Shown piece after piece: positions 1 through 44,249 of a stretch of DNA of 44,249 nt. How positions within the stretch are numbered: position 1 is the stretch's first letter; every line of letters starts with the position of its first letter. The stretch is taken from the NCBI GenBank assembly GCA_016935015.1, contig JAFGRT010000147.1, forward strand, positions 1-44,249, in the 5' to 3' direction. The notes under the pieces are model-generated. The model saw nothing but the letters and a program-made list of their open reading frames with translations, did no database searches and was not told the origin of the DNA. Origin of the DNA: Acidobacteriota bacterium. GTDB taxonomy: Bacteria; Acidobacteriota; JAAYUB01. The position numbers and the translations under genes were made by a program.

Positions 1-171
1 CCGGCATTCCGGCAGACGGCGATTTCGTTCACCGATCGCCGTTTCGCCCATTCGCCCGTCACTATGTCACCGTGAAGGTGCCAGGCTTTGTCACAAAAGT
101 GTGTCAATGTCTTGAGGTCCGGCCGGCATTCCGGCAGACGGCGATTTCGTTCACCGATCGCCGTTTCGCCC
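1..171 (+). repeat. Dispersed intergenic repeat, locus A
   Basis: Bases 1-49 recur exactly at 123-171, so the repeat period here is 122 bp and the first unit is cut by the window edge. Between the two copies, at 77-107, lies a core that begins GGTGCCAGGCTTTGTCAC and runs on to AAAGTGTGTCAA. The same core appears at 3991-4021, and inverted at about 11611-11643 and 11731-11757. No coding sequence is evident. The array lies just beyond the stop codon of the leftmost ABC exporter gene. Confidence 0.85.
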
Positions 172-189
172 CGTTACCGTTTCATGCGA

Positions 190-1938
190 CTAGTTGGAAA
201 GGAAGGCCTGCATCTGGTAAAGGTCGTGGTACACACCACGTCGCGACATCAGCGTCTCATGGTTCCCCTCTTCCACCAGCCGGCCGTGATCCAGCACCAA
301 AATCCGGTCCACCGCCCGGATGGTGGACAGGCGATGGGCGATGATGATGGCCGTTCGACCTTTCAGCAGGTTCTGAATGGCATCCTCGATAAGCTGTTCC
401 GTGGCTGAGTCCACATTGGCCGTCGCCTCATCCAGAATGATGATAGCCGGCCGGCGCACCAGCGCCCGCGCAAAGCTCAGCAACTGCTTCTGGCCGGCGG
501 ACAGCAACTTGCCCTCCTCCAGAACGTTCTGGTCATAGCCCAGTGGCAACATGCGGATAAACCGGTCCAGATGCACCTGCCGGGCGGCCGTCTCGATATC
601 CTGCGACGAGATTTCGGGCTGGAAAAGGGAGATATTTTCCCCCAGTTTCCCCGTGAACAGGAACACATCCTGCGGCACAGTGGCGATTTGATGTCGCAGA
701 TCGTGCAGGTCATAACGGCGGATGTCCTGACTGTCGAGCAGGATACTGCCCGACTGGATATCGTACAGCCGGTTCAGCAGACTGATGATGGTCGTTTTTC
801 CGCTGCCGGTGTGGCCGACCAGGGCCACCCTCTCGCCGGGCCGGATCCGGAAAGAGAGGTCTTTGAGTATCGGGCTGTCCGGGTTGTAGCTGAACTCGAC
901 ATTCCGGAATTCGATCTCGCCGTTCACCAACTGAGAGACTGTCACGGCGGCGGGCTGATTGCGAATGGACACCGGTTCGTCCAGCAGGCGGAACACCCGT
1001 TCTGCAGCGGCCATGGCGGATTGGAACATGTTGAATTTTTCGGCCAGCTGGCGCAACGGCATGAAAAACATGTTGATATATGCGAAAAAGGCAAAGATCT
1101 CGCCGACCTTGACGGTCATGCCCAGGGCATAATGGCCGTAAAACAGGATGATCATCATGCTCAAGTTGGAAACCAGCGTCAGAATGGGGAAATACAGGGC
1201 GTAGGAATGCACGGTCCGCAGATAGGCGGACAGGTAATGCCGGTTGTGTCCGGCGAAACTCTGCTGGGCGCGCCCGGCCACATTGAACAGCTTGATCTCG
1301 CGAATGCCGGTAATGGTTTCGTTGAGAGTGGTGTTGATTTCGGCGTTGGCCTTGCGCACACCGCGGAAACCGGTCCGAATGCTGCGCCTGAACAAGGCTG
1401 TCGCCAGCACGAACAGCGGGATGGTGATGAAGGCCAGCAGCGCTAGTCGATAATTGAGCAGGAACATGGCTGCCGAAATGATGACCACCTTCAACAGCTC
1501 CGCGATGACGGTGACGATTCCCTCGGAAATGAATTCCCGGATGGCTTCCACGTCATTGGTCACATTGGTCAGGATTTTACCGACGGCGGTGCGGTCAAAA
1601 TAGTCACTGGACAGATCCAGGACCTTCTGTAGCAGATCCAGCCGCAGATCGAACAGCAACTTCTGCCCAAGCCATTGCACCAGCACGCTGAACAGAAATT
1701 GGCAGACGAACGCGCCGAGCAGGATGCCACCCAGCAGCAGAACAATATGCTGCAGTCCATTCAGATCCTGGTTGGCCACGTGCTCGTCAATTCCGACCTT
1801 GATCAGGTAGGGCTGGAGCACCGACAGGAGGTTAAAGCCCAGCATGAAGACCAGCACCACCACCGCCAGCATGAGATGCCGGCGTACATAGCGGAGGAGT
1901 CTTCGCAACAGGTTGATGTCGAGATATTTAGGCGCCAC
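190..1938 (-). CDS. ABC exporter half-transporter, MdlB-type subunit
   Basis: This 582-residue half-transporter has an N-terminal six-helix ABC exporter domain and a C-terminal nucleotide-binding domain. Visible motifs are Walker A GHTGSGKTT, signature LSAGQKQ, Walker B IIILDEATANVD with a catalytic Glu, and the H-loop IIIAHRLST. I place the start at a GTG (1938) because GGAGG lies six bases upstream. A longer frame exists but would run deep into the upstream gene. The first 11 bases overlap that gene's stop, so the two are probably translationally coupled. The altered signature (LSAGQ for LSGGQ) and the partner's altered Walker B fit a heterodimeric exporter with one degenerate ATP site, as in MdlAB, LmrCD or TM287/288. 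The substrate (drug, lipid or peptide) cannot be read from the sequence. Confidence 0.93.
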   Translation of the reverse strand: MAPKYLDINLLRRLLRYVRRHLMLAVVVLVFMLGFNLLSVLQPYLIKVGIDEHVANQDLNGLQHIVLLLGGILLGAFVCQFLFSVLVQWLGQKLLFDLRLDLLQKVLDLSSDYFDRTAVGKILTNVTNDVEAIREFISEGIVTVIAELLKVVIISAAMFLLNYRLALLAFITIPLFVLATALFRRSIRTGFRGVRKANAEINTTLNETITGIREIKLFNVAGRAQQSFAGHNRHYLSAYLRTVHSYALYFPILTLVSNLSMMIILFYGHYALGMTVKVGEIFAFFAYINMFFMPLRQLAEKFNMFQSAMAAAERVFRLLDEPVSIRNQPAAVTVSQLVNGEIEFRNVEFSYNPDSPILKDLSFRIRPGERVALVGHTGSGKTTIISLLNRLYDIQSGSILLDSQDIRRYDLHDLRHQIATVPQDVFLFTGKLGENISLFQPEISSQDIETAARQVHLDRFIRMLPLGYDQNVLEEGKLLSAGQKQLLSFARALVRRPAIIILDEATANVDSATEQLIEDAIQNLLKGRTAIIIAHRLSTIRAVDRILVLDHGRLVEEGNHETLMSRRGVYHDLYQMQAFLSN

Positions 1939-3730
1939 GGCCTGCCTCCGACAGTGCCATTTCCATCTGCTGCAGCCGGGCCAGCCGGGCGTACAAACCA
2001 CTGCCCGCACTCAACTCCTCGTGGGTGCCCGACTCCACCATGATGCCCTGATCCAGCACGTGGATGATGTCGGCGTTTTTCAGGGCGGAGATGCGATGCG
2101 AGACAATGATTAGCGTCTGCTGCGTTGGCAGGGCGTTGATCGCCTCCAGAATGGCCTTTTCCGTCTTGGCGTCCACGCTAGATAGGGCGTCGTCGAATAT
2201 CAGGACCGGACTTGTCCGGTACAGCGCCCGGGCGATGGCGCACCGCTGTTTCTGCCCCCCGCTGAGGGTGATGCCCCGCTCGCCGACGATCTCGTCGAAG
2301 CCCTGGGCGAATGTTTCGATGTCCGAGGCCAGTCCGGCCTGGCGGGTCACCTCCCGCACCTGTTCCGGATCGACGCCCGACGGATCGCCCAGGGCGATAT
2401 TTTCAGCGATGGTGCGCGAAAACAGGAACGTATCCTGTGGCACCAGGGCGATTCTGCGGAACAGGCTGTCGGGATCGATATCGCAGATATCCCGGCTGTT
2501 GATGAAGATCATGCCGCGGGCCGGCCGCAAGAGACCGCTGATGAGTTTAAGCAGCGTGGTCTTGCCGCTGCCCACCGTGCCGGTGATCCCGATCACCTGG
2601 CCCGGCGGGATGTGCAGGTTGATGTCGTGCAGGGTGTCTTCGGTGGCGCCTGGATACCGGAAACGAAGGTGGCGACAGCGGAACTCGATGGCGTCGTCCG
2701 CCAGTTTCATTTGCCCGGCCTGACGCTCTTCGGGCTGGTCGAGCAGATAATTGATTCGCTCCATGGCCGACAGGCCTTGCTGCAGCAATGACAGGATCCA
2801 GCCCAGGGAAAGGACGGGAAAACTGAGATAGCCCACCATAATGTTGAATTGCAGCAGCTCGCCGATGGTCAGTTCGCCGGCAATGACCTGCCGGCCGCCG
2901 ACCCACAGGATCATCAGCTCGGTCAGCCCCAGGATGGAGATGAAGAAGGGCCATAAAAAGCCACGCAGTTTGGCGACGCTCATCTGGCGGCGGATGTATT
3001 CCCGGTTCAGGTCGCGGAAACGCTCCTTCTCCGTATCTTCCAGGGTGTACAGCTTGATGGTGGTGATGCCGGAAATGATCTGCCAGACCCGGCTGTTGAT
3101 GGCGGCGACGGATTCCTGAATTCGCCGGTACATGGGACGCAGCATGGGCATGACCACCACGATCAAGATGGTCAGCACCACCAGAATGATACTGACGATG
3201 AGCATCAGCGACCCGCTCAGGCTGATGAGTACCGGGAAAAAAAACAGGATCCGGCTGATGGAGTTGGGGACATACATGATCCCTGGCCCCAGGAGGGTGC
3301 GGACATCGTTCAGGTCGTTGGTGCTCCGCGAGACGACGTCACCGGTTTCATGGCCCTGGTAGAATGCATAATCCAGATCCAGGATCTTTTTGAAAATCCT
3401 GGCACGCAAATCATATTCGATTTTCCGGGAGGCGCCGATGATCAGTTTGCGCATGTAGAACATGCATATACAGGTTACCAGGGTGAACACGCCTGCCCAG
3501 ACGAGCTGATCGGTGATGATGTCGAGGCGATTGGTGGTGGTTACCTCATCCAGAATGCGCTTCATGTACTCCGGGACTTTTACGTAGCCGTAGTTCTGGA
3601 GCAGCATGAACACGAATCCGAACCAGAACCACCATTGGTAGCGTTTCAGATAGGGGAGCAAAGTAACCAGCTGCTGCCAGGAGGATTTTACCTTGGCGAT
3701 GGGTGGGATTTCGGCGGTGGTCTGTTGCAT
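1928..3730 (-). CDS. ABC exporter half-transporter, MdlA-type subunit
   Basis: This 600-residue protein is the first gene of the exporter operon. Six predicted membrane helices occupy roughly residues 30-320, followed by a nucleotide-binding domain. Walker A is GTVGSGKTT, the signature is a canonical LSGGQKQ, and the H-loop is IIVSHRISA. Walker B reads VLIFDDALSSVD, with Asp where the catalytic Glu normally sits. This is the known hallmark of the degenerate-site subunit in heterodimeric exporters, so hydrolysis should occur mainly at the other composite site. The ATG at 3730 is preceded by a modest GGAA ribosome-binding sequence. The stop overlaps the GTG of the second subunit. The pair has repeat locus A beyond its 3' end and locus B upstream of its 5' end. 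Confidence 0.93.
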   Translation of the reverse strand: MQQTTAEIPPIAKVKSSWQQLVTLLPYLKRYQWWFWFGFVFMLLQNYGYVKVPEYMKRILDEVTTTNRLDIITDQLVWAGVFTLVTCICMFYMRKLIIGASRKIEYDLRARIFKKILDLDYAFYQGHETGDVVSRSTNDLNDVRTLLGPGIMYVPNSISRILFFFPVLISLSGSLMLIVSIILVVLTILIVVVMPMLRPMYRRIQESVAAINSRVWQIISGITTIKLYTLEDTEKERFRDLNREYIRRQMSVAKLRGFLWPFFISILGLTELMILWVGGRQVIAGELTIGELLQFNIMVGYLSFPVLSLGWILSLLQQGLSAMERINYLLDQPEERQAGQMKLADDAIEFRCRHLRFRYPGATEDTLHDINLHIPPGQVIGITGTVGSGKTTLLKLISGLLRPARGMIFINSRDICDIDPDSLFRRIALVPQDTFLFSRTIAENIALGDPSGVDPEQVREVTRQAGLASDIETFAQGFDEIVGERGITLSGGQKQRCAIARALYRTSPVLIFDDALSSVDAKTEKAILEAINALPTQQTLIIVSHRISALKNADIIHVLDQGIMVESGTHEELSAGSGLYARLARLQQMEMALSEAGRGA

Positions 3731-3990
3731 GATGGTTCCATTTGGTCAGGGAAGGCTGGTGTGGTGGGCATGCCGGCCGACCGCTCCCAGCATACACCAA
3801 CATTCCCCGGGATTGAAATGGTTTTGATGCATGATGAAGATGTTCGTCTCCACCTTTGGTACCTGGGGACGGATCACACATTCCAGGTGATGGCCGACGC
3901 CTGTGCGGCAGCTTCGGGCCAACAGTTGTGAAGATCCTCAGTGCACCCGCGCCGGTTCGCTCCATTGCCCATTCGTCAGTTCGGAAACAC

Positions 3991-4021
3991 GGTGCCAGGC
4001 TCTGTCACAAAAGTGTGTCAA
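3991..4021 (+). repeat. Dispersed intergenic repeat core, locus B
   Basis: The core GGTGCCAGGCTCTGTCAC continuing to AAAGTGTGTCAA differs from locus A by a single T/C. It is followed by a GC-rich inverted stretch (CCGTCC, GGCCGCCGG) and a CGCCGTTTCG segment, also seen in locus A. It lies in the 418-base gap (3731-4148) between the ABC exporter start and the end of the exported-protein gene. The rest of that gap holds only a weak candidate promoter for the exporter (TTCAAT, 17 bases, TATGCT on the minus strand, about 3785-3815) and no gene I can support. Confidence 0.8.
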
Positions 4022-4148
4022 CATGGCGGGGATCCATCCCGCCGTCCGGCCGCCGGCGGCTGCGTTCGCGGCGCGACGTTTCGACCACGCGTCCCGTCGC
4101 CGTTTCGTCGATGATTTCATGGATGGGTAAGCAGTGAGGCCGGCCGGC

Positions 4149-4757
4149 CTATTGCCATCCCGGATAGCAGACCAGTGCGCCGGACACGATATCACACCGT
4201 TTCAGATTGTAGGGCAGCTCGAAGGGCTCGCCGGGAACCATGGGGGGGCGTTGGCGATGACCAACCTGTCCGGCCAGGGATTCCACCAGTAATCCGGGGA
4301 TGGGAATTCCACGGATCCGCAGGGATTCTACCTCGTAGCGACCCCGGTAATTGTCCGACTGGAAAAGGATGGTGGCTTCCACCTGGTGATCGCCGCTGAA
4401 AATCCACATAAAGGCGTTGGCCAGGAAAGAATCCAGTTTCAGATTGGCTTTTTTCAGGTTGGCGATGGCCCGGAACGTCATGCGGTTTTCCTGCAACCGG
4501 ACCCGAACGTCACGGGCGGCAGAGTTGAAGATGTCATCCTGGTTCTCCACCAGATACGCGTTAAGCTCGTCGTTGCTGATCACCACCGGCTGGCGGGCCT
4601 GTCTTTCCTGCAGCTCGAAGAGCTTTTGCTGGCATTCCCTGGCCAGGGCCAGGCGGCTGGCGTCGCCGGCTGACGCATGATCATCGGCGGCCCGGGTGAG
4701 CAGACCAGGGGCCGCAATCAGAATCAGGGACAATATCACGGGGTTGAGTTTTCTCAT
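4149..4757 (-). CDS. Exported protein of unknown function
   Basis: This 202-residue protein begins with a short basic stretch, a hydrophobic core and a likely signal-peptidase site near residue 23 (LLTRA, then ADD), so it is predicted to be exported. The mature part is mixed alpha/beta and has no catalytic motif I recognise. A short pattern, VVISNDELNAYL, followed by alternating polar and hydrophobic strands, hints at a lipid-binding or periplasmic beta fold, but that is only an impression. Its ATG overlaps the stop of the giant ATPase gene in an ATGA arrangement, so it is the last gene of that operon and is probably translationally coupled to it. A functional link to the ATPase or to the upstream peptidoglycan synthase is inferred from position alone. 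Confidence 0.75.
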   Translation of the reverse strand: MRKLNPVILSLILIAAPGLLTRAADDHASAGDASRLALARECQQKLFELQERQARQPVVISNDELNAYLVENQDDIFNSAARDVRVRLQENRMTFRAIANLKKANLKLDSFLANAFMWIFSGDHQVEATILFQSDNYRGRYEVESLRIRGIPIPGLLVESLAGQVGHRQRPPMVPGEPFELPYNLKRCDIVSGALVCYPGWQ

Positions 4758-7700
4758 GCTTCCTTATCCGAGATCATGAAGTACATTTCCTTGGATTCCT
4801 CAATTTCCTTGAAGAATCGCGCCAGGCTGTGCATGAGATCCGAACGGGCCACGATGGTGCCGGGATGATCGCCGTACACATTCTGGTGGGCGCATACTTT
4901 GACTCTTCTTTTCAGGATGAAGTTCACGAGCTTGATGGAATCGGTGCTGATGACATAATCAAAGTTGCCGTTGATCAGATTGATAACCTGCCGCGCCGTC
5001 TCATCTTCCAGTGAAGGGATCTTCTGCATTTCCCGGATGATCAGCTTTTTGTAATTGGCGAAAAACGACTGATAGTCGGACAGGGCCTGCCGGGCCGTCT
5101 GCAGGATCCGTTGCACCAGATGACCCGGCGTCTGGTACGAGTTGAGGCGGAATCCGCATTCGCAAACGGGGGTCTGTTGCAGGAGATCCTCCACAGGATA
5201 AGGGCATTCCTTACGGTGAAGCAAACTGAGCAGGTGGTTGAGTATGATCAGGTGATAATGATCCACATACAGCAGCTTGGAGAGATAAGGCAGATTTTTC
5301 CACCAGCGCTGTTGGATCAGGGTGCCCAGTTCGCTGTCGGCCCACAGTTCCTGCAGCTGCCGGTCATGTCTTTCCCGGTAATACTGGCTATAGCGGGCCT
5401 TGAAATCGTTGAAATTGTTCTGAAACCGTTCGCGCCGGGCCGGGTCGATGAGGCGCGCTGGTCGCTCGAAGGATGAGGATAGATCATAACGCAGGTTTTC
5501 AATGTTCTGGTCGGAGGTTTTTTCGGAAATCAGGATGTATTTCTTGGCGTCAATAAAAAACCGGTTCCAGCGGAGATAATCGCGAATATTGTCAATTTCT
5601 TGCAATACGGAGCGGAAGGCCTCCAGATTGTTGGAAAAGGCCCGGGCCAACAGGGACAACCCCTCCTCCAGTCCGTATTCGCCAGAGCAGATATTTTCCA
5701 CGATATTCAGGATGGCACTGGCGTTCCGGTAACAGGACTGGAGTTCACGCCACAGCTGGGTGGTCACGAGATCGTTGGCCAGTTGTTCGAGCAAGGTGTC
5801 AAAGGATTGCTGCTTCTCCTCGCCCAGCCATTCCTGAAGCAACCCACGTAACTGGCGTCGGGTCTGAGTGAAATTGGTGGTGGTGGCCTCCAGGTCCTGC
5901 GAGCAGAGCGTAAAGCCCCATTGCAGCAGTTCCGGCAGGGGGAGGGTCTCGCCCTCCATGGCCTGAACCGAGTCGAAGAAATTCAGGTCGATTTCGCCGG
6001 ACAAACTCATCTGGTTGACCACTTCCACTTCGGCACGATCGCTTTTGAAAATTTTGATCTTGCCGGCGGCGACCAGGGAAAAGAGAACGATGTCGATGAC
6101 CGCCGGTTGAAAACCGTAGGGTGATTGGGTGAGGACATTTCGAAAAAAGGAGAGCGGGAAAACTGTTTTGGGATAGGAAGTGACCAAGCAGATGATTTCC
6201 GAAATGTAACCCAGTTCCAGGAAGGAATCCCGTTCCGGCTGGAAAGACCAATTGCCGTCGACATGGGCCGATAGTAAGCCCAGCGGTTTCATGATGCTCT
6301 GAATGCTTGGCCGTTCATCCTCATCGGCCGGAGCGCCGTTTAAGAGATAGCGAACGATAATGCCGCGCCGGCCCTCCAAATCAGGGGGTGCCGTGAATTC
6401 CGGGTGGGCGGGAAACATTTCGCTGAACGTCCGCTGGAGATGGGCGCTGATGGTCGAAGACAGCAAGTCGTCCGCCGAACAGCCTGAAAGGGAGATGGTC
6501 TCTCCCCGGAGGATGAGGGCACCTTCTTCAAAATACTTTCGTCTCAGGAGTTCTGTCAGGAAACGTTCCTCCAGTTCGCGGCGCTGGAGATATTCGTCAT
6601 CCAGATCGTTTTCGGAGAATATGGCCCGATGCTCATCCGCCAGGAGCAAGGTGGTCTGTGATAACCTCGCCAGTTCTTCCTCGTTGAACTGCACCGGCGC
6701 GACAATGACCAGGAAAGGATAATTTTTGGACAGGGTGACGTAGGTCTCCAGCAGATCCGGGGCGGAGAAGGGGGAAAGCACCATGATCTGCCAGTCGAAA
6801 TATTCGTTTCGCGAATGGGGGCCGAATCCGGAAACGGTGCCGGGCAGTGGCGGTGGCGGGACCACCTGGGCCAGTTTTTTCATCCTGTCCAGATTGCCCG
6901 ATTCCAGGATCACCTGGAACATGGGGCGGGTGTGACGCTCGGTGGGGCGCAGGTGAAGCTGGTCATAATAATCCGCCCAGCACGACAACCCGTGGCGAAT
7001 GGTGCCCCGCCAGCTGATCTCCAGCGGCTGGACGGAAATGGGCGCCTTGATATTCTCTTCGTTGATCTGCAGGTCCGGCAAGAGCCGGCAGGTTGTCTGG
7101 AACACCAACCGCGATCGTTTTTCGTCCAGCTTCTGCTCTTTGGCGGCGAGGTCTTTCAACACATGTTCGAGAGACGTATATGTTGCCGAGACGATCTGGT
7201 AGACATTCTGGCCACCCATCTCCTGTTTGCGGATAGACTCGGGGGCATTGGCGACCATGTAGTCCAGAATGGCCTGGACATCCTCGTAAGCCACGGCCCG
7301 GCCCTGATATTCGGACAGAAGCAGGGCGTTGATGACGTTTTCAACGGAAGGAGTGTATTCCTCGGTAATGCTCAGCAAAAATACGGCCTTCAGGATCATC
7401 CTCGCCAGAAGGCGCTGGGCCACGGGCATGGTGTCGATGGTTTCTTTCTGGATGGTCTGGAACGATTCCAGGGCAATGTGCAGATCGTCGATTTTGCGGA
7501 ATTCATGCTGCAAGGTGTCGAAGATCAGGTCGATGGTGGCCAGGGCCGTACAACGGTAGGTGAGGATCTTGTTGGCCGTGGAATAAATGAATGACAGCAG
7601 GGAAAAGTTCTTGATGAACCGGTGCAGGTAGAAGCTGATCTGGAAAGTGATGGGGTGGATGGGGTACACATCCTGAAACAGGGCCGGTTCGGGATTGAAA

Positions 7701-8584
7701 TACGGCTGGTGGGAGGTCAGGTGCTGGTGAATTTTTTGCAGGCCTTCCCGCTGGTGCGGCGTTTTGATGAGGATGTTGCGATTGATGAGTTCGAGGATGT
7801 TCTGCTTGGTGATGGTCAGCGTCAGGATATGATTGGGTAGCTGATATTCCACGATCTTGTTGTGCAGCGATTGGTAGCGATTGGTGTAGTCGGGCGGGGC
7901 CAGCAGGTGCTGGAAAAACGTGCTGACGAGATACAGCGGGTAGTCAGGGGTGGCCAGTGCCAGGGTCAGTAAGAATTCGAGATCGGCCATTACCCGGGTG
8001 AGATTGCGATAGGCCAGGATCTTTTCCGAAATATCGTCCAGCAGGATCAGCAGCTCGAAGCCGGCCGGGATGAGATCGGTGATGAATTTGATCTGCTCGT
8101 CGGAATCGCTCAGTTCCAGCCAGTCTTCCAGGCTGGGAACCTCTGTCGTGGTAAAGCCGCCGAGGGCGGCGCTGAAGCGATGATAGAAGATCTCCCGGAA
8201 ATTTTCCTCCTGATTGGGAAAGCACTGGATGTCCACGATGAGGAGTTTCTTCTTGCGGATGAAGGACAGCTTCTCCCGAAGAGCCGGATCCAGTTTGTCC
8301 GACAGGCCGGGTGAGGCCAGGGCTTCGCGCAACACGGCCAGGGAATGGGTCTTGCCGACACCCCGGTCCCCGCAAAGGAATATGGCCCGGCGGTCCGAGC
8401 CTGCCGGCTTGGCCAGTTCGGCGAACAGTATTTTGAAATTGGCGACGGATTCGTTGGTAAATAGATAGGACTGGATGATGGTTTCCGGCGACAGCAGGTC
8501 GACGGTGTAGACACCGCTGTATGGCTTCAGGGAGATGAAATCGCGTATCTTGGAGTTGCTGATCATATCCGTTGCGGTTGTCAC
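4754..8584 (-). CDS. Giant P-loop ATPase, BrxC/PglY/DUF6079-like
   Basis: This protein of about 1,276 residues has an N-terminal P-loop module. Walker A is GDRGVGKTH (Lys78) and a Walker B-like LILLDDISEK lies near 179-188. A YPIHP motif at 307-311 is followed by FSLLSFIY. A YPxHP element just before an aromatic 'LFSF' stretch is characteristic of the large DUF499, DUF6079 and BrxC/PglY ATPases, and I base the family guess on that. The remaining 900 residues are mostly helical with no enzyme motif I know. Near 1127-1142 a Cys and a CECGF pair could form a small zinc site. I chose GTG 8584 because a G-rich stretch precedes it and a TTG alternative at 8632 overlaps the upstream gene. It sits 29 bases after the PBP1B gene and overlaps the exported-protein gene. 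No methylase, PglZ or nuclease is nearby. The existence of the gene is certain; its function is unknown. Confidence 0.85.
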   Translation of the reverse strand: MTTATDMISNSKIRDFISLKPYSGVYTVDLLSPETIIQSYLFTNESVANFKILFAELAKPAGSDRRAIFLCGDRGVGKTHSLAVLREALASPGLSDKLDPALREKLSFIRKKKLLIVDIQCFPNQEENFREIFYHRFSAALGGFTTTEVPSLEDWLELSDSDEQIKFITDLIPAGFELLILLDDISEKILAYRNLTRVMADLEFLLTLALATPDYPLYLVSTFFQHLLAPPDYTNRYQSLHNKIVEYQLPNHILTLTITKQNILELINRNILIKTPHQREGLQKIHQHLTSHQPYFNPEPALFQDVYPIHPITFQISFYLHRFIKNFSLLSFIYSTANKILTYRCTALATIDLIFDTLQHEFRKIDDLHIALESFQTIQKETIDTMPVAQRLLARMILKAVFLLSITEEYTPSVENVINALLLSEYQGRAVAYEDVQAILDYMVANAPESIRKQEMGGQNVYQIVSATYTSLEHVLKDLAAKEQKLDEKRSRLVFQTTCRLLPDLQINEENIKAPISVQPLEISWRGTIRHGLSCWADYYDQLHLRPTERHTRPMFQVILESGNLDRMKKLAQVVPPPPLPGTVSGFGPHSRNEYFDWQIMVLSPFSAPDLLETYVTLSKNYPFLVIVAPVQFNEEELARLSQTTLLLADEHRAIFSENDLDDEYLQRRELEERFLTELLRRKYFEEGALILRGETISLSGCSADDLLSSTISAHLQRTFSEMFPAHPEFTAPPDLEGRRGIIVRYLLNGAPADEDERPSIQSIMKPLGLLSAHVDGNWSFQPERDSFLELGYISEIICLVTSYPKTVFPLSFFRNVLTQSPYGFQPAVIDIVLFSLVAAGKIKIFKSDRAEVEVVNQMSLSGEIDLNFFDSVQAMEGETLPLPELLQWGFTLCSQDLEATTTNFTQTRRQLRGLLQEWLGEEKQQSFDTLLEQLANDLVTTQLWRELQSCYRNASAILNIVENICSGEYGLEEGLSLLARAFSNNLEAFRSVLQEIDNIRDYLRWNRFFIDAKKYILISEKTSDQNIENLRYDLSSSFERPARLIDPARRERFQNNFNDFKARYSQYYRERHDRQLQELWADSELGTLIQQRWWKNLPYLSKLLYVDHYHLIILNHLLSLLHRKECPYPVEDLLQQTPVCECGFRLNSYQTPGHLVQRILQTARQALSDYQSFFANYKKLIIREMQKIPSLEDETARQVINLINGNFDYVISTDSIKLVNFILKRRVKVCAHQNVYGDHPGTIVARSDLMHSLARFFKEIEESKEMYFMISDKEA

Positions 8585-8613
8585 GTGGCCCCCGTCCAAG
8601 GAATTGTAACAAG

Positions 8614-10893
8614 TCAGTGATGGGTCTGGCAAGATCTATGGGGTTCTGTGCCTGTAAAAAAATACAGCTCTTCCGTTTCCGGACAGGCGGAGTCCGCGAG
8701 CTCGCCCGACCGGAGGCAGACCCGACAGCGGGTCAACCCCGCCGGCGGGCGCGGCTGCAGCGGAACAACGGGGTAAACCTGCTGCGCGCGCTCCAGGAAT
8801 TCGGCAAAAACCAGTAAGGCGCTTTCACCGCCGCTGAGGGGGAAATCCCGGTTCTGGTCGTAGCCGACCCAGATACAGCAGATGAGGTTGTCACACAACC
8901 CCACGAACCAGCCGTCGTGGGCCGTGCCGGTCTTGCCGGCCAACGTCAGTGAGGGGGCGAGGTCGCGGAGTCGCCGGGCCGTTCCCCGGTTCACCACGGC
9001 TTGCATCATGTCAAGTGTGATGAAGGCGGCCTGCGGACTGCTCAGGGGCCGGGTGGTGGACGCGGGTATACCGGCTGGCAAGGAAAGAGGAGACCAGGGG
9101 TGGGACGGTTTCAGGCGCCCTTCGTTGAGAAAGATGGTGTAAGCTGTGGCGATTTCCAGCGGCGTTACGTCCAGGGTGCCGAGGGCGACGGACGGATACG
9201 GTGTGGCCGGCCGGGCGAAGGTGAACCGGTCGAGGTACCGGGCGACGGACGGAAAGCCGACCCGCTCGGCCAGTTGAACCGTGGCCGAGTTGAGGGAGCG
9301 GGCCAGGGCCGTTTCCATGATCACCGGCCCGGCATACCGGTTGCGGTAATTGTGGGGCCGATAAGAGCGCCGGCCGTAGCGGATGGTCACCGGACGATCG
9401 TCCACCACGGTGGCGGCGGTAAGCCCCAGATCCGGATTCTCCGCCCCTTTCTCGATCAGAAACATGTAGATCAGGGGTTTAAGTATCGAACCGGCTTGAC
9501 GATGCGCAAAGACCGCCCGATTGAACTGGCTGACCCGGTAGTCTCGACCGCCGGTCATGGCCAGAATCTGGCCCGTAGCCGGCGCGAGGACCACCACGGC
9601 CAGTTGAAGATCAGCCGCCGGTTCGGCGGGGTAGTCCCGAGCCAGTTGGTGGACAATCTGCCCGTAACCCGCCGTCATCGCCTCTTCGGCCGCCAGCTGA
9701 AGCTCCAGATTCAGGGAGGAGTGCACGTCGTCCGTGGGCCGGATTGCGCCGGTCGCCAGCAGGCGTCGAATGTCGGTGGCCAGGTAGTCCAGAAAATACG
9801 GCGCCGGGGGCAGATCGTCGAATACGTCGGCCTGGGGCTGGGGCAGTGGAGCGGCGGCCGCGATCATGGCCTCATCGGGCAGGATATAGCCGGCACTCTC
9901 CATGGCCTCCAGGATAAGATTTCGTCGCTCCAGGGCCAGCTGGGGATGCCGAAAGGGGTGCAGCGGGTTGGGGGAGCGGATCAGGCCGGCCAGCAGGGCG
10001 CATTCGGGCAGGTTCAGATTGCGGATGTCCTTGCCGCAGTAAATGGCGGCGGCCTGGCCCAGTCCGTAGATGGACAAAGAGGCGGTCTGGCCCAGGTAGA
10101 CCTGGTTGGCATAAAGCTCGAACAATTCCTTTTTGCCGAGACGGGTTTCCAGGATGAGAGAAATAAAGGCTTCCTCGAGTTTGCGGCGAAGCGTCTTCTC
10201 CGGCGTGAGGAAGAGATTCTTGGCCAGCTGCTGGGTGATGGTGCTGCCGCCCTCGACGACCTGTTCAGCCTGCAGGTTGCGGACAAAAGAGCGGATGATT
10301 CCCGGCAGATCCAGCCCGGGATGATCGAAGAAACGCTGATCCTCGGCGGCCAAAACGGCATACACCAGATTGGGGGGCAGCTGGTCATACAACACCTGGA
10401 TGCGGCTTTCCCCAGACCGCTGGGCCGAGAGGCGGGCCGGGCGGATGGCGAACCGGGCCAGGGGCTGACCGGTCTGCAGCTCGGTGACGGCGGCCACCTG
10501 ATCATCATCGAACCGTATCCGGCCCCGCAACGGCGTGCCGTGGGGCCTTGGACTCCAGTCAAAATCGTTGACCACCAGGATGGTCTGCTGGTCGGGGATG
10601 GGTTTGTAGGCCGGCGGATCTTCCAGGAAGCTCGACAGCTTGTACCCTCGTCGTTCCAGCGTTTGGACCAGGTCGTCGTAACTCATGGCCTGACCGGGAA
10701 ACAGGATGGAGGGCGCGCTATAAATGGAAGGGAAAACTTCCCACGGGCGTTCGCGGATGGCCCGGTCGATACGTTGCGAGTAGTGGCGATAAAAGAAGAT
10801 GAAGACACCACCACTGACCAGCAGAACGCAGAGGAGCAAGGCCAGCGTGGATTTCAGCAGCCGACCGGTATGGATGCGAATAATGACTTTCAT
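8614..10893 (-). CDS. mrcB: Bifunctional class A penicillin-binding protein, PBP1B-type
   Basis: This 759-residue inner-membrane peptidoglycan synthase polymerises lipid II and cross-links the stem peptides. It has a short cytoplasmic tail and one signal-anchor helix (about residues 12-35), then a UB2H-like segment. The GT51 domain has catalytic Glu184 in EDQRFF and the EGGSTITQQLAKN motif. The transpeptidase domain has SILK (Ser469), SLNSAT and KTGT (Lys654), so all active-site motifs are present. The C-terminus carries four cysteines in CRVC and two later positions, which could form disulfides in the periplasm. The length and the pre-GT51 segment favour PBP1B over PBP1A. It lies between tadA (127-base gap) and the giant ATPase (29-base gap) on the same strand. 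Confidence 0.93.
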   Translation of the reverse strand: MKVIIRIHTGRLLKSTLALLLCVLLVSGGVFIFFYRHYSQRIDRAIRERPWEVFPSIYSAPSILFPGQAMSYDDLVQTLERRGYKLSSFLEDPPAYKPIPDQQTILVVNDFDWSPRPHGTPLRGRIRFDDDQVAAVTELQTGQPLARFAIRPARLSAQRSGESRIQVLYDQLPPNLVYAVLAAEDQRFFDHPGLDLPGIIRSFVRNLQAEQVVEGGSTITQQLAKNLFLTPEKTLRRKLEEAFISLILETRLGKKELFELYANQVYLGQTASLSIYGLGQAAAIYCGKDIRNLNLPECALLAGLIRSPNPLHPFRHPQLALERRNLILEAMESAGYILPDEAMIAAAAPLPQPQADVFDDLPPAPYFLDYLATDIRRLLATGAIRPTDDVHSSLNLELQLAAEEAMTAGYGQIVHQLARDYPAEPAADLQLAVVVLAPATGQILAMTGGRDYRVSQFNRAVFAHRQAGSILKPLIYMFLIEKGAENPDLGLTAATVVDDRPVTIRYGRRSYRPHNYRNRYAGPVIMETALARSLNSATVQLAERVGFPSVARYLDRFTFARPATPYPSVALGTLDVTPLEIATAYTIFLNEGRLKPSHPWSPLSLPAGIPASTTRPLSSPQAAFITLDMMQAVVNRGTARRLRDLAPSLTLAGKTGTAHDGWFVGLCDNLICCIWVGYDQNRDFPLSGGESALLVFAEFLERAQQVYPVVPLQPRPPAGLTRCRVCLRSGELADSACPETEELYFFTGTEPHRSCQTHH

Positions 10894-11020
10894 GCGCGTA
10901 CCCGGAGTCTGGACACCTGCGGAAATGATAGGGATTTATCGCCGTGGACACAACGATTTTCTCCAATGAGAGCCGCTACGGACCGGGCGGCGGCATATCG
11001 AAAGCCAGCTGTGCAGGGAC

Positions 11021-11482
11021 TCATGAGTGACGCCGCTGCTGGAAGAAATCCTGCAGCAGTGCGCGGCACTCGTCGGCCAGAATCCCACCCGAGAACTCAA
11101 TAGTATGATTGAAGAGCTCCGGGGCGCGGAGATCCAGCCGGGAGCCCAGACAGCCCCACCGTGGATCGGGTGTGCCGAAAAACAGCCGGCGGATGCGGGC
11201 CTGGACGCAGGCCCCCAGGCACATGATACACGGTTCGAGGGTGACGTAGAGGTCGCAGTCCGTAAGCCGGTAATTCCCGATCCGCCGGGCAGCCTGGCGG
11301 ATTGCGACGATTTCCGCATGGGCGGTGGGATCCGTGTCGGTGATGGTGCGGTTGTAACCGTCGGCCAGCAGCCGGTCGTCGGCCACGATAACCGCGCCCA
11401 CCGGCACTTCGCCGACGGCCCGGGCCCGCTCTGCCTGTTGCAGGGCGAGTCGCATCCAGTGTTCGGCGGTTGTTTCGCCCAT
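11021..11482 (-). CDS. tadA: tRNA-specific adenosine deaminase TadA
   Basis: This 153-residue deaminase converts A34 to inosine in the anticodon of tRNA-Arg(ACG). The zinc site is complete: HAE with His55 and the proton-shuttling Glu57, and PCIMC with Cys85 and Cys88. VPVGAVIV upstream and the downstream ARIRRLFFG stretch are typical of TadA. I chose the ATG at 11482 because GGAG lies eight bases before it and the protein then begins at the usual helix (ETTAEHWMRLAL). A longer frame to 11599 adds 39 residues unlike the family. The gene is followed on the same strand by the PBP1B gene after 127 bases. Confidence 0.95.
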   Translation of the reverse strand: MGETTAEHWMRLALQQAERARAVGEVPVGAVIVADDRLLADGYNRTITDTDPTAHAEIVAIRQAARRIGNYRLTDCDLYVTLEPCIMCLGACVQARIRRLFFGTPDPRWGCLGSRLDLRAPELFNHTIEFSGGILADECRALLQDFFQQRRHS

Positions 11483-11610
11483 GCCGTTTTCTCCAGAGCG
11501 CAGGTTGGTTTTCAGAGCGGCCATGGCGGACCGGCGCCAATCGCCCACCGAGAGTACCACCTTCCCGGCCGGCATGCAATGAAAAGTCCGGCCGGCCAAT
11601 CCATTGCGTT

Positions 11611-11790
11611 ATCGATACATTTTTGTGACAGAGCCCGGCACCGTTGCAGCGAGGGGGCGAAAGGGCGAGGGGGCAATCCCCGAACGTAGACGCCGTCTGC
11701 TGGACGGTGGAATGGATGGACGCGATTTCGACACACTTTTGTGACAGAGCCTGGCACTGTTGCGGCGAGGGGGTGAGGGGGCGAGAGGGC
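11611..11790 (-). repeat. Dispersed intergenic repeat, locus C (two tandem units)
   Basis: Two inverted copies of the core found at loci A and B begin TGTGACAGAGCC at 11624 and 11740, so the tandem period is 116 bp. Read on the minus strand, each unit has the TGCC(A/G)GGCTCTGTCAC core, a CATCCATTCC segment, a CCGTC-CAGCA-GACGG stem-loop and a tail of CGCCC(C/T)(T)TCG blocks. The same parts in the same order appear at locus A. The array fills most of the gene-free 11483-11877 gap between tadA and the radical SAM gene. I see no coding sequence in the remainder. Confidence 0.8.
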
Positions 11791-11877
11791 GAGGGGACAG
11801 CAGGCCCACCGGCAACGGGGCACCGGTGAAGCGGCGACCCGGTGATGGCCACCGCCGACAGTCGTCCGGGGCGACCG

Positions 11878-13035
11878 TCAGTCGCCGCATCCATCGGGGC
11901 GGGAAAGGCCCCGACCGCGCCGGGTCCAGGTCGGCACCAGACGGTAACGGATCAGGTTGCCCAGGGGGAAGTGCAACCGGGGCCGGACGTAGCAGCTGGC
12001 CAGATAGTCGCGGCAGGCGGCGCAGTCGCGCAGGGCGCGCTGCATGGAACGATATCCCTCGCTGCCGAACACGTCGGCCAGGCTTTGCCGGGCGCAGGAA
12101 AACGAGCCATAATCCGTGCCGGTGCCCGGATAGAGGGACGATTTCATCCCCGGGCAGGCGAACACTTCGCCGTCCTCCAGAATATTGACATAGAACAAGG
12201 GCACCGGGCAGGGCCGCGTAAACAGTTCATCCCCGAAATCCGAACCATCCCGCAGCCGACGATAGTATCCGGGCATCAGCCGGAGAAAAGGGTCATAGGG
12301 CCGGCCATAATGGGCCTGGAAGCGGTCCAGCGCTTCTTGCAGACGCTCGATGGAGGCCTCGGTGATCGTCTCCCGCCAGCGTCTGGCCGGTTCCGGATCG
12401 GCCAGCCGGGGGTAGGCGACATGGGCGGTGATGCGAAGCTCGAAGGCCAGGCCATCGGTCAGGCGTGCCAGATACTCCAGCTGGTCGACATTCCAGGGCG
12501 CGGCCTGGGTGACGATCTGGCAGGTAACGGGCGGATTCTGCCGGCTGAGCAGGGCGAGGGCGTTGAGCACCCGTCGATAGGAGCCGGGCTGGTTCCGGAC
12601 GGCATCATGGGTTTCCTGGTCGCCATCCAGGCTCAGGGATACCAGGTCCACCCCGGCGCGGGCCAGGGAGATGGCCCGTGACGAATCCAGCAGGAACCCG
12701 TTGGTGACCAGATGCACGTAGGGCACCACCTGTTTGGCCAGCCGGATCCGTTCCTCTAGATCGGGCAGCAGGAGGGGTTCGCCGCCGCTCAGGTAGAGGT
12801 AGGCTGTCCGCATGGAACGCAGCTGGCGGAGGATCCCGGTGTAGAGCGCCCATGGCATGTTCCCGATGGAATCCTCATGGGGCACGTAGCAGTGGTCACA
12901 GCGGAAATTGCAGTGCCGGGTCAGGCACAGATTGACGATGAGGGGTGACGAGGCACCGGCCAGGCGCCGCCCGTACCAGCGCAGCACGGGGATGCCCAGA
13001 CGCGCGAGCCTGCCAGGGGCGGCGAAACGGTTCAT
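11878..13035 (-). CDS. Radical SAM/SPASM-type protein
   Basis: This 385-residue radical SAM protein has a CNFRCDHC cluster-binding motif (Cys42, Cys46, Cys49) and a canonical SGGEPLL motif that contacts S-adenosylmethionine. Its C-terminal region has further cysteines (GEVFACPG, CAACRDYLASC) typical of SPASM or twitch auxiliary Fe-S domains. Such proteins modify peptides or carry out sugar and lipid chemistry; the substrate here is unknown. The start at ATG 13035 overlaps the glycosyltransferase stop as ATGA and is preceded by GGGAGG. A longer in-frame reading to 13338 is antisense-like noise inside that gene. It is co-directional with the GT2 gene and probably co-expressed with it, facing the CapK-DegT-radical SAM operon across a divergent promoter region. 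Confidence 0.9.
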   Translation of the reverse strand: MNRFAAPGRLARLGIPVLRWYGRRLAGASSPLIVNLCLTRHCNFRCDHCYVPHEDSIGNMPWALYTGILRQLRSMRTAYLYLSGGEPLLLPDLEERIRLAKQVVPYVHLVTNGFLLDSSRAISLARAGVDLVSLSLDGDQETHDAVRNQPGSYRRVLNALALLSRQNPPVTCQIVTQAAPWNVDQLEYLARLTDGLAFELRITAHVAYPRLADPEPARRWRETITEASIERLQEALDRFQAHYGRPYDPFLRLMPGYYRRLRDGSDFGDELFTRPCPVPLFYVNILEDGEVFACPGMKSSLYPGTGTDYGSFSCARQSLADVFGSEGYRSMQRALRDCAACRDYLASCYVRPRLHFPLGNLIRYRLVPTWTRRGRGLSRPDGCGD

Positions 13036-13838
13036 GGACGTTCCTCCCGGTCCTGGACGGGGCCAACGGTTCGAATATCCTTTCGAAACTGCCACAACCG
13101 CCGCAGATAATAGACGGTGTCGGACCACATCCGGACGGTGGTGCCCGAGGCATGATCGCGTTGGTAAAGAGCGGGGATCTCCAGGATGCGCAAACCGCCC
13201 CGATGGGCGCGGACCATGATTTCGGTGTCCCAGAACCAGTGGGCGTCCCGGACCTGGTCGAGAACAGGTAGCACGCGCTGCCGGCTGAACATCTTGCAAC
13301 CCGTTTCCGTATCGGCCAGCGGCACCTTGAGCCACCACCGCACCAGGCGGCTGTACCCCTTGCTCAGGATCTGGCGGTGCAGGGACCGCAGCGACCAGGG
13401 ATACCAGCGCCGGGCAGTGGCGATATCGGCCCCGTTTTCGACGGCCATGACCAGCGGCAAGAGGTAGAACGCGTCGATTTCCAGGTCGATGTCAATGTAA
13501 CCGGCGATCCGGCCGGCGGCCAGCCGCAAGCCGTGCGCGACGGTGGCGCCGCGGCCCATGTTCTGCGGATGAATCACCAGACGTTCGCGGGGGTGACCTT
13601 CCGTCAGGCGGCGGATCATGTCCGGTGTCCCGTCGCGGCTGCCGTCATCGATCAGGATCAGTTCGTACGATCCGTGGTAAAACCCGAGCACCTCACGCAG
13701 GCGGCGGATGCTCGCTTCGATGACGCGCATTTCGTTGAAACAGGCAACGATGAGACTGAGATCCGGGACCGGCCGGCTGGAGTGTTCCCGGGCTTCATGC
13801 ATGCCTCGCACCGGATGGCTGTCGGATGTTAGCGTCAT
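13032..13838 (-). CDS. Family 2 glycosyltransferase
   Basis: This 268-residue GT-A fold glycosyltransferase resembles dolichyl/polyprenyl-phosphate sugar transferases. The motifs run LSLIVACFNE, LILIDDGSRDGT (nucleotide-sugar binding), NMGRGATVAHGL, and the metal-binding acidic region DIDLEID. A later DTETGCKMF segment corresponds to the acceptor or catalytic loop. It has no C-terminal membrane helices, so it is closer to the soluble DPM1 type than to the membrane-anchored ones. It likely moves a sugar from a nucleotide donor to a lipid-phosphate carrier, but the donor is not predictable. It is the first gene of the two-gene minus-strand unit with the radical SAM gene, and its 5' end faces the CapK-like gene 139 bases away. 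Confidence 0.9.
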   Translation of the reverse strand: MTLTSDSHPVRGMHEAREHSSRPVPDLSLIVACFNEMRVIEASIRRLREVLGFYHGSYELILIDDGSRDGTPDMIRRLTEGHPRERLVIHPQNMGRGATVAHGLRLAAGRIAGYIDIDLEIDAFYLLPLVMAVENGADIATARRWYPWSLRSLHRQILSKGYSRLVRWWLKVPLADTETGCKMFSRQRVLPVLDQVRDAHWFWDTEIMVRAHRGGLRILEIPALYQRDHASGTTVRMWSDTVYYLRRLWQFRKDIRTVGPVQDREERP

Positions 13839-13891
13839 TGTGCGCCCCGCCGCTGTCGCTGTTTGCTGAATGTGGACCGGTCAGAATTATT

Positions 13892-13921
13892 TTGACGGCC
13901 GGTTCCTGACTTTGCAATAAT
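13892..13921 (+). promoter_or_regulatory. Sigma-70-type promoter for the CapK-DegT-radical SAM operon
   Basis: TTGACG at 13892-13897 and AATAAT at 13916-13921 are separated by 18 bases, each matching five of six consensus positions. The implied transcript starts near 13928, about 50 bases before the ATG at 13978. The surrounding gap is the AT-rich part of the divergent region shared with the GT2 gene. Confidence 0.6.
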
Positions 13922-13977
13922 ATTTTTCCGGATCATCACGCAGCGGTCAATGCGCATCGACAGCCGGGGAACACGGC

Positions 13978-15360
13978 ATGCCAGTATATGGAAGCATAGT
14001 TGAAAAAACCTACGCCGCCCTGGCCGCGCTGACCCCGTTCCATGCCTGGAACACTTTCCAGGACCTTCTCCGCCAGCAGTACCTGCCCGAAGACGATCTG
14101 CGACAGATTCAATGGCGCCGGTTCCGGAATATCCTTGAACATGCCTGGGCCCATGTTCCGTTTTACCGCCGGTGCTTTGACCGGGCCGGTCTGAAACCGG
14201 CCGATATCCGCTCCCGGGAAGATATCGCCCGCCTCCCGTTGACCGATCGAACGGAACTCGCGGCGGCCTTTCCCGATGCATGCCGGGCCAATACTATACC
14301 CCGCCGCCAGCTCCGGCTGGTGGAGACGTCCGGTACCAGCGGCGCGGGGCCTTTCCGCCTATGGATCGATTGGGACGCCCTCAACGAGAAGTACGCCCTG
14401 CTTCTGCGAAACTATTCGTATGCGGGCTGGCATTTCGGGCGGCGGATGACGGCCCTCTGGAATCAGGCGCACGAGGATTATCGGCCCTGGTGGCGGCGAT
14501 CGGTGTTGAAGACGGTGGTCTATCATTTGTTCCACCGAAAACGATGGCTGCCACCCCTGGGCCCGGTGGGTCCGCTGGACGAGGCCGGGGCGCAGATATA
14601 TCGGCGTCGGCTGATGCGGTTGACTCCCTTTCTGCTGGAAGGGGACGCCCGGGCGCTGTACGAGGTGGGGCTTCGCTGCCGGCCGGGGAACCTCCGGCCG
14701 CCGCCGGTACAGGTCATTTCCTCGGCGGCTTCGGCCACCAGCGCGGATCTGCGCCGCGATCTGGAGGCGTTGTGGGGTGCGCCGGTGCTCAACAACTACG
14801 GCCCGCACGAAGCGGAGGGGCTGGCGTGTGAATGCCTGGCGCGGCAGGGAATGCACCTCTCCCTGGACGCCTATCTCGTGGAATGGATCGTCGACGGACG
14901 GCCCGCCGGGGCAGGTGAAATGGCCGAATTGGTGATTACCGACCTGGGCAACCGGGCCATGCCCCTAATCCGCTACCGCACGGGCGATTTGGCCCGGGCG
15001 GGTATGCGGCGGTGCACCTGTGGCCGAACGCTGCCGGTGATCCACGACGTGGCGGGGCGGCAGGCTGATGCGTTATGGACGGGCCGGGGGTGGTTCACGG
15101 AGACTGATTTCCAGGACCTTTTGCGGCCGCTGGGGATGGCGTATCGGTGCCAGCTCGTCCGGGAGGCCACGGACGCCTACCGGGTGCGGTTTATCGATCC
15201 GGCCGGCGTTGACGGGGACGTGGCGCGACGGCTGCAGGAGGCCCTGGGCCAACAGCTGGGCCCGGCCGCCAGGCTCGTGATGGAACCGGTGGCGATGATC
15301 CGGCCCGAGCCTTCGGGGAAATTCCGGCCGTTGCAATGTCCCGGCGGGGAGGGGGCGTGA
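13978..15360 (+). CDS. CapK/PaaK-family adenylate-forming ligase
   Basis: This 460-residue protein resembles the phenylacetate-CoA ligase/CapK branch of the ANL superfamily. It shows the phosphate-binding loop VETSGTSGAG, the A5-like YGPHEAEG, the A7/A8-like RYRTGDLAR, and a C-terminal PSGKFRP carrying the conserved lysine. In the family, such enzymes activate an acid as acyl-AMP and may transfer it to CoA or another acceptor. The CapK subgroup is common in capsule and exopolysaccharide clusters. Two cysteines in RRCTCGRT resemble the small metal-binding knuckle seen in many family members. It opens a plus-strand operon, with GGGGAA in front of the ATG, and is followed at one base by the aminotransferase gene. 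The substrate is unknown. Confidence 0.88.
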   Translation: MPVYGSIVEKTYAALAALTPFHAWNTFQDLLRQQYLPEDDLRQIQWRRFRNILEHAWAHVPFYRRCFDRAGLKPADIRSREDIARLPLTDRTELAAAFPDACRANTIPRRQLRLVETSGTSGAGPFRLWIDWDALNEKYALLLRNYSYAGWHFGRRMTALWNQAHEDYRPWWRRSVLKTVVYHLFHRKRWLPPLGPVGPLDEAGAQIYRRRLMRLTPFLLEGDARALYEVGLRCRPGNLRPPPVQVISSAASATSADLRRDLEALWGAPVLNNYGPHEAEGLACECLARQGMHLSLDAYLVEWIVDGRPAGAGEMAELVITDLGNRAMPLIRYRTGDLARAGMRRCTCGRTLPVIHDVAGRQADALWTGRGWFTETDFQDLLRPLGMAYRCQLVREATDAYRVRFIDPAGVDGDVARRLQEALGQQLGPAARLVMEPVAMIRPEPSGKFRPLQCPGGEGA

Positions 15361-15361
15361 C

Positions 15362-16624
15362 ATGGGCTGGCGCAAGGTGCCCCGCTTCCGGCCCTATATC
15401 ACCGGGCAGGCCGTCCGGCGGATCCTGCCGCTCCTGATGCAGGGCAAAATCCGGGACGGCGAGTGGGTGGAACGATTCGAACGGGAGTTTGCGGCCTATA
15501 TCGGCCGGCAATTCGCCGTGGCCGTGCCGTCGGGCCGGATGGCCCTGCTGCTCTGCCTCCGGATGCTGGAGTTGCGGGAGGGGGACGGGATCATCGTACC
15601 GGCGTTCACCGTGCCCGAGGTCGTCACCATGATCCGGGTGCTGGGACTGACGCCGCAGTTCGCCGATGTGGATCCGGAAACCTGCAACCTGACGGCGGAG
15701 GCGGTGGAGGCCAGGATTACGACGGCCACACGCGCCGTCCTGCTCACGCATCTGTTCGGCAAGCCGACCCAGGTGGCGGAAATTCTGGCAGTGGCCGCCG
15801 CCAACGGGCTGACGGTGATCGAGGACGCCGCCCAGGCCTGTGGCGCCAGTTACCGAGGCGTCCGGACGGGAAATTTCGGCCGGCTGGCGACGTTCAGCTT
15901 CGGGCTCGTCAAGAACCTCAACACCCTGGGCGGGGGGATGATCGTGACCGACGACCCGGCGCTGGCGCAGGGGCTGCGTCGCGAGCTGGCAGAATTTCCG
16001 CCGGCGCCACGCCGGACGGTGCTGAAGAATCTGCTGTTCTGTGTGTTGCTGCGGCTGGCCACGCAACCGGTCGTTTACTCCCTGGCGGTGCATCCCCTGC
16101 TGCGGCTGCTGGATCGTGCCGGTGCGATGGACCGGGTCGACCGCGCGTTCGATGAAAAGGAGATCGGGATGACTGAAATCCCGCCCGCCTATCGTCGCAA
16201 GTTTACCAATCTGCAGGCCGCCCTGGGCTGTGCCATGCTGGCGGATCTGGACCGTCTCAACGACCGGCGCCGGCGTTTTGCGGAGAGTGTGCTGGCAGGG
16301 TTGTCCGACCTGCCCGGTCTACGGTTGCCGGCCCGGGCCGGGGACGCCAGGGAGATCCATCTCAATCTGCTGGTCCGGACCGGGCAGCGTGGGGAGATCC
16401 TGCGTCGGCTGCGCCGCGCCGGGGTAGACACCACCCGCGGATATCTGCGCGATTGCGCCGCACTGCCGGTGTTCGCGGAGTATGCCCGCCAAACCTGTCC
16501 GGGCGCCGCCCAACTGGCTGCCGACGGCTTTTACCTGCCGGTAAACCCGTTTTTCAGTGAAAAAGAGATCGGGCGGGTGATCCGCGCGACCCGAAAAGTG
16601 CTGCGGGAGGTGGGCGGATCATGA
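15362..16624 (+). CDS. DegT/DnrJ/EryC1-family aminotransferase
   Basis: This 420-residue PLP enzyme belongs to the sugar-aminotransferase family that installs amino groups on nucleotide-linked keto-sugars. The PLP-binding core is visible: PSGRMALLL, the stacking and phosphate region, EDAAQACGASY, and the Schiff-base Lys184 in FSFGLVKNLNTLGG. That lysine segment differs from the usual FSFYPTKN pattern, so the substrate pocket may be unusual. The start is two bases after the ligase stop. Its TGA overlaps the ATG of the second radical SAM gene, so the three genes are tightly coupled. A second, distinct family member (wecE-like) lies at 21.7 kb. Confidence 0.9.
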   Translation: MGWRKVPRFRPYITGQAVRRILPLLMQGKIRDGEWVERFEREFAAYIGRQFAVAVPSGRMALLLCLRMLELREGDGIIVPAFTVPEVVTMIRVLGLTPQFADVDPETCNLTAEAVEARITTATRAVLLTHLFGKPTQVAEILAVAAANGLTVIEDAAQACGASYRGVRTGNFGRLATFSFGLVKNLNTLGGGMIVTDDPALAQGLRRELAEFPPAPRRTVLKNLLFCVLLRLATQPVVYSLAVHPLLRLLDRAGAMDRVDRAFDEKEIGMTEIPPAYRRKFTNLQAALGCAMLADLDRLNDRRRRFAESVLAGLSDLPGLRLPARAGDAREIHLNLLVRTGQRGEILRRLRRAGVDTTRGYLRDCAALPVFAEYARQTCPGAAQLAADGFYLPVNPFFSEKEIGRVIRATRKVLREVGGS

Positions 16625-17634
16625 ACCTGCGGCATCATCTGGGCAGCGCCCGGGCCATTCTGGCCGCCCGTTTCCGGGGCCGTCATGTTCCCCTCAGCGT
16701 CACCATGGCCGTGGCCGGCCGGTGCAATTACCGCTGCGCCTACTGCTCCCTCTGGACTGAACCGGTACCGCCTCTGCCCACCGATGAACTCCTCGGGCTG
16801 ATTGATGGACTGGCCCGGGCCGGGATGCAGCGGATCGGCTTCTCCCAGGATGAACCCTTGCTGCGGAAGGATATCGGGCGCATCATCGACCACTGCAAGC
16901 AACGGGGTCTGTACGTCACCCTGGGCAGCAACGGCGCTCTGGTGACGGCCCGCCTGGCGGAGATACGGGAACTGGACGTGCTGGTCCTGTCGCTGGACGG
17001 CCCGCGGGAAATTCACGACCGTCATCGGGAACCCGGTGCCTATGAACGGGTGATGGACGCCCTGGCCGCGGCCCGCGCCGCCGGGCTGACCGTATGGATC
17101 ACCACCGTCCTGACCCGGTTCAATCTCCGGCACATCCCCTGGCTGCTGGAGACGGCCGCCCGACATGAGGTCAGGATCGCCTTTCAGCTCCTCTATCACC
17201 TGGATCATGAGGCGACCAGCCACCCGGAACTTCTGCCGGACGCAACGGATTACCAGGCCGCCCTGGAAACCGTCCGCCGGGCCCAAAAAAGGGGGGCACC
17301 GGTGATCAATTCTCCGGCCCAGATTGACTTTTTAAAACGCTGGCCCGATTACGGCGACCCGCTCTGCAGTAATCTAACGCCTGACTCGCTCGCCTTGCGC
17401 TGCTGGGGCGGGCGCCTCTTCCTTCATCTGGAGCCGAACGGTGATGTATACCCCTGTTCGCAGCTGGTGGGCCGGCCCCTCAATGTCCGCACCCACAATC
17501 TGCAGGCGGCCATGGCCAATGCGGCCCGGCAGGCATGTCCCACCTGTTGTCTCGGCGGGGATTATGTAGAATACAACCTGCTGTTCGGCCTGCATCCCGG
17601 CTGCCTGTGGAATGCCCTGCGGGTGACCCGGTAG
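16621..17634 (+). CDS. Radical SAM protein with a non-canonical SAM-binding motif
   Basis: This 337-residue protein carries CNYRCAYC (Cys35, Cys39, Cys42), so a radical SAM [4Fe-4S] cluster is expected. Where most relatives have GGEP, it reads SQDEPLL (residues 75-81). The acidic residue is kept but both glycines are replaced. Downstream are LSLDGPREIHD, typical of the barrel, and a C-terminal cysteine group (YPCSQLVG, CPTCC) that could bind an auxiliary cluster. The ATG overlaps the aminotransferase stop. It is the last gene of the CapK-DegT-radical SAM operon and ends about 150 bases before the convergent sthA. The two radical SAM proteins of this locus are only distantly similar, so this is not a recent duplication. 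Confidence 0.88.
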   Translation: MNLRHHLGSARAILAARFRGRHVPLSVTMAVAGRCNYRCAYCSLWTEPVPPLPTDELLGLIDGLARAGMQRIGFSQDEPLLRKDIGRIIDHCKQRGLYVTLGSNGALVTARLAEIRELDVLVLSLDGPREIHDRHREPGAYERVMDALAAARAAGLTVWITTVLTRFNLRHIPWLLETAARHEVRIAFQLLYHLDHEATSHPELLPDATDYQAALETVRRAQKRGAPVINSPAQIDFLKRWPDYGDPLCSNLTPDSLALRCWGGRLFLHLEPNGDVYPCSQLVGRPLNVRTHNLQAAMANAARQACPTCCLGGDYVEYNLLFGLHPGCLWNALRVTR

Positions 17635-17782
17635 CGATCATCGACCGGCGGACGGTGGAGCCTATCGCGGAGCATGGGCCGGTGGCCGCAGGGGGGGGGC
17701 GGGCCTTTGGCCTCTTGTCCGGATACATTTTCCACTAACGGAAGAATGGCGCGGCGACGGAGAGCGCCGGCCGATGACGGCG

Positions 17783-19186
17783 TCAGATGGCGCCGATCCG
17801 GTTCAGGCCGTTCAAAGCGGCGACCCGGTATGCCTCGGCGAAAGTGGGATAATTCATGGTGGTGTTGACAAAATGCAGCAGCGAGTTGGACAGGCCCACG
17901 TCAGACATGACCATCTGCCCCACGTGAACCAGCTCGGCGGCCTGATAGCCGAAACAGTGTATCCCCAGGACTTCCAGGCTGTCCCGGTGAAACAGGATCT
18001 TGAGCATACCCGTCAAATGACCCGTGATCTGCGAGCGGGCGATATTGCGAAAAAAGGCATGACCGACCTCGTACGGAATTTTCTCTTCGGTCAGCGTCTT
18101 CTCCGATCGGCCCACGGTGCCGATTTCGGGGATGGTATAGATGCCGGTGGGAATGAACTCGTTGGGCTTGTATTTCTGGCAGCCATAGACGATGTGGGTG
18201 CCGGCCATCAGCCCCTGGTCATAGGATGTGCTGGACATGGCCGGGTAGCCGATGACGTCGCCCACGGCATAGATGTGCGGCACCGCGGTCTGGTAGTTTT
18301 CATTGACCTGGATGTGGCCGCGGTCGTTAACTTCCACCCCGATCCGGTTCAGGCCCAGGCCGTAGGAATTGCCGCTGCGGCCGGCGGCCCAGAAAAACAG
18401 GTCACTGATGATGGCTTTGCCGGACTTCAGATGGCTGACGACATGATCGTCGTGGTAATCAAGGCGGTCGAAAATCTCATTGTTGCGGATAATGGTCCCC
18501 TGTTCCCGCAGGTGGTAGCTGAGGGCTTCGCTGATCTCCTCGTCCAGGAACGGCAGCAGGCGGGGAGCCATGTTGATCAGGTTAACCTTGATGCCCAGAT
18601 GACGAAAGGCCGATGCGTATTCGCAACCCACGACCCCGGCACCCAGAATGGTGATGGAGCGGGGCAGCTCGGTCATGGTGAGGACCGTATCGCTGTCCAT
18701 CACCCGCGGATGGCTGAAATCCACATGCTTGGGCCGGTAGGGGATGGAGCCGGTGGCAATCACGAACGCCCTGGCCCTCAACTTCAGCGGCTCATTGCCG
18801 GCCTGCAGGACTTCCACGTGCTGCGAGTCGATGAAATTGGCCCAGCCGCTGATGATTTCGATATTGTTGCGGGCATAATAGCCTTCCCGCTCCCGGACCT
18901 GCATCCGCACCACATCGGCCATGCCTTCCAGCATGACCTTGTAGTCCACTCGCCGGGTCGTCTGGATGGCCTGAAAGAAGCGGTTCTGGCGGGCCTCCAC
19001 CAGTTGTTCCACCATGTAAATCAGCGCTTTGCTGGGAATCGTTCCCGAATGGGTGCACACGCCGCCCACCTGGGTGTGGGCCTCGACCACGCCGACGCTC
19101 TTCCCCTCCTTGGCCAGCCGGATAGCGGCGCCCTCGCCCCCGGGCCCGCTTCCGATCACAACCACGTCGAACTCTCGCTGCTCCAT
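17783..19186 (-). CDS. sthA: Soluble pyridine nucleotide transhydrogenase SthA
   Basis: This 467-residue cytoplasmic flavoprotein reversibly transfers hydride between NADPH and NAD+, usually to drain excess NADPH. It has an N-terminal FAD-binding GSGPGGEGAA, a second dinucleotide fold ILGAGVVGCEYA, and a C-terminal dimerisation domain. The redox-motif region reads GGVCTHSGTIPSK: Cys44 is kept but the partner cysteine of lipoamide dehydrogenases is Thr49, the SthA signature. The ATG at 19186 gives the same length as the E. coli enzyme (466). A longer frame to 19543 runs into the promoter region. The gene is divergent from the nucleotidyl cyclase gene. Confidence 0.95.
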   Translation of the reverse strand: MEQREFDVVVIGSGPGGEGAAIRLAKEGKSVGVVEAHTQVGGVCTHSGTIPSKALIYMVEQLVEARQNRFFQAIQTTRRVDYKVMLEGMADVVRMQVREREGYYARNNIEIISGWANFIDSQHVEVLQAGNEPLKLRARAFVIATGSIPYRPKHVDFSHPRVMDSDTVLTMTELPRSITILGAGVVGCEYASAFRHLGIKVNLINMAPRLLPFLDEEISEALSYHLREQGTIIRNNEIFDRLDYHDDHVVSHLKSGKAIISDLFFWAAGRSGNSYGLGLNRIGVEVNDRGHIQVNENYQTAVPHIYAVGDVIGYPAMSSTSYDQGLMAGTHIVYGCQKYKPNEFIPTGIYTIPEIGTVGRSEKTLTEEKIPYEVGHAFFRNIARSQITGHLTGMLKILFHRDSLEVLGIHCFGYQAAELVHVGQMVMSDVGLSNSLLHFVNTTMNYPTFAEAYRVAALNGLNRIGAI

Positions 19187-19225
19187 TACGCCCCGTCTCC
19201 CGCTGATATCCACCCGATGGCTCCC

Positions 19226-19254
19226 ATTATACAATGGCCCCTCATCCAATAAAA
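19226..19254 (-). promoter_or_regulatory. Candidate promoter for sthA
   Basis: On the minus strand a perfect TATAAT (complement of 19226-19231) lies 40 bases before the sthA ATG. A T-rich but poorly matching -35 (TTTTAT) lies 17 bases further upstream. The -10 is strong and the -35 weak. Together with the cyclase -10 at 19414 it accounts for the gene-free 19187-19530 interval. Confidence 0.45.
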
Positions 19255-19413
19255 GCAATAGGTAGGATGAACAACCGGTGACTGGCGATTCCCTTTTCTG
19301 GTCGTCGGCTGACCGCCCCGGTCCGGACGGTCGGACCCAGGACTTCCGGCCTGGCCAGGGTCGCCGGTGGCGATGGATCCGGATCCCCTGGTGTAAAAGA
19401 GCGCTGGTTTGGA

Positions 19414-19419
19414 TATAAT
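19414..19419 (+). promoter_or_regulatory. Candidate -10 element for the cyclase gene
   Basis: A perfect TATAAT at 19414-19419 lies about 110 bases before the cyclase start. The -35 region (around GTGTAA, 19391-19396) matches consensus poorly, which may mean that an activator is needed. Confidence 0.4.
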
Positions 19420-19530
19420 GCAGGCGATGTTTTTGAAAAGACCAGGCCGGCGGAGGTTTCATCGTCTTTGAGACTGACGGAGCCACCGCCGGGCGAGTGT
19501 CCCGCCAATGGCGGCATCGGGCGAATGTGT

Positions 19531-20664
19531 ATGACACGAACAAACCGACGATCCACTCTGGGGGAGCGGCTCTCGCGGCGTTTTTATCGCTGGCTGGCTC
19601 CCGATGTGGCCGATCTCACGCATCTCCGCCGGGTGTACTTCGGCGTCAAGTCCCGCATTCTTTTTCGTCTGGCCCTGTTGTTGCTGCCGTTGCTGGCCGG
19701 TGCCACCGGGTTGGTCTATTATTTCGACCGGCAAGGAATCCCCCTGGCCGAAATGGCCGGGCCGCTGGATGCATGGAACCCGATCGCCGACGGTTTCGGG
19801 ACCACCGGTTTCTTCCTGGTGCTGTCGGCGGCGGTACTGGTGGTGGTCTTCGTGACGTTTGGCTGGTTGCTGCGCGGCGTGGTACAGAACCTGAAAAAAC
19901 TGGAGCAGGGTGCCTTGCAGATGGCGCGCGGCAATTTCGACAAGCTTATTGAGATCGAAAGCCGGGACGAATTGGGGCGATTGGCGGATATCCTTAATTC
20001 CATGGCCGGCGACGTGCTCGAAAAGGAATCCATGAAGAGTTTCTTTTCCCTCTCCGCCCGCAGCATGATCCGCAGCACCCAGAGTGCCGGTGAAAAAATC
20101 GCTCCGGGCACGGTGCAGCGGCGGGAGATGAGTTTTCTGTTCACCGATGTGCGGGATTTCACCGCTTTCGCCGAGGTGAACGACCCGGAGGTGGTCATCG
20201 ATACGCTGAACCTGTATTTCCGGACCCAGTATGACATCATCCGGCGGCACCGCGGCGATGTGGACGATTATGTGGGTGACCAAATCATGGCCCACTTCAC
20301 TGGTCGGGACCATCGGCTACGGGCCTGTCAGACCGCCGTGGCCCTGATGGCCGAAATGGAAGAATTCAACGCGGCGCGGCGAGCCCGGGGCCTGTCGACA
20401 TTCGAGGTCGGCGCCGGTGTGCATTCAGGCGTGGTGGTGACGGGCAACGTGGGCACCTCCCGGCGGATGGATTTTGCCTGCATCGGCGATGCGGTGAATG
20501 CCACGGCTCGCTTGTGCGCCCTGGCGGCGGCTGGGGAGATCCTTGTTTCGCGGGAGCATATGCGGGGTTTCGCCGACCGTTGCCGGTTGGGACGGGAAAT
20601 GGGTTTAAGCCTCAAGGGAAAAAAGGAAAAGTTTGTCGCCATGCGGCTGTTCGATATACAATAA
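19531..20664 (+). CDS. Membrane class III nucleotidyl cyclase homologue, altered substrate residues
   Basis: This protein of about 377 residues has two membrane helices (roughly 43-66 and 92-115), a HAMP domain with RDELGRLADILNSM, and a C-terminal class III cyclase domain. Both metal-binding aspartates are present (FTDVRDF; VGDQIMA). The Asn and Arg that stabilise the transition state are also present, in AVNATARL. However, the position that normally holds the adenine-recognising Lys (as in MDKYIGD) is Asp (VDDYVGD), and the second base-reading position (Thr in DYTVIG) is Ala (DFACIG). Catalysis looks possible, but the nucleotide used cannot be assumed to be ATP. I use ATG 19531, which has GGGCG about seven bases before it; ATG 19525 and an upstream TTG are alternatives. 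A cyclic-nucleotide-binding-fold gene follows after 96 bases. Confidence 0.88.
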   Translation: MTRTNRRSTLGERLSRRFYRWLAPDVADLTHLRRVYFGVKSRILFRLALLLLPLLAGATGLVYYFDRQGIPLAEMAGPLDAWNPIADGFGTTGFFLVLSAAVLVVVFVTFGWLLRGVVQNLKKLEQGALQMARGNFDKLIEIESRDELGRLADILNSMAGDVLEKESMKSFFSLSARSMIRSTQSAGEKIAPGTVQRREMSFLFTDVRDFTAFAEVNDPEVVIDTLNLYFRTQYDIIRRHRGDVDDYVGDQIMAHFTGRDHRLRACQTAVALMAEMEEFNAARRARGLSTFEVGAGVHSGVVVTGNVGTSRRMDFACIGDAVNATARLCALAAAGEILVSREHMRGFADRCRLGREMGLSLKGKKEKFVAMRLFDIQ

Positions 20665-20760
20665 GGACCGGCGCGAATCCCGATGGGCCTCCGGCCGCAG
20701 TCCAATCTCGGGGTAGCGGGAGTCCGCCGGGGAATTCGTGGGGAAGGGAGCTGAACAAAA

Positions 20761-21243
20761 ATGTTGCCTGAAGAGACCATCACCTGTCTCGGCCGAACCC
20801 GGGTTTTCTCGGGGATGGAGTATCCGGATCTGAGGACCGTCAGCCGGTTCGCGCAGGTGCGGAAATTTGGACCGGAAGACGTAATCATCGCCGAGGGGCA
20901 GAAGGCCGGCGCGCTCTTTATTGTTTTGTCCGGCGAAGTCAGGGTGAAGCTCTTTCGGGGCAAGCAGGCCCGGGAGCAGGCGCGTTTCACCGATGTCGAT
21001 CTGAACGTTCTCGGACCGGAGGATTGTTTCGGAGAATACTCCCTCATCGACCACAAGCCGGCATCCGCCACCGTCATGGCCGTCGCTGACACGACGGTCT
21101 TTGAACTCACCCGCCCCAATTTTGAAAATCTGGTGGCCGGCAACGACCGCATCGCCCGCATCATTTACGGCAACCTGCTGCAAATCCTGATCGAGCGGTT
21201 GCGAAAGAAAGACCAGGAACTGGACCTCAGCTTCGGCATGTAG
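20761..21243 (+). CDS. Cyclic-nucleotide-binding-domain protein lacking the phosphate arginine
   Basis: This 160-residue stand-alone CNB-fold protein shows the beta-roll pattern VIIAEGQKAGALFIVLSGEV and a phosphate-binding cassette region reading FGEYSLIDHKPASATV. In cAMP- and cGMP-binding members that cassette ends in P-R-S/T-A, with the Arg holding the cyclic phosphate. Here it is P-A-S-A. No DNA-binding domain follows; the C-terminus is one helical segment (LLQILIERLRKKDQELDL). It may therefore bind another ligand, act without one, or work by protein contact. It lies 96 bases after the cyclase gene on the same strand with no obvious promoter between, so the two are probably one operon. The ATG at 20761 follows GGGAGCTGAACAAAA, a clear ribosome-binding site. 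Confidence 0.85.
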   Translation: MLPEETITCLGRTRVFSGMEYPDLRTVSRFAQVRKFGPEDVIIAEGQKAGALFIVLSGEVRVKLFRGKQAREQARFTDVDLNVLGPEDCFGEYSLIDHKPASATVMAVADTTVFELTRPNFENLVAGNDRIARIIYGNLLQILIERLRKKDQELDLSFGM

Positions 21244-21448
21244 GTCTCCCGGGTCTCACCGATCCTGATTTCTCCCTTTCCCTGCCGTGGCTGTCGACGC
21301 CCGCCCTTCGCCCGGCAGCGGTGCCTGTTTGTCGGGCATATGGGGGGAATCTCTCCGGCCACCCACGGCACGGTGAACGATTCCGGCCGTAACGGACCAT
21401 CACCTCCCGGCCCGGGGGCCTGTGGCATCACAACCATGATCTGACCCA

Positions 21449-21477
21449 TTTACAGCCGGCGCATTGTCGGCTATCAT
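21449..21477 (+). promoter_or_regulatory. Sigma-70-type promoter upstream of wecE
   Basis: TTTACA (21449-21454) and TATCAT (21472-21477) are 17 bases apart, each five of six to consensus. The predicted start near 21484 gives an untranslated leader of about 210 bases before the GTG at 21696. The rest of the gene-free 21244-21695 interval shows no gene or clear terminator. Confidence 0.5.
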
Positions 21478-21695
21478 GTCCTGCGCGCTTAACGCGGAAC
21501 GATCCGAACATGGGAACCCGGCTGGCGATGACCACCTGCCTTGCCGGCGGAGCGAGGGCTCCGGACGTTCCGTTCTGCGCACCGCGTTCGAGGGACACCC
21601 GCGACAGGACGGGCTGCGGCTTGCCCGCGCCGGTCCATCGCCCGCTCCCTGTGGCCAGCAGCCGGACGCGCCAGCCGGAATATCAGGGAGGCCCG

Positions 21696-22847
21696 GTGAA
21701 TCTCGTCAACATCCCTTTCAACCGCCCCACGCGGACCGGCCGGGAGCTGGAACACCTGGTCGCCGCCATCGAAAACGGACACCTGTCGGGCGCCGGGCCC
21801 TATACCCATCGCTGTCAGCAATGGCTGGCGGATACATTGGCCGTGCCCCGGGTTTTCCTGACCACATCGGCGACCCATGCCCTGGAGATGATGGCTCTCT
21901 TGCTGGAGATCCGCCATGGCGATGAGGTGATTCTGCCATCGTTTGCCTTCGTCAGTCTGGCCAACGCCTTCCTGCTGTTCGGCGCCCGGCCCGTGCTGGC
22001 GGATGTGCATGAGGATACGCTCAACCTGGATGAACGGTGCGTGACAGAGCTCATCACGTCTCGCACCCGGGCTGTCTTCGCGCTTCATTACGCAGGGATG
22101 CCTTGCGAAATGAAGGAATTGACAGAAATCTGCCAGTCGCGGCGGATCGACCTGCTCGAAGACCTGGCCCATGGTCTGCTGGCCGCATACGGGGGCCGGG
22201 CGCTGGGCACGTTCGGCCGGATGGCGGCCCTGAGTTTCCACCAGACCAAGATCCTGACCTGCGGCGAAGGCGGCGCCCTGCTGCTGAACGACGAGTCACT
22301 GGCCGACCGGGCGGCGGTCCTGCTGGAGAAGGGGACGGATCGATTCTCCTTTCTGCGGGGTGAGGTGGACAAATACACCTGGGTCGATATCGGCTCCAGT
22401 TATACGCCGGCGGACCTGCTGGCGGCGTTCCTCTGGGCCCAGCTGGAGGAGGCGGAAGCCATCCAGCAGCGTCGCTGTCGCTGTTGGGAGTATTACTATC
22501 GGCAGTTCCGGCAGGCCGCCGTGGAGAAGTACGGCGCGCGGCTGCCCGGATGGCCCGCCCATTGCCGGCACTCGGCCGGAGTGTTTTACCTCCTTTGCCC
22601 GTCCGAGACGTGTCGTGAAGCCGTGAAGAACTACCTGGCCTCCCGCGGCATACAGGCCACGTTTCACTATATCCCGCTGCATCTTTCCCGGATGGGCCGT
22701 CGCCTGGGCTATAAACCCGGCGATTTGCCCGTGACGGAGGATGTCGCCGGCCGCATCCTGCGGCTGCCCCTGTTCGATGGGCTGACGACGGATGAGCAGG
22801 ATCGGGTAATCCATGGCGTGATGACCGCCCTGGCGCGCGGCGGGTGA
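21696..22847 (+). CDS. wecE: dTDP-4-amino-4,6-dideoxygalactose transaminase, WecE-type
   Basis: This 383-residue PLP-dependent sugar aminotransferase is close in layout to E. coli WecE (376 residues), which makes dTDP-Fuc4N for enterobacterial common antigen. Shared landmarks by eye are an N-terminal IPFNRP, RCQQWL, GDEVILPSFAFVSLANAF, HYAGMPCEM, ALGTFG, the Schiff-base Lys185 in LSFHQTK, CGEGGALL, VDKYTWVDIGSSY, and a late FHYIPLH. The GTG at 21696 has GGGAGG about five bases upstream, and the protein then starts where WecE does. A longer open frame to 21510 is judged spurious. The usual sugar-nucleotide neighbours (RmlA, RmlB, FdtA or WecD) are absent from this window, so the glycan it serves is unknown. 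Confidence 0.9.
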   Translation: MNLVNIPFNRPTRTGRELEHLVAAIENGHLSGAGPYTHRCQQWLADTLAVPRVFLTTSATHALEMMALLLEIRHGDEVILPSFAFVSLANAFLLFGARPVLADVHEDTLNLDERCVTELITSRTRAVFALHYAGMPCEMKELTEICQSRRIDLLEDLAHGLLAAYGGRALGTFGRMAALSFHQTKILTCGEGGALLLNDESLADRAAVLLEKGTDRFSFLRGEVDKYTWVDIGSSYTPADLLAAFLWAQLEEAEAIQQRRCRCWEYYYRQFRQAAVEKYGARLPGWPAHCRHSAGVFYLLCPSETCREAVKNYLASRGIQATFHYIPLHLSRMGRRLGYKPGDLPVTEDVAGRILRLPLFDGLTTDEQDRVIHGVMTALARGG

Positions 22848-22980
22848 ATCGGGTGGGGGCTCAGGCGGCGAGGAAAGGGGGCGCCTCGCCCATCCGCCAT
22901 GCACGCCCGAAGCACTCCCGCGTTCACTGGCCGCTGCCAGGGAGCGATGCGGTGAGCCGGGCGATGTCTGGCACGGAAGC

Positions 22981-23009
22981 TGGACCGCTTCTCCGCATTC
23001 TGCTACAAT
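22981..23009 (+). promoter_or_regulatory. Extended -10 promoter upstream of mutS
   Basis: TACAAT at 23004-23009 is preceded by TGC, an extended -10. TGGACC lies 17 bases upstream at 22981-22986, four of six to consensus. The predicted start near 23016 leaves a leader of about 160 bases. The 327-base gap between wecE and mutS holds no other recognisable feature. Confidence 0.5.
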
Positions 23010-23174
23010 GTGGCTTCCATCCTGGTAGGGCAACGGCGCTCGTCGACAGTCGCCAGCCTGCCGGTCTGCCGGCTCCCGCGGGCGGGCATCGGACGGCCGG
23101 TCAGCCGCCATCACCGGACAGGACGGGCGGTGACGGCCGATGGGCGGCCGGAGCACACGGTACGGAGACACGGC

Positions 23175-25679
23175 ATGTCCGAAAAACAGACTCCCATGAT
23201 GCGGCAATATCACGCCATCAAGCGGAAACTGCCCGACGCCCTGCTGTTCTATCGCATGGGAGACTTTTACGAGCTGTTTTTCGAAGATGCCGTGGTGGCC
23301 GCCCGGGAGCTGGAGATCACCCTGACTGCCCGCGGCAAGGACAGCGCCGGCGTGCCGGTGCCCATGTGCGGCGTGCCTCACCATGCGGTGGAAAGCTATA
23401 TGGCCAAGCTGGTGAAGAACGGCTTCAAGGTGGCCATCTGCGATCAGATGGAAGAGGCCCGGCCGGGCAAGCTGGTCAAGCGGGAGGTGGTGCGCATCGT
23501 CACCGCCGGCACCGTGACCGAAGATCTGATGCTGGAGCCCAAGGAGAACAATTTCCTGTGCAGTCTGCTGCAGCGCGGTGACGGTTTCGGCGCGGCCTTC
23601 CTCGATGTCAGCACCGGCGATTTTTTTACCACGGAGTATCGTGGCGAGGACGCCCAGAGCAAGCTCATTGTCGAGTTGAACCATTTCCAGCCGGCGGAAA
23701 TCCTTTACCCGGCCGCCAACGCTCCCCTGTTCGCCGACCGGATCCTGGACATGATTCTGGAGAAAACCGTCCGCAGCGAGCAGGATGACTGGCTCTTCCG
23801 CCTCGATTTCGCCCAGCGGATCCTTCTTTCCCGCCTGCGCACCAACACCCTGGACGGCTTCGGCCTGGCCGGCCGCGATCTGGCCGTTGCCGCCGCCGGC
23901 GCCCTGTTGCACTATGTGGAGGAGACCAGCCGGCTGAGTCTGGACATCATCACCGGCATTCAGTTCTTTGAGGACAGTGACTTTCTGAAACTCGACACGG
24001 AGAGCGTCGCCAACCTGGAATTGGTGCAGGGCCTGGACGGCGGCAAGAAGCATACCCTCCTGCGTATCCTCGATTTTACGGTGACCCATATGGGCGCCCG
24101 CCGGCTGAAGAGCTGGATCCTGCGGCCGCTGATGAACCTGCACCGCATCACCGCCCGGCAGGACGGCATCGCCGAACTGGTGGACAACTATTTGATACGC
24201 GAGCGGTTGCGCGGCCAGCTGAAACCCATTCAGGACGTGGAACGCCTCTTGGGCAAGATCACCACCGGCACGGCCCGCCCCCGCGATTTGCTGGCCCTGA
24301 AAACATCGCTGGGCCAGTTCCCGGCCGTGCAAGAGCTGCTGGGCGGTCTGGCCGCTCCGTTTTTCCGTGAGAGCAGTGAACGGTTCGATCCCCTGGCGGA
24401 CCTGTGGGAACTGCTGGAACGGGCCCTCCACGAGGAGCCGCCTGCCAATTTGAACGAAGGCGGTATCATCAAGGACCGCTTCCACCAGGAGCTGGACGAA
24501 CTGCGCGCTATTTCCCGCGGCGGCAAGGACTACATCGCCGCTATGGAGGAACGGGAGCGCCGCCGCACTGCAATCGGGTCCCTGAAAGTAGGCTACAACC
24601 GGGTATTCGGCTATTACATCGAGGTGACGCGGCCCAACCTGCACCTGGTGCCCGAGGACTATATCCGCAAACAGACCCTGGCCAACGCCGAGCGGTTCAT
24701 CACCGAGGAGCTGAAGGATTACGAGGAGAAAGTGCTGAACGCCGAGGAGCGGATCATCAAGCTGGAGCGGGAGCTGTTCCACGAGATCCGCCGCCATGTC
24801 GCCGAGCAGTCGGCGCGTATCATCGAAACGGCGCGGATCATCGCGCGCACCGATGCCCTGGCGGCCCTGGCCGAGGCGGCGGTCCGCCATGACTACAGGC
24901 GGCCGACGGTGACCGATCGCACAGCCATCCGCATCACCGCCGGCCGTCACCCGGTATTGGAACACCGTGAAGAGAGTTTCGTTCCCAATGACTGTCTGCT
25001 CAACGACGGCGACCATCAGATGATCATCCTTACCGGTCCCAACATGGGCGGCAAGAGCACCTACCTGCGCCAGGTGGCCCTTATCGTCATCATGGCCCAG
25101 CTGGGGTCCTTCGTGCCGGCGGCCGGTGCCGACATCGGTCTGGTGGACCAGATCTTCACCCGGGTCGGCGCCTCGGACAACCTGGCCCGCGGCCGCTCCA
25201 CGTTCATGGTGGAGATGATCGAGACGGCCAACATCCTCAACACCTGCACCCGCCGCAGCCTGATCCTGCTGGACGAGGTGGGGCGGGGCACCGCCACCTT
25301 CGACGGGCTGTCCATCGCCTGGTCGGTGGCCGAGTACATCATCACCTCGGAGGTGCACTGCGCCAAAACGCTTTTCGCGACCCACTACCATGAGCTGACC
25401 CGCCTGGCGGACGTGTACGCGGGCATCGCCAACTACTGCGTCACCGTTAAGGAAGGGGTGGGGGACATCATTTTCCTGCGCCAGGTGGCGCCCGGCTCGG
25501 CCAATCGCAGTTACGGCATCGAGGTGGCCCGGCTGGCGGGCATGCCCAAGGTGGTGGTGCAGCGGGCCGGCCAGATCCTCAAGAAGCTCGAACGCAAGGA
25601 GCTGGACCTGTCGGGCAGCCAGCGCAACCGGGCCAAGGACCAGGTGCTGGACGAGCTGCAGAAAAAACTGTTCGATTGA
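23175..25679 (+). CDS. mutS: DNA mismatch repair protein MutS
   Basis: This 834-residue mismatch-recognition ATPase has a typical length for MutS1. The mismatch-reading FYE element is present (MGDFYELF), followed by the connector and lever/clamp domains. The C-terminal ABC-type ATPase has Walker A GPNMGGKST near residue 620, Walker B LILLDEVGRGTATFDG, and the FATHYHELT motif. The ATG at 23175 has GGAG eight bases upstream. An open frame to 23010 lacks family features. The gene stands alone: wecE ends 327 bases before it and a separate promoter precedes the next gene. No key residue is missing, so repair function is expected. Confidence 0.97.
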   Translation: MSEKQTPMMRQYHAIKRKLPDALLFYRMGDFYELFFEDAVVAARELEITLTARGKDSAGVPVPMCGVPHHAVESYMAKLVKNGFKVAICDQMEEARPGKLVKREVVRIVTAGTVTEDLMLEPKENNFLCSLLQRGDGFGAAFLDVSTGDFFTTEYRGEDAQSKLIVELNHFQPAEILYPAANAPLFADRILDMILEKTVRSEQDDWLFRLDFAQRILLSRLRTNTLDGFGLAGRDLAVAAAGALLHYVEETSRLSLDIITGIQFFEDSDFLKLDTESVANLELVQGLDGGKKHTLLRILDFTVTHMGARRLKSWILRPLMNLHRITARQDGIAELVDNYLIRERLRGQLKPIQDVERLLGKITTGTARPRDLLALKTSLGQFPAVQELLGGLAAPFFRESSERFDPLADLWELLERALHEEPPANLNEGGIIKDRFHQELDELRAISRGGKDYIAAMEERERRRTAIGSLKVGYNRVFGYYIEVTRPNLHLVPEDYIRKQTLANAERFITEELKDYEEKVLNAEERIIKLERELFHEIRRHVAEQSARIIETARIIARTDALAALAEAAVRHDYRRPTVTDRTAIRITAGRHPVLEHREESFVPNDCLLNDGDHQMIILTGPNMGGKSTYLRQVALIVIMAQLGSFVPAAGADIGLVDQIFTRVGASDNLARGRSTFMVEMIETANILNTCTRRSLILLDEVGRGTATFDGLSIAWSVAEYIITSEVHCAKTLFATHYHELTRLADVYAGIANYCVTVKEGVGDIIFLRQVAPGSANRSYGIEVARLAGMPKVVVQRAGQILKKLERKELDLSGSQRNRAKDQVLDELQKKLFD

Positions 25680-25845
25680 GGACCGGCCGCCGGTGGCGAA
25701 ACCCGCCGGGCGGTGCTCATCCGCTGACCCGTCAGCAGAATACCCTACAGGGGCGTGCCCCTGAATCCCCGGCCGGCAGGATCCGGTCCGCGGGTGCCGT
25801 GCGAAACGGTGGCTTTTCCGGGCTGCCCCGGGTTTGCCCGGATGG

Positions 25846-25873
25846 TTTACATCCAGCCGAAGTAGGGTATAAT
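25846..25873 (+). promoter_or_regulatory. Sigma-70-type promoter for the metallophosphoesterase gene
   Basis: TTTACA (25846-25851) and a perfect TATAAT (25868-25873) are 16 bases apart. The predicted start near 25880 is about 40 bases before the ATG at 25921, and GGGGAGGAGG lies in the leader as a ribosome-binding site. Confidence 0.65.
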
Positions 25874-25920
25874 AAACGGATTGATCCCTGGCTGGGGTTG
25901 GCGGGGAGGAGGTCACACGC

Positions 25921-27126
25921 ATGCCCTGGGTCGTCCGGATGGTTCTTCGTTTCGCGCCGTTTGTCCTGCTGGCGCAGCTGTACCTGGCCTGGCGACTCTG
26001 GCGCTCCCTGGTCCAGCTGCAGCCGGGATGGCGCTCCTATCGCTGGCTGGCGCTGCCGGTGCTGGCCTGGCTGAACGCCTTACCCCTCGTGTTCCTGATC
26101 GGTTATGCTCTGGACGGCGGTTATCCCCTGGACAACCTCCGGCTGATCTGGGCCGACTACCTGCTGGTTTTCCCCTACTGGTGGGGATTGATCGCGGCCG
26201 CGGAATGCCTCCCCTATTTCCTGCTCCTCGAATTCGGACGGCTGGTTTTTCGTTTCATCCCCCGGCGGGATCCCACCGCGCTGCGCCGGAGTTTCGCCGT
26301 AGCTCACCTGGTGGTGGCCCTCCTGGTGGGCGGTTACGTGGCGATCCGCATCGTTCATGACACCTATTCCATCACGCTGGAGGAGGTCACGGCCGCTATC
26401 TACGAATTGCCGCCAGAGCTGGCGGGCATCCGACTGATCCTGCTGGGGGACATCCAGGTGGACCGCTACACCCAGGCGGCCAAACTGGACCAGGCCGCCG
26501 CCATTCTGAACGACGAACCGGGCGACATGATGCTGTTCGCCGGGGACCTGGTCACCGACGGCACGGCCTTTATCCCACAGGGTGTGGACCTGCTGTGCCG
26601 TCTCCACGCTCCGGCCGGACGATTTGCCTGCATGGGCGATCACGACTGGTGGTCGGGGCCGGAGCAGATCGCGGCCGGGCTGACGGACTGCGGCTGGCAC
26701 TTCCTGGAGGACCGCCATCACGTGCAAGTGGTAAACGGCCGCCGGGTGCTGGTGACGGGGGTGACCTACATTTACAGCCGGCGGGCCCGTCGAGCCGATG
26801 TGGAGCGGCTATTTGCCGCCGCGCCGCCGGCCGATCTGAAGATCGTGCTGGTCCATCAGCCGGCGCCGCTGGTCAAGGAACTGGCGCTCAAACATGGCTA
26901 CCATCTGATGTTGGCCGGGCACACCCACGGCGGGCAGGTGGTCTTTCGCCCCTTCGGCCTGCCGCTGACGCTGTCGCAGTTCGAAAACCGCCATTACTCC
27001 GGCATGGAAGACTACCACGGGCTGCCCGTGGTGGTCACCGATGGCATCGGCCTGACCCTGGCGCCGGTTCGCTACCACAGCCGCGCCAAGATGACCCGTA
27101 TCACCTTGCAGGGCCGGGCACACTAG
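25921..27126 (+). CDS. Membrane metallophosphoesterase with altered metal-site motifs
   Basis: This 401-residue protein has four hydrophobic segments in its first 145 residues, then a calcineurin-type metallophosphoesterase domain. That is the layout of YaeI/YkuE-like membrane phosphoesterases, some of which act on lipid-linked substrates. The metal motifs are mostly recognisable: GD at 176-177, FAGDLVTDG (Asp209), MGDHDWW (240-242), VHQP (His312) and AGHTHGGQ (His334, His336). Two differ from the family. The first motif reads DIQ, where D-x-H is usual. The GNHD motif reads GDHD. Asp can still bind metal, but Gln179 is a poor substitute for His, so activity or metal preference may differ. It has its own promoter and is followed after 85 bases by the sulfotransferase-like gene. 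Confidence 0.87.
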   Translation: MPWVVRMVLRFAPFVLLAQLYLAWRLWRSLVQLQPGWRSYRWLALPVLAWLNALPLVFLIGYALDGGYPLDNLRLIWADYLLVFPYWWGLIAAAECLPYFLLLEFGRLVFRFIPRRDPTALRRSFAVAHLVVALLVGGYVAIRIVHDTYSITLEEVTAAIYELPPELAGIRLILLGDIQVDRYTQAAKLDQAAAILNDEPGDMMLFAGDLVTDGTAFIPQGVDLLCRLHAPAGRFACMGDHDWWSGPEQIAAGLTDCGWHFLEDRHHVQVVNGRRVLVTGVTYIYSRRARRADVERLFAAAPPADLKIVLVHQPAPLVKELALKHGYHLMLAGHTHGGQVVFRPFGLPLTLSQFENRHYSGMEDYHGLPVVVTDGIGLTLAPVRYHSRAKMTRITLQGRAH

Positions 27127-27211
27127 CCATGTCCCCAAGGTGGCCGCCGCGGGAACGCGCCAGCGACCATGGGCCTTCGGCCACTGAAACCTTGTTCGGG
27201 AGTGCACCCTC

Positions 27212-27889
27212 GTGCTGGTGAGTCACCGCCATCGATTCATCTACACCAAGACCAGGAAAACCGGCGGCACGTCCGTCGAGGCCTATCTTGAGGGTTTCTG
27301 CATACCGGCCGGTCAGCGGGCGCTGTGTCATCACCGGGCGGAACATGTCTCTGCATCGGGCATCATCGGCGCCAGAGGCCCCAAAGAAGGGAAAACACCG
27401 GAATACTGGAATCACATGCCCGCAGCCCTGATCCGGCAGAAGATCGGCCGGGAATTGTGGGACAAGTATTTGAAATTCTGTGTGATCCGCAATCCTTATG
27501 ACAAGGTTGTCTCCGCATTCTACTTCAACTGGCACAGGAAGAGAGGCCATGTGGAATTTTCCGGTCCGGACCATGCGCGGGCGAGTTTTGAGCAGTGGCT
27601 GGTTCGAGGTGGGAGATTACCCGTCGACAGGGAAATGTATGTCATCGATGGTAGATTCTGTTTGGATACGGTCATCCGCTACGAATCGCTGGCGGTCGAT
27701 CTCGAGAGCGTGTGCCGACGGCTGGGCCTTCCCTGGGAGCCGTCAGCCCTGCCCCAGTTCAAGAGAGGATACCGGCCGAAGTGGTCGAAAGCGGAGCTTA
27801 TGTACGGTGAGCGTTCGAGAAAAATTGTCGCCGACGCATTTTCTTTCGAGCTCGATTTTTTCCATTATTCCTTTCCCGGCGAAAAATGA
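27212..27889 (+). CDS. Sulfotransferase-family protein
   Basis: This 225-residue protein has the two PAPS-binding signatures of cytosolic/Golgi-type sulfotransferases. One is an N-terminal 5'-phosphosulfate loop in FIYTKTRKTGGTSVE, the other a 3'-phosphate-binding segment in CVIRNPYDKVVSAF. The length fits the Sulfotransfer_2 group, which often modifies surface carbohydrates. The GTG at 27212 has GGGAG about nine bases upstream; GTG 27218 is an alternative. The gene is visibly less GC-rich than its neighbours, with AGG, AAA and AAT codons frequent, which suggests later acquisition. The acceptor is unknown. Confidence 0.82.
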   Translation: MLVSHRHRFIYTKTRKTGGTSVEAYLEGFCIPAGQRALCHHRAEHVSASGIIGARGPKEGKTPEYWNHMPAALIRQKIGRELWDKYLKFCVIRNPYDKVVSAFYFNWHRKRGHVEFSGPDHARASFEQWLVRGGRLPVDREMYVIDGRFCLDTVIRYESLAVDLESVCRRLGLPWEPSALPQFKRGYRPKWSKAELMYGERSRKIVADAFSFELDFFHYSFPGEK

Positions 27890-27977
27890 CCGCCTCCGGA
27901 GAACATGGCGGCGGAGGTTGTTTTTCGCCGCACAAGGGGCGCCCCGGCGACACGGGTGTTGGACGGGAAGCGGGGCG

Positions 27978-28006
27978 TTTCTTTCGGGCGCACGACTTGC
28001 TATAAT
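27978..28006 (+). promoter_or_regulatory. Extended -10 promoter for the secreted protease
   Basis: TATAAT at 28001-28006 is directly preceded by TGC (extended -10). TTTCTT, 17 bases upstream, is a weak -35. The predicted start near 28013 gives a 55-base leader ending in AAAGGGAG before the GTG at 28068. Confidence 0.6.
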
Positions 28007-28067
28007 ACCAGCCATTCCAACAGTCGGCGGTTCGCGGAGAAGTCCGCGCTGCAGAAAGGGAGACACC

Positions 28068-31000
28068 GTGAACGAAACCACCCCCAGGGGCGACCGGTTA
28101 TGGCGCCATTCATTCCGTCAGATGGCGGCCTGGCTCTTGTGCCTGGCTCTGCTGTCCGGCTGGGCATCCGGCCAGATCAGCACCGGCGGGTGGCCGTACA
28201 GTTTCGACCACGACCTGGCCGCGGACATCGATACCGTGGTAATGCCGCCCGTGGACGTGGCGGCGTTGCTGGCCGAAGACGCCCTCGAACGGGAGATGGG
28301 GCTGCCGTTCCGGTTCGGCGCCCCCTTCGAAGTCACGCTGGGCCTGGACAACGCCGGTACCTGGGAAGCGTTGCCTGACGGCGGCATGCTGTGGCGCCTG
28401 CGCGTCGAATGCCCGGGGGCCTATTCCATCAACCTGATTTACGAGCGCTTTCACCTGCCCGACGGCGCGACATTTTTCGTGTACGACGACGCCGGCCGGA
28501 CGGTCCTCGGCGCTTTCACCTCGCGCAACAACAAGGCGCACGGCCAGTTTGCCACGGCACCCACTGCGGGTGGAGCCTGCACGCTGGAGTACAGGGAGCC
28601 ACCGGCCGAAGTGGGCCGCGGCGAGATCGAATTGCGTCGGGTCATCCACGGTTACAAGGACGTGTTTTTCAACCGCGCCGACAAGGGCTACGGCGATTCG
28701 GGCGCCTGCAACATCAACGTCAATTGCTCCGAAGGTGACGGCTGGGAGAACGAGGTCCGTGCCGCGGCCATGCTCCTGACATCGGGCGGCTGGCGGTTCT
28801 GCTCCGGCGCCCTGATCAACAACACCCGCCAGGACGGCACCCCCTATCTGCTCACCGCCAACCATTGCTACTCCGCCGATGTGAACACGTGGGTGGTGAT
28901 GTTCAATTACCAGAGCCCCGGCTGTCCCAACCAGGACGGCCCCACCAGCCAGACGGTCTCGGGCGCCACGCTGCGGGCGCGAAATTCCCCCTCGGATTTC
29001 TGCCTCATTGAGCTCAGCGCGCAACCGCCGGCCGACTACAATGTTTACTACGCCGGCTGGTCGCGGCTCAACACGGCCCCTCCGTCGGCGACGGCCATTC
29101 ATCATCCCAGCGGCGATATCAAGAAGATCTCCTTTGACCACGATCCGCTGACGTCCACCGAATATCTGGACTATGACGAAGATCCCAACGCCAGCCATTG
29201 GCGCATCGGCCAGTGGGAGGAAGGAACCACCGAGGGCGGCTCGTCGGGCTCGCCCCTCTTCAATCCCGATCACCGCATCGTCGGCCAGCTCCACGGCGGC
29301 TACGCCTCCTGCAGCAGCCTGACCTCCGACTGGTACGGCAAGTTTTCCATGTCCTGGGATAACGGCTCGTCCGCCGGCACCCGTCTGCGGGACTGGCTGG
29401 ATCCGGACAACACGGGCGCCACGACCCTCAACGGCCGCAACGCCGGGCAGGGACAGAAGCCCACGGTGGCCATCACGTACCCGGCCCCAAATCAGGAGGT
29501 CGTCGAGGTCGTCACCATCACCGCCGACGCCGCCGACGACACGGGGATCGCCCATGTGACCTTCTATGTGGACAACCAGAATATCGGCGTCGATTCCACA
29601 CCCCCCTACAGCATGGGCTGGGACACCACCGGCCATGTCAACGGCGAGCATATCCTCATGGCCGTGGCCCGTGACACAGATGGTTTGACCAACCAGGATA
29701 CGGTGCGCGTCTTCGTGGCCAACACGCAGCTGGGTGCGACGGCCGGGCCGGCGCAGCCGACCGGCTGGGCGCCGTTCACCGCCGAATTTCAGTCGCAGGT
29801 AACCGGTGGCGAACCGCCCTACACCTACGAGTGGCTGTTCGGCGACGGCGTGTCATCTTCCGATGAAACAAATCCCCGGCATGTCTATCCGTTGGCCGGC
29901 ACGTACCCGTGGCAGCTGACGGTGACGGACGCTCTGGAACAGACGGCCGTCGTCACCGGTGAGATCGAGGTTACGCTGCCTGTCGCCGGTTCGCCCGGGG
30001 TGCGCTATGCGGCCCATTTCACCGATCTGACCGGTTGGGAATCCCGATTGCACCTGGCCAACCAGGACAACGCCCCCGCGACGGTCCACTGCTTCATCAT
30101 CAACGCCGCCGGCGAACACCTGGCTACCTGGACCGTTCCCGACCTGGCGGCCCACGCCCGGCTCGATCTGGACGCCGCCACCCTGCTGGAGGGGGTGAAG
30201 GATAACGAGGATGTCTGGATCATGGTGTACAGCCCGGCGGTGCTCGATGGCGTCAGTGTTTTCGGGACTACCGATCAGGAAACCCGGGTGGCCATGCCCC
30301 TGTTCCACGAGGCCGGCCCGGAGTTGCTGTTCCCCTACGTCTACGTGTCGGATATCTACTACACCGGACTGACGCTGGTGAACACCGTGCCCGCGGCGGC
30401 CACGGTCCAGCTGACCGCCCTACAGGAGAACGGCGACGTGCTGGCGGAGGTGCCCGTCACCATTCCCGGTTACGGCAAGTATGTCCGTTTGCTCGATGAA
30501 ATATTTCCGGTGCCCGAGCCCATTCTGATCCGCGCGGTGCAGGTCACCGCCGACCAGCCGCTGATCGGTTTCGAACTGTTCGGTTCCCATGTGGAGGCCG
30601 GCCTGGCCGGCTTGCCCACCTTCGCTCTGCCCGAGACGGCCGAACGGAGCGGGTCGCCGGCGGTCGACGCCCTGGCCGCGTCAAAGGTGAAACCCGCTAC
30701 CCCAACGGGTCTGCGGGGCTGGGGGCTGTCCGCCGATTCCGTCTACCTGCAGTGGGAGCCGAACCCGGAAACGGATGTTGAGTACATTGTGTACAAACAA
30801 GAGATGTTTACCTCAGAAGTGACAACTACTCCAGAGACTTCCGCGCGGGTGGAGGGACTCGCTCCCGAGCGCCAGTATTATTTCTTCATCCGGGCGCGGA
30901 ACACGCTGACGGGCGAGTATTCCAGCTATTCCGCCGGTGTGATTCCATCCACCCTGGCGCCGGGGGAGACGGATTATCCCCACCGCCTGTTCCTGAACAC

Positions 31001-31625
31001 GATACCCGATATGGCGGAGCATTATACGGGCGCCACCTTCGCCAATATCTCGCCGGACATGTCCATCGTCCAGGCGCGGTTGTATGACGGCGACGGCCGG
31101 TTGCTGGCGGAACGCCAATGGGAAGTGGCACCCCTGGAACAGGTGACGCGGGAGGTCTGGTGGCTGCTGGACGGTGTGGTTTTCCCCGAGGCGGCGTACG
31201 CCACCCTCGGTTCGGAACAACCCTTCTTCGGTTTCCAGCTGTTCCTGACCGGCGTGGAGTCGGCGGATCCCTTTCGGTTCGACGGCCTGCCCGGCCTGAG
31301 ATGGGGCGCGGGGAGGCAGTGTTTCCCCCTGGTGCCCGCCGCGACGGATTGGGCAACCCGGCTGCAGCTGACCAATACATCGGCCATGTCCGGTAAATGT
31401 ACCATCCGGGCCTATGCGGCCGACGGCGGACTGCTGGACGAATACGTCTGGGTCATGCCGGGCCGGGGGCAGCTGGACGAGGCACTGGCCGCGCTCTTTC
31501 CCGAGACGGCCGACAGCATCGGCTGGCTGCAGGTGACGGCCGACGCACCGGTCGCGGCCAGCCTGACGGCCGTGGCGCTGGATCTGACCCGGCTGGAAGC
31601 CTATCCAGGGATCGAAAGCCGGTAA
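28068..31625 (+). CDS. Secreted lysyl-endopeptidase-like serine protease with Ig, PKD and Fn3 modules
   Basis: This 1,185-residue exported protein has a signal peptide over about the first 35 residues. A propeptide-like region is followed by a trypsin-fold protease domain of the lysyl endopeptidase group. The triad is visible: His266 in LLTANHCYS, Asp310 in SPSDFCLIEL, and Ser393 in EGGSSGSPLF. Several cysteines around the domain suggest disulfides. Next come a bacterial Ig-like domain (about 465-560, with VTFYVDNQ), a PKD domain (YEWLFGDG near 585), and a Fn3 domain (about 875-960). Between and after these lie beta modules with repeated W-x-(S/T)-R-L-x-L-x-N and YTG-x-T-x-x-N patterns. The start is GTG 28068 with AAAGGGAG upstream; a much longer open frame to 27498 overlaps the sulfotransferase gene. 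It should act outside the cell in protein degradation. No C-terminal sorting signal is obvious. Confidence 0.9.
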   Translation: MNETTPRGDRLWRHSFRQMAAWLLCLALLSGWASGQISTGGWPYSFDHDLAADIDTVVMPPVDVAALLAEDALEREMGLPFRFGAPFEVTLGLDNAGTWEALPDGGMLWRLRVECPGAYSINLIYERFHLPDGATFFVYDDAGRTVLGAFTSRNNKAHGQFATAPTAGGACTLEYREPPAEVGRGEIELRRVIHGYKDVFFNRADKGYGDSGACNINVNCSEGDGWENEVRAAAMLLTSGGWRFCSGALINNTRQDGTPYLLTANHCYSADVNTWVVMFNYQSPGCPNQDGPTSQTVSGATLRARNSPSDFCLIELSAQPPADYNVYYAGWSRLNTAPPSATAIHHPSGDIKKISFDHDPLTSTEYLDYDEDPNASHWRIGQWEEGTTEGGSSGSPLFNPDHRIVGQLHGGYASCSSLTSDWYGKFSMSWDNGSSAGTRLRDWLDPDNTGATTLNGRNAGQGQKPTVAITYPAPNQEVVEVVTITADAADDTGIAHVTFYVDNQNIGVDSTPPYSMGWDTTGHVNGEHILMAVARDTDGLTNQDTVRVFVANTQLGATAGPAQPTGWAPFTAEFQSQVTGGEPPYTYEWLFGDGVSSSDETNPRHVYPLAGTYPWQLTVTDALEQTAVVTGEIEVTLPVAGSPGVRYAAHFTDLTGWESRLHLANQDNAPATVHCFIINAAGEHLATWTVPDLAAHARLDLDAATLLEGVKDNEDVWIMVYSPAVLDGVSVFGTTDQETRVAMPLFHEAGPELLFPYVYVSDIYYTGLTLVNTVPAAATVQLTALQENGDVLAEVPVTIPGYGKYVRLLDEIFPVPEPILIRAVQVTADQPLIGFELFGSHVEAGLAGLPTFALPETAERSGSPAVDALAASKVKPATPTGLRGWGLSADSVYLQWEPNPETDVEYIVYKQEMFTSEVTTTPETSARVEGLAPERQYYFFIRARNTLTGEYSSYSAGVIPSTLAPGETDYPHRLFLNTIPDMAEHYTGATFANISPDMSIVQARLYDGDGRLLAERQWEVAPLEQVTREVWWLLDGVVFPEAAYATLGSEQPFFGFQLFLTGVESADPFRFDGLPGLRWGAGRQCFPLVPAATDWATRLQLTNTSAMSGKCTIRAYAADGGLLDEYVWVMPGRGQLDEALAALFPETADSIGWLQVTADAPVAASLTAVALDLTRLEAYPGIESR

Positions 31626-31652
31626 CCGCGGCGGTCGCCTTTCCGGCGGACG

Positions 31653-33962
31653 TCAGCGAGCGGCGGGTTGGGTGCTGATCTGGAGTTCCTTGCCCCGGAT
31701 GGTCACACGGGCGGTGCCGCCCCGCTTCAATTGGCCGAACAGGACTTCATCCACGAAGTGCTTTTTGACGTTTTCCTGGATGATCCGCTCGATTTCCCGG
31801 GCACCGAATTCGCGGGAGAAGCCTTTGTCGGCCAGCCAGCGATAGGCCGCCGGCGTGACTTGCAGTGTGATCCCCTTTTCACGCAACTGGTCGGCAAATT
31901 CCCCCAGGTTTTTCTTGACGATCCGGATGAAAATCTCCCGATCCAGGCCGTTGAATCGGACAATCTTGTCCAGGCGATTGCGGAATTCCGGTGAAAAGAA
32001 GTGCTCCACGGCCCGGGTGAGGGCGCCCTGGTCGATGGTCTGGGGGCTGAAGCCCGGCCGGCTTTTGCCGATTTCCCGGGCGCCGGCGTTGGAGGTCATG
32101 ATCAGGATGGCGTTGCGAAAATCCGTGTGCTTGCCCGTGTTGTCGGTCAGGGTGGCGTAATCCATGATCTGCAGCAGGGTGTTGAAGATGTCCGGATGGG
32201 CCTTCTCGATTTCGTCCAACAACAGAACGGCGTGGGGGGACTTGCGGACGGCCTCGGTGAGCAGGCCGCCTTCCTCGTAGCCCACATACCCCGGCGGCGC
32301 GCCGATGAGCCGCGACACGGTGTGCTTTTCCTGGTACTCGCTCATGTCATAGCGGAGCAGGGGGATGCCCATCTCCAGGGCCAGCCGGCGGGCCAGTTCC
32401 GTCTTGCCGACGCCGGTGGGGCCGACAAAGAGAAAGCTGGCCACCGGCTTGTCCGGCAAGTTGAACCCGGCCCGGGCGCGTTTGATGGATTCCACGACCA
32501 GGTCGATGGCGTGATCCTGGCCGAAGATGTGCCGCTGCAGGTGATGCTGCAGGGCTTTCAATTTGCCGATATCCGATGTGGACACGGTCTTCTCCGGGAT
32601 TCGGGCCATGCGGGCCACGACCTTTTCCATATCCTCGGGGGTGAGGATGTCACCGGCCCGGCCGCCGATGCGCGCTCGGGCGCCGGCTTCGTCCATGACA
32701 TCGATGGCCTTGTCGGGCAGGTGGCGGTCGGTGATGTATTTGCCGGCCAATTCGGCCGCCGCGTACAGGGCCTCGTCGGCGTAGGTAATGCCGTGGTACT
32801 CTTCGTATTTCTTGCGCAAACCTTTTAAAATCAGGTAGGTTTCTTCCACTGATGGCTCGGCCACTTCCACCTTCTGAAAACGGCGGGGCAGCGCGCGGTC
32901 TTTTTCCAGGAACTTGCGGAAATCCTCGTGGGTGGAACAGCCGATGCAGCGGATCCGCCCGGCGGTGAGAATGGGTTTCAGCATGTTGGAGGCGTCCAGG
33001 GAGCCGCCAGAGACGGCCCCGGCGCCGACGATGGTGTGGATTTCGTCGATAAAGAGAATGGTGTTGTCCCGCCGGCTGAGGATGGCCAGGACTTTTTTCA
33101 TTCGCTCCTCGAAGTCGCCGCGGTACTTGGTGCCGGCCAGGATGGAGCTCATGTCGAGACGGTATATTTCGGCTCCCTGCAGTGGATCGGGCACCTTGCC
33201 GGCGGCGATGAGCTGGGCCAGCCCTTCGGTGATGGCCGTCTTGCCCACGCCTGGTTCCCCCACGTGGATGGGGTTGTTCTTGATGCGTCGGCAGAGGATC
33301 TGGATGGTTCGCTCCAGGATGTCCTCCCGGCCGATGAGGGGTTCCAGTTCGCCGCGGCGGGCCATTTCCGTCAGGTTGAGGGTGAACGCTTCCAGGATTT
33401 TCTGTTCCTTGTCCGGTTTGGCGTGGGGAAGCCGTTCAGGGCGTTCCGCCGCGGGTTGCTCTTCCAGCAACAAATCACTTTCTTCTTCCTCCTCCGCCTC
33501 GGTCTCCACCTCGGCTTCTGCCTCATCCAGCTCTTCCCCGGCTGAGATGCCGTGGGCGATGTAGCTGGTCAGATGGTACAAATCGATGCCCGCCTGGCGC
33601 AGGAAATAGGCGGCCGTCGTTTCCGTGCTCTTATACAGGGCGACGAGTAGATCGCCCAGGTCCACTTCCTCCTTCTGGGCGGCCAGGGCATGGGTGATGG
33701 CCAGATTCAGCACTTTCTGAAAGCCGAGAGTCTGCGAGACTTCGCCATCGGTGATGCGCGGGACTTTCCTTTCCAGATGGTCTTTCAGCACTCGGCGTAA
33801 ATCCTCGACATCGGCTCCGCTGTTCTCGAGGATTTCCATCCCCTCGTCCGAATAGGCGGCGGCATAGAGCAGATGCTCCGGCGTCACATACTCGTGCTGC
33901 TGGTTTTTGGCTTCGTAATAGGCACCCAGGATGATGCCGTTCAGCGTGTTGTTCAGTTCCAT
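31653..33962 (-). CDS. clpA: ATP-dependent Clp protease ATP-binding subunit ClpA
   Basis: This 769-residue AAA+ unfoldase feeds substrates to ClpP. It has an N-terminal double Clp repeat (1-140), an unusually acidic linker (about 144-172) with runs of Glu, and two AAA modules. Walker A of the first is GEPGVGKTA (Lys241). Walker A of the second is GPTGVGKTE near 515, with Walker B LLLDEIEKAHPDI. The ClpP-docking loop that usually reads I/L-G-F/L reads RPGFSP near residue 635. The absence of the M-domain of ClpB and ClpC and the co-encoded ClpS support ClpA. It starts seven bases after the clpS stop. ClpP is not in the window. It converges with the protease gene, only 27 bases away. Confidence 0.95.
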   Translation of the reverse strand: MELNNTLNGIILGAYYEAKNQQHEYVTPEHLLYAAAYSDEGMEILENSGADVEDLRRVLKDHLERKVPRITDGEVSQTLGFQKVLNLAITHALAAQKEEVDLGDLLVALYKSTETTAAYFLRQAGIDLYHLTSYIAHGISAGEELDEAEAEVETEAEEEEESDLLLEEQPAAERPERLPHAKPDKEQKILEAFTLNLTEMARRGELEPLIGREDILERTIQILCRRIKNNPIHVGEPGVGKTAITEGLAQLIAAGKVPDPLQGAEIYRLDMSSILAGTKYRGDFEERMKKVLAILSRRDNTILFIDEIHTIVGAGAVSGGSLDASNMLKPILTAGRIRCIGCSTHEDFRKFLEKDRALPRRFQKVEVAEPSVEETYLILKGLRKKYEEYHGITYADEALYAAAELAGKYITDRHLPDKAIDVMDEAGARARIGGRAGDILTPEDMEKVVARMARIPEKTVSTSDIGKLKALQHHLQRHIFGQDHAIDLVVESIKRARAGFNLPDKPVASFLFVGPTGVGKTELARRLALEMGIPLLRYDMSEYQEKHTVSRLIGAPPGYVGYEEGGLLTEAVRKSPHAVLLLDEIEKAHPDIFNTLLQIMDYATLTDNTGKHTDFRNAILIMTSNAGAREIGKSRPGFSPQTIDQGALTRAVEHFFSPEFRNRLDKIVRFNGLDREIFIRIVKKNLGEFADQLREKGITLQVTPAAYRWLADKGFSREFGAREIERIIQENVKKHFVDEVLFGQLKRGGTARVTIRGKELQISTQPAAR

Positions 33963-33969
33963 AGGTACA

Positions 33970-34287
33970 TCAGGCCTTTTCGACGCTGCATTTCAAGGGA
34001 AACTCCGCCTGCCGGGCCGCTTCGTGAACCTCGTTGACCTTGGTGACGGCGATGTCATAGGTGAATACGCCGGCAACGCCGTGACCGCGACGATGCACCT
34101 GGAGCATGATCTGGGTGGCTTCGGCGGCGGGCTTGTGAAAGAAACGGATCAGGATCTCCACCACGAAGTCCATGGTGGTATAGTCATCGTTGTGGATAAT
34201 CACCTTGTACATGTCAGGCGTCTTGCGGCGGGCGCGCGTTTTCAGCTCGACATCTTCTTTGAATTCGTTTTTTTCACGGCGCGACAT
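33970..34287 (-). CDS. clpS: ATP-dependent Clp protease adaptor ClpS
   Basis: This 105-residue adaptor delivers N-degron substrates to ClpA. The conserved binding-pocket segment is intact: YKVIIHNDDYTTMDFVVEIL, with the Asn-Asp-Asp that contacts the substrate amino group, and the later MLQVHRRGHGV helix. The flexible N-terminal tail (about 25 residues, charged) precedes it as in other ClpS proteins. GGAGGAA lies seven bases before the ATG at 34287. It is the first gene of the clpS-clpA operon and is divergent from the PAS-GGDEF-EAL gene. Confidence 0.96.
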   Translation of the reverse strand: MSRREKNEFKEDVELKTRARRKTPDMYKVIIHNDDYTTMDFVVEILIRFFHKPAAEATQIMLQVHRRGHGVAGVFTYDIAVTKVNEVHEAARQAEFPLKCSVEKA

Positions 34288-34320
34288 CTCGATTCCTCCG
34301 GCCCGATACAGGCCATTGAA

Positions 34321-34344
34321 TTTATAGCATAATTGGCAACAAAA
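34321..34344 (-). promoter_or_regulatory. Extended -10 promoter for clpS-clpA
   Basis: On the minus strand TATAAA (complement of 34321-34326) is preceded by TGC, an extended -10. The upstream sequence is AT-rich without a good -35. It lies 34 bases before the clpS ATG and faces away from the promoter at 34397. Confidence 0.55.
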
Positions 34345-34396
34345 TGAAACAGGGCCTGAACGATCGGCGGAATATATTCTAAATTGTAGAAAAATA

Positions 34397-34426
34397 TTGC
34401 TTTTACGAAACGGAGAATCGTATAAT
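34397..34426 (+). promoter_or_regulatory. Promoter for the PAS-GGDEF-EAL gene
   Basis: A perfect TATAAT (34421-34426) lies 18 bases after TTGCTT (34397-34402). The sequence before it (34370-34396) is AT-rich, like an UP element. It gives a leader of about 115 bases before the ATG at 34550. Confidence 0.6.
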
Positions 34427-34549
34427 ATGGACAGCGTTTAGCGGGGGAAACGTGCTGCTGAATAGCCGGGAGCGGATCTTTTGATCCTGGGGGTGTGGAA
34501 TCGTCAGGATCGGTGTATCGATTTTGGATTGGGGGGAATCGCAGGCAAG

Positions 34550-34999
34550 ATGACGGAAGAGTTTCAGCAGCTGGTCGAACGCCTGTTGCAGCTGGAAAAA
34601 GCGGTCGAGACGATGCAACTGGGCCTGACCATCAGTGACGTCAACCGCATCATCCGCTATGTCAATCCCGCCGAAGCCCGCATGCACGGCTATCAGCCGG
34701 AAGAACTCATCGGGCAGAGTGTGCAGATTCTCGCCCCGCCAGGGCTGCGCCGGCCGATGAGTGTCAAGAAAATGAGGGCCATCTCCAGTTGGAAACGACA
34801 GAGCCAGAACGCGCGCAAGGATGGAACCCTGTTCCCGGTGGAACTGTTGTCGGATGTTGTCCGCAACAGTGAGGGGGAGCCTATCGCGGTGGTGACCATC
34901 AGCCAGGATATCAGCGAGCGACTGCAGCTGGAGCAAGAGCTGCGGGAGAGCGAGGAACGCTACGCGCTGGCCATCGCCGGCGCCGCCGATGGTATCTAG
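34550..34999 (+). CDS. PAS-domain part of an interrupted PAS-PAS-GGDEF-EAL gene
   Basis: This 149-residue piece contains one full PAS domain (about 15-125: GLTISDVNRIIRYVNPAEAR, then NARKDGTLFPVEL and VTISQDISER) and the first helix and strand of a second. It ends at a TAG (34997-34999). The next in-frame codons read D-W-D-L and continue the second PAS domain without a frameshift. The sequence AADGI-stop-DWDL matches the usual PAS pattern G-I/L-W-D-W, so a Trp codon (TGG) has become TAG by one base. Alone, this piece would be a lone sensor fragment. The start is ATG 34550, with AGG a few bases upstream; earlier in-frame starts reach into the leader. Confidence 0.8.
   Translation: MTEEFQQLVERLLQLEKAVETMQLGLTISDVNRIIRYVNPAEARMHGYQPEELIGQSVQILAPPGLRRPMSVKKMRAISSWKRQSQNARKDGTLFPVELLSDVVRNSEGEPIAVVTISQDISERLQLEQELRESEERYALAIAGAADGI
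34997..34999 (+). other. In-frame TAG replacing a conserved PAS tryptophan codon
   Basis: The open frame before (34550-34996) and after (35000-36613) this codon is the same. Protein-domain homology runs across it. The base change from TGG to TAG is sufficient to explain the interruption. Confidence 0.85.
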
Positions 35000-35074
35000 G
35001 ACTGGGACCTGCGGTCCGACCGGATCGTCTATTCCAAACGCTGGAAGCGGCTGCTGGGTTTCGGAGAACAGGAA

Positions 35075-36613
35075 GTGAGCGACTCCCCCGAAGAGTGGTT
35101 TGCGCGGGTTCATCCCGATGACCTGCCTCGCCTGAAGCAGGATATCGCCGATCATCTCACCCAGCGCACGGCCCACCTGGAGACGGAGCATCGCCTGAGA
35201 CTCCGTGACCAGACGTATCGCTGGATGATCACCCGGGGAATGGCCATCTACGATGCAGCGGGCGTCCCCACCCGCATGGCCGGATCACTGACGGATATCA
35301 CCGACCGGAAAGTGTACGATCCCCTGACCCATCTCCCCAGCCGGGCTCTCTTCATGGACCGCCTGGGCAACACTCTGGCCCGGTCCCGGCGTTGGGAGGA
35401 TGCGTTCTTCGCCGTGCTGTACCTGGATATCGACCGCTTTAAAACCGTCAATGACAGTCTGGGGCATATCGCCGGCGACAAGCTCCTGGCGCAACTGGCC
35501 CGCATCCTGGAGAAATCCGTCCGCAGCGGGGACACGGTGGCGCGGATGGGCGGGGATGAATTCGCTCTTCTCATCGAGGAGATCACCACTGAGGACGAGG
35601 CCGCCCAGGTATATCAACGGATCGAGAAAGAATTGCAAAAACCGTTCATCCTGGATGGGTTTGAAATTTTCTGTTCCGTCAGTGTCGGTATCGCCCTCAG
35701 CTCGCTGAATTACGAGTCCGGCCAGGAAATCCTACGTGATGCCGATACGGCCATGTACCGGGCCAAGGGCCTGGGCCGGGCGCGCTATCAGATCTTCGAC
35801 CGGACCATGCGCGACCATATCCTGCACCGGCTGCGGATGGAACAGGAAATGCGCCGGGCCCTGGAGAACGGGGAATTTACGGTTCATTATCAACCCATCA
35901 TCACGACGGACTCCCGAAGTATTATCAGCATGGAGGCCCTGGTGCGCTGGCAGCATCCCCAGCGCGGGATGCTGCTCCCCGACGAATTCATTCCCGTCGC
36001 CGAAGAGACGGGATTGATCGTTCCCCTCGGTGAATTCGTCATGCGCGAGGCTTGCCGCCAAATGAACACCTGGCGGCATACGCTGGCCTTGAGCGAACCG
36101 CTCAATATTCACGTGAACGTCTCACCGCGACAGTTCCGGCGCTCGGATTTCTTCGAGATGGTGCGGGGAGTGCTTGTCGAGACGGATTTCAACGCCTCCT
36201 CGCTGGAAATCGAGATCACCGAAACCGTGTTCATCGAGGACCAGGAAGCCGCTGAACGGACCATGATGCGGCTCCAGGCCATGGGGATACGAGTCTGTAT
36301 CGACGATTTCGGCGTCGGGTATTCATCCCTCAGTTATCTGCACCGTTTTCCCGTAAATACCCTCAAGATCGACCGATCATTCACCTGCCGACTGGGACAG
36401 GAACACAAGGCGCGGGAGATGGTGCGGGCCATTGTCAATCTGGCCCAGGAATTGGGTATGACGGTCATCGCCGAGGGTGTGGAAGAGCAGGACGAACTCG
36501 AATGCCTGCGGCAGCTGAATTGTCGCTACTACCAGGGCTTTTCTTATTCTCGCCCCCTGGCGGTGCCGGAGGCCACCCAGCTGCTCCGGTCCAGCATGCC
36601 GGCCCCGGGATAA
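35075..36613 (+). CDS. Diguanylate cyclase/phosphodiesterase (PAS remnant, GGDEF, EAL), separated by the TAG
   Basis: This 512-residue downstream piece could start at GTG 35075, which has GGAGAACAGGAA upstream, so independent translation is conceivable. It carries most of the second PAS domain (1-75), then a GGDEF domain with an intact RMGGDEFALL signature near residue 165, and an EAL domain. The EAL signature is SMEALVRWQHP, and the catalytic set NVNVSPRQF, EITETVF, DDFGVGYSSL, LKIDRSF and EGVEE is visible. Both enzymatic halves look catalytically competent for c-di-GMP synthesis and breakdown, but the sensory input would be truncated. If the TAG at 34997 is an error or is read through, the whole protein is about 687 residues. 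Divergent from clpS. Confidence 0.85.
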   Translation: MSDSPEEWFARVHPDDLPRLKQDIADHLTQRTAHLETEHRLRLRDQTYRWMITRGMAIYDAAGVPTRMAGSLTDITDRKVYDPLTHLPSRALFMDRLGNTLARSRRWEDAFFAVLYLDIDRFKTVNDSLGHIAGDKLLAQLARILEKSVRSGDTVARMGGDEFALLIEEITTEDEAAQVYQRIEKELQKPFILDGFEIFCSVSVGIALSSLNYESGQEILRDADTAMYRAKGLGRARYQIFDRTMRDHILHRLRMEQEMRRALENGEFTVHYQPIITTDSRSIISMEALVRWQHPQRGMLLPDEFIPVAEETGLIVPLGEFVMREACRQMNTWRHTLALSEPLNIHVNVSPRQFRRSDFFEMVRGVLVETDFNASSLEIEITETVFIEDQEAAERTMMRLQAMGIRVCIDDFGVGYSSLSYLHRFPVNTLKIDRSFTCRLGQEHKAREMVRAIVNLAQELGMTVIAEGVEEQDELECLRQLNCRYYQGFSYSRPLAVPEATQLLRSSMPAPG

Positions 36614-36726
36614 ACTCCACCCGTCTTTGCATCGGCATCTTCACTGAATCTGCAAGACAACATCCGCAACGAGCCCCGTCCAGTCGCCGGTCTCGCGGCC
36701 GACGCTGCCCAACGGATATGATGCTG

Positions 36727-36756
36727 CCGCTTTCCTGAAATTGGCGGGTTTTTTTA
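36727..36756 (+). terminator. Possible intrinsic terminator after the GGDEF-EAL gene
   Basis: CCGCTTT and AAATTGGCGG can form a short stem with a three-base bulge, followed by seven T residues. The stem is weak, so this is tentative. The gap 36614-36849 holds no other gene. Confidence 0.35.
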
Positions 36757-36849
36757 TCCTTTAAATTGGTGGTATTCAAACAGCGGTCGGGCTGTTAGAG
36801 TGAGAATCATGGATCGGAATCGTCCGCATGTTGTTGCAGGAGGCTAATC

Positions 36850-38340
36850 ATGCTGTTGTTGAAGTTGGATAAAGGATCTTGCGCGCCCGTCTACCGGCAG
36901 ATCGTCGGGCAGATCCGCGACCTGGTGGACCGGGATGTTTTGGCCCCCGGCGATGCCCTCCCGTCGACGCGGATACTGGCGGAAAAGCTGGGCGTCAATC
37001 GATCGACGGTCTACAATGCCTATCAGGAATTGTGGGCCCTGGGGTATTTGGAGAGCCGCCCCGGCTCCTATACCCGGGTACGGCGACGCATGCGCATCGC
37101 CACTCCCGAGACCCGCGCGGACCAGGGGCTCATTGACTGGGAGGCCGTGTCTACGCCGGCCGGGGCCGATGTCTACCGGACCTTCCTCGACTACCGGCCG
37201 GAGTACCGGGTGACGGCTGCCGAAAATATCATCAATCTGAGTCAGTTGGATCTCGATCCCCGCCTCTTTCCGGCGGATGAATTTCGCAAGTGCATCAATC
37301 TGGCCCTGTTGCACCGCGGACCCAAAATCCTGGGCTACGGCGAATATGCCGGTTACGCCCCTCTGCGAGAAACCATCGCCCAGCGTATGCGGACCCACGG
37401 CGTGGCCCTCACCGCTGACGAGATCCTGATCACCAACGGTTCCCAGAACGGGATCGACCTGCTGCTCAAGATGCTGGTCGTTCCGGGCACGCCGGTGGTG
37501 GTGGAGTCGCCCACGTATGCCAACGTCATCCCGTTGCTGCGCTATTACCAGGCCCGCATCATTCCCGTGCCCATCCAAGCGGACGGATTGGATCTCTCCC
37601 GTCTCGAGAAGATTTTTCAGGCAGAACATCCCGCTTTTGTGTATACCATCCCCAATTTCCAGAATCCCACCGGCATCACCACATCCCAGGCCCATCGCGA
37701 GGCCCTGCTGGCCCTGTGTGAATGGTTCCGGGTGCCCATCGTCGAGGACGGCTTCGAGGAGGAGATGAAATACTACGGGAAGGTGACGCTGCCCATCAAA
37801 TCCATGGACCGCCAACAGATGGTAATTTACCTGGGCACGTTCTCCAAGGTGCTGTTCCCCGGGGTGCGCGTGGGCTGGATCGCCGCTGAGAAGGAGTGCA
37901 TCCGGCGCCTGACGGCCCTCAAGCGATTCTGCGATCTGACTTCCAGTCCGGTGGTCCAGGCCAGTCTCTACGAATTCTGCCGGCTGGGCCATTATGACCG
38001 GCATATCCAGCGCATGCACCGGGTGTTCCGCAAGCGGATGCAGGTGGCCGTCAGCGCCATGCGCGCGCACATCCCCGTCGACTGCGGCGAGTGGGTGGAG
38101 CCGGTGGGCGGCTATCTGGTCTGGTTGCACCTGAAGAAACCGGTCCCGGACGAGCAGACACTGGAGGGTATCTTCCGCCGCCACGGCGTGCTGATGTCCC
38201 CCGGCAAGCGGTATTTTCCCGAAATGCGACCCCGGCCGTTTTTCCGGATTTCCATCTCCATGCTGGACGAGGAGGAGATCGCCACAGGGATCCGCCGCCT
38301 GGGACGGGCGGTCAGGGAAATCTGCGGCCGGAGCGAATGA
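36850..38340 (+). CDS. MocR/PdxR-type transcriptional regulator (GntR HTH fused to aminotransferase fold)
   Basis: This 496-residue protein joins a GntR winged helix-turn-helix (about 1-75, with LPSTRILAEKLGVNRSTVYNAY) to a class I aminotransferase-like domain. The PLP-binding Lys333 is kept in GTFSKVLFPGVRVGW, and NPTG (FQNPTGIT) is present. Members of this family sense PLP or amino compounds and control nearby metabolic genes. GGAGG lies seven bases before the ATG at 36850. A radical SAM gene follows ten bases after the stop, an unusual partner for a MocR regulator. Alternatively the protein could be a true aminotransferase with an HTH, as some family members are. Confidence 0.92.
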   Translation: MLLLKLDKGSCAPVYRQIVGQIRDLVDRDVLAPGDALPSTRILAEKLGVNRSTVYNAYQELWALGYLESRPGSYTRVRRRMRIATPETRADQGLIDWEAVSTPAGADVYRTFLDYRPEYRVTAAENIINLSQLDLDPRLFPADEFRKCINLALLHRGPKILGYGEYAGYAPLRETIAQRMRTHGVALTADEILITNGSQNGIDLLLKMLVVPGTPVVVESPTYANVIPLLRYYQARIIPVPIQADGLDLSRLEKIFQAEHPAFVYTIPNFQNPTGITTSQAHREALLALCEWFRVPIVEDGFEEEMKYYGKVTLPIKSMDRQQMVIYLGTFSKVLFPGVRVGWIAAEKECIRRLTALKRFCDLTSSPVVQASLYEFCRLGHYDRHIQRMHRVFRKRMQVAVSAMRAHIPVDCGEWVEPVGGYLVWLHLKKPVPDEQTLEGIFRRHGVLMSPGKRYFPEMRPRPFFRISISMLDEEEIATGIRRLGRAVREICGRSE

Positions 38341-38350
38341 GGAGGCGACC

Positions 38351-39121
38351 ATGCTGCTGGAACTGAAGGAGGAGATCATCTATGGACCAGTGAACTCGCG
38401 GCGTCTGGGCCGGTCGCTGGGCATCAACCTGTTCCCGCTGCGCCAGAAGTACTGTTCTTTCAATTGCTGCTATTGCCACTACGGCTGGACGGATTACGAC
38501 GCCATGGACCGTCTTCCCTCGGGCTCGTTTCCCGACGTCCCGGCGGTCATGGCGGCCGTGGAGGCGGCCCTGGTCCGGCTGGCGCCGCATCCGCCCGACT
38601 ACCTGACGTTTTCCGGCAACGGCGAGCCGACGCTGCATCCGCGCTTTCCGGACATGGCCGCCGCCCTGCGTGACCTGCGCGATCGCCGGGCGCCGGACAG
38701 CCGCACGGCCGTCCTTTCCAATTCCTCCAGGGTGATGGAGCCGGCGATCCGGCGCGGTCTGGACCTGCTGGACCTGCGCATCATGAAACTGGATGCCGGC
38801 ACGCCGGTCATGCTGCGGCGTTTCAACGATCCGGAGCCGGGAATCCGTCTGGTGGACATGGTGGCCGGCCTGGCCGCCATGGGCCGAGTGACTCTCCAGG
38901 CGCTGTTCGCCGGCGGTCCAGCGGGCAATCTGGCGCCGGAGCATGTGGCGACTTGGCGGGATTGCCTGGCGCGGATCCGGCCGCAAACCGTGCAGATTTA
39001 TACCCTGGACCGGGGCTACCCCGGTGCCGGTATTCGCCCGGCGACTACGCTGGAACTGGAGGAGATCTGTGATCGGCTGACCGAAGCGGAGATTCCGGCG
39101 CAGGTTTTCTGCCGGGTTTGA
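38351..39121 (+). CDS. Radical SAM protein, COG0731-like
   Basis: This 256-residue protein begins with YGPVNSRRLGRSLGIN, the opening seen in a widespread group of small radical SAM proteins of uncertain function. It continues with CSFNCCYC (Cys35, Cys39, Cys42) and a FSGNGEPTLH motif, in which N-G-E-P takes the place of G-G-E-P as is usual for that group. There is no auxiliary cluster domain. GGAGG precedes the ATG at 38351. It is ten bases behind the MocR-type gene, so the two form an operon and their functions may be linked. Confidence 0.88.
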   Translation: MLLELKEEIIYGPVNSRRLGRSLGINLFPLRQKYCSFNCCYCHYGWTDYDAMDRLPSGSFPDVPAVMAAVEAALVRLAPHPPDYLTFSGNGEPTLHPRFPDMAAALRDLRDRRAPDSRTAVLSNSSRVMEPAIRRGLDLLDLRIMKLDAGTPVMLRRFNDPEPGIRLVDMVAGLAAMGRVTLQALFAGGPAGNLAPEHVATWRDCLARIRPQTVQIYTLDRGYPGAGIRPATTLELEEICDRLTEAEIPAQVFCRV

Positions 39122-39156
39122 CCTGAACACTGGATTTCAGGATTCAGCATGAACCA

Positions 39157-39189
39157 CCCCGGGTCGCCCCACAGCAAGGCAACCCGGGG
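39157..39189. terminator. Strong hairpin between convergent genes
   Basis: CCCCGGGT (39157-39164) and ACCCGGGG (39182-39189) form a perfect eight-base stem around a 17-base loop. It lies between the stops of the radical SAM gene and the M14 peptidase gene. Neither side has a T-run directly after the stem, so it may act as a bidirectional transcript end or 3' stabiliser rather than a classical terminator. Confidence 0.45.
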
Positions 39190-39221
39190 CTGTATATCGA
39201 TAAAAAAAAGATTTTTGCCGC

Positions 39222-40883
39222 TCAGTCTTCCAGGTCGCGGGCCGTCAGCCGCCGGGTGTTCAGCGGCAACGGCTCCATGATCTTGTAGATGGGCAGGGGC
39301 GGCAGATCCCGGTACCACTGGCGGGTGACGAAGTTGTTGAAGAAGTTCCAGCTCACCAGGCTGTCGGGATGCTCCGGTTCCAGAAGACAGACGGTCAGGC
39401 GGGCCAGAGACTGATTCATGGGGACCAGGTAATCGCCCGTCTTGAGGGTTAGGGTTTGCCCTTTCCATTCGCCTTTCAGGGAAAGGGCGTTGTGCCCCTG
39501 GTCCAGCCGTTCATCCACTTTCAGCTCGGTGGAGAAGAACTGCTCGGCGGATATTTCGCCGGCCGTGAGGATCCGCTCCACACGGACGCCGTGCCGCAAC
39601 AACTGGGCCACGGCCGTTTCGGTGCCGGCGGGCAGCACGTAGGCCCACGGCGCCGGCGTGCTGCGCACGCACTCGAAGCGGGCGAAATAGGGAACCTCAT
39701 AGGTTTTGGGTTGATCCAGCAGCGGCCGGCTTCGTTGCCGCCCGCGCTCGTCCACAAAGGGTTCGAGGACAAAACTCTCGATGGTCAGCGGCTCGGGCAA
39801 GGGTCCGGATGACACTTCCAGGCAGACAGGCTCCCGTTCCGCCGGCGGTTGCAGGGCATTGGCCGCCGCGGCCAGGTCCGCCGCCCGGACCAACTCCTGG
39901 ATGGTACCGCCCTGCAGAGACGTAAACGCCGCCAGCTCCTCCAGCAGGGCCAGGCAATGCTCTACCCGGGTGCGATAGGGAGCGAAGGCGTACATCTCCA
40001 CCAGGATGGCCAGGCGGTTGCGCAGGCCCATGTAGTCCACCAGGATACGTGGGGACGGCGCGAAGGTGCCCCAGCCCTTTTCGGGCTCGGCGCGGTGCAT
40101 GAAATTGCCGTAGGGCAGGGTCTTGATATCCCGCCGCCGCAACTCGCGGTCCACCGTCGGGTAGAGGGTGTTCCAGAGATAATCGCTGATGGCGGTGTCC
40201 CAGTTGGGCGCCCGGGCCGACAGATAGGTGACGGTATGCTGGTGGAACGAGCCGTCGGTGGTATGCAGATCGATGAAGACATGGGGATCCCAGTGGAGGA
40301 TAAGGCGCTCCAGCAGGGCGTGTGTCTCCCGGGCATCGGTTTTGATGGAATCGCGGTTCAGGTCGTAACCCTGCGACGTGTGGCGCACACCCACCCCTTT
40401 GTCGGGATTGGGCATGTAGGACCGGTTCTCGGGCGAGAGGCGCTCGTTGCCGTCACTGTTGTAGTTGGGGACGAACAGGAAGACGTTCTTTTTCAACAGT
40501 TCCTGGCGGTCGCCCAACAGCAGGTCGCGCATGAACATTAGGAGCGCCTCCTTGCCGGCGACCTCGCCGGCATGGATATTGGCCTGGATATAGACAATGG
40601 GCCGGTCGTCTTCGTGGGCCATGGGCGGCGACTGGGGCAGGGGATCGCCGGCCACCACCAGCGGCACCTCGCGCCCTTCGGCGGAGATGAGCAGGGTCTC
40701 CAGGCGCATGTGGTCCGACTGGCGTTGCAGTTCGTGCAGAAACGCCATGACCTGCTCGTGAGTGGTGGTTTCGGCGTAGTCGCTGATCTCGGCCTGGGTC
40801 CGGGGCATGGTCGCGGCCGAGGTCGCCGCTGGTACCAGCGGGTTGAAAATCGTTAAAACCAGAATCAGAGGGATGAAACGCAT
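39222..40883 (-). CDS. Secreted M14-family zinc carboxypeptidase
   Basis: This 553-residue exported peptidase has a signal peptide (about 1-24, ending ATSAA). The M14 metal and catalytic set is complete: HAGE (His104, Glu107), LNRDS (Asn176, Arg177) for the substrate carboxylate, DLH (His207), and Glu296 in LVEMYAF as the general base. It therefore should remove C-terminal residues or act on peptidoglycan peptides in the periplasm or outside. About 250 residues after the catalytic domain have no recognised motif. The ATG at 40883 has AAGGAG eight bases upstream; a longer frame to 41090 runs into the divergent gene's start. Divergent from the PHP protein. Confidence 0.92.
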   Translation of the reverse strand: MRFIPLILVLTIFNPLVPAATSAATMPRTQAEISDYAETTTHEQVMAFLHELQRQSDHMRLETLLISAEGREVPLVVAGDPLPQSPPMAHEDDRPIVYIQANIHAGEVAGKEALLMFMRDLLLGDRQELLKKNVFLFVPNYNSDGNERLSPENRSYMPNPDKGVGVRHTSQGYDLNRDSIKTDARETHALLERLILHWDPHVFIDLHTTDGSFHQHTVTYLSARAPNWDTAISDYLWNTLYPTVDRELRRRDIKTLPYGNFMHRAEPEKGWGTFAPSPRILVDYMGLRNRLAILVEMYAFAPYRTRVEHCLALLEELAAFTSLQGGTIQELVRAADLAAAANALQPPAEREPVCLEVSSGPLPEPLTIESFVLEPFVDERGRQRSRPLLDQPKTYEVPYFARFECVRSTPAPWAYVLPAGTETAVAQLLRHGVRVERILTAGEISAEQFFSTELKVDERLDQGHNALSLKGEWKGQTLTLKTGDYLVPMNQSLARLTVCLLEPEHPDSLVSWNFFNNFVTRQWYRDLPPLPIYKIMEPLPLNTRRLTARDLED

Positions 40884-41049
40884 ACCTTCACTCCTTCCAA
40901 GATACGATTGAACGGATATGTTCCACCAGCGAGACTGGCCGTTGCCGATCAGGTGACCGTGAAATCCGACCAGCCTACAGTATACGCCACCGGCCGCACG
41001 ATGTTCAAAAAAACGGTGCCCCGGGATGAAGGAGGGTCGTGAATGACAA

Positions 41050-41079
41050 TTGACGGATTTTCCGCGAGTGTGATACGAT
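41050..41079 (+). promoter_or_regulatory. Candidate promoter for the PHP-domain gene
   Basis: TTGACG (41050-41055) and TACGAT (41074-41079) are 18 bases apart. The implied start (about 41086) falls only three bases before the ATG at 41089, which would make the message nearly leaderless. Confidence 0.4.
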
Positions 41080-41088
41080 CCGGATTCC

Positions 41089-42873
41089 ATGAAAAAAAGA
41101 CGATTACGTCGATTTCTGTGGCTGATGTTGGGGGCGGTGGCGCTGTCGGTGCTGGCCTGGTTGATGAGCGTCCGGCCGTATATCGGTTACGTGCCGGTGC
41201 GCAGCGACGCCTGGCAATGGATGGCGTTTCATGTGCATTCCACCATGTCCGACGGCCACGGCACGCCGGAGGAGATCGCCCGGGCGGCTCGGGTTTCGGG
41301 CATCGGTATGGTCATCTTGGCCGATCACGGCCGGCCCAATCCGGCGGCTGCCGCCTTCCGGGAGACCTTCGACGGCGTGACCATCATCGGCGGCAGCGAA
41401 GCCAACCTGCCCGAGGGGCACCTCATCGGTTTCGGTATGACGGCGGTGCCGCCATACTGGCTGCCGCCCTGGCCACCCGACGCCTTGTCCGATCTGACCG
41501 AGTGGGGCGGGGCCGGGGCCGTGGCCTATCCCGAGGACGCGGTGTTCCGCTGGCAGTACTGGGAACCCGGTTTTCGGCCGGCCATGCTGGAAGTGCTGAA
41601 TCCTTCCACCGTCTTCCGGCGGTTGGGCGGATGGGAGAAAACTCGGCTGGTGGCAGCCTTCGGCCTTTCGGAGTACGCCTTTCTGGATTTCCTCGCGCCG
41701 CCGGTGGCCGAGCTGGCCCGCTGGGACCAGCTGCTGGCCGACGGTCCGGTATTCGCCCTGTTCGGCCTGAACGCGCATGGCGGTGTTCACCTGGGCGGCG
41801 GCCTGCGTCTGCCCGTACCTTCCTATGCGGCCCTGTTCAACCTGTGGGCCGTGGGCCTGACCGAATCGGAAGCCGATCCCGAAGAGGCGTTGCGGCGGGG
41901 TGAGTATTTCTGCTGCCTGCGCGGGGCGGCTGAACCGGCCAGGCTGTGCTTCGACGCCGTGCACGGGAAGCGGGTGTATCCCGTCGGCAACTGGACGGTG
42001 CCCGCGGAGGCGTCCCTGCGGCTGGACGTGGCCGTGGACGGCTACACCCCGCGGCTGGTGCTGCGACGCGATGGAAGGCAGATACGGGAGATCGTCGACC
42101 GCGAACTGGTTGTGGACCGGCCGACCCCGGGCGTCTACCGGGCCGAGATCTACCTGACGGACCATCCGCTGCTGGCTCCGGACGTCCCCTGGATCCTGAC
42201 CAATCCGCTGCGGGTGACGCCGGGGAGCGCTGGGGAGAGCCCACCGGCGCCGGTCCGGACGCCGTCAGCAGGGGCAGGCGAATCCGATCATCCGAAGAGC
42301 CGGCCGAAACAGACCGCGCAGGCTTCGCCTCCGACCGACGGACCAGTGGAGAGCACCGGGCCGACTAACCCTCCAGCCGACCTGGACGGCACGCTTTTCC
42401 CCAACGGGATATCGCCGGACCTCCGCCTCGTGGATCCGTCCGTTTTTCATATCGAAAAGGACGCCGAAACCACAGCCACGTATGCCGCGGTTAGTGGTGT
42501 CTGGACCCTCGATTATCACCTGGCCGAGCACCAGACCGGAGGCGACAACCGCTGGGTGGCCCTGGCCGACCGGAGTCGACGCGATCTGTCGGAATATTCG
42601 GGGTTTCACATCCGGGCGTGGTCCGATACCCAGCGCCGCTATTACGTGGAAATCCGCAGCGGCGATCGCTGGTACTACGCCTCCTTCAAGTGCTACCCCG
42701 GCCGGGAGACCGTATGCCATGTCCCCTTCTCCCGCTTCTACCGTGTCCTGAACGGCCGCCAGCCCATCCCTCTCGCCGACATCGACTCTTGGTTCATCAC
42801 TCAGAGCAATTACACCGGTCCCGCCGGTTTCTCGGCCCGGCTGAAGCTGCTGGAGATCGGGTTTTATCGGTAA
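41089..42873 (+). CDS. Membrane-anchored PHP-domain protein with C-terminal beta domain
   Basis: This 594-residue protein has one N-terminal membrane helix (about 9-27) and then a PHP-type metal-dependent hydrolase fold: FHVHSTMSDGHG (His48, His50, His57) and ILADHG (Asp78, His79). The first domain continues to about residue 375. A proline- and serine-rich linker (about 377-435) leads to a C-terminal domain of roughly 160 residues with beta-sandwich character (FHIRAWSDTQRRYYVEI, DSWFITQSNY), resembling CIA30/galactose-binding folds. The substrate is unknown; PHP proteins cleave phosphoesters, and some act on sugars or polysaccharides. It is divergent from the M14 peptidase gene. There is little ribosome-binding sequence before the ATG. 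Confidence 0.85.
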   Translation: MKKRRLRRFLWLMLGAVALSVLAWLMSVRPYIGYVPVRSDAWQWMAFHVHSTMSDGHGTPEEIARAARVSGIGMVILADHGRPNPAAAAFRETFDGVTIIGGSEANLPEGHLIGFGMTAVPPYWLPPWPPDALSDLTEWGGAGAVAYPEDAVFRWQYWEPGFRPAMLEVLNPSTVFRRLGGWEKTRLVAAFGLSEYAFLDFLAPPVAELARWDQLLADGPVFALFGLNAHGGVHLGGGLRLPVPSYAALFNLWAVGLTESEADPEEALRRGEYFCCLRGAAEPARLCFDAVHGKRVYPVGNWTVPAEASLRLDVAVDGYTPRLVLRRDGRQIREIVDRELVVDRPTPGVYRAEIYLTDHPLLAPDVPWILTNPLRVTPGSAGESPPAPVRTPSAGAGESDHPKSRPKQTAQASPPTDGPVESTGPTNPPADLDGTLFPNGISPDLRLVDPSVFHIEKDAETTATYAAVSGVWTLDYHLAEHQTGGDNRWVALADRSRRDLSEYSGFHIRAWSDTQRRYYVEIRSGDRWYYASFKCYPGRETVCHVPFSRFYRVLNGRQPIPLADIDSWFITQSNYTGPAGFSARLKLLEIGFYR

Positions 42874-42894
42874 TCGCTTGATTTTTTGCGGATA

Positions 42895-42944
42895 GGTGTC
42901 AGGTATCAGGTGACACTGAAACCTGATACCTGATACCTGATACC
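42895..42944 (+). repeat. Heptamer repeat forming a long hairpin upstream of rpsT
   Basis: Tandem TGATACC/ACCTGAT heptamers at 42921-42944 pair with an inverted half at 42895-42911. The result is a stem of about 17 base pairs with one G-U wobble and a nine-base loop. The loop contains TGACAC, which can alternatively pair with the GTGTCA at the start of the left arm, so two exclusive hairpins are possible. It follows the PHP gene and precedes the rpsT promoter. Confidence 0.75.
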
Positions 42945-42974
42945 TTCCTCCGCCCCCTTCCCCTGATATTTCAG

Positions 42975-43003
42975 TTGACAAACCCCGTTCCGGTCGCTAA
43001 ACT
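42975..43003 (+). promoter_or_regulatory. rpsT promoter
   Basis: A perfect TTGACA (42975-42980) is 17 bases from TAAACT (42998-43003). The start near 43010 gives a leader of about 30 bases with AAGGAAAG before the ATG. Confidence 0.7.
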
Positions 43004-43040
43004 ACGCGCTTGACAAAAATGACGTTGAGGTAAGGAAAGA

Positions 43041-43316
43041 ATGGCCCATCACAAAGCAGCACTCAAAAGTATCCGCCAGACGGCCGTGCGCACCGAGCGG
43101 AATCGCTATTTCAAAAGCACCATGCGCACGTATATCAAACGCCTGCACAAACTCATGGACGAGCACAAGGTGCAGGAGGCGCAGCAGCTGCTGCCCACCA
43201 CCCTGGCTGTCATCGACCGGAGCGTGTCCAAGGGCGTGGTGCACAAGAACACCGCCGCCCGTTACAAATCCCGCCTGACCATGCAGTTGAACAAGATGGC
43301 CGCCAAGGCTGAATAA
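43041..43316 (+). CDS. rpsT: 30S ribosomal protein bS20
   Basis: This 91-residue basic helical protein binds 16S rRNA and is needed early in 30S assembly. It begins MAHHKAALKSIRQTAVRTER with the usual K/R-rich helix, and keeps the motif VSKGVVHKNTAARYKSRLT in its second half, where S20 contacts rRNA. AAGGAAAG directly precedes the ATG. The gene is monocistronic as far as the layout shows, between the repeat hairpin and tRNA-Gly. Confidence 0.97.
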   Translation: MAHHKAALKSIRQTAVRTERNRYFKSTMRTYIKRLHKLMDEHKVQEAQQLLPTTLAVIDRSVSKGVVHKNTAARYKSRLTMQLNKMAAKAE

Positions 43317-43444
43317 GGATCGCCTCGCGCCGATGCCGGGCGGTGACCGGACGCTCTTTCCATTAAACATTCACGACAGCGACAATCCCGCAGTGCCGGT
43401 GACCAGGCGACTTTGAGCCGGCCTCTCTTGTCGCCTTGTCAGAG

Positions 43445-43520
43445 GCGGGCATAGCTCAGCTGGTAGAGCATCGGCTTCCCAAGCCGAGGGTCGTGGGTTC
43501 GAATCCCATTGCCCGCTCCA
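43445..43520 (+). tRNA. tRNA-Gly(CCC)
   Basis: The cloverleaf is complete. The acceptor stem is GCGGGCA/TGCCCGC with a T discriminator and encoded CCA (43518-43520). The D-stem is GCTC/GAGC and the anticodon stem TCGGC/GCCGA. The seven-base loop TTCCCAA places CCC at 43478-43480, and the T-arm reads GTGGG-TTCGAAT-CCCAT. CCC reads GGG codons, so this is glycine. Confidence 0.97.
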
Positions 43521-43538
43521 ATATTTTCAAACACATCC

Positions 43539-43569
43539 ACCGACCACTTTTGGTCGGTTTTTCTTTTTG
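43539..43569 (+). terminator. Intrinsic terminator after tRNA-Gly
   Basis: ACCGACCA (43539-43546) and TGGTCGGT (43551-43558) form a perfect eight-base stem with a CTTT loop, followed by TTTCTTTTT. This is a textbook Rho-independent terminator for the tRNA transcript. Confidence 0.88.
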
Positions 43570-44103
43570 GAGACACTTTGGGGAAAATGAAAATCACGTA
43601 CATTGGATTCTGCCGGACACCTAAAGGACGTCCTTCATCTATTGTACCTCCCCACCACGGGCACATCAACCGGTGCACCTTTTTTCATTATTTGCATAAA
43701 CTCGATATGAAAAATCGAACAACCCGAGAATCAAATTTCGCATCCTTTCTTCAGATCGGTCATTGGATTTTCCATTTTTTTTACCGGATCAGGGCCCGCT
43801 GCAGGGCGGCAACAGGGGAGACATCCGCATTGACGTTGTTGACTAAAAATCTTGTAATCCTATGTCTACTTATGATTAATCTCTCATTCGGGTCATGCTT
43901 TGTCCGTTTGCGTTGTTTCGTGCCCTGATTCATCGAATGCCATGTTCTTGTTGTATCGGGCGCCTCGATGATTTATTTATTCACCTTGTTTTCCATAAAT
44001 TCTCCAGATTATTGTTTGTTTGTTTTATAAGACTACTTTTATGAGGGTATCTACGGCTTTTTGCGGTAAATATAGTTGTTCTTTGAGTACGGACTGATTT
44101 GAT
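43570..44103. other. AT-rich gene-free stretch
   Basis: About 530 bases directly after the tRNA terminator are much richer in A and T than the rest of the window. They include T-runs and Gly-poor, Ser/Phe-rich open frames typical of non-coding DNA. I find no gene, RNA or repeat I can support here. Confidence 0.7.
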
Positions 44104-44132
44104 TTGCAATCATTGGGCCGATGCGGTATGAT
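44104..44132 (+). promoter_or_regulatory. Promoter for the gene at the right edge
   Basis: TTGCAA (44104-44109) and TATGAT (44127-44132) are 17 bases apart. The predicted start near 44139 leaves a 22-base leader containing GGAGGAGG before the ATG at 44162. Confidence 0.55.
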
Positions 44133-44161
44133 GTATCATCCCCGGAGGAGGAGGTGTATCG

Positions 44162-44249
44162 ATGCCGGAGCTGGATTTTCTGCTGCAATATGACGAGTCG
44201 TTTCGGGACAATTTCTGCGCCAACATGAAACAACTGCGCCGGCTGCGCC
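44162..44249 (+). CDS. 5' end of a gene cut by the window, possibly HTH-type
   Basis: The first 29 codons are present. The strong GGAGGAGG sequence and promoter support a real start. The segment NFCANMKQLRRLR resembles the opening helix of Cro/CI-type (XRE) DNA-binding domains, but the window ends before the recognition helix. The function is therefore a guess. Confidence 0.6.
   Translation, partial: MPELDFLLQYDESFRDNFCANMKQLRRLR

Follow-up and report, generated by a model that had tools for sequence, protein, structure and literature searches.

An ATPase gene in the 44,249-nucleotide stretch of Acidobacteriota DNA analysed here (hereafter the window) was found to belong to a vertically inherited lineage related to BrxC/DUF6079 that lies outside BREX systems, and to stand directly behind the gene for the wall enzyme PBP1B. 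On balance, we slightly favour the interpretation that in the branch of the window, comprising its own family (f1), family f28 and probably the sister family (f2), these proteins act as BrxC-derived cytoplasmic adaptors or regulators of PBP1B. The C-terminal coiled-coil/zinc-knuckle domain is, on our best reading, the essential part of such an adaptor.

Features of the ATPase and its relationship to BrxC

The ATPase gene begins 29 bases 3' of the end of the PBP1B gene (8614), and its stop codon overlaps the start of a gene for an exported protein in the sequence ATGA (Table 1). Its start is most likely the GTG at 8584, just 5' of which lies the sequence GGACGGGGG, and the starts of orthologues fall at the same place. 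Residues are nonetheless numbered throughout from the ATG at 8566, that is, in the 1,270-residue form.

Table 1. Coordinates of features in the window, followed by the ATPase-family genes behind PBP1B in f28 genomes
Feature	Position	Strand	Remarks
PBP1B	8614..10893	(-)	759-aa class A PBP, bifunctional; heads the unit; Pfam domains: transglycosylase, transpeptidase, UB2H
BrxC/DUF6079-type AAA+ ATPase	4754..8584	(-)	1,276 aa from GTG 8584; 1,270 aa from ATG 8566
Walker A G66-DRGVGK72-T (GDRGVGKTH)	8348..8371	(-)	K72 from ATG is K78 from GTG
Walker B-like LLILLDDISE (D177, D178)	8024..8053	(-)	D177 invariant in 15 homologues
YPIHP, residues 301-305	7652..7666	(-)	Common to BREX-3 BrxC as [YF]PVHP
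C-terminal helical/coiled-coil domain, residues 880-1270	4757..5929	(-)	Stand-alone stub behind PBP1B in f28; AlphaFold2 pLDDT 85
Zinc-knuckle-like C1121-x13-C-x-C-G-F	5150..5206	(-)	Cysteines and F1139 almost invariant in 15 homologues
Exported protein	4149..4757	(-)	202 aa; ATGA overlap with ATPase; no Pfam family; fold weakly YceB/TULIP-like
f28 gene in G187			1,040 aa; Walker A intact
f28 gene in G195			815 aa; AAA region degenerate
f28 genes in G202 and G257			587 and 575 aa
f28 genes in G112, G210, G273, G281 and G329			C-terminal domain only, 366-429 aa

All of the features by which the first-pass annotation had described the gene (Walker A, LLDD, YPIHP, FSLLSFIY, a possible C-terminal zinc site, the 29-base gap and the ATGA overlap) were present, and the three domains of the upstream protein agreed with its identification as PBP1B. 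The window protein thus carries both the Walker A and the Walker B motif of an AAA+ ATPase. Across 15 distant homologues, residues G66, G69, G71, K72, D177, P302, H304, P305, F321 and F326 were invariant, and the C-terminal C-x13-C-x-C-x-F pattern (C1121, C1135, C1137, F1139) was almost so. An AlphaFold2 model of the C-terminal 421 residues (pLDDT 85) predicted long helices together with the knuckle, and retrieved no fold match from the PDB at E<=0.001. A signal peptide was not seen on reading of the ATPase and its short f28 relatives, and the most hydrophobic stretch of the ATPase lies well inside the protein, at residue 822.

The proposal that the protein is a BrxC/PglY/DUF6079-like ATPase was upheld by three kinds of profile comparison. 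The Pfam DUF6079 model (PF19557) matched at 76.4 bits (E=1.2e-21), above its gathering cut-off of 23 bits; the PADLOC BrxC-PglY model matched at both the N-terminal (8.6e-16) and C-terminal (1.9e-13) ends; and alignment with hhalign of a profile of 15 orphans, as we term the members lying outside BREX loci, to a BREX-3 DUF6079 profile extended over 1,122 columns (E=2.3e-38). The relationship to BrxC/DUF6079 is therefore real and full-length, if distant (approximately 17% identity), and by sequence comparison the window ATPase is homologous to these proteins over nearly its whole length. It scored 41.3 bits against the NCBIfam BrxC equivalog NF033441, for which the cut-off is 400. DUF499 was absent from its Pfam matches, and a phmmer search of the PDB matched nothing. 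A profile match between the helical C-terminus and poxvirus anti-apoptotic (Bcl-2-like) chains (E=3e-4) was rejected as compositional, because AlphaFold/Foldseek found no fold match.

DUF6079 is the top profile of all BrxC ATPases (PMC12839542), and every characterised BrxC/DUF6079 protein originates from BREX or from a defence system related to it (PMC12839542, PMC13326643). BrxC undergoes ATP-dependent DNA binding and multimerization, and carries a C-terminal dimerization domain (PMC13326643). The window protein resembles BREX-3 BrxC/DUF6079 (PF19557) in size (about 1,240-1,280 aa), in nearly full-length homology, and in the order of its motifs, namely Walker A, [YF]P[IV]HP and a C-terminal cysteine knuckle before [GN]F. 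It differs in that low identity, in its DUF6079 score (76 bits versus 1,673 for a BREX-3 member), in having a CxC rather than a CPxC knuckle, and in being encoded by a chromosomal, vertically inherited gene without BREX partners. The AAA+ region also aligns with the BREX-6 BrxC of a Pseudanabaena plasmid (WP_281009666.1; hhalign probability 91%, E=1.1e-6), though over only some 250 columns, and that protein falls in a separate clade. DUF499 ATPases (BREX-related/Hma) are alike in layout, with an N-terminal AAA+ domain followed by wHTH, alpha+beta and wHTH domains (PMC12839542), but they end in wHTH and RRM-like domains where the window protein has a helical coiled-coil and cysteine knuckle.

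Inheritance and genomic context of the orphan ATPases

The window ATPase does not belong to any BREX system. As the first-pass annotation had held, the usual partners are missing: PglZ (PF08665) was found neither in the window genome nor in the five related genomes (G000-G005), the sole match in the set being in G010, and reading of the flanking ORFs revealed no methylase beside the gene, orthologues of which are flanked by MutS, PBP1B and exported proteins. The mobile, patchy inheritance expected of BREX was not observed either, as the ATPase had no match in 72,556 plasmid records or in viral contigs and every one of the six genomes of its order carries it. BREX-3 genes of the same phylum behaved differently, in that true BREX-3 genes adjoin methylase, helicase or BrxF-type genes and that a BREX-3 DUF6079 protein had relatives on plasmids (37-50% identity); the two that were checked both lay in annotated BREX-3 operons. 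BREX-3-like DUF6079 loci serving as a defence contrast were observed in families f41, f44 and f46 (L100, L101, L112-L116, L118).

Within the order, the ATPases share 48% identity inside the family of the window and 37% and 35% with those of the sister family, with no internal stops. A phylum-wide survey returned matches in 57 of 396 Acidobacteriota genomes; by tree and context, about 46 of these carry orphans (f1, f2, f21, f28, f32, f69, f77), the remainder being BREX-3-like or other DUF6079 proteins. The orphans, a vertically inherited, non-BREX lineage in the Acidobacteriota, formed one clade (SH-aLRT 100) separate from both BREX-3 and BREX-6. No full-length relatives were found in a survey of 97 Myxococcota genomes. 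Purifying selection on the ATPase is as strong as that on PBP1B: within genus g2, dN/dS was 0.06-0.10 for the ATPase, 0.10-0.17 for PBP1B and 0.14-0.20 for the exported gene, at similar dS.

In each of the four f1 genomes, PBP1B is followed on the same strand by the ATPase and then the exported gene, as one unit. In f28, placed in another class than f1 by the kinship labels of the survey, each detected homologue likewise follows PBP1B in the same orientation (nine genomes; gap of 10-253 bp in eight and 2.3 kb in one), such that the arrangement recurs in 13 genomes of two families, and the suggestion that PBP1B travels with the ATPase was borne out in both classes. PBP1B is the sole sense-strand neighbour that f1 and f28 have in common, and the association is therefore more than a conserved gene block. 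Grouping of f28 with f1/f2 received moderate support (SH-aLRT 91 in one tree, 85/82 in another), and the middle segment of the f1 ATPase is missing from f28 proteins. Were f1/f2 and f28 not sisters, the PBP1B association would have arisen or survived twice, which does not weaken the functional reading. The linked PBP1Bs have short basic cytoplasmic tails, the ORF in L014 being over-extended at its N-terminus through an upstream start.

The linkage has clear bounds. In the sister family f2 no PBP1B adjoins the ATPase and its exported neighbour, UB2H-type PBP1B is common without the ATPase, and most orphans (f21, f32, f77, f69) adjoin M48 peptidase or DUF2520 genes, not PBP1B; in all orphan groups, housekeeping genes adjoin the ATPase. 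The M48 peptidase gene is divergent from the ATPase in f21 and f32, and the DUF2520 gene follows it in f21, f77 and f69; these two arrangements were noted at loci L088-L094, L120-L134, L019 and L082. In f69 genome G218 (L096:2-8144), a shorter paralogue of 1,025 aa immediately precedes mreB-mreC-mreD-PBP2 in the same orientation, and in f32 genome G095 (L083:6222-10540) an lptE gene abuts the orphan ATPase.

The exported gene accompanies the ATPase in 4/4 f1 genomes and in f2, where it lies directly 3' (28% identity), in agreement with the earlier expectation that the two travel together. A model of the exported protein (pLDDT 84) bears a weak resemblance to YceB of E. coli and to lipid-binding proteins of the TULIP type (E=0.024 and a probability of 0.84 for the best match); matches to JetD, ribosomal L10 and GMP_PMI were rejected as weak. 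The proposed partnership of the ATPase with the exported protein nevertheless appears less central than first supposed, given that relatives of the exported protein, a family without a Pfam model, occur without the ATPase (in other contexts in 18 of 60 related genomes), and that it is the PBP1B link that spans classes. In f2, a second exported protein of 259-269 aa, belonging to no Pfam family, is encoded directly 5' of the ATPase (L017:9192-9971; L018:1348-2157).

C-terminal proteins behind PBP1B in family f28

At a single locus in f28, the gene behind PBP1B was found in sizes of 1,040, 815, 587, 575 and 429-366 aa, or was absent (Table 1). The 366-aa stub alone matches DUF6079 positions 927-1121 above the gathering score (E=7.7e-7), and a profile of the stubs aligns with the BREX-3 C-terminus (E=3.4e-9). 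Between stub pairs, synonymous sites are saturated (pS 0.64-0.84) at amino-acid identities of 29-51%, 21 residues are invariant across stubs and full-length proteins, and the cysteine knuckle is invariant too; since the protein is conserved against this saturation, the stubs appear to be selected rather than decaying, and they look functional. Retention of the tail behind PBP1B in some relatives from which the ATPase part has been lost suggests that this tail is of use to the wall enzyme.

In three f28 genomes the linked-type PBP1B is kept and the ATPase gene has been cleanly lost, such that a convergent aminotransferase gene, elsewhere in f28 situated beyond the stub, directly follows; the gene is therefore dispensable there. 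Neither the linked-type PBP1B nor the stub is present in three other f28 genomes, two of which are 76% and 81% complete, respectively.

A candidate role at the cell wall and alternative readings

Genomics links the ATPase to PBP1B, and the two proteins would probably bind one another directly. The C-terminal domain, corresponding to the coiled-coil/dimerization end of BrxC, may form a dimeric adaptor for PBP1B, docking either on the short basic tail that the enzyme has in the cytoplasm or on its membrane segment. The docked adaptor might then place or switch the enzyme, by analogy with the action of GpsB on Gram-positive PBPs. The AAA+ domain, which can be lost, would contribute ATP-dependent assembly, and the YceB/TULIP-like exported protein of f1 and f2 could contribute to this process on the periplasmic side. 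The broader proposition, that domestication of a phage-defence ATPase lineage gave rise to a regulator of a class A PBP, with an ATPase-free C-terminal adaptor of approximately 370 residues as its minimal form, and hence to a new kind of PBP1B regulator that works on the cytoplasmic side in Gram-negative-type bacteria, is advanced tentatively, at somewhat less than an even chance.

GpsB, a cytosolic adaptor of Gram-positive class A PBPs, provides a precedent (PMC6335420), strictly as a working analogy: like GpsB, the ATPase would be a cytosolic coiled-coil protein serving class A PBPs with short basic tails, but there is no homology (the C-terminal model has no PDB match at E<=0.001), and size, the AAA+ domain and phylum differ. 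LpoB and CpoB regulate the UB2H-type PBP1B of E. coli from the periplasm (PMC6220978, PMC4458516), a role for which the window's exported protein is suitably situated. The ATPase itself differs from them in having no signal peptide, and no LpoB-like fold was among the matches listed for the exported protein.

A rather unlikely alternative is that the ATPase is a housekeeping, DNA-linked AAA+ protein, in which the ATP-dependent DNA-binding assembly of BrxC is retained and ties wall growth to the state of the chromosome or the cell cycle, and adjacency to PBP1B reflects co-regulation instead of binding. The full-length homology of the f1 proteins suggests that the BrxC domains remain, and the mreBCD-mrdA, lptE, DUF2520 and M48 genes beside other orphans would suit a broader envelope or cell-cycle theme. 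However, the f28 stubs stand behind PBP1B without AAA+ and middle regions, and a DNA role is therefore not the common denominator in that branch.

The first-pass annotation had offered a cell-envelope or a stand-alone defence ATPase, and it is the envelope option that is favoured. As a defence protein, the ATPase would be derived from BREX and would sense or block phage without PglZ or methylase, with the exported protein as effector or sensor. Intact AAA+ motifs and the exclusively defensive origin of characterised BrxC/DUF6079 members (PMC12839542, PMC13326643) speak for this, yet we regard it as decidedly improbable in view of the vertical, syntenic inheritance across the order at dN/dS 0.06-0.10, the absence of relatives from plasmids and viral contigs, the housekeeping neighbours in all orphan groups, the methylase, helicase or BrxF-type neighbours and plasmid relatives that same-phylum BREX-3 genes do have, and the persistence of the tail beside PBP1B despite repeated loss of the AAA+ domain. 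That the gene is a relic, captured from BREX long ago behind PBP1B and now decaying, would accord with a size series ending in complete absence in three genomes, but is very improbable given that the stubs are intact ORFs with 21 residues invariant between them and full-length proteins, that their non-synonymous sites are constrained where synonymous sites are saturated, and that the full-length f1 gene has a dN/dS of 0.06-0.10.

With the PBP1B adaptor retained as the preferred reading, the f28 locus would amount to a natural experiment, in which the same wall enzyme is accompanied by an ATPase that is whole, degenerate or cut down to the tail, or by none at all. Binding of the tail to PBP1B, if real, would mean that a Gram-negative-type class A PBP can be controlled from the cytoplasm; the best known E. 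coli regulators of PBP1B (LpoB, CpoB, FtsN) work from the periplasm. A large, vertically inherited, non-defence clade would also bring BrxC/DUF6079, described only from phage defence (PMC12839542, PMC13326643), into cell biology, and defence-gene finders that employ DUF6079/BrxC models may be scoring housekeeping genes as defence.

Other DUF6079-related genes were observed in the phylum. Very large proteins of 2,053 aa (L109:8098-14259) and 1,769 aa (L111:125-5434) are encoded in other Acidobacteriota, and a further DUF6079-like group comprises L022:4165-8502 (1,445 aa) and L117:1-3608 (1,202 aa, truncated where the contig stops), with a divergent 322-aa neighbour in two families and, in L022, an adjoining hypF gene.
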